Source of the DNA: Noviherbaspirillum denitrificans
GTDB taxonomy: Bacteria; Pseudomonadota; Gammaproteobacteria; Burkholderiales; Burkholderiaceae_D
Length of the DNA stretch: 32,152 bases
Reading direction: 5' to 3'
Assembly (NCBI RefSeq): GCF_002211445.1
Contig: NZ_LSTO01000001.1
Coordinates: 1,897,881 to 1,930,032 of the forward strand
Part shown: positions 1 to 32,152 of the stretch, piece after piece
How positions within the stretch are numbered: position 1 is the stretch's first letter
Layout: every line of letters begins with the position of its first letter
Notes under the pieces: model-generated
What the model was told of the DNA's origin: nothing
Database searches by the model: none
What the model saw: only the letters and a program-made list of their open reading frames with translations
Translations under genes and position numbers: made by a program

Positions 1-699
1 ACGGCCGTCATGCGGTTCGATTACCGTGGCATGGGCGACAGTGATGGCGAAGCAAGGACCTTTGAAACCGTGCAGGACGACATTCGCCACGCGATCGACT
101 GCTTCCAGGCGGAAGTCCCGGCTATCAAGGAAGTGGTTCTCTGGGGACTGTGCGATGCTGCATCGGCCTCGCTGTTCTATGCGCATGGCGATGACCGTGT
201 AAGCGGAGTTGTCCTGCTGAATCCGTGGGTGCGGACAGAGGAAGGCATGGCCAAAGCCTACCTGCGCCATTACTATCTCTCGCGACTGGCCGACAAGGAA
301 TTATGGAAAAAGATCCTTGCCGGCCGTTTCGACTTCGGCTCCGCCTTGCGCTCCCTCGGCGGCATGCTCTGCAAGGCGGCGGCTCGAAAACCGGAGCCCG
401 CGCCCTCCGCTCCCGGAAGTGCGCCATCGGCAGAGGTGCCGGCACTCACACCGCTTCCTGAACGCATGTACGACGGTCTTGCCCGATTCAAGGGAAAAGT
501 GCTGCTCATTATCAGCGGCAACGATCTGACGGCAAAAGAATTCCTGGATCTCGTGGCCGGCTCGCGAAAGTGGCAAAAGGCACTTGCTGCTGAACGGATC
601 GTACGCCGCGACCTGCCGGAGGCAAACCACACATTCGCCCGCCGCGACTGGCGAGACCAGGTAACGAACTGGACGATGGACTGGATCACATCATGGTAA
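1..699 (+). CDS. Exosortase A system-associated hydrolase 1 (alpha/beta hydrolase), 5' end missing
   Basis: The reading frame is open from base 1, so the true start lies left of the window. The product is an alpha/beta hydrolase matching the exosortase A-associated hydrolase 1 family (TIGR03100 type), which is confined to XrtA/PEP-CTERM exopolysaccharide loci; its substrate is unknown. The visible part begins just before the DYRGMGDSDG turn that precedes the nucleophile elbow. The elbow reads WGLCDAAS, so the usual catalytic serine is replaced by cysteine. A likely acid is the Asp in ISGNDL, and the late His in EANHTF is the likely catalytic base. A low-complexity Ala/Pro insert (about residues 125-145 of the visible part) sits in the cap region. 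The stop codon overlaps the next gene by 7 bases, so the two are co-transcribed. Family assignment is from recognised motifs; function is inferred from the locus. Confidence 0.85.
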   Translation, partial: TAVMRFDYRGMGDSDGEARTFETVQDDIRHAIDCFQAEVPAIKEVVLWGLCDAASASLFYAHGDDRVSGVVLLNPWVRTEEGMAKAYLRHYYLSRLADKELWKKILAGRFDFGSALRSLGGMLCKAAARKPEPAPSAPGSAPSAEVPALTPLPERMYDGLARFKGKVLLIISGNDLTAKEFLDLVAGSRKWQKALAAERIVRRDLPEANHTFARRDWRDQVTNWTMDWITSW

Positions 700-1988
700 A
701 ACGCGTGCTAATGATCGCCTATCACTACCCGCCCTTGCGCGGCAGCAGCGGCATCCAGCGTACATTGAAGTTCTCCCGCTACCTGTCCGAACATGAATGG
801 AGTCCGGTCGTGCTGAGCGCCCACCCGCGTTCGTACGCCAGCACCAGCGACGACCAGGTTGCGGAAATCCCGAAGGAAGTACCAGTGCATCGCGCCTTCG
901 CTCTTGATACATCACGTCATCTCGCCATCAAGGGACGCTACCTCGGCTGGCTTGCGCTGCCCGACCGCTGGGTCACGTGGTGGCTCGGGGCCGTTCCCGC
1001 CGGGCTGAGGATGATCAGAAAATACCAGCCCGAAGTCATCTGGTCGACCTACCCGATCGCCACCGCGCATCTGATCGGACTTGCGCTGCATCGCATCACC
1101 GGCATTCCATGGGTCGCCGACATGCGCGATCCGATGACGGACACCAGCTACCCGGCCAATCCGCTTACCCGCAAGGTCTACCGCTGGATTGAAAGGAAGA
1201 CCGTCACCCATGCCACCAAGATAGTCTGCACGACGCCTGGAACGATCAGGATGTACCGTGAACGTTTTCCTGACATCCCCGCGTCCCGGTTCTGCGTCAT
1301 CGAAAACGGCTATGACGAAGAGAACTTCCAGTCTGCCGAATCCGCCGCCAAGCCGTCCGTATCCGGAACACGGCCGTTCACCCTGGTGCACAGTGGCGTG
1401 ATCTATCCGTCGGAACGCGACCCCCGCCCCTTCTTCGAAGCGCTGTCGGAACTGCTGCGCAATGGTCGGATCGCCCCGGGTTCGCTCCAGGTCACCCTGC
1501 GTGCCACCGGCCACGACGGATACCTGAAGGAATTGATTGCCCAACACAAGATCGAATCGGTCGTCGTACTCGCACCACCCATCCCCTATCGCGACGCCCT
1601 GGCCGAAATGCTTGCGGCGGACGGCTTGCTCATCCTTCAGGCAAGCAACTGCAACCACCAGATTCCGGCAAAACTATACGAGTATCTGCGTGCCCGACGC
1701 CCGATCCTGGCCCTGACCGATCCCGAAGGCGACACAGCCTCGACCCTGCGCGCAGCTGGCGTCCGGACTATCGCCCGGCTCGACTCCGCGAGCGACATCC
1801 TCCGCGGACTCATTCATTTCCTGGATGCTGCTGCCGCGGGCCAGGCAGACATTCCAACGGTCGAGGCCGCACGCAACCACTCCCGCCGCGCGCGCAGCAA
1901 AGAGCTGGCCGCGGTCCTGGAGACGGCCGTCGTCGCGAAGGAAGTATGGGACACAGGAAACGCCACCATGCCGAAGGACAGGACATGA
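693..1988 (+). CDS. Glycosyltransferase, GT4-like (GT-B fold)
   Basis: This is a 431-residue cytosolic glycosyltransferase. The N-terminus (MIAYHYPP then a glycine-rich GSSGIQRT loop) is the typical acceptor-domain start of GT-B, GT4-like enzymes. The C-terminal nucleotide-sugar domain contains HSGVIYPSERDP, and later QIPAKLYEYLRARRPI, the usual position of the second conserved Glu of the E-x7-E region. It probably adds one sugar of the exopolysaccharide repeat unit on the inner face of the cytoplasmic membrane; donor and acceptor cannot be read from sequence. The ATG overlaps the end of the hydrolase gene by 7 bases, and its own stop overlaps the next start as ATGA, which indicates translational coupling. 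Confidence 0.85.
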   Translation: MVKRVLMIAYHYPPLRGSSGIQRTLKFSRYLSEHEWSPVVLSAHPRSYASTSDDQVAEIPKEVPVHRAFALDTSRHLAIKGRYLGWLALPDRWVTWWLGAVPAGLRMIRKYQPEVIWSTYPIATAHLIGLALHRITGIPWVADMRDPMTDTSYPANPLTRKVYRWIERKTVTHATKIVCTTPGTIRMYRERFPDIPASRFCVIENGYDEENFQSAESAAKPSVSGTRPFTLVHSGVIYPSERDPRPFFEALSELLRNGRIAPGSLQVTLRATGHDGYLKELIAQHKIESVVVLAPPIPYRDALAEMLAADGLLILQASNCNHQIPAKLYEYLRARRPILALTDPEGDTASTLRAAGVRTIARLDSASDILRGLIHFLDAAAAGQADIPTVEAARNHSRRARSKELAAVLETAVVAKEVWDTGNATMPKDRT

Positions 1989-2620
1989 TTGACGCAGCAA
2001 GATCGGCGCTTTTCGTTGCGCTCCTAAGCCTGTCGACAAGCTGCGCTGCCAGCTATTGCGGCGACCTGGAAAATGCATATGGTCCGTTCGATTATCGAGA
2101 GCGAGCCATACATGCGGACAGCTTGAAGCTGGTCGAAAGCGCGCACTTCACGCCCGAGGTGGAGAAACTCATTTCTGGCAACCGCGGCGCTCTCGGCGCC
2201 GATCTCGATTACACACTTCGCGCCTTCCCCAACCATCCCCGCGCACTCACCAGCATGGCACGCCTTGCCCTGCGGACCAAGGGCAGCAAGTCAAACGGCA
2301 TGAAGTATTCCTTCGAATGCTATTTCAATCGTGCGCTACGCTTCCAGCCCGACGACCCCGCGGTCCACGCAATCTATGGCGGTTTCCTGTCAAAGTTGGG
2401 CCGCCTCGACGAAGCCATTGAACACCTCAGCGAAGCCGTCAGATTGCAGCCTAATGACGCCACCAGCAACTACAACCTGGCCCTCGTCTACTTCGACAAG
2501 AAGGACTATGCGAAGGCCAGGGAACACGCGAAGAAGGCATATGAGCAGGATTTTCCACTGCCGGGGCTGAAAAACAAGTTGATCCAGGCGGGAAAATGGG
2601 AAGAGGCGCCGGCGAAGTAA
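1985..2620 (+). CDS. Secreted tetratricopeptide-repeat protein
   Basis: This 211-residue protein starts at the ATG in an ATGA overlap with the preceding glycosyltransferase stop; a longer in-frame extension to 1946 exists, but the overlap start has an AAGGACAGG ribosome site and gives a clean signal peptide (hydrophobic SALFVALLSLSTS followed by CAASYC). The mature part has a poorly conserved N-terminal half with several Cys, then at least two clear TPR units around residues 110-190 (FNRALRFQPDDPAVHAIYG, SEAVRLQPNDATSNYNLA). TPR proteins of this kind are common in exosortase/EPS loci as periplasmic scaffolds. A possible lipobox-like Cys in STSCA leaves open whether it is a lipoprotein. It converges on the beta-helix gene with only 10 bases between the two stops. 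Confidence 0.8.
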   Translation: MIDAARSALFVALLSLSTSCAASYCGDLENAYGPFDYRERAIHADSLKLVESAHFTPEVEKLISGNRGALGADLDYTLRAFPNHPRALTSMARLALRTKGSKSNGMKYSFECYFNRALRFQPDDPAVHAIYGGFLSKLGRLDEAIEHLSEAVRLQPNDATSNYNLALVYFDKKDYAKAREHAKKAYEQDFPLPGLKNKLIQAGKWEEAPAK

Positions 2621-2630
2621 CCGGTGCACG

Positions 2631-4079
2631 CTACTGCAACAGGCAGGAAGAAAAGCGTTCGAACGCACCGTATGCTGGCGTAGCGGACCGCTTTTCGCCA
2701 CACAGGTCCAGCGGCACCTTGGTAGAGCCCGTCCGCCTTGGCGGCTCGCCTTTCCACGAAAAGTGCTGGCCGGGTTGATAGAGGCCACGCACGGGCCGCA
2801 AGCCAATATACGTACTTGTCAGCGAAGTTTCGATATTGTCCAGCTTGCGTACAATGCCGTCATCTCGACTTCGGATATTGCCGTCGACCAGGTTACCTTC
2901 AATGTCGGCACTGCTCTCCGGGAATCGAACCACAATTCCGCCAGTGTCGACCAGCGTATTGTGGATGACCTTGCTGCCGGCGCTCCGGTTGACATAGATT
3001 CCATCGTCGGAACACGAAGCAATCAAGTTGGCTTCGATCACCCCGCGCTCCTGCTCCATGATGCACCGACGGTCCCTGCAGTACGCACGGCCGGTACCAC
3101 CACCGCCAAGCGAGAGACCGACGCGATATCCAGCTGCGCCCTTGAGGTTATTCTCGCAAATCACCACATTCTGCTCAAAGCGATTATCCGAACCGGCACC
3201 CTTGGCGAATGCGCCAAAACTCGTTCTGTTCGACTGCCCCTTGATGAAATCTGAAATCATGTTGTGGCGAATTATCCACCGGCTCGCAGCGACAAGGTCG
3301 ATCGGTGTGACGGGATTCTCGGTCTGCCGGATGCTGGTATTCGTCAGCGTATTGCTTTCAATGATGCCCTCGTCCGGCATCTTGTCGTCTACACCGTTGA
3401 TCTTGAAGTGCGAATTGAAATCGACGATGGTGTTATTGCGGGCAATGAAGTGGTGCGCATCACCAACGACATGGAATGCATGCTCGCAGCTGCTATGCGA
3501 CTTGCAGACACCGCGAATGACGAGATTCTCGAAGGTCCAGTGCGGCGCGGCGACAAGAAAACCTTCCGAATTGTCCAGCTCCAGCGTAACCGTGCCGGGT
3601 TGCGCTGCACGAACCACGATGCGCGACTCCTGGGTCCCCGGCTTGTTTACCACAGTGGGCTGGCCGCTGAAGCGGTAGGTGCCAGGAGCAAAAGTAATGA
3701 CATCACCCGGCTGCGCCTGGGCAATTGCAATTATTGCGGCACCTGGGGATTCAACCCTGACGGTTTTGCCGCCGGGTTCGCCAAAAATGGTGCGCAAGAC
3801 GGAGTTGGGCTGTGCGCCAACACGCATCGCCGACTGCAAGCCTTCCAGCTGCTGTCCACGGTCCAGCGAAGTCAACGAACTGGCGACCCATTCCCCGGTC
3901 TTTACGATGATGGGATTATGTTGCGAGACGCGGCGTTCGATATAGGGCGCAAGCGCGCGCGGTGGAACGCCGATTGATTCGATCAGAAAAGCGGCAAGCC
4001 CCGCGCCTGAAATGGCAACCAGTCCGAGGAAAATTGCGAGCTTCCCTTTTGTTGACAGGCGTTTGCGTTTGCGGGGCAT
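2631..4079 (-). CDS. Membrane-anchored right-handed beta-helix protein (PL6/chondroitinase B-like)
   Basis: This 482-residue protein has a basic N-terminus (MPRKRKRLSTKGK) followed by one hydrophobic helix (about residues 14-32), so it is anchored in the inner membrane or exported with an uncleaved signal. From about residue 115 the sequence has the short-rung pattern of parallel beta-helices: a first strand set ending GDVITFAPGTYRFSG, then repeated units such as ARNNTIVDFNSHFKI, IESNTLTNT, RHNMISDF, EQNVVICENN, EANLIASC and HNTLVDTGG. The GTYRFSG entry resembles PL6 polysaccharide lyases (alginate lyase/chondroitinase B). A uronic-acid lyase or a C5-epimerase-like enzyme acting on the locus polysaccharide would fit, but I did not identify catalytic Lys/Arg residues with certainty. 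It is the last gene of the reverse run, 42 bases after tviC. Confidence 0.75.
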   Translation of the reverse strand: MPRKRKRLSTKGKLAIFLGLVAISGAGLAAFLIESIGVPPRALAPYIERRVSQHNPIIVKTGEWVASSLTSLDRGQQLEGLQSAMRVGAQPNSVLRTIFGEPGGKTVRVESPGAAIIAIAQAQPGDVITFAPGTYRFSGQPTVVNKPGTQESRIVVRAAQPGTVTLELDNSEGFLVAAPHWTFENLVIRGVCKSHSSCEHAFHVVGDAHHFIARNNTIVDFNSHFKINGVDDKMPDEGIIESNTLTNTSIRQTENPVTPIDLVAASRWIIRHNMISDFIKGQSNRTSFGAFAKGAGSDNRFEQNVVICENNLKGAAGYRVGLSLGGGGTGRAYCRDRRCIMEQERGVIEANLIASCSDDGIYVNRSAGSKVIHNTLVDTGGIVVRFPESSADIEGNLVDGNIRSRDDGIVRKLDNIETSLTSTYIGLRPVRGLYQPGQHFSWKGEPPRRTGSTKVPLDLCGEKRSATPAYGAFERFSSCLLQ

Positions 4080-4121
4080 GGGAATTTTGTCGCGTTCAGG
4101 GCCGCCCTTGAAATAGCTTCG

Positions 4122-5153
4122 TCAGGGCGCAAGCCGACGGACATACCAATCCATGGCTTGCCGCAGGCCGAGATCAATTGGATGGGTAGGCGAGAATCCG
4201 AGCAGCGTCTTCGCCTTGGAAATATCCGCCTGCGAGTGACGGACATCTCCCTTACGGAAATCGCGATATACCGGTTTGTGATTGTGAAGATGCGCGAACC
4301 TGCCTGAGAGCACCGTCCGCATGGACTGGTACAGCTGGTTCAAGGTGGTGCGGTCGCCAAGCGCAACGTTGTACACCTGGTTTACGGCTGAGCTGTCCTT
4401 CGTCAGCGCAGCCAGGAAATTAGCTTGCACGACATTCTCGACATAGCAGAAATCCCGGCTCGTTTCGCCATCGCCATTGATCGCAAGTTCACCGTTCCGG
4501 ATTAATGCGGCAATCCAATGCGGAATAACCGCCGCATAGGCGCCGTCCGGATCCTGCCTCGGTCCGAACACATTGAAGTACCGCAGGCCTATCGACTCCA
4601 TCCCGTAAGTACGGGCAAACACGTCCGCATAGAGTTCGTTCACGTACTTGGTGACGGCATACGGTGAAAGCGGCCGGCCGATTTCGCCCTCAACTTTCGG
4701 CAGCTTAGGGTGGTCGCCGTATGTTGAACTCGACGCCGCATAGACGAAGCGTTTGACGCCGGCATCGCGCGCGGCCACAAGCATGTTCAGGAAGCCATCG
4801 ATATTGCTGCTATTGGTCAGAATGGGGTCGTCGATCGAACGAGACACCGAGCCGAGTGCAGCCTCATGCAGGACGAAGTCTATGTCCTGGCAAGCATGTC
4901 GGCAGTCATCCAGGGAGCGGATGTCGGCCTTGATGAAGCGAAAATTCCGCCAGTGATCCGGGCCGACAATCTCTTCAACCTGCTCCAGATTATGCACATA
5001 GCCCGTCGACAAATTGTCGAGCCCGACCACCTTTTGTCCAAGTTTCAGCAGAGATTCGACAAGATTCGAGCCGATGAAGCCCGCGGCTCCAGTGACCAAC
5101 CAGGCGTGCTGGTTTTGACGCAGGTATTCCTGTGCTGCCTGATATTTGGTCAT
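4122..5153 (-). CDS. tviC: UDP-N-acetylglucosamine 4-epimerase (TviC/WbpP-like SDR)
   Basis: This 343-residue extended short-chain dehydrogenase/reductase has the NAD-binding [10 protein letters not shown] loop near residue 21, the catalytic Ser cluster SSSTYG at 141-146 and the YxxxK pair Y165/K169 ([11 protein letters not shown]). The [16 protein letters not shown] segment and GDGETSRDF are typical of the WbpP/TviC branch, which interconverts UDP-GlcNAc/GlcNAcA and UDP-GalNAc/GalNAcA. It lies 25 bases after the TviB-like dehydrogenase, the same pair that makes UDP-GalNAcA in the Vi polysaccharide pathway. I chose the ATG at 5153; a longer in-frame start at 5207 would overlap the upstream gene and add a low-quality tail, while 5153 has a GGCGGCG stretch just upstream. 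Confidence 0.85.
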
Positions 5154-5178
5154 GTCGCCGCCACGTGTCCCTGAATTT

Positions 5179-6459
5179 TTACAGCCGCCAGACGGCGATA
5201 CCTGCATCCTTCAGTGCCTCGGCATTGAATTTGGATTTCACGTCGATGAAGCATCCTTTCCTGACTACCTTTGCCATATAGTCGGACATCGGTCTTGCAA
5301 GCAAATCCTTGTGGGATACAGCAGCAATGATGGCATCTGCCCGGGGAAGGTTGTCCCAGCTCTCCAGTTCGATTCCGTACTCGTGGCGCGCCTCTGCCGG
5401 GTCAGCGACTGGATCGTGCACATGCACGGTAACGCCATACGACTGAAGTTCATTGATGACATCTGCCACCTTGGAGTTTCTCAGATCCGGGCAGTTTTCC
5501 TTGAAAGTCAGACCGAGGACATTAACCCGTGCGCCGCTGACATTGACGCCGGCCCGGATCATTTCCTTGACAGTTTTCTCGGCGACGAACTTCGCCATGT
5601 TGTCGTTGATGCGACGCCCCGCGAGGATGACCTCAGGGTGATAGCCGATCATCTCCGCCTTGTGCGTCAGGTAATAGGGATCGACGCCAATGCAGTGACC
5701 GCCAACGAGGCCGGGCCTGAAGGGCAGGAAGTTCCATTTCGTTCCGGCGGCTTCGAGGACTTCGAGTGTGTCGATACCGATCTTATCGAAGATGATCGCC
5801 AGCTCGTTCATCAGGGCGATATTGAGATCGCGCTGGGTATTTTCGATGACCTTTGCCGCTTCGGCGACTTTAATGCTTGAAGCACGATGCACACCGGCGC
5901 GAACGACAACTTCATAAAGTTTCGCCACGCGATCGAGGGTTTCCGCATCATCGCCGGATACTACCTTCAGGATCGACGTCAGCGTATGTTCCTTGTCGCC
6001 GGGATTGATGCGCTCCGGGGAATAGCCAACGTGGAAATCGGTCTTCCAGGTCATGCCGGAATGCTTTTCCATGATGGGAACGCACACTTCTTCGGTTGCG
6101 CCAGGATAGACGGTCGACTCGAAAACCACGATCGCCCCGCGCTTCATGTGCTTGCCGACGACTTCACTTGCACCTGCGAGCGCACCGAAATCAGGCTGGT
6201 GCGCGAGGTCGACAGGCGTCGGCACTGCCACGATGATGTAATCTGCCTCGGCTAGGTCGGCGGGATCGTTGGTGACCTTCAGATGCTGTGCAGCACGCAG
6301 GTCTTCAGAAGATACTTCACCGGTAGGATCAATATATTCCCTGTAGCTTTTGACTTTGCTGACGGACAAATCAAATCCGATAGTCGCTTGTTTTTTCCCA
6401 AATTCGACTGCAAGCGGAAGTCCGACATAACCGAGTCCGACAACGGCAACGACGCTCAT
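5179..6459 (-). CDS. tviB: UDP-N-acetyl-sugar 6-dehydrogenase (TviB/WbpO-like)
   Basis: This 426-residue nucleotide-sugar dehydrogenase of the UDP-glucose/GDP-mannose dehydrogenase family oxidises the C6 alcohol of UDP-GlcNAc (or UDP-GalNAc) to the uronic acid with two NAD. The sequence shows the Rossmann loop [10 protein letters not shown] at residues 8-17, the [10 protein letters not shown] segment, the [10 protein letters not shown] motif and the catalytic Cys256 in [11 protein letters not shown], then the C-terminal UDP-binding domain ([15 protein letters not shown]). The [12 protein letters not shown] wording is characteristic of the WbpO/TviB branch. AAGGTGAG lies 8 bases before the ATG. 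It is the first of a three-gene reverse unit (dehydrogenase, epimerase, beta-helix protein) with its own promoter region upstream, supplying an acidic sugar for the polysaccharide. Confidence 0.88.
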
Positions 6460-6492
6460 AGGAATCTCACCTTCGTATGTGAAAGTTGTCTG

Positions 6493-6501
6493 AATATAAC
6501 A
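6493..6501 (-). promoter_or_regulatory. Candidate extended -10 promoter element for tviB
   Basis: On the reverse strand this reads TGTTATATT, a TGn extended -10 motif followed by TATATT, about 34 bases before the tviB start codon. No good -35 hexamer is visible at the usual distance, which is tolerable for extended -10 promoters. This is motif evidence only. Confidence 0.35.
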
Positions 6502-6686
6502 GATAGGTTTACAAAAAGCATCAGGACGCCGGGCATAGTGTTGCGATTGCCAGTGCCGCCTGATGATGGGCTAGAGAACATGCACGTCCCAGCTTTAAAC
6601 ACTCGCGGTTTGAAGGAGAATCAGGGGAACATCGCGGAACAGTAGAAATAGGGACTTTCCTACGGAAGCAGGAATGCAACAGGAAC

Positions 6687-6717
6687 AAAAATGCCGTTCA
6701 GTTTTCACTGAACGGCA
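6687..6717 (-). terminator. Rho-independent terminator after the PEP-CTERM gene
   Basis: A perfect 10-bp inverted repeat (TGCCGTTCAG / CTGAACGGCA, 6-base loop) is followed on the reverse strand by five T, 45 bases after the PEP-CTERM stop. It separates the PEP-CTERM gene from tviB and argues for monocistronic transcription of the former. Confidence 0.85.
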
Positions 6718-6762
6718 ATCTGAATCTCATCGCAATTCAAAGCGACGAGTTAAGGCAGTTGA

Positions 6763-7506
6763 TCAGCTGCTCTTGCGAATGCGCGCAGATGCAATCGCAA
6801 GCAAGCCCAGGCTCAACAGGAGCAGGGAACCCGGCTCAGGAATACTATTACCCTTGAAGTTGCCTGTACCGGTGGAGAACAGCGGCGAATCCGTCGGGAA
6901 AGAAGTGAAGCTGTTCGTGAACGACAAATCCGATCCGTCTTCTTTGGTGTTGGTATCCAGGTTGCCCTTGGCAAGGCCGCCGACGACATCCCACAGGCCC
7001 TTGCCGAGCAGGAAGGACGGGAAGAAGTTGAAGCCGGTCAGCGTCACGCCATTGACAGCGTGTCCCACCATATCCAACCACAAGGCGCCGTCGGTAGTGT
7101 TGCCAGCGTTCAGCAGCAGCGGATCAGTCGGGTCGGCATCCGGAGTATGGTCGACATACACCTTCACAAAACCGCCTTCATAAAAGATTTGCGAGCCTCC
7201 GCCTGCGGGACCCGGTACCGCGGCGCCTCCGATCGGAGTGTAACCGCCGTACTGCACGGTCAGTTCGCATCCAGGGCAGAACGTGCCCACACCCGTTCCG
7301 TTGATCGTGGTAACAACGCCGAAACCCGACAGTTCGCCTGTAATCGGATTGATGAACTGGGACAGGGTTGCCGAAGTGCCGCTGAAGTCCAGTGGTGCAT
7401 CCGGATTCCAGATCACGCCACCGATATTGATATTGCTTGCCTGTGCCGCTGTAGCCGTTGCGGCGGCAAGTGCTACGCCTGCGAGCAATTTTTTGAACAT
7501 TTTCAT
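6763..7506 (-). CDS. PEP-CTERM sorting-domain protein (exosortase substrate)
   Basis: This 247-residue secreted protein has a Sec signal peptide (MKMFKKLLAGV... cleaved after AQA at about residue 23) and a C-terminal tripartite sorting signal: PEP at 223-225, a hydrophobic stretch (SLLLLSLGLLAIA) and a basic tail (ARIRKSS). Such proteins are recognised by exosortase A at the inner membrane and end up in the envelope or extracellular matrix. The body is rich in Gly, Thr and Asn, and has a CPGC pair at residues 77-80. The start at 7506 is fixed by AAGGAG 8 bases upstream; the frame is open further upstream but covers the promoter. It is preceded by a near-consensus sigma-54 promoter and followed by a strong terminator, so it is a single-gene unit, most likely the direct target of the PrsK/PrsR system encoded in the same locus. 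Confidence 0.92.
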   Translation of the reverse strand: MKMFKKLLAGVALAAATATAAQASNINIGGVIWNPDAPLDFSGTSATLSQFINPITGELSGFGVVTTINGTGVGTFCPGCELTVQYGGYTPIGGAAVPGPAGGGSQIFYEGGFVKVYVDHTPDADPTDPLLLNAGNTTDGALWLDMVGHAVNGVTLTGFNFFPSFLLGKGLWDVVGGLAKGNLDTNTKEDGSDLSFTNSFTSFPTDSPLFSTGTGNFKGNSIPEPGSLLLLSLGLLAIASARIRKSS

Positions 7507-7565
7507 TGAAAATCTCCTTGAGTATCCGTTTCCTGATCTAAATCCTTCCTTGCTGCAAGGAGTAA

Positions 7566-7581
7566 AGCACATGCCGTGCCA
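7566..7581 (-). promoter_or_regulatory. Sigma-54 (RpoN) -24/-12 promoter of the PEP-CTERM gene
   Basis: On the reverse strand the site reads TGGCACGGCATGTGCT. Compared with the consensus TGGCACR-N4-TTGCW, only one position (T to G in the -12 box) departs, and the invariant GG and GC are exactly 10 bases apart. It sits about 60 bases before the start codon, giving a leader of roughly 45 bases. A weaker match (TGGCATTGAAGCCGCA, 7634-7649) lies further upstream on the same strand. Confidence 0.8.
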
Positions 7582-7668
7582 AGATCTGAACATTTTGGTA
7601 AGGCACTGTTTTTGAAGGAATTTATCTCTGGAGTGCGGCTTCAATGCCAAATTGCCAAAAATCATTGT

Positions 7669-7700
7669 AAAAAAAACCGACAGTCGCTCTAGCGACAATC
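7669..7700 (-). terminator. Rho-independent terminator of the flavin oxidase gene
   Basis: Read on the reverse strand, arms GATTGTCGC and GCGACTGTC (one T-T mismatch, one G-T pair) enclose a TAGA loop and are followed by GG and eight T. The hairpin overlaps the stop codon of the oxidase gene. Its core GTCGCT/AGCGAC is also a perfect dyad about 100 bases upstream of the sigma-54 site, so a second role as activator site is possible. Confidence 0.7.
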
Positions 7701-9297
7701 ACTGGTAACGCCCCGGGGACAGGAGATTATCGGGGTCGACCGCGTGCCGCAGCCTCTTGTGGAACCTCAGAGAATCGTTTTGAAGGCTCGACAGTGTGGA
7801 CATGGTGTTCACGCCGACACGATATGGAAAAAATCCCGACAGGCGCCCCTCCTGGAGGAGATTCTCATAGCATGCGGTCGCGCGGGCCAGCGCCTGCTCG
7901 TCCTCGCGCCTGAAAATAATCGGAACGGTGCTGTCGAACAGCTTGTCGCTGATCGAGGTAAATGTGATCAGCGGTTCGATGCCGTGCGCCACAGCGATGC
8001 GCTTCACCATGTCGGCGTAGGCACGGACAGAGCCCGGACGCATCGGCACCAGCGGTGCGTACCAGATCAGGCCGCAACCGTCGCGGGACGGATCGAGCGA
8101 ATCGCCTTGCGGGGGTGTCGGATTACGCCAATAGGCTAGCGGGAGGGCAGTTTCATTCGGACGCCCATTGACCAGTTCCAGGGCCTTGGCAAGGGTATTC
8201 GAAGTACTTCCCAGACGTTGTCCCGCCGCCCCGGGCAGGAAAGCGGCCAGCTTGGACAAAGCCTTCGCGCCGGCAGGGCTGATGAAAACCAGTCGGCTAA
8301 CCTTGCCCGCGAGCGCGGCCTTCATTTCCTTCTGTGCAGCAGCAACCATCCGGCGCGTCCCGTACACAGTTCCGAATCCTGTCCAGGGAAATACCTGGTA
8401 CTGGCGTCCAAGTTCCTGGATGACGGACTCTGGAATCAATCCGTCGGGACCGATCCGGTCCGTGGGATAAGGAGCCGACATGGCGAGCACGCGGTGCTGG
8501 TTCATCAGGTTGATGCCGCCGATTGTGCCCGGAAGCCGGCTGATGATGTCCCGGATAGCTGCGACGGTGGGTTCCAGCAAGGCGTCTTCCTTCAGGCTGA
8601 AGAAGCACACCTTGACGCATTCGGGTCTCCGCGCCAGCGCAATCGTCATGCGCGTCACAATGCCGAAGCCGCTTTGCGTGAACAACCCCGCCGAATAGGT
8701 GCCAAGGCCCCACTTGAAGAGACGGGCCAGGTCGTCACCTGCCGCCTCGCGTAGTGCAGTGCGGTACAGGCTGCCATCTGCAAGGACGGCCTCGATGTCG
8801 GTCACGGCGGCGAAATGGTCGGTATACGGCGTGATGCCGTAGCCGCGCTCCAGCGCATTTCCCAGCAGGCTGCACTGCGGTCCGCCACCAGTTACGGGCA
8901 CCAGGAATGGATGGCCTCCGGCATCAAGAAATTCGGCCAGCATTTCCTGTGTTACGCCGGGTTCGACAGTGACGACACCGAGTTCGGCGTCGAAATGCAC
9001 GATTTTTCGCATGCCTGACAGGTCGATGATTACGCAGTCATCGCGAACCGGCAAAGAGGTGCCATATCCCCAGTTGTGTCCAGTACTGATCGGGTACACG
9101 GCAATCTTGTTCCTGGCGGCGATACGCATGGCTTCAGGCACCGAACCCGCATCCTGGATACGCAGGGCGGCGGGTATGCGCCGCTTGATTCCGCTGGCGT
9201 CCTTATCGTATGCCTTCTGCGCGTCATCAGCCTGCAACACATTCGCAGCGCCGAGAAGTGTTTGCCATTCGCCGATTGCAGCCGTCAGGTTCATCAT
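7699..9297 (-). CDS. FAD-linked oxidase, VAO/4-cresol dehydrogenase-like
   Basis: This 532-residue flavoprotein has an N-terminal PCMH-type FAD-binding domain (about residues 38-220) and a C-terminal cap. Diagnostic segments are YPISTGHNWGYGTSLP near residue 70, the beta-strand VVTVEPGVTQEML, and GGGPQCSLLGNALERGYGIT followed by PYTDHF, all resembling 4-cresol dehydrogenase/vanillyl-alcohol oxidase flavoproteins, which oxidise para-substituted phenols. There is no signal peptide, so it is probably cytosolic; whether FAD is covalently bound cannot be told. The double ATG start has GGGAGG 7 bases upstream. It begins 35 bases after the FeeM-like acyltransferase and ends in a terminator, so the two form a likely bicistron. 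The substrate is unknown; an N-acylated tyrosine-like phenol is only a suggestion from context. Confidence 0.8.
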   Translation of the reverse strand: MMNLTAAIGEWQTLLGAANVLQADDAQKAYDKDASGIKRRIPAALRIQDAGSVPEAMRIAARNKIAVYPISTGHNWGYGTSLPVRDDCVIIDLSGMRKIVHFDAELGVVTVEPGVTQEMLAEFLDAGGHPFLVPVTGGGPQCSLLGNALERGYGITPYTDHFAAVTDIEAVLADGSLYRTALREAAGDDLARLFKWGLGTYSAGLFTQSGFGIVTRMTIALARRPECVKVCFFSLKEDALLEPTVAAIRDIISRLPGTIGGINLMNQHRVLAMSAPYPTDRIGPDGLIPESVIQELGRQYQVFPWTGFGTVYGTRRMVAAAQKEMKAALAGKVSRLVFISPAGAKALSKLAAFLPGAAGQRLGSTSNTLAKALELVNGRPNETALPLAYWRNPTPPQGDSLDPSRDGCGLIWYAPLVPMRPGSVRAYADMVKRIAVAHGIEPLITFTSISDKLFDSTVPIIFRREDEQALARATACYENLLQEGRLSGFFPYRVGVNTMSTLSSLQNDSLRFHKRLRHAVDPDNLLSPGRYQ

Positions 9298-9332
9298 GTG
9301 CGACCTCCCAGGAAAATGAGGTGAAATGCCGC

Positions 9333-10103
9333 TCAGTTCAGATTGATCAGTCGTTGCGTAATGCCGGTCTCTTCGCGCGGCGAAAAGAAATATGGATAAA
9401 GGGATCTCGAGGCGGCCGCCTGGTCACTGGTACCACCGTGCTGCTGGATTTGGTCTTCGACGTGGTCGAGATCGAGCCATAGGAGGAAAGCCGGTGCATT
9501 GACGCGCGGGTTGGTCTTCAGCTCGCCGAGGCGGGTGAAGCCAAGGACGCGCTCATAGTACCCGCGATGCCGCGGATTCACTTCGATGAAAACATCGGTG
9601 CAGCCATGCAGGCGGCGCGCGTAGATGAAGCAGATGTGGAACAGGGATGCCAGCGCAAATTTGGAGTCGACTTTCGAGTCCACCGCAAGCTTGGTCAGCT
9701 CACAGAGCTTGCGTCCGGGACCTCGGTAGCGGTCGAGCTGGTCCTGGAAAATTTCGTCGGCCAGCAGGCCGATCGGCGAGTCAATGGCCAGGGTGACCGT
9801 GCCGATCAGTTCTTCTTTCATGTACGCGGTGAGCGTAATCCGGTTGGGGCTGGACTGGAGCGGCTGGGTACCGGTATATCCGCGCCAGGAATACATTTTG
9901 TCGATAAGCATGCTGGCGGAATTCCGTCCGGCCGCGGTGTCGGCCAAACGGATCTTGAAATCCTTGACGCTCAGGACGACCGCATCCGAGGGCTCGGGCG
10001 GCGCGAGCGTGGATTCAATCATTTCCTGTTTAGGCTCCATGGAAAAAATCGGAAAAGGATTGCGTGTGAAGGCGCCCCTATATTCCGAACGGGCACTGAG
10101 CAT
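9333..10103 (-). CDS. N-acyl amino acid synthase FeeM-like acyltransferase (exosortase-locus type)
   Basis: This 256-residue GNAT-fold protein of the FeeM/autoinducer-synthase-like group transfers long acyl chains, usually from an acyl carrier protein, to an amino acid amine. The recognisable core runs from about residue 135: GRKLCELTKLAVDS, then a helix containing HICFIYARRLHG, then EVNPRHRGYYERVLGFTRLG, the FeeM pattern of an xNPRHxxYY turn before LGF. Acyltransferases of this type recur in PEP-CTERM/exosortase loci (TIGR03694-like); their product there is unknown. I chose the ATG at 10103 because GGAG lies 8 bases upstream; an internal ATG at 10040 has no ribosome site. It sits 90 bases after prsT and 35 bases before the flavin oxidase gene, all on the same strand. 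Confidence 0.8.
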   Translation of the reverse strand: MLSARSEYRGAFTRNPFPIFSMEPKQEMIESTLAPPEPSDAVVLSVKDFKIRLADTAAGRNSASMLIDKMYSWRGYTGTQPLQSSPNRITLTAYMKEELIGTVTLAIDSPIGLLADEIFQDQLDRYRGPGRKLCELTKLAVDSKVDSKFALASLFHICFIYARRLHGCTDVFIEVNPRHRGYYERVLGFTRLGELKTNPRVNAPAFLLWLDLDHVEDQIQQHGGTSDQAAASRSLYPYFFSPREETGITQRLINLN

Positions 10104-10193
10104 AGACTGGACTCCGCAAATTATGGTGTGTAGAGGATGCGTCGCCGGGAATATCCATCCCTGGCGGGAGCGTTCTTATTGTCGTTGTTGTCT

Positions 10194-12968
10194 CTAGTTA
10201 AGCTGTTTAAGTAGCGAGCGTGCTTCTTCAGCCTGGTCGAATGGCCTGCCAGATGCGAGCAATTGTTCGATTTCTCGGCGCGCCTTGGTCTTGTCGCCCA
10301 TCTTCACAAAGCCCTGTGCCAGATGGAAACGGATGGTGTGCGCTTCGGGTACGAGCGTAACCGCTTTCTGGAGTAGCTGGATGCCGCGAGTGAGGTTACC
10401 TTGTTCGACCAGGATCCAACCGAGGGTGTCCAGTATGGCCGCGTTCTCGGGGGCGAGGTTATGCGCCTTCTCCGCATACTCCAGCGCGCGGGCATTCTTT
10501 TGCTGCTGGTAGATGATCGCGAGATTGTTCAGGGCGGCGACACTCTTCGGATCCGATTGCAGCACCTTCTGGTACTGGTCGATCGCTTCCGCGAACTGCT
10601 GCTCGCCGGTATAGGCAGTGGCGAGATACAGGCGCGTCGTCATGTCGCCCGGGTGATCCTTGACCCATTGATTCAAGCGTGCAATGCCTTCCTTGCCCTT
10701 GCCGGTGTGGGTAAGCGCCTGGTGGATCTTGATGACTGCTGCGCCGGAGGTACTATTGGCAAACGCCTGCTCGAAGGCCTTGAATGCAGGCTCGTGCTTC
10801 TTCTGCACCATCAGGATGTCGCCTTCGAGGAGATACCCGGTGGCGCTCTTTGGCGAGTACTTCTGGATTTGCTTGGCAAGTTTCATCGCCTGGTCGTAAT
10901 TCGATCGGCGGATTTCAATGTTGGCCAATGCCAGTTGAGCCTCCAGATAGTCGGGCTTGATGTTCAATGCGGCCTTCAGGGCTTCCGCAGATGCATTCTG
11001 GTTCTGCATCGTCATGAGAACCGAAGCGATGCGGTACTGAATGATCGGCGAGGTCGGATTGAGAACGGCAAGCTTTTTGTACGACTGCAACGATGCAGGA
11101 AGGTCATTGGTCGCAAACTGGGTTTGGGCCAGCAATTCAAGGGCTTCGGTACTACCTGGGTTGGTCGTCTGGAGTTTCTGCGCAAGACTGAATGCCTTTT
11201 GCTTTTCACCGATTTGCAGGTAATGCGTTGCGAGGTTAATGGCTTGTTTCAGGTCACCCGGATTTTCGTTGCTCGCGCGTTCCAGCCACATGGTCGCTTC
11301 TTCCTTCTGGCCCTGCGACATCGCGAGTTCCGACAGTTTCGTCATTGCTTGCGGGTTTTTCTTGTCAACCTGGAGGAAGGCCTCGAAACGCTTCTTTGCG
11401 GCGTCCGGCTTTTTCTCGACGATATCCAAGCGTGCGAGGTTGACGACGGCGGGAAGGAAGTCGGGTTGCAGCGAAAGTGCTTTCTGGAAGCTGCTCCGGG
11501 CAGCCGCAGCGTCCTTTTTCCCGAGGTAGGCCACGCCTTTTAGGTTTTGCAGGATGGGGCCTCCGGCCTCGTCTTTTTCAAGCTTGTTGACCGTAGCGAT
11601 CGCCTTGTCGAAGTCCTTGTTCCGGATATGTGTCATGACCAGCAGCGCCGCGGACTGCGCGGGCTGGGGATCCATATTGGTCGCCATTTCCAGTTCGGCG
11701 ATGCCGCGCGCATCTTCGCCCTTCGCCAGACGGCTCAATCCGAGTGCGGTACGGATGATGGCCGCGTCGGGGGCAACCGCGCTGGCCTTTTCCAGGTACT
11801 CGATTGCCTTGGAAAAATCGCGTGCGTGCATGTAGGCTTCGCCGGCAAGCGTCAGGATCTGCGGATCCTTGTCCGCATCCCTGAGCAGCGGCGTCAGGAT
11901 CTTGAGCGCGCGCGGGGTATCCCCGTTCTTGAGCAGTGTCGCGACGAGCAGCTTTGATGCGTAGGGGTGGCCGGGGTTGCGTTCGAGGTAGCGCTTCAAG
12001 TGCTGTTCTGCTTGCTGCGTCGAACCGAGTGCGTACTGGATGGCACCAGCAAGCAGCACCGAAGGCATGTGTTCGGGCGCGACACGCAGGACCTGAAGGA
12101 TCGATTCCTGCGCTGCGGCGTGCTTGCCCTGGCTGAAATCGAGCAGCGCCTGCGTATAGGTTACGTGAAGCGACTGTGCATCCTGCTTGCGCGCGGTGTC
12201 GATCTCCGATTTGGCGAGGTCGAACTTTCCGGCATTGATGTAAATGTGTGCGCGCGAAAGGTAGGGCGCGATGGAGTTCGGGCGAAGTTCAGTTGCCTTC
12301 TTGTAGGCAGCAATCGCATCCTCCGGCTTGCGTCGAAGGCGCATCAGGTCACCCTTGAACATCCACGCTTCGATATTTGCCGGATTCTTGGCAATAGCCT
12401 GATCCGCAAACGATGCGGAGTCATCCAGCTTGTTCTCCGACACTGCCAGCTTGGCCAATCCGATGTACGCATCGGAACCCTCGGGATTTTCCTTGATGGC
12501 AGCGTTGTAGGAGTCACGTGCCTCTTCGCGCTTCCCCAAGGCGAAATAGGCATCGCCGCGTACTGCAAGTATCTGGGGATCCTGCTTTTCGCCGGCGTTC
12601 TGCTTTACTTCATCCAGCACCTTCTGGAACTGGCCTTGGATGAGCAGGACCTTTCCGAGCGTCGGCAGCACGTCAGCGGGTGCGGCGCCAAGTTCAAGCG
12701 CCTTGCGCAACTCCTTCTCTGCCGAGAGCGGGTCATTTGCCTGGAAGTGCAACATGCCGAGCAGGCGGCGCACTTCGCGATCTTCGGGACTTTTCTGGAC
12801 GGCGTTCTTGAGCTGAATGATCGCGGCTTTTATCTCGCCTTTCTGCTGGTATGACTTTGCTTCGGCAACCAGTGCCTGCGTGTCCTGGCTTTTGCTGCAT
12901 GCGGTCAGCAGACCGGCACATATCATGGCCAAAGCGAGCGTCGCGACGACGCGGGTTTCGATCTTCAT
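10194..12968 (-). CDS. prsT: PEP-CTERM system TPR-repeat lipoprotein PrsT
   Basis: This protein of about 924 residues matches the XrtA/PEP-CTERM TPR lipoprotein family (TIGR02917). The N-terminus is a lipoprotein signal ending in the lipobox LLTAC (Cys24). The remainder is almost entirely tetratricopeptide repeats, roughly twenty or more 34-residue units, for example QLKNAVQKSPEDREVRRLLG, IAAYKKATELRPNSIAPYLS and IDQYQKVLQSDPKSVAALNN. It is probably tethered to the outer membrane facing the periplasm and acts as a scaffold for polysaccharide or PEP-CTERM protein export. I prefer the ATG at 12968; an in-frame TTG at 12980 would add four residues. It is followed by the acyltransferase and oxidase genes on the same strand. 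Confidence 0.92.
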   Translation of the reverse strand: MKIETRVVATLALAMICAGLLTACSKSQDTQALVAEAKSYQQKGEIKAAIIQLKNAVQKSPEDREVRRLLGMLHFQANDPLSAEKELRKALELGAAPADVLPTLGKVLLIQGQFQKVLDEVKQNAGEKQDPQILAVRGDAYFALGKREEARDSYNAAIKENPEGSDAYIGLAKLAVSENKLDDSASFADQAIAKNPANIEAWMFKGDLMRLRRKPEDAIAAYKKATELRPNSIAPYLSRAHIYINAGKFDLAKSEIDTARKQDAQSLHVTYTQALLDFSQGKHAAAQESILQVLRVAPEHMPSVLLAGAIQYALGSTQQAEQHLKRYLERNPGHPYASKLLVATLLKNGDTPRALKILTPLLRDADKDPQILTLAGEAYMHARDFSKAIEYLEKASAVAPDAAIIRTALGLSRLAKGEDARGIAELEMATNMDPQPAQSAALLVMTHIRNKDFDKAIATVNKLEKDEAGGPILQNLKGVAYLGKKDAAAARSSFQKALSLQPDFLPAVVNLARLDIVEKKPDAAKKRFEAFLQVDKKNPQAMTKLSELAMSQGQKEEATMWLERASNENPGDLKQAINLATHYLQIGEKQKAFSLAQKLQTTNPGSTEALELLAQTQFATNDLPASLQSYKKLAVLNPTSPIIQYRIASVLMTMQNQNASAEALKAALNIKPDYLEAQLALANIEIRRSNYDQAMKLAKQIQKYSPKSATGYLLEGDILMVQKKHEPAFKAFEQAFANSTSGAAVIKIHQALTHTGKGKEGIARLNQWVKDHPGDMTTRLYLATAYTGEQQFAEAIDQYQKVLQSDPKSVAALNNLAIIYQQQKNARALEYAEKAHNLAPENAAILDTLGWILVEQGNLTRGIQLLQKAVTLVPEAHTIRFHLAQGFVKMGDKTKARREIEQLLASGRPFDQAEEARSLLKQLN

Positions 12969-13086
12969 GCCTGTTCTCAACTCTCGGAGGGATGGACTAC
13001 GTTAGGATTTTCCTGGCGGAAACGAAGTTGAATCCGTAATGCAATTTTTCCTAAAGATTAACAAAACTTCCGAAAGTCATGTGTGA

Positions 13087-13104
13087 ATTGTGGTGACGCA
13101 CAAT
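13087..13104. promoter_or_regulatory. 18-bp dyad upstream of prsT
   Basis: ATTGTG and CACAAT form a perfect inverted repeat with a 6-base spacer, about 120 bases before the prsT start. Its geometry suits a dimeric helix-turn-helix regulator; no regulator is assigned. A second dyad, ACAGT-CA-ACTGT, lies at 13116-13127. Confidence 0.35.
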
Positions 13105-13168
13105 GGAAAAATGTACACAGTCAACTGTTCTTTCCACAGAGCATTTTTTAGAGAGGGAGAGTGGGACT

Positions 13169-13186
13169 CCGGCTTGAAGGAGCCGG
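13169..13186 (-). other. Hairpin after the Cro-like gene
   Basis: A perfect CCGGCT/AGCCGG stem with a 6-base loop lies 28 bases after the stop of the small Cro-like gene. No T tract follows on the reverse strand, so it could be a Rho-assisted end, a weak terminator or an mRNA-protecting structure. Confidence 0.4.
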
Positions 13187-13213
13187 TGACGGAAGGAACT
13201 ACATGGTGACGAA

Positions 13214-13615
13214 TCAATGCAGGATGAAATACCAGGCGACGTAGAGTAGGCCGGCCACCATGAACAGATAAAACATTCGCTCGTTCTGTGACGCATGGAG
13301 CGCCTCTTCCCGCTGATCGGGCGCGTCGCCATCACCAAGCAGGACCATGTCGTAGCTAGTGCGGACTGTCTTGCGGCGGTCACCCATGATGTCGCGTAAT
13401 TCCTGGATGCTGAGGCGCGTGATGTCATGCATCCGGATCAGGATGGAAGGCGCAACCGGATAGTTGCGATAGCGTATATAGCTAATGACGAGCGGCGGCA
13501 CCTCGAGCGCTTGCGACAAGGCCATGTCACTGTCCAGCTGCAAAATATCGATAAGGGCATCCATCAAGCGATTGGGATCGTATCGCTTCTGGCTGTCCAG
13601 CGTGCTGGTCGTCAT
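13214..13615 (-). CDS. Small Cro/CI-like DNA-binding protein with C-terminal membrane anchor
   Basis: This 133-residue protein has an N-terminal part (about residues 14-85) resembling small XRE-type proteins widespread in Oxalobacteraceae: DPNRLMDALIDILQL, then a likely helix-turn-helix ALSQALEVPPLVISYIR, then LSIQELRDIMGDRRKT. Unlike those short proteins, it continues through a charged linker (about 90-112) into one hydrophobic helix (MFYLFMVAGLLYVAWYFIL, 114-132) at the very C-terminus, which predicts a tail-anchored inner-membrane protein with the DNA-binding part in the cytoplasm. The ATG at 13615 has GGAAG 6 bases upstream. It is separated from both neighbours by about 190-245 bases with dyads, so it probably has its own promoter. 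DNA binding is inferred from pattern and not proven; the function is unknown. Confidence 0.75.
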   Translation of the reverse strand: MTTSTLDSQKRYDPNRLMDALIDILQLDSDMALSQALEVPPLVISYIRYRNYPVAPSILIRMHDITRLSIQELRDIMGDRRKTVRTSYDMVLLGDGDAPDQREEALHASQNERMFYLFMVAGLLYVAWYFILH

Positions 13616-13689
13616 CAAGATCTTCCCTTCATGATTGGAGGCGCACGCCTATGCGTACGTCTATCAACGACGAATATTGCCTTCTGTCA

Positions 13690-13716
13690 CATTTTTTACG
13701 ACAAGCATAAAAAATG
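13690..13716. promoter_or_regulatory. AT-rich 9-bp inverted repeat upstream of the Cro-like gene
   Basis: CATTTTTTA and TAAAAAATG are perfect arms with a 9-base spacer, about 75 bases before the start of the Cro-like gene. It may be an operator or a weak bidirectional terminator for the transglycosylase gene on the reverse strand. A second dyad, TTACAC-AAG-GTGTAA, lies at 13763-13777. Confidence 0.35.
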
Positions 13717-13807
13717 CCCGGCTTTAAAAAGTGAAAAGAAAGAAGGACTTAGCGAAAATCGGTTACACAAGGTGTAAATTATTTCGACGTAGAAATATAA
13801 ACAATTT

Positions 13808-14695
13808 CTATTTGGAAATATTTTGCAGCCTGGTCATCAAGGGCGATGCCTCGACAATGTGCGATTGGAAAGGATGGATGGCCTTGCGATAAAGGCGCGC
13901 GATCTTGCGGACGTAGTCACGTGTTTCTGTATACGGAGGAATGCCGCCGTAGGACTCGACCGCTCGTTCGCCTGCATTGTATGCGGCGGCGACAAGCGGA
14001 ACGTTCCCCTGGAAATAGGCGAGCAACCAGCGGAGATAAGCCAGTCCTCCCTTGATGTTGTCTTCGGGGTCAAAGGCGTTGCGGACGCGGAAGCGATGAG
14101 CCGTATCCGGCATGAGCTGCATGAGGCCTTGCGCATTTTTCGGTGAAACGGCTTTCGGCTGGAATCCCGATTCGATGGAAATGACCGCGAGTGCCAACCG
14201 CGGGTCGACACCGTAGCTCGGCGCAAGACGGTTCACGAGTTCGAAGATGGGTCCGCGCGGATAAGGATGCTCATAAGTGTCTTCCTCTTGCGCGACAACC
14301 GGATCCGGACGCAGGCATGCAGGTACGGCTGACAGAGTTGACGGAGTAATGTAACGCAGCACTTGCGGCGCGTGGGCATGCCCTTGCGCCGCAGCCTGTT
14401 CAAACAAGTAGCGGGCGGTGCTGTCATCACGCTCCACCCCGCGTGCGTTCGCATACATCCAGCCCATTTCATAGAAGGCCTGCGCATCACCAAGTTTTGC
14501 CGCACGGCAGTAAACAGCAAGTGCGCGCGGCAAGTCCCGGTCAACACCTTCGCCATGCTGATAGCGATTGCCAAGAGCAACGAGCTCTGGCGCAAGCAAT
14601 GGCATTTGTTCACTTGTTGCCAGCGTTTGCGCGATAGGCGATCCCGCAACGAGGGCCAGTGTCGCGAATACGACAGATAAGACGAATGAAGACAC
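13808..14695 (-). CDS. Lytic transglycosylase with Sel1 repeats and SLT domain
   Basis: This 295-residue exported protein cleaves peptidoglycan glycan strands, forming 1,6-anhydromuramic ends. A signal peptide (SSFVLSVVFATLALVAG) is followed by Sel1-type repeats (about 38-110: YQHGEGVDRDLPRALAVYCR, YANARGVERDDSTARYLF) and an SLT domain (about 150-290) with catalytic Glu175 in ISIESGF, the AQGLMQLMP motif and AAYNAGE. I chose the GTG start at 14695 because GAGGG lies 5 bases before it and the signal peptide then starts cleanly; an open extension to an ATG at 14818 lacks a ribosome site and would overlap the divergent control region. In PEP-CTERM loci such enzymes probably open the wall for the export machinery. 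It is transcribed away from the sugar transferase operon. Confidence 0.88.
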   Translation of the reverse strand: MSSFVLSVVFATLALVAGSPIAQTLATSEQMPLLAPELVALGNRYQHGEGVDRDLPRALAVYCRAAKLGDAQAFYEMGWMYANARGVERDDSTARYLFEQAAAQGHAHAPQVLRYITPSTLSAVPACLRPDPVVAQEEDTYEHPYPRGPIFELVNRLAPSYGVDPRLALAVISIESGFQPKAVSPKNAQGLMQLMPDTAHRFRVRNAFDPEDNIKGGLAYLRWLLAYFQGNVPLVAAAYNAGERAVESYGGIPPYTETRDYVRKIARLYRKAIHPFQSHIVEASPLMTRLQNISK

Positions 14696-14838
14696 TTCTT
14701 CCCTCGACAACAATAAAGCGGTTGCTAAGCTGAAACGATATGTTCGCCGTGAAAGTTGGCGAGAAATCCCATATATGTGGGAGGCAGGTATCACGTCCCT
14801 GCATAAGTTGCCGAGCATCAATTCATCGGCGTGTTACA

Positions 14839-14858
14839 TGCACAAAACATGTTGTGCA
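14839..14858. promoter_or_regulatory. 20-bp dyad in the divergent control region
   Basis: TGCACAA and TTGTGCA are perfect 7-bp arms around a 6-base spacer. It lies in the 301-base region (14696-14996) between the transglycosylase start and the sugar transferase start, well placed to control either. The rest of that region is AT-rich and holds no gene I can support. Confidence 0.45.
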
Positions 14859-14937
14859 AATGTGTACAAAAATCAATAAGAAGTCGAACTAATAGTCGTT
14901 ATATTTTGTTACATTTATGTCTCCTGTCAACATTGCA

Positions 14938-14951
14938 CGACGGTACCGTCG
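14938..14951. promoter_or_regulatory. 14-bp perfect palindrome upstream of the sugar transferase operon
   Basis: CGACGGTACCGTCG is fully self-complementary and sits 46 bases before the sugar transferase ATG, where an operator or a 5' leader hairpin would be expected. No U tract follows, which disfavours a terminator. Confidence 0.45.
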
Positions 14952-14996
14952 CATCCCCGTTCAGAACCATATGCAGAAAATTCGGGAGAGCACTAG

Positions 14997-16394
14997 ATGC
15001 TAAGGATTTCCAATCACTTCGTTTCGGCAGCAGCGGTGACTTTGCTGCTCGTGGAATCGCTTGTGCTCGTCGGGTCCGCATATCTCGGAGTGTCATTGCG
15101 CTTTCTGGACCTGGACGTTAACGAGGCCATCAAGCGCGACAGCATGCTGTCGTCCGCGCTCGCGTTTGCCGTCGTGATGATTGCAAGCATGAGTGCGTTC
15201 GGCATGTACCAGATCGTTTTTCGCGAAAGCTTCCGCGCAACCTTTTTGCGCCTGATGCCGGCGTGCGTGCTCGGGTTCGTGCTGATGACGCTGGTGTTCT
15301 ATGTGCTGCCGGATCTCTACATGGGCCGAGGCATCCTCGGTTTCATGTTCATGGTGGCCGTGCCGGCCATCCTCTTCACGCGCGTGGTGTTCTTCAAGTC
15401 GGCCCAGACGCGCCTGCTCGAATCGCGCATCCTGTTCCTCGGTGCCGGAGCACTTGCCCAGGAGTGCACCGTGCTTGCACAGGACGGCCGGCTGAATCAC
15501 AAGTACAAGATCGTCGGCTACGTACCCACGAAGGAACCGGATATCTGCGTGCCCGCGTCGGCGCTGCTGCCTTCGAATGAGCCGGTAGACGATCTCGTCA
15601 AGCGCCTGAATGTGACCGAGATCATCGTGGCCGTGCAGAACCGCCGCGGAGGCGGACTGCCGATCAAGGATCTCCTGAGGTGCAAGACCATCGGCATCAA
15701 GGTGACGGACTCGTCGGCGTTCTTCGAACGCGAAGCATGCCAGATTCGCGTCGACTCGCTGCAACCGAGCTGGCTGGTATTCGGCACCGGCTTCGACCAG
15801 GGATTTCTCCGCACGGCGGGCAAGAAGGCCTTTGACATGGTGGTCAGCATTACCGTGCTGATCGTTGCCCTGCCCCTGCTTGTCGTGACCGCGCTGCTGA
15901 TCTTCCTCGAGGATCGCGGGCCGATCTTCTATCGCCAGGAACGCGTAGGCAAGGACGGCAAGCACTTCATGGTGCTCAAATTCCGCAGCATGCGCGTCGA
16001 TGCGGAACGCGCAGGCACACCGCAATGGGCTGCCAAATCGGATCCGCGCACGACCCGTATCGGGCGCATCATCCGTCTGTTGCGCATCGACGAATTCCCG
16101 CAGATCCTGAATGTGCTGAAAGGCGAAATGAGCTTCGTAGGCCCGCGCCCGGAACGCCCTTATTTCGTCAAGCAACTGTGCGAGGAAATCCCCTATTACA
16201 ACGTCCGCCACAGCATCAAGCCCGGCATCACGGGCATGGCCCAGGTCCGGTACCACTACGGTGCATCAGTGGCGGACGCGGTGCAAAAACTGCAGTACGA
16301 CCTGTACTACGTAAAGAACAACAGCCTGTTCCTGGACCTTCTGATCCTGATCGATACGCTACAGGTCGTCATCCTCGGCAAGGGCAGCCGATGA
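14997..16394 (+). CDS. TIGR03013-type PEP-CTERM/XrtA system sugar transferase (EPS initiating enzyme)
   Basis: This 465-residue polyprenyl-phosphate hexose-1-phosphate transferase attaches the first sugar of the repeat unit to undecaprenyl phosphate in the inner membrane. The N-terminal half has about four membrane helices and a nucleotide-binding-like fold (RILFLGAGALAQEC). The C-terminal bacterial sugar transferase domain (about 275-465) starts with a membrane hairpin (FDMVVSITVLIVALPLLVV) and carries FYRQERVGKDGKHF, LKFRSMRVDAE, LRIDEFPQ, MSFVGPRPERPYF and IKPGITGMAQVRY, the standard catalytic signature. GGGAG precedes the ATG. It is first in a forward operon with prsK and prsR, the usual XrtA-locus arrangement. 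Confidence 0.93.
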   Translation: MLRISNHFVSAAAVTLLLVESLVLVGSAYLGVSLRFLDLDVNEAIKRDSMLSSALAFAVVMIASMSAFGMYQIVFRESFRATFLRLMPACVLGFVLMTLVFYVLPDLYMGRGILGFMFMVAVPAILFTRVVFFKSAQTRLLESRILFLGAGALAQECTVLAQDGRLNHKYKIVGYVPTKEPDICVPASALLPSNEPVDDLVKRLNVTEIIVAVQNRRGGGLPIKDLLRCKTIGIKVTDSSAFFEREACQIRVDSLQPSWLVFGTGFDQGFLRTAGKKAFDMVVSITVLIVALPLLVVTALLIFLEDRGPIFYRQERVGKDGKHFMVLKFRSMRVDAERAGTPQWAAKSDPRTTRIGRIIRLLRIDEFPQILNVLKGEMSFVGPRPERPYFVKQLCEEIPYYNVRHSIKPGITGMAQVRYHYGASVADAVQKLQYDLYYVKNNSLFLDLLILIDTLQVVILGKGSR

Positions 16395-16410
16395 AATCCG
16401 GACGGTACTG

Positions 16411-18492
16411 ATGTGGTCCGTCATTGCAGGCGTCAGCTACTCGGTAGCCACGGCTGCCTACCTGCTGCTGTTTGCCCTGCTGCTGGTGAGATGGCGCGGT
16501 GGCCGGCACGGTGCGCTGCTCGTTCTCGCCTGCGGCATGACCGTCGTCTGGGCCGGCGCAATTGTCTTGGCGGCCATGCGCAACCTGCCGATCTCGATGC
16601 AGATCGGCCTGCTTGAAATCTTACGCAACGCGAGCTGGAGCGCCTTCCTGCTCGGCGTACTCAGCCCGTCCTACCGCACGCACCTCATCCTCGGCCTCCG
16701 CCTCAGCAAACAGGTAGTGCTTTTTGCCGGGCTCTACCTGCTGCTGGCCCTGACCTATATCGTCGCGTATGTGGACGACGGTGTTGTCGGCGACCTGGCC
16801 GGCATGATCAGTGGCAGCCCGGGCTTCATCATCATGGCGGTCATGGGCATGCTGCTGATCGAGCAGCTGTTCAGGAGCACTGCCGAGAAGTCGCGCTGGG
16901 CCATCAAGTTTGCCTGCCTGGGCATTGGCGGCATTTTTGCGTACGATTTTTATCTCTATGTCGATGCACTGCTGTTCCGCCAGGTGAATGCCGAGATCTG
17001 GGCTGCGCGCGGCGGCGCGATTGCCTTCGCAGTACCGTTGATTGCCGTGTCGGCGGCGCGCAATCCGGATTGGTCGGTCGGCATCTCGGTTTCGCGCCGC
17101 ATCCTTTTCCATTCGGTGACGCTGATCGGTTCGGCGATCTATCTGCTGACAGTGGCAGCCGCAGGGTATTACCTGCGCTTCTTTGGCGGCGAATGGGGCT
17201 CGGTGCTGCAGGCGACTTTCCTGTTCGGGGCTTTCTTCCTGCTCGTCGCTGTTCTGTTTTCCGGCACATTCCGCTCATGGCTGAGGGTGTTCATCAGCAA
17301 GCACTTCTACAACTACGGTTATGACTACCGCGAGGAATGGCTGAAATTCACACGCATGCTCTCGGTGGAAGGGCCGCAGCTCGGCGAACGTGCAATTGAA
17401 GCGATTGCCCAGCTGGTAGAGAGTTCGAAGGGTGTGCTGTACACGCGCAACGAGACGGACCAGTATGTTGCATCGGCAAAATGGAACACCTCCTTTGCCA
17501 ATGAACCGGAACCGGCCGACAGCGCGTTGTGCAACTTCCTGCGCAACCGGCAGTGGATCATCGATATCCAGGAATTCGACGCGCAGCCGGAAAAATACGA
17601 AGGCCTGTCGCTGCCAGGCTGGCTGCGCCAGTTTCCGCAAGCCTGGCTGGTCGTGCCTTTGATGCAGAACACGACCTTGCTCGGATTTGTCGTGCTGTCG
17701 GAGGCGCGCAGCAAGGTCACGCTGAACTGGGAAGTGCTCGATCTGCTCAAGATCGTCGGCATCCAGACCGCCGGCTATCTGGCCAAGCAGGAATCTGCAG
17801 ATGCCCTCGCGGTCGCACGCCAGTTCGAAACCTTCAATCGCATGTCCACCTTCGTGGTGCACGACCTGAAGAACCTGGTGGCGCAGCTTGCGCTGCTGGT
17901 GGCGAATGCGGAAAAGCACAAGGGCAGCGAGGAATTCCAGCGCGACATGGTGGAAACCATCGAGCATGCCGTGGTGAAAATGCGGGTACTCTTGCAGAAG
18001 TTCAACCGGGAATCGACGACCGAGAAATCGGGCCCTGTCGTCCTCGACAAGATTTTGCAGCAAGCAATCGCATCGAAGGGTGCCGCGGAACCGAAACCGC
18101 AGCTCGACCTGCACCGCTCCGGATTGGCTGTGTCGGCCAACGCGGTACGGCTGGAACGGGTGATCGGCCATTTGATCCAGAATGCCGTCGAAGCGACGCC
18201 GCGCGGCGGGCAGGTGACTGTCAGGCTGACCGAACAGGACGGCAGCGCAGTGATCGAGGTGATCGACACCGGCAGCGGAATGAGCGAGCAGTTCATTCAG
18301 GCGAGGCTGTTCAAGCCATTCGAATCGACCAAGGCGGCCGGCATGGGCATCGGTGTATTCGAGACCCGGGAATATGTCCACCAGATCGGCGGCCAGCTGG
18401 ATGTTGACAGCGAGCCGTCGAAAGGCACAACCTTCAGGGTGAGCCTGCCGCTGTATGTCGACGAGCAGGATTGCGTGTCGAACGCCGCGTAA
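16411..18492 (+). CDS. prsK: PEP-CTERM system sensor histidine kinase PrsK
   Basis: This 693-residue sensor kinase matches the XrtA/PEP-CTERM PrsK family (TIGR02916). The first about 290 residues are a multi-helix membrane domain with no large periplasmic loop, suggesting it senses something in the membrane. A GAF-like region (about 320-460) follows, then the dimerisation and phosphorylation helix with His484 (STFVVHDLKNLV), and a GHKL ATPase domain with an N box (HLIQNAVEAT) and G boxes (DTGSGMS, GMGIGVFETREY). It is expected to phosphorylate PrsR, encoded 11 bases downstream. It starts 16 bases after the sugar transferase stop with only a weak ribosome site, consistent with coupling within the operon. 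Confidence 0.95.
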   Translation: MWSVIAGVSYSVATAAYLLLFALLLVRWRGGRHGALLVLACGMTVVWAGAIVLAAMRNLPISMQIGLLEILRNASWSAFLLGVLSPSYRTHLILGLRLSKQVVLFAGLYLLLALTYIVAYVDDGVVGDLAGMISGSPGFIIMAVMGMLLIEQLFRSTAEKSRWAIKFACLGIGGIFAYDFYLYVDALLFRQVNAEIWAARGGAIAFAVPLIAVSAARNPDWSVGISVSRRILFHSVTLIGSAIYLLTVAAAGYYLRFFGGEWGSVLQATFLFGAFFLLVAVLFSGTFRSWLRVFISKHFYNYGYDYREEWLKFTRMLSVEGPQLGERAIEAIAQLVESSKGVLYTRNETDQYVASAKWNTSFANEPEPADSALCNFLRNRQWIIDIQEFDAQPEKYEGLSLPGWLRQFPQAWLVVPLMQNTTLLGFVVLSEARSKVTLNWEVLDLLKIVGIQTAGYLAKQESADALAVARQFETFNRMSTFVVHDLKNLVAQLALLVANAEKHKGSEEFQRDMVETIEHAVVKMRVLLQKFNRESTTEKSGPVVLDKILQQAIASKGAAEPKPQLDLHRSGLAVSANAVRLERVIGHLIQNAVEATPRGGQVTVRLTEQDGSAVIEVIDTGSGMSEQFIQARLFKPFESTKAAGMGIGVFETREYVHQIGGQLDVDSEPSKGTTFRVSLPLYVDEQDCVSNAA

Positions 18493-18503
18493 AGAGGAAT
18501 ACC

Positions 18504-19856
18504 GTGAGCCAGGATAAGAGGAAATTGCTGATTGTCGAAGACGACGCCGGCCTGCAGAAGCAGCTGCGCTGGAGCTTGGACGCCTATGAAGTACTGACCG
18601 CCAGCGACCGCGAAAGTGCGCTGGCACAGCTGCGCCGCCATGAACCGGCAGTCATCACCATGGATCTCGGATTGCCGCCCGATCCGGACGGGTCGAGCGA
18701 AGGCCTGGCGTTGCTGCAGCAAATCCTTTCGCTCGCGCCGGACACCAAGGTCATTGTCCTGACCGGCAACCAGGACCACGCGAATGCGGTGCAGGCAATC
18801 GCGATGGGCGCCTACGATTTCCACCAGAAGCCGATCGACCCCTCGGTGCTGAACCTGATCGTCGAACGCGCTTTCTACCTGCATGGACTGCAGCAGGAAA
18901 ACCGCTGGCTGCAGATGAACCGCGTGGAGTCGCCGCTGGGCGGTATCATCACGCGCGACCCGGGCATGCTGAAGGTGTGCCGCAACATCGAAAAGGTCGC
19001 ACCGACCTCGGCCACGGTCATGTTGCTGGGTAATAGCGGCACCGGCAAGGAAGTGCTGGCGCGTGCGCTGCACCAGTTGAGCGCGCGCAGCAGCAAGCGC
19101 TTCATGGCGATCAATTGCGCGGCGATCCCGGAGAACCTGCTGGAAAGCGAACTGTTCGGTTATGAAAAAGGTGCGTTCACCGGCGCGGCCAAGCAGACGC
19201 TGGGAAAGATCGAGTTGGCGTCAGGCGGTACCTTCTTCCTCGATGAAGTGGGTGACTTGCCGATGGCGCTGCAGGCCAAGCTCTTGCGCTTCCTGCAGGA
19301 GCGCGTGGTGGAGCGCATCGGCGGACGTGCCGAAATTCCAGTCGACGTGCGCGTCGTGTGCGCGACCCACCAGAACCTGAAGGACATGGTCGCTTCGGGG
19401 CGCTTCCGGGAAGACTTGTATTACCGGCTGAGCGAAATCGTGATCATGATCCCGTCGCTGCGCGACCGGATTGGCGATGCGGCGCTGCTGGCACACCATT
19501 TCAAGAACAAGTTCTGCGCGCAGGAAGGACGCTCGTCGCTGAATTTCAGCGAAGATGCGATGGTCCGAATCGAGACCCATGCATGGCCGGGCAACGTGCG
19601 TGAGATGGAGAACTGCATCAAGCGCGCAGTCATCATGGCCGACGGCCCCCAGATCACGGCCGAAGACCTGGGCCTGGCGGCAGCTGCGGAACCCGATGAA
19701 CCGCTCAACCTGCGGCAGGTGCGCGACGAGGCGGGCCACAAGGCGCTAATCAAGGCGCTGGCGCGCGTCGACGGCAACGCGGTCAAGGCGGCCGAACTGC
19801 TGGGCATCAGCCGGCCGACACTTTACGACCTGATGAACAAGTACGGCATCAAGTAG
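18504..19856 (+). CDS. prsR: PEP-CTERM-box sigma-54 response regulator PrsR
   Basis: This 450-residue NtrC-like activator (TIGR02915 type) has a receiver domain with phospho-acceptor Asp54 (ITMDLGLPP) and Lys109, then a sigma-54 AAA+ domain with Walker A GNSGTGKE (176-183), the RpoN-contacting GAFTGA loop (223-228) and GGTFFLDEVG (Walker B). It ends in a Fis-type helix-turn-helix (AVKAAELLGISRPTLYDLMN). It activates RpoN promoters such as the one before the PEP-CTERM gene in this window. I chose the GTG at 18504, with GAGG 6 bases upstream, over a longer frame that overlaps prsK. Its last 8 bases overlap the convergent ydcF-like gene. Confidence 0.95.
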   Translation: MSQDKRKLLIVEDDAGLQKQLRWSLDAYEVLTASDRESALAQLRRHEPAVITMDLGLPPDPDGSSEGLALLQQILSLAPDTKVIVLTGNQDHANAVQAIAMGAYDFHQKPIDPSVLNLIVERAFYLHGLQQENRWLQMNRVESPLGGIITRDPGMLKVCRNIEKVAPTSATVMLLGNSGTGKEVLARALHQLSARSSKRFMAINCAAIPENLLESELFGYEKGAFTGAAKQTLGKIELASGGTFFLDEVGDLPMALQAKLLRFLQERVVERIGGRAEIPVDVRVVCATHQNLKDMVASGRFREDLYYRLSEIVIMIPSLRDRIGDAALLAHHFKNKFCAQEGRSSLNFSEDAMVRIETHAWPGNVREMENCIKRAVIMADGPQITAEDLGLAAAAEPDEPLNLRQVRDEAGHKALIKALARVDGNAVKAAELLGISRPTLYDLMNKYGIK

Positions 19857-20625
19857 GCGGCACGTTCCGCAGCTTGTACCACACAAGGCCGATCCATTCG
19901 TACAGGGCGTAGTAGGTGCGGCGCAGGTTCTCGGCTGTCGGCAGCGGGTACAGCCACGCACGCATCGTGCTACCGAAGAACACGGTCGGCGCCGCAACCA
20001 CTTCCAGCCCCTCGCCCTTGAAAGCCATCACCGCGCGCGGCATATGCATCGCGTCCGTGACCAGCAAGATACGGCGGATGTTTTCCTGTTTCAGACTACG
20101 CGCCGAGAACTCGGCATTCTGCGCGGTGTTTGCGGACGCGGGCTCGACCCAGCGCACCGGGACGCCGAATTCTTCCTCCAATGCGCGCTTCATGGCCAAT
20201 GCCTTCGGCTTGAAGCGGCCGTCCTCCGTCCCATTCCCCCCTGAAACCAGGATCGGCAATCCGGTCTCGCGCTGCAGCCGCGCGGCGTAACGCAGTCGTG
20301 CAAGGGCAATATAGTCCGGCTGCTCGGCACCGCCATATTCTGGCGCATCCGCAATACGGCCTGCCGCCAGCACGACAATGGCCTGCGCCCCTTTCGCGTT
20401 TGAAGACGAAAGCGGTGAAGTGAGTGCTTCCAGCGGAGCAACGAATACCAGGGTGCCAAACCCGGAACACAGCAGGTACAGCAAGGCAATTGCACTGGCG
20501 GCAATCATGCGTCCTGCACCGACATATCGTTTCGCCAGAAGAACCCCGGCGACAAACAGGATGAACAGGCTGGCAGGCGGGAGGATGAGCTCGCGCAGGA
20601 GGGCAAAAAGATCGAACTGGGTCAT
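19849..20625 (-). CDS. YdcF/ElyC/SanA-family (DUF218) membrane protein
   Basis: This 258-residue protein has two N-terminal membrane helices (about 14-30 and 38-60) and a DUF218 domain: AQAIVVLAAGRIAD at about 80, then LQRETGLPILVSGGNGTEDG, ANTAQNAEFSARSL and ILLVTDAMHMPRA. E. coli relatives (ElyC, SanA, YdcF) affect envelope integrity and lipid-carrier-dependent polysaccharide synthesis; the chemistry is unsettled. Being encoded tail to tail with prsR (8-base overlap of the 3' ends) may be coincidence, but an envelope or undecaprenyl-related role suits the locus. Its ATG lies just right of a TTGACT dyad (20638-20656). Confidence 0.85.
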   Translation of the reverse strand: MTQFDLFALLRELILPPASLFILFVAGVLLAKRYVGAGRMIAASAIALLYLLCSGFGTLVFVAPLEALTSPLSSSNAKGAQAIVVLAAGRIADAPEYGGAEQPDYIALARLRYAARLQRETGLPILVSGGNGTEDGRFKPKALAMKRALEEEFGVPVRWVEPASANTAQNAEFSARSLKQENIRRILLVTDAMHMPRAVMAFKGEGLEVVAAPTVFFGSTMRAWLYPLPTAENLRRTYYALYEWIGLVWYKLRNVPPT

Positions 20626-20637
20626 GCCACTTCAGTT

Positions 20638-20656
20638 TTGACTGCTATCAAGTCAA
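20638..20656. promoter_or_regulatory. TTGACT dyad upstream of the ydcF-like gene
   Basis: TTGACT and AGTCAA are perfect 6-bp arms with a 7-base spacer, directly upstream of the ydcF-like start and within the 202-base gap to the divergent small membrane-protein gene. The same half-site occurs upstream of prsT and of the DUF4214 gene. The remainder of the gap is AT-rich, without a convincing promoter. Confidence 0.35.
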
Positions 20657-20827
20657 CGTTTGTCATAGGAAAGAGTCAGTCGAACTGTGTAAAGTCAAGG
20701 AAATCGAAATTCCATCCCTTGAGATGCAACAAAATATAAATTTCCTTGATGCAAGTCTTGTTGGGAACTTAACTTGATTCAATACACTCGAACTTTCACA
20801 ACGTATTAGTCATTGGAAAGGTGTTAT

Positions 20828-21088
20828 ATGCATATTAACGCCACTTACATCGAATCCAGCCCCAATGTCGTCGCCGGCAGGATTGGTATTGTCATGGGCC
20901 TGCTTGCCTTTGCGGCCGTCTATGTCGTGATGATGCTTCAGCTCGGCTGGATCGGCGGTATCGCCATCGGCTGGCTGCCTGCGGCGCTCGCCGGCTGGCT
21001 GGCTGCGACAGGATGCGACTTCGTCATGGCGCATTTGCTGCGCGAACCGATGCCGATTCAGCAGTCCGCTCCGCCGTCTAACGGCTGA
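20828..21088 (+). CDS. Small membrane protein of unknown function
   Basis: This 86-residue protein has a short N-terminal segment and two hydrophobic helices (about GIVMGLLAFAAVYVVMMLQL and IAIGWLPAALAGWLAATG), then a short Pro-rich tail. I do not recognise the family. The ATG at 20828 is preceded by AAAGG at 6 bases. The gene is divergent from ydcF and convergent with the cyclase gene (11 bases between stops), so it is transcribed alone from the AT-rich gap on its left. Coding is supported by the ribosome site and the membrane-like composition, not by known homologues. Confidence 0.6.
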   Translation: MHINATYIESSPNVVAGRIGIVMGLLAFAAVYVVMMLQLGWIGGIAIGWLPAALAGWLAATGCDFVMAHLLREPMPIQQSAPPSNG

Positions 21089-21099
21089 CCCCGTGCGGG

Positions 21100-23025
21100 T
21101 CATTTCGCATCCAGCGTAACGACCCCATCCCAGTCGGCTTCCGGCGGCCGCAGCGTTGCCGCCGCGGTGCGCTCCAGATACAGGGGCGCCAGTACATCAG
21201 CAGGGTTGGCCGCCCTGATTTCCTTCCACAATCGTTCCGATTCGTCCCAGTTGTGCGACTGCCACGCGGCAATTGCTTCGTCATTTCCTTCCGGAGCCGT
21301 GCCGGGCGTCCAAACATCCACTGCTTCGCTCTTGCCTTTCAGCCTGATCCGATCCAGGCGACGCAAAGGCACACGTCCGCGCAAGGCGTCCGCAGTTGAA
21401 CCGCTGAGCAGGATGCCGGTGCCGTAGACCTTGTTCGCGCCTTCCAGTCGCGACGCCAGGTTGACGCTATCGCCGATGGCGGTGTAATCGAAACGGTCGG
21501 TCGATCCCATGTTGCCCACCACTGCCATGCCGGTGTGCACGCCGATGCGCATGGACAGTTCGGCGACGCCCTTCTTGCGCAGCGCGTCGTTCACCGCCTG
21601 CATCGCCTGCTGCATCTTCATTGCCGCTTCGCATGCATGGAGTGCATGCTCGGGGTCGTCGAGCGGTGCATTCCAGAACGCCATCACGGCGTCGCCGATG
21701 AACTTGTCCAGGGTGCCGTTGCTGCCGATCACGATGGCGGCCATCTCGGTCAGGTAGAAGTTCATGATCTCGGCCACCTCTTCGGGCTCGAGCTTTTCGG
21801 AAATCGAGGTGAACCCGGCGAGGTCGGAAAACAGCAGCGTCACCTCGCGCCGCTCGCCGCCGAGGCGCAGGCGCTCGGGCTGCGCCAGCATCTGTTCGAT
21901 GACCGCCGGCGACACGTAATGGCCGAACGCGCGCCGCACCTCTGCGCGTTTGCGCCGCTCTTCCAGGAAGGCACCTGCGCCACTGCCCAGCCAGGACGTG
22001 AAGATGCCTGCCAGCGGGGCAAACACCGGCCACCAGAGGTTGGCGAAGGCGAACAGGGCCCATGATGCGCCGGCAGTGGCTCCCGCAAGCAACAACAGCG
22101 ACAAGCTCGCACGCACCGGGCTCCATTGGCGGAAGGCAGCGAGGGATACCAGTGCGAGCAAGGCCAGCAGCGCCAGCTTCGACTCCTGGCCGAGTTCCGC
22201 CGCCACGCGCCGCTGCATGGCGGCGTCGATGACATTGGCATTGATCTCCACGCCCGGCATGCGGCGCAGGTTGCGCCAGGAATAAGGCGTGCAGTACATG
22301 TCGACACCGAGCTGGGGAGCGTCGTCCAGATACATGCCGACCAGCACGATGCGGTCCTTGAAAAAGCCGCGTGGCAGGAATTCCCTGGGGTTCAGGGCTT
22401 GGTAATAAGAGACGTAGGAAAAGCTTTTCGCCGGACCGGCATAACGAATCATCGGCCGCTGCGGCAGTTGCGCGAGGTCGACGCTGATACCGGCGGCATC
22501 CAGTACCGTACGGCCGAAGGCATTGTCAAAGGATGGAAAGCGCCGAATGCAGGCGCCCGACAGCGGCACCTTGGCAATACCGGTTGTCGCGCCGGCATCC
22601 AGCAGCGAACGCAGCGGCAGGATCTCGCGCTGCTGGTCGATGTAGCCGTCGCTGCGCTGCTCCCACTCCGCCGCCAGCACGACGTTGCCGGCGCGCCGGA
22701 TGGCATCGGCGAGCGCGGCATCGGCCTGCGGCGTGGAGGGTTCGAGGAAAAGGACATCGAGGGCGATGACCTTGGCGCCCTCTTCCTTCAGCCGGTCGAT
22801 CAGCTCGGCGTGCATGCTGCGCGGCCACGGCCACTGGTGCTGGAATTCGGCGAAGCTCGGCTCGTCGATGCCGACGATGGTGATCGGGCTGCCGGCCGTG
22901 CCGGGCGAGGACAGGATGGTGAGCCAGTCGAAGTTGTTTTCCTCGATGCGTTCCCACCAAGGCGTGAGCGAGAGCAGGCCGAGCATCGCCCACGCGAGGA
23001 TGGCAAGCCCGAAGCGGCGGATCAC
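21100..23025 (-). CDS. CHASE2-domain class III adenylate cyclase
   Basis: This 641-residue inner-membrane signalling enzyme starts with one N-terminal helix, then a periplasmic CHASE2 sensor domain (about 25-275; ITIVGIDEPSFAEF and KVIALDVLFLEPS are typical), and then about three membrane helices (about 280-350). A cytosolic class III cyclase domain (about 385-570) follows. Metal-binding Asp residues are seen in LLFSDLAGFTS (about 404) and FIGDAVMAFW. The Lys in LDKFIGD with the Thr in FDYTAIGD is the ATP-selecting pair of many bacterial cyclases, and SVNLASRLE supplies the transition-state Asn and Arg, so it looks active and cAMP-forming. A short C-terminal helical region follows. Its start is only 4 bases after the stop of the FecR-TPR-barrel gene, so the two are co-transcribed and probably act together. 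Confidence 0.9.
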   Translation of the reverse strand: MIRRFGLAILAWAMLGLLSLTPWWERIEENNFDWLTILSSPGTAGSPITIVGIDEPSFAEFQHQWPWPRSMHAELIDRLKEEGAKVIALDVLFLEPSTPQADAALADAIRRAGNVVLAAEWEQRSDGYIDQQREILPLRSLLDAGATTGIAKVPLSGACIRRFPSFDNAFGRTVLDAAGISVDLAQLPQRPMIRYAGPAKSFSYVSYYQALNPREFLPRGFFKDRIVLVGMYLDDAPQLGVDMYCTPYSWRNLRRMPGVEINANVIDAAMQRRVAAELGQESKLALLALLALVSLAAFRQWSPVRASLSLLLLAGATAGASWALFAFANLWWPVFAPLAGIFTSWLGSGAGAFLEERRKRAEVRRAFGHYVSPAVIEQMLAQPERLRLGGERREVTLLFSDLAGFTSISEKLEPEEVAEIMNFYLTEMAAIVIGSNGTLDKFIGDAVMAFWNAPLDDPEHALHACEAAMKMQQAMQAVNDALRKKGVAELSMRIGVHTGMAVVGNMGSTDRFDYTAIGDSVNLASRLEGANKVYGTGILLSGSTADALRGRVPLRRLDRIRLKGKSEAVDVWTPGTAPEGNDEAIAAWQSHNWDESERLWKEIRAANPADVLAPLYLERTAAATLRPPEADWDGVVTLDAK

Positions 23026-23029
23026 GTCT

Positions 23030-26000
23030 TCAGCTCCGGTATTCGAGCGCCAGCAGCACGGTCCGCCCGCTGCCCGCGTAATCGCGCGCGACCCGATACT
23101 TGCGGTCGAACAGGTTGTTGACGGTGAAGGTCAGTGACCAGTTCTTCGGCGCCGGCGTCCAGTTGACGGTGGCATTCGTCAGCCAGTAGCCGGGTAGTTG
23201 TGACGTATTGGCGAGGTCGGCTTGCACGGCGCCGGTATAGACCTGCGACAGGTTCAGGCGCACATGCGCGGGATGGACCCAGGTGGTGTTCAGCGCAAAG
23301 GTGCGGTCGGGCAGCAGGGGCAGCGTCTTCCCGTCGTTCGCCGCATCGCGGTTGCGTGAGCGCGTTTGCCGGAGCGCGGCCGACACGCCCCAGCGCTCGC
23401 CGAGCCAAAGGTTGACACCCGCAGTGGCACGGTAGATGTCGGCGCGGATGGCGGACAGGTCGTCGAACAGGTCCGGGGAAGCCATCGCGAAGCCGTCGAT
23501 CGCCTGCCGGTCCAGCCGCAGGAAGGTGAAGGTGCGGTCATTCCACTCGCTGTCCCATTGCAGCTGGGTCGCCGCGCTGGTGCCGTTGACGTAGGCGTCG
23601 GGGACGCTGAGGCCGACGGTCGCCATCGGTGCCAGCGGGCCGGTCAGCGGCAGGCGCGCCTGCTTCTGGTATGCCAGGCGCAGCCATTGGCGGTCCACCG
23701 GTGTCCAGGCAAGGCCGGCCTGAGGATGAAGGCGGTTGCTGCTGGTTGTGCCGTTGTCGGCGTGTTCCATCTTGAGGCCGGATTCAAGCAGCAGGTTCTT
23801 GCTTACCGGCCAGCGCAGGTTGGCGTAGGCGAGGCCGCCGCCGAGGGTGGTGGCGGTGTTCTCCGCCCGCAGCGACGACACCCCAAAGGGGAACAATACC
23901 GTCGGGGAATCAGGGCCGAGGACTGCACCGGCATGCGTGGCGGGGACCGACGCCATGTCAGGGAAAGCCAGAAAAGCGTCGGTCAGGACCTGGGCATTCG
24001 TTTTGATTGAGGCAACGCGCTGGTGCACCCATGCCCATTCGGCGCCGATGGCTGCCTGCACCTCGCCTGCGTCGAACATGCGCTTGACCTGCAACTGTTT
24101 CACGCCCGTGACCGCGTGCCGTCGCAGGATGCGGTTGAAGTCGACAGTTGCCGGCAGCCCGTCGGCAAGCTGCGTCGAGCCCGGTAGCGGCACGCCGACC
24201 AGATAGATGGGCGCACTGGGATCAAAGGTCCAGTCGTACAGACCCTGGCGGTAGAACGCGCGCGCCTGTTCGAGCCCGAATTCCGAGACCAGCGACAAGT
24301 CCAGCGGCGACAGGGTGGTGCCGTAAGCGTCGGGATTGGCGAACCGGGCCTGTTCGCGCGCGGCATAGCCCATGACCAGCAATTCGTCGCGGAAGCCCAG
24401 CCGCTTGTGCAGTCCGAGATGGCCGTTGAAGTTGATCGTGGCGGAGCGGTCGTCCGGGTCCGGCTGGGAAATCCCGCCGGGCATGCCGGCCTTGTTGCGT
24501 GTTGCATTCAGCCGCAGTACTACGCCCGTGTCCGGGTCGACGATGGCGCCGAGCGCCGCGCTGATGCTTTCTTCCTTCGCGTCGGCATTTACACGCGCGC
24601 CGGGATCGTAGGAACGCGTTCCCGTCACCAGGTAAGAAAGCGATTGCAGCGGACCGACATCGCGCATGAAGCCCATGGACGTCAGTGACTGGTTGTTCGC
24701 GACACTGCCGCGCTGCGCGGTGAGTCCTGCGCCGATGATGAAATCGTGGCGCGGACGGCGCGGGCCGAATTCGGTATAGCGCGGCGCATAGCTGATGGCG
24801 GTCGGGTCGAGCAGCAAGCCTTGCAACAGGCTGCCCAGGCGTGCATTGTCCGATTCGTATTCCGCCTGCACCGAAAAATGGCTGTTCGCCCAGTACGGGT
24901 TGTACGCGCGCTGGGTCAGGCTGTCGGCCCAGTGGTTCAGGCCGAGGTTGCTGTACGCGGCGGATAGTCCGGAATTGCCCGTCTGGCTGTTTTGGATGCC
25001 GTTGACTGTCACCTCGCCGTAGCGCAGGTAGGTATCGAACGCCTTGCGCGCCTCGCGAATGGCTTCACCCGCCTGGCTGTGGTCCAGCGCGGTGAGGCTC
25101 TTGAGCAGGTAGGGAACCGGGTCGTTGACGTCGTAGCGAACGGCCGTGTCGAGCGTCTTGCCGGCGGCGTCGAAGCGCTCATCGCGCTGATAAGCGATGG
25201 CTAGCAGCGTCTGCGCTTCCGACAGGCCGGGATTGAGCAGCACGGCGCGCAGCAGCCAGTCCAGCGCTTCTTCATTCTTGCCCCGCGCCAGCGCGATCAG
25301 GCCCATGCCTTCATAGCCGGTGGCGAGCGAGGGGTGCAGGTCGATGACCTTGCGCAGCAGCGGCTCGGCTTCGTCGAAGCGTTCCTCGGTGATGTACAGC
25401 AGCGCGAGGTTGGCGTGAAATTCGGGTGCGGAAGGCTGGATCTCAATGGCGCGCAGGAAGGCGCGCTCGGCCCGATGGTGGTCGCCGAGGTCCTGCACGG
25501 CGAGGCCGAGGTCGTTCCACAGTTGTGGTTCGTTGGGCGCGATGGCGAGCGCCTTCTCGACCCGCTCGCTGGCACGCTGCAAGTCCGGCCGCATGCTGAT
25601 GTGGTACAGCGCATCGAGGTGCATGACGTAGGCATGCATCGGATCGAGCTGCTCCGCCGCATCGAGCGTGCTGCGCATCTTGTCGGTATCGCCCAGCAGC
25701 ATCTGCAGGTGCGCGAGCATGATGTGGAAGCGCGCGTCCTGCGGGAAGCGTTGCATGCCCGCTTCGGCCAGCGGAATCGCATCCGCCAGCCGGCCCTGGA
25801 AAGACAGCCGCCAGGTCCGCGCCAGCGCGACTTCGGCGAAATCCCTGAACTCCTGTTCAATCCGGTCGAGCGCGGCATCCGCGGCGGCGAATTCGCGCTG
25901 GCGGATCAGCACGCCGTACTCGGCAAGTTTTTTCGCCAGCCGTTCGCGCCGGTCCTGCGGTTCGGCCTGGCGCAGGAACGCGGCTGCATCGTCCGGGCGC

Positions 26001-26818
26001 TCGTCGTACAGCGCCACCAGCGCGTCGATCAGCGCGGTACGCGCGGGCGGTGCGCCTGCGGCGCGAGCCTCGTCCAGCAGGCGGCGCACCTGCTCCATCT
26101 CCATCAAGTCATAGGCTTGCGCGGCGCGCTGCAGCGGCGTCCCCGCGCCGCCCTTGCGCTTGCGCAGCGCGGTGGCGCTTTCGCCGGTCAGCGAGATGAT
26201 GTCCAGCCAGCCCGCCGATACCTGCCACTGCGCCTGGTCCTTGGGCTGGATGATGTAGCGCTTGACGGGCGGCTTACCCTTTTCCGCATACGCGGTTTCG
26301 CCGCGTTCGACCAGCACCTCGCCGAACTCGTTGAAGAAGCGCACCTGGCCCGAAAGCACGGTCAGCGTCGCTGCGCCGTTCTCGTCGGCGGTCAGCGACC
26401 AGTCGGTGCCGCGCACGGAGACGGTGGCGGAAGGTGTCTCGATGCTGAGCCCGGCGGGAACAGTTTTCGCGCGCATCCACACCGCGCCGCGCTCAAGGCC
26501 GAGGCGGGTTTCGCCGTCGGTGCGGCGGCCGATGTTGCGGATCTGGAGGTTGGTGTTGGCGTGGACGCGGATCTGCGTCTCGTCGCGGAACAGGATGCCC
26601 ATCGCGCCGTAGGGGCCGGTGCGCAGGTTATCGCCTTCGGCCAGCCACTGCTTGAGTTCGAGATGCCGCCAGCCCGGCTGGTCAATGGGATTGAGCTGTT
26701 CGTCGCCCTTGTTGGTGACGACCTGGCCGACGGTGTCGAGCTTGCGCGTGAGGACGTCTGCGTGGGCAGTCAGTGCGACGGCGCAGGCGAGCGCCGCGGC
26801 GCAGCGGAGTGTGGACAA
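23030..26818 (-). CDS. FecR-TPR-outer-membrane barrel fusion protein
   Basis: This 1262-residue exported protein has three parts. A signal peptide (about 1-20, ALACAVALTAHA) precedes a FecR domain (about 60-180) with IRVHANTNLQI, ERGAVWMRAK and TPSATVSVRGTDW. A long TPR array (about 225-600) follows, with units such as LLDEARAAGAPP, VEKALAIAPNEPQLWNDLGL and EPLLRKVIDLHPSLATGYEG. From about 670 to the end comes an alternating, aromatic-rich region that closes with VNNLFDRKYR and GRTVLLALEYRS, the classic end of TonB-dependent receptor barrels. No plug domain or TonB box is visible. The start is a TTG with GGAGA a few bases upstream; no ATG fits. It is the first gene of a two-gene unit with the CHASE2 cyclase. 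FecR plus CHASE2-cyclase neighbours are known in proteobacteria; the added barrel is unusual. The ligand is unknown. Confidence 0.85.
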   Translation of the reverse strand: MSTLRCAAALACAVALTAHADVLTRKLDTVGQVVTNKGDEQLNPIDQPGWRHLELKQWLAEGDNLRTGPYGAMGILFRDETQIRVHANTNLQIRNIGRRTDGETRLGLERGAVWMRAKTVPAGLSIETPSATVSVRGTDWSLTADENGAATLTVLSGQVRFFNEFGEVLVERGETAYAEKGKPPVKRYIIQPKDQAQWQVSAGWLDIISLTGESATALRKRKGGAGTPLQRAAQAYDLMEMEQVRRLLDEARAAGAPPARTALIDALVALYDERPDDAAAFLRQAEPQDRRERLAKKLAEYGVLIRQREFAAADAALDRIEQEFRDFAEVALARTWRLSFQGRLADAIPLAEAGMQRFPQDARFHIMLAHLQMLLGDTDKMRSTLDAAEQLDPMHAYVMHLDALYHISMRPDLQRASERVEKALAIAPNEPQLWNDLGLAVQDLGDHHRAERAFLRAIEIQPSAPEFHANLALLYITEERFDEAEPLLRKVIDLHPSLATGYEGMGLIALARGKNEEALDWLLRAVLLNPGLSEAQTLLAIAYQRDERFDAAGKTLDTAVRYDVNDPVPYLLKSLTALDHSQAGEAIREARKAFDTYLRYGEVTVNGIQNSQTGNSGLSAAYSNLGLNHWADSLTQRAYNPYWANSHFSVQAEYESDNARLGSLLQGLLLDPTAISYAPRYTEFGPRRPRHDFIIGAGLTAQRGSVANNQSLTSMGFMRDVGPLQSLSYLVTGTRSYDPGARVNADAKEESISAALGAIVDPDTGVVLRLNATRNKAGMPGGISQPDPDDRSATINFNGHLGLHKRLGFRDELLVMGYAAREQARFANPDAYGTTLSPLDLSLVSEFGLEQARAFYRQGLYDWTFDPSAPIYLVGVPLPGSTQLADGLPATVDFNRILRRHAVTGVKQLQVKRMFDAGEVQAAIGAEWAWVHQRVASIKTNAQVLTDAFLAFPDMASVPATHAGAVLGPDSPTVLFPFGVSSLRAENTATTLGGGLAYANLRWPVSKNLLLESGLKMEHADNGTTSSNRLHPQAGLAWTPVDRQWLRLAYQKQARLPLTGPLAPMATVGLSVPDAYVNGTSAATQLQWDSEWNDRTFTFLRLDRQAIDGFAMASPDLFDDLSAIRADIYRATAGVNLWLGERWGVSAALRQTRSRNRDAANDGKTLPLLPDRTFALNTTWVHPAHVRLNLSQVYTGAVQADLANTSQLPGYWLTNATVNWTPAPKNWSLTFTVNNLFDRKYRVARDYAGSGRTVLLALEYRS

Positions 26819-26913
26819 GGTGTTCTCCCTTCAGGCTTGTCCAGGCCCGGTCCCGGTTTGCCGCGAACGATCGGCATGTCAGCCCGACGGTATGGCCCTA
26901 GCCTGTTTGGTTA

Positions 26914-27942
26914 TCATTTCTTTGCAGAAAGTTTAAACCGAATCTGCTCCCGCGTGCGCTCGCCTGTTCCCCACCGGGCGTTCAAATATTCGCGAACCGG
27001 CCTTTCCACGAGATAGAAGGACATCACACCAAGCAGCAATGCGGCTCCGAGTGCGAGCAGCGAATTCCATCCTGCCCTGTGCATCAGCAGATAGAACGGC
27101 TGCTGCCAAAGGTAGATCGAAAAGGACAGGACACCGAGCCATCTCAGCCACCGGAACGAAAACATCCGCTTGATGATGTCAGGCGCCACCGGCAGGAGGT
27201 TCACCGCCAGCGCAAATGCACCCACACCGAAAATCAGCTTCACCGGCGCCGGGACAGACCACCAGTGAAGCGCGATGCCGGCCAGGATCAGCAGCGGACA
27301 GAGCAGCCATGACACTTGCCGCACCTTGCGCCGGTCGAGGACGATAGTGATGAACGCCGACACGAAGATGCCGAATCCGGCCACTTCCGTGCGCAACCAT
27401 TTCAGGTCATTGAGTTCGGGATGCTGGAAATAGTAGAACGTCGCGGCGATGCAGCCCGACGACACCAGCAGAACGGTCCACGCAGGACTCAGCATGCTGC
27501 GCCGCGCAGCGAGCGCGATAAGCGCAAGCAGCACGTAGCTGTGTTCTTCGACGGACAAGGACCAGATATGCCCGAACGGCATGAACGCTTTGCCCGGCTC
27601 CCCGGCGAAGTAGTTGTTGACGAAGAGCGCCGCCGCCGCGGTCTCATCCCAGCGCACTGCAACGCCGCCAACAATGGCGAACGCAACAATGGCGCCGATG
27701 AAGACAAACGTTGCGGGAAAGATCCTGGAAATGCGGCGCCGGTAAAAAACGGTGAGCGGCACCTGCTTGATGAACAGGAGTCGGGACATGAACAGCCCCG
27801 AGAGTACGAAGAAGAAATTGACGCCGACCGCGCCGAAGTTGATTCCGGGGACGGGGAAGAAATGGCCGATCAGCAGAAAACAGATTGCCAGGCCGCGCCA
27901 TCCGTCGAGGTAATCGAAATGCTCCGCGTTCTTCTGCTCCAT
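26914..27942 (-). CDS. Acyltransferase-3 family membrane O-acyltransferase
   Basis: This 342-residue protein with about ten membrane helices belongs to the acyltransferase 3 (OafA/NodX-like) family, which O-acetylates surface polysaccharides or other envelope glycans using cytosolic acetyl-CoA. The opening YLDGWRGLAICFLLIGHF has the conserved Arg and His ten residues apart, followed by GAVGVNFFFVLSGLFMSRLL, the RRISRIFPA loop and SLSVEEHSYVLL. It ends at LVERPVREYL, a frequent family terminus; no SGNH domain is fused. It lies upstream of the FecR-barrel gene on the same strand with a 95-base gap, so partial co-transcription is possible. The target glycan is unknown. Confidence 0.88.
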   Translation of the reverse strand: MEQKNAEHFDYLDGWRGLAICFLLIGHFFPVPGINFGAVGVNFFFVLSGLFMSRLLFIKQVPLTVFYRRRISRIFPATFVFIGAIVAFAIVGGVAVRWDETAAAALFVNNYFAGEPGKAFMPFGHIWSLSVEEHSYVLLALIALAARRSMLSPAWTVLLVSSGCIAATFYYFQHPELNDLKWLRTEVAGFGIFVSAFITIVLDRRKVRQVSWLLCPLLILAGIALHWWSVPAPVKLIFGVGAFALAVNLLPVAPDIIKRMFSFRWLRWLGVLSFSIYLWQQPFYLLMHRAGWNSLLALGAALLLGVMSFYLVERPVREYLNARWGTGERTREQIRFKLSAKK

Positions 27943-28033
27943 GTTCCATCCCGGGAAAGCCTGCTGTGTTCATCTGCATATTGCACGGCCTCGTTGCCGT
28001 TGCAACAACAGTAGCGCGAGCATAATCGACTTT

Positions 28034-28072
28034 TCGGCTCCTCGCCCGCCTAATGCAATGGCGAGGAGCCGA
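28034..28072 (-). terminator. Long perfect hairpin after the DUF4214 gene
   Basis: A perfect 13-bp inverted repeat (TCGGCTCCTCGCC / GGCGAGGAGCCGA, 13-base loop) lies 39 bases after the DUF4214 stop. It lacks a T tract on either strand, so intrinsic termination is unproven; it could be a Rho-dependent pause or an mRNA 3' stabiliser. Confidence 0.5.
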
Positions 28073-28110
28073 TGTTCCCGATATGAGACAGTCAGGCCTT
28101 GACTACGGAA

Positions 28111-30312
28111 TTACCGAAACACAAACGGCCCGTACGCCACCATGATCAAATCGTTCATCATCTTGTAGGCATCGACCTGCGCCTGGTTCAGCTGCATCCC
28201 GCTCACCTTGGATGCCGCGAGGTCGCCGGCAGCCTGGTCGTTGGCCATCATGGCCGCGCGCTCGGCCTCGGTGAAGACATGCAGGGTGGTGGCTGTGTAC
28301 ACCGGAAGTGTTCCTGTCGCCGGCGCCCCTACGATCCTGTCAGCAGAGACGGCACCAACGCTGGTTGCCGAATACGGCTTGACGGCCGGTGCGGTGTAGG
28401 CCGGGATTTCCTTGCCGGTGTAGAGCGGAATGGCGCCGTCCGAACAGGAGCGCTGTCCGGTCGCACTCGTGATCAGCGTGGCGCCGTTGGTGCAGGAGTA
28501 GCTGGAGCCGCCATTGCACTGCGCATTTCCGCTGGCGTCGAAAGTGAGCGCGGCGCCGGACTTGCAGGAGTAGCCGGTCGCGCTGGCATCGAAGCTCACG
28601 GTATTCGGAATCTGCGTCGACAGGGTGGGCGTGTAGTAGGCCGCGACTTCCTTGGCCACATAGACCGGCACCACCTGCGACTCGTACTTCTTCGCGAGAG
28701 TGCCGGCGCTGTATTGCGCGTCGACGTAGCCGGGACGCAGGCCCGCGCCGAGCGCGGAGTGGGACAGCGCCACGCTCTTGAGGAATTCGGTCTGCAGCGT
28801 CGAGGCGGACAAGGCATTCCCGGCCAGCTTGACCGGCGTGCTGCCTGCCTTGCCGTCGAGAACGCCGTCCGCGTAATCGGCCGCGAGTGCGGTGCTGATC
28901 GCATCGGGATCGCTTGGAGCGAGCTTGTTGCCCATCGTGTCGATCGCTGTGAGCACGAGGCCGAGCTGGGCCCCCTTCGGATCTGCGGTCACGGCGCTGG
29001 CTTCGAATTTCGGTACCGTGACGGCCGGCGAGGCCTGCAGGCCGTACTGCCACTGCACAACCTGGTCCGCCCATTGTGTCGACTGGCTCGCGTTGTTGCC
29101 CTGCCCCATGTAGGTCTTCGCCAGGCTGGCGGACATGGCGGTCAGCGGGTTGACCGAAGCCTCGGTGGTACCGCTGCCTGCGACGCTGCTGACGATGGTC
29201 GAAATGGCGCCCGACGATGTCACCGTCTTGCCGCTGTACGGACTGACGTAACTGCCGCCGGTCACTTCTACCTGCACCGCGCCGGTGGGGACGACGGGCA
29301 GCGGAATCGAGAACTTGCCGCTATTATCCGACGCCGTCACGCCGGACGCGAGCACGGCGGATTTCGAGCCGTCGGCCTTGAGCGAGTAGGCAGTGACGGT
29401 GGCATTGTTCAGCGGCCCCTTGGCAGCCACGCCGGAAATCACGGGCAGCGTCAGGTTGAATGCCTTGTCGTCGAACCCGGTCATGGCCTTCGCGACGGTG
29501 GTATCGGACGAAGTGACGGCGGCTGCCATGGCCATCGTCTTCGTGATCGAGTCTTCGGACGCGTTGTAGTTCAGCCCTTGCTGAACGGCGAAGTGGTCGG
29601 CCACCGCGACCTTGTTGTCCAGCAGCTGCGGCACCCAGCCCCAGGTGGCGTTGCCACTGAAGGAATGCGCCGAATTGAGCATGGTGCGAATCAGTCCGCC
29701 CTTGGTCGAGCGTCCGGCAGCCAGTTCGCCTGCCCAGTACTGCACATCGGCGTCCGGCGGCGCGTTGCTGCCGCTGCGGCCGAGCACGTTCTTGTAAATG
29801 ACCCTGACGAAATCGCTGTTGCTCATCGACGAGGAATAGCCGGTGAGCGACGAGTACAGGACCGCCGCCGAGTAAAAGCTTTCCGCGATCTGGTCGATGC
29901 TCTGGCCTGCCTTGAGCTGGTCGATCCAGTAGGCGAGACCGTCGGCATCGGGCACGCGGTTGAAGAAGGCAACGTACAGCTCGACCAGGGTCTTCAGGTC
30001 GGACGCGGCGATGCTCTTCGACTTCTCGCCGATGCCGAGATTGACGGTGAGGTCGGAAAACTTGAAGGCTTGGGCGCCGGTGTAGGAAGTGCTTGTGCCG
30101 GCGCTGTCGGTCACCGTGTAGCCCGAGGACGTCTTGGAGACGGTGTAGCTGCTGCGTTTGCCGGTGAAGGTCACGGTGCCGCTGACCGTGTTTGCCTGCG
30201 GCAGCAGCCGCTTCTGCAGGAGCGCCGTATCGCCGGCCCCGATTCCGTTTCCGCCGCAGCCGCCCAACAGCAATGCTGCGGCGACGCTTCCCGCCAATGT
30301 GCTCCGTTTCAT
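28111..30312 (-). CDS. Large DUF4214-containing lipoprotein with Cys-repeat region
   Basis: This 733-residue predicted lipoprotein has a signal (MKRSTLAGSVAAALLLGGC, lipid Cys19). Residues about 43-95 form a beta-rich segment (SGTVTFTGKRSSYTVSKTSS... DLTVNLG) like those preceding DUF4214 in surface and RTX proteins. About 105-165 is DUF4214-like (LVELYVAFFNRVPDADGLAYW), with a related copy (VRVIYKNVLGRSGSNAPPDA...). The middle is Ala/Ser/Thr-rich and contains a carboxypeptidase-like beta segment (GPLNNATVTAYSLKADG). Two C-x15-C units (Cys583/599 and Cys607/623) lie near the C-terminus. DUF4214 is frequent in S-layer and adhesin-type proteins; the function here is unknown. I chose ATG 30312 (GAGGGCGGG upstream) over an upstream in-frame start at 30363, because it places the signal peptide at the N-terminus. 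Confidence 0.85.
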   Translation of the reverse strand: MKRSTLAGSVAAALLLGGCGGNGIGAGDTALLQKRLLPQANTVSGTVTFTGKRSSYTVSKTSSGYTVTDSAGTSTSYTGAQAFKFSDLTVNLGIGEKSKSIAASDLKTLVELYVAFFNRVPDADGLAYWIDQLKAGQSIDQIAESFYSAAVLYSSLTGYSSSMSNSDFVRVIYKNVLGRSGSNAPPDADVQYWAGELAAGRSTKGGLIRTMLNSAHSFSGNATWGWVPQLLDNKVAVADHFAVQQGLNYNASEDSITKTMAMAAAVTSSDTTVAKAMTGFDDKAFNLTLPVISGVAAKGPLNNATVTAYSLKADGSKSAVLASGVTASDNSGKFSIPLPVVPTGAVQVEVTGGSYVSPYSGKTVTSSGAISTIVSSVAGSGTTEASVNPLTAMSASLAKTYMGQGNNASQSTQWADQVVQWQYGLQASPAVTVPKFEASAVTADPKGAQLGLVLTAIDTMGNKLAPSDPDAISTALAADYADGVLDGKAGSTPVKLAGNALSASTLQTEFLKSVALSHSALGAGLRPGYVDAQYSAGTLAKKYESQVVPVYVAKEVAAYYTPTLSTQIPNTVSFDASATGYSCKSGAALTFDASGNAQCNGGSSYSCTNGATLITSATGQRSCSDGAIPLYTGKEIPAYTAPAVKPYSATSVGAVSADRIVGAPATGTLPVYTATTLHVFTEAERAAMMANDQAAGDLAASKVSGMQLNQAQVDAYKMMNDLIMVAYGPFVFR

Positions 30313-30395
30313 GCCCGCCCTCAGTGGTGGATGGACGCTGGATTCGCGCCATCGTTTTTTCACGAAAAATCTGCAGGACGAGGCTATTGAAGCAC

Positions 30396-30427
30396 AGTCA
30401 ACATTTCATTGACTTGAGTCAACATTT
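30396..30427. promoter_or_regulatory. Direct repeat and dyad of TTGACT half-sites upstream of the DUF4214 gene
   Basis: GTCAACATTT occurs at 30397-30406 and again at 30418-30427, a spacing of exactly 21 bases (two helical turns). TTGACT-TG-AGTCAA at 30409-30422 is an inverted repeat of the same half-site. It lies 84-115 bases before the lipoprotein start, a suitable place for a regulator. The reverse-strand TTGACT also resembles a -35 box, but no -10 box fits. Confidence 0.45.
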
Positions 30428-30478
30428 TTCAGACGTGTATGGGGCGGTGGTGACTTTGCGAATGGGAAATGAAGTTGA

Positions 30479-30554
30479 TGGCGCGGCTGGCGGGGATCGA
30501 ACCCACGACCCTTGGCTTCGGAGGCCAATACTCTATCCACTGAGCTACAGCCGC
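30479..30554 (-). tRNA. tRNA-Arg (anticodon CCG)
   Basis: On the reverse strand a 76-base cloverleaf is complete: acceptor GCGGCTG pairs with CAGCCGC, the D arm is GCTC...GAGT, and the anticodon stem TTGGC/GCCAA encloses loop CTCCGAA with anticodon CCG (reads CGG, Arg). The T arm is GTGGG TTCGATC CCCGC, the discriminator is G, and CCA is encoded. No integrase or duplicated 3' end is visible nearby, so it does not mark an island here. Confidence 0.96.
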
Positions 30555-30691
30555 ACAGAGACGCCACCCGGGACCGGGCAGCGGTGAAGAGGCATGAAGG
30601 ATACCGGTTTTCCGCGGGAACGTCCATCCGAAATAGCCGGGAACCCGCTTCGTGGCTGGGTGTTTCCAAACCAATCGCTTTATTTTCCGAC

Positions 30692-30697
30692 TATAAT
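30692..30697 (+). promoter_or_regulatory. Candidate -10 box for the cytochrome c gene
   Basis: A perfect TATAAT lies 95 bases before the cytochrome c start codon, in an otherwise non-coding 237-base gap after the tRNA gene. The expected -35 position reads only AACCAA. Downstream, in the presumed leader, TATTGC-GGC-GCAATA (30714-30728) is a small perfect dyad. Confidence 0.45.
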
Positions 30698-30791
30698 CAA
30701 GGGTTTTGCGAGGTATTGCGGCGCAATATCGCAGGTCCCCGGCCCAACGCACCTCCGCCCACCGATTTTCAAAAAATGCTTTGAGGGAAAA

Positions 30792-31655
30792 ATGAGCGAC
30801 GCACACAACCAACACGAAACCGCGATCAAGACGCCTAAGCAACTGGTCGCCGCAGTGGCTGCCGGCTTTCTGGTGCCGATCATCTCGATCGTCCTGCTGG
30901 TGCAGTACGTGTCCAACGCCGACAAGGTTGGCGCGGGTTCGGATGGCATGACTTCGGAAGCGGTTGCGGCGCGCCTGCGTCCGGTGGCCGACGAGGGCTA
31001 CACGCTGAAGGATGCGAATGCGCCCAAGCAGCTGCAAGCCGGCGACGCCGTGTACAAGGCCGTGTGCGCCGCCTGCCACGACACTGGCGCTGCCGGTGCA
31101 CCGAAGGTTGGCGACAGCGGCGCCTGGGCGGCACGCATCGGCAAGGGCCAGGCTGCCCTGGTCGGCAGCGCGCTCAAGGGCTTCAATGCTATGCCGGCCA
31201 AGGGCGGCAACCCGGACCTGGATGACGTCGAAGTCGAACGCGCCGTGGTCTTCATGGCCAACAAGTCGGGCGGCAACTTCAAGGAGCCGGCGGCGAAGGC
31301 AGCAGCTGCCCCGGCCGCAGCACCTGCAGCTCCCGCAGCCGCTGCGGCACCCGCAGCAGCCGCAGCGCCGGCGGCAGCTCCGGCCCCGGCCCCGGCTGCG
31401 GCCAAGGCCGACGGCAAGAAGATCTTTGAAGCAGCCTGCGCGGCTTGCCATGGCGCTGGCGTTGCCGGTGCGCCGAAGTTCGGCGACAAGGCTGCATGGG
31501 CGCCGCGCATCAAGCAAGGCAACGACACCCTGTACACGCACGCGATCAAGGGCTTCCAGGGCAAGGCAGGCATGATGCCGCCGAAGGGTGGTTCCTCTGC
31601 TTCCGACGACGAAGTCAAGGCAGCAGTCGATTACATGGTTTCCGCTGCCAAGTAA
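30792..31655 (+). CDS. Membrane-anchored diheme cytochrome c (c5-like domains)
   Basis: This 287-residue electron carrier has an N-terminal cytosolic tail and one membrane helix (about 18-40, LVAAVAAGFLVPIISIVLLVQYV), then two class I cytochrome c domains of c5 type in the periplasm. Heme sites are CAACH at 92-96 and 216-220, each followed by a GAPK-GD motif, with likely axial Met in NAMPAKGG and GMMPPKGG. The domains are joined by an Ala/Pro-rich linker of about 45 residues. The ATG is preceded by GAGGGA; an open frame runs upstream but covers the promoter. It ends in a strong terminator. It probably passes electrons from the bc1 complex to a terminal oxidase, or has a related respiratory role. 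Confidence 0.93.
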   Translation: MSDAHNQHETAIKTPKQLVAAVAAGFLVPIISIVLLVQYVSNADKVGAGSDGMTSEAVAARLRPVADEGYTLKDANAPKQLQAGDAVYKAVCAACHDTGAAGAPKVGDSGAWAARIGKGQAALVGSALKGFNAMPAKGGNPDLDDVEVERAVVFMANKSGGNFKEPAAKAAAAPAAAPAAPAAAAAPAAAAAPAAAPAPAPAAAKADGKKIFEAACAACHGAGVAGAPKFGDKAAWAPRIKQGNDTLYTHAIKGFQGKAGMMPPKGGSSASDDEVKAAVDYMVSAAK

Positions 31656-31678
31656 TTCGCCAGCATCCAGCATCCAGC

Positions 31679-31709
31679 AAAAAAGCCGACCGCGAGGTCG
31701 GCTTTTTTT
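31679..31709 (+). terminator. Bidirectional rho-independent terminator
   Basis: Six A, the stem GCCGACC/GGTCGGC with a GCGA tetraloop, then seven T. The symmetrical A and T tracts allow it to stop both the cytochrome c transcript and the convergent OmpA-family transcript, whose stop codon is 17 bases away. Confidence 0.95.
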
Positions 31710-31725
31710 ATGCCCGCGCGGTGAC

Positions 31726-32152
31726 TTATTGTCCCGATGCGGGGTAGACAGGCTGGCTGGTGACCGGCTGCGGTTGCCCCGGTTGGGGCGCTTGTGCGGT
31801 GGCCTGCTGTTCCGCGACAAAGATTTCGACGCGGCGATTCCGGGCTCGGTTGGCTTCGGTGTTGTTGGCGGCGATCGGTTCGTGCGAACCGCGGCCGTCG
31901 ATGCTGATGCGGTTGGAAGGGACGCCGCGCGACGTCAGGTAATCGCGCGTTTCTGCGGCCCGGTTGACCGACAGCGGATTGTTGATCGCATCGCCGCCGG
32001 TGTTATCGGTATGGCCGATGATATTGACGCGCGCATAGGGATTGGCGTTGAGGCCGTCGGCGAACTTGTCGAGGATCGGGCGGAAGTTCGGCTTGATGTT
32101 GCTGCGGTTCGTATCGAAGGAGATGTCGCTCGGGATGTCGAGCTTGAGGCGG
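31726..32152 (-). CDS. OmpA-family protein, C-terminal part (5' end beyond window)
   Basis: Only the last 141 or so codons are present; the frame is open to the right edge. The product is an OmpA-like peptidoglycan-binding domain: DISFDTNRSNIKPNF, NIIGHTDNTGGDAINNPLS with the diaminopimelate-binding Asp, and NRARNRRVEIFV with the conserved Arg. A Gln/Pro-rich tail follows and ends in ASGQ. Such proteins link the outer membrane to the cell wall. Whether the missing part is a beta-barrel or a lipoprotein signal cannot be told. It faces the cytochrome c gene across the shared terminator. Confidence 0.92.
   Translation of the reverse strand, partial: RLKLDIPSDISFDTNRSNIKPNFRPILDKFADGLNANPYARVNIIGHTDNTGGDAINNPLSVNRAAETRDYLTSRGVPSNRISIDGRGSHEPIAANNTEANRARNRRVEIFVAEQQATAQAPQPGQPQPVTSQPVYPASGQ

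Follow-up and report, generated by a model that had tools for sequence, protein, structure and literature searches.

A probable NsrA-CyaK-type receptor-cyclase pair in Noviherbaspirillum denitrificans

Two neighbouring genes of N. denitrificans, carried by the 32,152-nucleotide stretch of DNA analysed here (the window), probably form, judging from their sequences, an NsrA-CyaK-type pair, a member of a known but little-studied class of trans-envelope signalling systems. We consider it likely that the arm of a plugless outer-membrane barrel contacts the CHASE2 domain of a cyclase and switches cAMP synthesis. In this model, the first gene product would be exported and would sit in the outer membrane as a barrel derived from a TonB receptor, devoid of a plug domain, with its FecR and TPR parts projecting into the periplasm. 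The FecR/TPR arm would be altered by a ligand on the outer side of the barrel and, in contact with the CHASE2 domain of the cyclase in the inner membrane, would switch cAMP synthesis; no ECF sigma factor would be required for the pair. The support computed here consists of the domains, a predicted barrel, ATP-type residues in the cyclase, homology with Sinorhizobium meliloti proteins and conserved adjacency of the two genes.

Results

Domain layout of the receptor

The receptor open reading frame (ORF; 1262 aa, TTG start) was confirmed at positions 23030-26818 of the minus strand, on which all the features below lie. It encodes a putative NsrA-type outer-membrane receptor composed, in this order, of a signal peptide, a FecR domain, a TPR region, a helical linker and a TonB-receptor-type barrel. 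The combination of FecR, TPR and a barrel end in a single 1262-residue protein, proposed in a preliminary description of this DNA, was thus borne out by the ORF and by the Pfam, profile and AlphaFold2 results.

The signal peptide (about residues 1-21; 26756-26818) was assigned by a simple hydropathy scan, in which residues 6-24 were the sole strongly hydrophobic stretch, and its cleavage site was placed by eye; by eye also, the mature N-terminus runs into the FecR part. The FecR domain (residues 63-160; 26339-26632) matched Pfam PF04773 with an E value of 1.6e-14 and was beta-rich in the structure model. The TPR superhelix (about residues 215-608; 24995-26176) was recognized over part of its length by Pfam and NCBIfam TPR models; the best Pfam stretches fell between residues 341 and 525, the NCBIfam model PEP_TPR_lipo reached residues 217-492 below its cut-off, and the predicted helices had pLDDT values mostly above 70. 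The conserved helical linker (about residues 609-689; 24752-24994) carries invariant residues around the motif QGxLxDPT, and was mostly modelled with confidence when the barrel was included, but not without it.

A predicted TonB-receptor-type barrel in which no plug was detected

AlphaFold2 predicted a barrel of 22 strands over residues 690-1261 (23036-24751; pTM 0.75, mean pLDDT 77.7), counting by our own inspection strands of at least 7 residues; the region ahead of the barrel was predicted to be helical. In a Foldseek search with this model, the 50 listed of 407 PDB matches at E 0.001 were all TonB-dependent receptors, FecA included, which answers positively whether the C-terminal region is a predicted beta-barrel. 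A profile built from 14 homologues also matched solved TonB receptors (5fp1, E 1.1e-18). The NCBIfam TonB-siderophore receptor model matched residues 1140-1259 with an E value of 6.1e-16, but its score of 58.2 bits fell short of the model's cut-off (223.5). No Pfam Plug or barrel model matched the receptor at E 0.01, in agreement with the lack of a visible plug noted previously. The barrel end noted at the same time stood as regards the barrel, but not the terminus: the protein ends in YRS instead of the usual terminal F.

The barrel piece was matched in 32 of the 60 genomes searched, its own genome counted. Identification as an ordinary siderophore receptor was rejected; the barrel-piece matches elsewhere, among those listed, were only partial and lay in open frames of 171-844 aa.

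The barrel could instead be mainly a transport pore, for example that of a TPR-barrel polysaccharide exporter or of an importer, the cyclase only reporting on or regulating transport. TPR-barrel fusions of the PgaA/BcsC type export polysaccharides and their models touch the TPR part of the receptor, exopolysaccharide and XrtA/PEP-CTERM genes are present in the window, and the pore may be open since no plug model matched. However, the predicted barrel has the 22 strands of the TonB-receptor type; the models of PgaA and BcsC matched TPR residues only, far below their cut-offs (20.6 bits against 366.65 and 17.6 bits against 858, respectively); and the homologue in S. meliloti has been reported to be a receptor (PMC7529298). 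We regard a transport pore as unlikely. A PgaA/BcsC-like exporter in particular was rejected, as the family models scored so low and did not include the barrel.

The simultaneous presence of a FecR domain and of a TonB-receptor-type barrel would also suit classical cell-surface signalling, in which FecR would act on an ECF sigma factor whose gene lies elsewhere, the cyclase being an incidental neighbour. We consider this explanation very unlikely. In the present protein, FecR comes after the signal peptide and shares one chain with the barrel; the sole strongly hydrophobic stretch precedes FecR, so that the hydropathy scan offers no inner-membrane helix by which an anti-sigma part would remain cytoplasmic, as expected of an inner-membrane anti-sigma protein. 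In addition, a CHASE2 cyclase gene adjoins the receptor in many lineages (see below), and no sigma factor model matched among the 20 window ORFs scanned, by which a sigma factor encoded beside the receptor was rejected.

The cyclase

The downstream ORF was confirmed at 21100-23025 of the minus strand (641 aa, GTG start), separated from the receptor ORF by 4 bases, and encodes a putative CyaK-type CHASE2 adenylate cyclase. Its CHASE2 sensor domain (residues 13-293; 22147-22989, minus strand; Pfam E 5.5e-43) lies mostly between two hydrophobic stretches revealed by the hydropathy scan, residues 5-23 and 284-302. The class III cyclase domain (residues 393-569; 21319-21849, minus strand) matched Pfam Guanylate_cyc with an E value of 1.3e-24. 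In an alignment of 21 cyclases, the protein has D401, K441, D445, D513, N522 and R526, the ATP-type catalytic residues. The predicted class III cyclase has these residues intact; the Pfam matches, the residue alignment and the ORF positions agree with the earlier statement that an apparently intact ATP-type CHASE2 cyclase is encoded 4 bases from the receptor gene.

Homology with NsrA and CyaK of S. meliloti

The S. meliloti 1021 pSymB ORF located upstream of the cyaK position was 31% identical to the window receptor over 806 residues (E 6.6e-78), its C-terminal barrel end also aligned, and its Pfam domains were those of the window receptor. The product of the neighbouring gene was 38.5% identical to the window cyclase over 631 residues; the name cyaK is annotated in S. 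meliloti strain ml47. From its position and size, we take the ORF directly upstream of cyaK to be NsrA. In two reports, NsrA is an outer-membrane receptor that is required for CyaK-dependent signalling and has its barrel at residues 600-1200 (PMC7529298; PMC13001267), and, in the first of these, it is needed for the CyaK response to a plant signal, by which the root-nodule bacterium senses its host (PMC7529298).

Signalling from the outer membrane to a second messenger in the absence of a sigma factor is well supported as a proposal for the window pair, and has a published precedent in nsrA-cyaK, to which the genes are homologous. The preliminary description had proposed this route, which matches NsrA/CyaK as presented in PMC7529298, and had called it unusual on account of the barrel fusion. 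The latter was not supported: the fusion is the usual architecture of the NsrA receptor family. A unique architecture was rejected, since homologues were found, S. meliloti included. We infer an outer-membrane location for the window receptor; a direct contact between the FecR/TPR arm and CHASE2, the sensing of a ligand and the direction of control are likewise presumed.

Conservation of the gene pair

A CHASE2 cyclase gene adjoined the receptor gene or its tandem copy in 24 of 41 receptor loci, the window included. These comprised 17 co-directional receptor-first, 3 convergent and 4 cyclase-first arrangements; co-transcription alone therefore does not explain the adjacency, given the 3 convergent pairs. 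No cyclase was found nearby at 14 of the 41 loci, when the window cyclase was compared by BLAST with every ORF of at least 100 aa in the stretch of DNA at each locus, and 3 were limited by contig ends. Adjacency in relatives, on which the initial proposal partly depended, is kept in distant lineages. In the window genome, each of the four FecR matches had a CHASE2 match no more than 5.8 kb away. CHASE2 was present in 33 of 34 receptor-bearing genomes compared with 99 of 150 genomes drawn from the phylum, a weak test of co-occurrence as the draw was not lineage-matched and includes some receptor genomes. CHASE2 genes are common anyway (99/150 genomes).

Over 21 pairs, receptor and cyclase distances were correlated (Spearman 0.76; 0 of 5000 permutations as high), in a mirror-tree permutation that leaves shared ancestry in and with a few ORFs having extended N-termini. 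The nearest relatives of the window receptor in the tree, L053-L057, were all without a cyclase nearby, whereas the window cyclase was nearest to cyclases of other pairs. As the window takes a different place in each tree, its receptor and cyclase may have separate histories. The cyclase tree, which took in two of the four cyclase-first loci, resolved no single pair-specific group; outside its two main pair groups were L109, the cyclase-first type and two paralogues from the window's own genome. This genome has three other CHASE2 cyclases, two in the tree and one (in L049) left out.

Searches of the genus (all candidates scored in 15 genomes) yielded no receptor in the 14 genomes other than the window's own, and none turned up in 391 other genomes of the family, where at most 9 first-look candidates were scored per genome and absence is not proof; the family tally was 1 of 392, the window's own. 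Two further homologue searches, with at most 12 and at most 9 first-look candidates scored per genome, carry the same reserve on absences, and a plasmid search at the DNA level gave no match. The failure to find the receptor in relatives of the genus and family suggests its acquisition or repeated loss.

This patchy spread, the 14 loci devoid of a cyclase and the different placement of the window in the two trees could indicate that the genes travel together by chance, on mobile or recombining DNA, their adjacency having no function. Nevertheless, the two genes are found side by side repeatedly, in three arrangements and in lineages far apart, and genetic support for the S. meliloti pair is published (PMC7529298). 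We consider chance association very improbable.

Discussion

Should the receptor-cyclase pair function as proposed, a route from a signal at the outer surface to cAMP that involves neither transport nor a sigma factor would be common to rhizobia and to bacteria distant from them. The pairs gathered here (20 receptor-first or convergent, 4 cyclase-first and 3 plasmid pairs) take this receptor family beyond its known plant-symbiosis setting and, together with the conserved linker, provide a comparative data set and candidate residues for signal transfer from NsrA to CyaK.

A wider interpretation, to which we give slightly less than an even chance, is that NsrA-CyaK is one branch of a widespread family and not a rhizobial speciality. 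Its receptors would descend from a TonB-receptor barrel that shed its plug and acquired a helical cork and a FecR-TPR arm to switch a CHASE2 cyclase directly across the periplasm; in rhizobia, cAMP or another cyclic nucleotide might have a further target in a neighbouring Pycsar-type membrane effector.

Comparison with known systems

The window pair shares with FecA-FecR-FecI a FecR domain, a TonB-receptor barrel and a signal that would run inward from the outer membrane. It differs in that FecR and the barrel form one protein, with TPRs between them, that no plug was found, and that the neighbouring gene encodes a cyclase instead of a sigma factor. FecR had been said at first to sense the receptor plug; according to PMC5498481, what the FecR domain binds is the periplasmic N-terminal part of FecA, and the statement was corrected accordingly. 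Compared with TonB-dependent transporters and transducers in general, the 22-strand barrel is present by prediction, but a plug domain was not found.

PgaA and BcsC are TPR-barrel fusions that export exopolysaccharide through 16-strand barrels. They resemble the window receptor in joining a TPR superhelix in the periplasm to a barrel in the outer membrane, whereas the barrel of the window receptor is predicted to have 22 strands of the TonB-receptor type and the protein also carries FecR. In Campylobacterota, a CHASE2 cyclase gene is clustered with genes for FecR outer-membrane proteins and for TPR proteins, but FecR and TPR are described there in separate proteins and the cluster includes a phosphodiesterase gene.

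NsrA-CyaK differs from the window pair, to which its identity is about 30%, by a 1-base overlap of the genes instead of a 4-base gap, and a requirement for the receptor in the cAMP response to an outside signal is published for S. meliloti only (PMC7529298). Furthermore, PycTM gave no match in the window's own genome, which lacks this gene; a Pycsar-type effector is therefore not part of this member. On the other hand, domain order, gene order and tight spacing are common to the two pairs, both cyclases have CHASE2 and ATP-type residues, and FecR, TPR, linker and barrel end can all be aligned between the two receptors.

Layout of the receptor and cyclase genes

The preliminary description, of a protein with FecR, TPRs and a TonB-receptor-type barrel encoded 4 bases from a CHASE2 cyclase, held up on analysis. 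Two ORFs were confirmed on the minus strand, 23030-26818 (receptor, 1262 aa) and 21100-23025 (cyclase, 641 aa). Pfam matched FecR at residues 63-160 of the receptor as well as TPR models, and gave no Plug domain match at E 0.01. The only strong hydrophobic stretch found by a simple hydropathy scan, residues 6-24, is consistent with a signal peptide. A profile of residues 540-1262, built from 14 homologues, matched solved TonB-dependent receptors (5fp1, E 1.1e-18). The AlphaFold2 model of the barrel region (723 residues, alignment of 14 sequences; mean pLDDT 77.7, pTM 0.75) contained 22 predicted strands across residues 690-1261, counting strands of 7 residues or more; its confidence dropped in six loop regions, four of them short and two long (model residues 292-356, 404-442). 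The best 50 of 407 Foldseek matches in the PDB (E 0.001) were all TonB-dependent receptor entries, FecA included, with TM-scores of 0.48-0.62 and 11-16% identity.

In the cyclase, Pfam placed CHASE2 at residues 13-293 and Guanylate_cyc at residues 393-569. Strong hydrophobic stretches at residues 5-23, 284-302 and 308-328 (same type of scan) fit a topology with CHASE2 in the periplasm and the catalytic domain in the cytoplasm. The protein matched solved class III adenylate cyclases, and alignment with 20 other pair-associated cyclases showed that D401, D445, K441, D513, N522 and R526 are present; D401 and D445 are the metal aspartates, and K441/D513 is the pair typical of ATP use.

Variations were observed at other loci. 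The receptors of L054 and L057 carry about 350 additional C-terminal residues beyond the part that aligns with the window barrel. In the pair cyclases of L099, L100 and L101 (one family code), Q stands where K would specify adenine, and the D position has N or Y; because of these replacements, they may use another nucleotide.

A conserved linker precedes the barrel

Over 14 sequences, mean column identity was 56% for residues 540-700 versus 37% for residues 540-1262. The conserved stretch between the TPRs and the barrel contains 15 invariant columns, nine of them in the linker (about residues 609-689), where a QGxLxDPT motif holds six of the nine. When the barrel was included in the model, the linker was mostly helical, with block pLDDT 77-91 at model residues 71-140 and a drop at both ends of the conserved stretch; in a model of the FecR-TPR part without the barrel, residues 598-700 were below 50, a comparison that is suggestive only, as the alignment for the latter model ends at the barrel. 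We infer that the linker packs on the barrel or within it, its helices standing in for a plug.

Association of receptor and cyclase genes

We compared 41 loci (the window, L053-L065 and L094-L120). A CHASE2 cyclase gene lay downstream of the receptor gene, or convergent on it, in 20 of the 41, which are not independent loci, since L111-L114, L116 and L115 share one family code and genomes G049 and G1072 provide two loci apiece. The genes were co-directional with the receptor first in 17 cases (window, L059, L061, L064, L094, L096, L097, L099-L101, L110-L116), with a gap of about 415 bases and then a cyclase cut within at L064, and convergent in three (L060, L065, L109). Four loci of one genus code (L103, L106-L108) had a more distant, cyclase-like CHASE2 gene upstream of the receptor; at L108 this gene adjoins a second receptor copy in tandem. 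No nearby cyclase was found at 14 loci (L053-L058, L063, L095, L102, L104, L105, L117, L118, L120), and contig ends limit the remaining three (L062, L098, L119). Among plasmids, 86 records matched, and the pair was present in all three plasmid loci opened in addition to the 41.

The barrel piece was matched in 32/60 genomes (own included), with partial coverage only outside the window gene. A scan of genome contigs gave 35 stretches fitting a pattern, reduced to 13 loci. A class draw at E 1e-8 yielded matches of any kind in 8/369 genomes, counting the window's own, and full frames were obtained for the homologues in three of them (G400, G179, G277). With the linker profile (E 1e-10, own genome included in each count), 1/15 genomes matched in the genus, and 1/392 in the family, 15/300 in the order and 13/398 in the phylum, the last three counts scoring only part of the first-look candidates. 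The receptor thus stands alone among the family genomes, a pattern suggesting that the gene was either acquired or repeatedly lost.

In the cyclase tree, the window protein clustered (SH-aLRT 93, not starred) with the pair cyclases of beta/gamma type, separate from the alphaproteobacterial pair group. The tree took in two of the three other CHASE2 cyclases of the same genome, which fell outside both pair groups, though on long branches; the L109 gene and two included cyclase-first genes were also outside. The window receptor clustered with those of the cyclase-less loci L053-L057, and next with the alphaproteobacterial set. Because the two trees place the window differently, its receptor and cyclase may not always have travelled together. 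Receptor and cyclase distances were correlated over 21 pairs (Spearman 0.76; 0/5000 permutations as high), a figure that still includes shared descent and extended N-termini on a few ORFs.

FecR and CHASE2 elsewhere in the genome

Four FecR and five CHASE2 matches were found in the window's genome, and each FecR match had a CHASE2 match 0.9-5.8 kb away; random placement would give this with a chance of 0.011 for one FecR match and about 1.6e-8 for four, the distance limit having been chosen from the same data and the matches not being independent draws. In an unfused set (L050 4062-8784; G000:C1:166061-170783), FecR and the TPRs belong to separate proteins of 444 and 495 aa, whose genes lie on either side of a CHASE2 cyclase gene, and another CHASE2 protein has a SpoIIE phosphatase domain in place of the cyclase. 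FecR with CHASE2 therefore looks like a general pairing in this genome.

Genes for an XrtA/PEP-CTERM glycosyltransferase, a PrsK kinase and a response regulator lie near the window pair (14997-19856). At L104 (2786-12171), a distant FecR-TPR homologue is flanked by a TIR-nSTAND1-FGE protein on one side and, on the other, by a protein of 1003 aa with no Pfam match at E 1e-4.

A PycTM homologue in rhizobial-type loci

A homologue of PycTM (PF18967, Pycsar-effector) was the divergent neighbour of the nsrA-type gene in all nine rhizobial-type loci, S. meliloti included (five identified by Pfam, four by BLAST): L121 and L123 (both 3226-3771), L122 (3265-3804), L111 (9838-10395), L112 (5231-5770), L113 (5008-5679), L114 (within 5570-6895), L115 (9927-10409) and L116 (5349-5903). 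It was absent from L110. PycTM may respond directly, as an effector, to what the cyclase makes; neither DUF5706 nor Pycsar was mentioned among the literature matches listed.

Comparison with NsrA-CyaK

The closest known system is the NsrA-CyaK pair of Sinorhizobium meliloti. The pSymB ORF of strain 1021 (1219 aa as called) matched FecR and TPR in Pfam and overlaps by 1 base a cyclase gene whose product is 38.5% identical to the window cyclase over 631 residues; that cyclase gene is annotated cyaK in strain ml47. Garnerone et al. 2018 reportedly found nsrA directly upstream of cyaK.

In the mechanism proposed here, the window receptor would extend its FecR-TPR arm from the outer membrane into the periplasm, the arm would contact the CHASE2 domain of the cyclase, and this contact would lead to cAMP; we infer the contact, a ligand and the direction of control. 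According to PMC7529298, the homologue NsrA is a receptor of the outer membrane whose beta-barrel portion spans residues 600-1200, and the response to plant signal 1 needs NsrA and CyaK. Three other articles place NsrA upstream of the cyclases in signalling (PMC13001267; PMC10463352; PMC9927233), and a fourth gives the CyaK tag as SMb20776 (PMC5498481). The first suggestion, outer-membrane-to-cAMP signalling with no sigma factor, was largely right; no ECF sigma factor gene was found among the 20 window ORFs scanned.

The literature searched contained no description of the spread of the fused receptor outside rhizobia, of the conserved linker or of the rhizobial PycTM neighbour; Garnerone et al. 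2018 may cover part of this. Section 9 of PMC9239204 reports clusters in Campylobacterota in which CHASE2 cyclases are accompanied by a phosphodiesterase, a TPR protein and an outer-membrane protein that has a FecR domain. The fused receptor had been thought unusual, a view that the S. meliloti homologue does not sustain: the window pair adds one more member to a kind of system already known.
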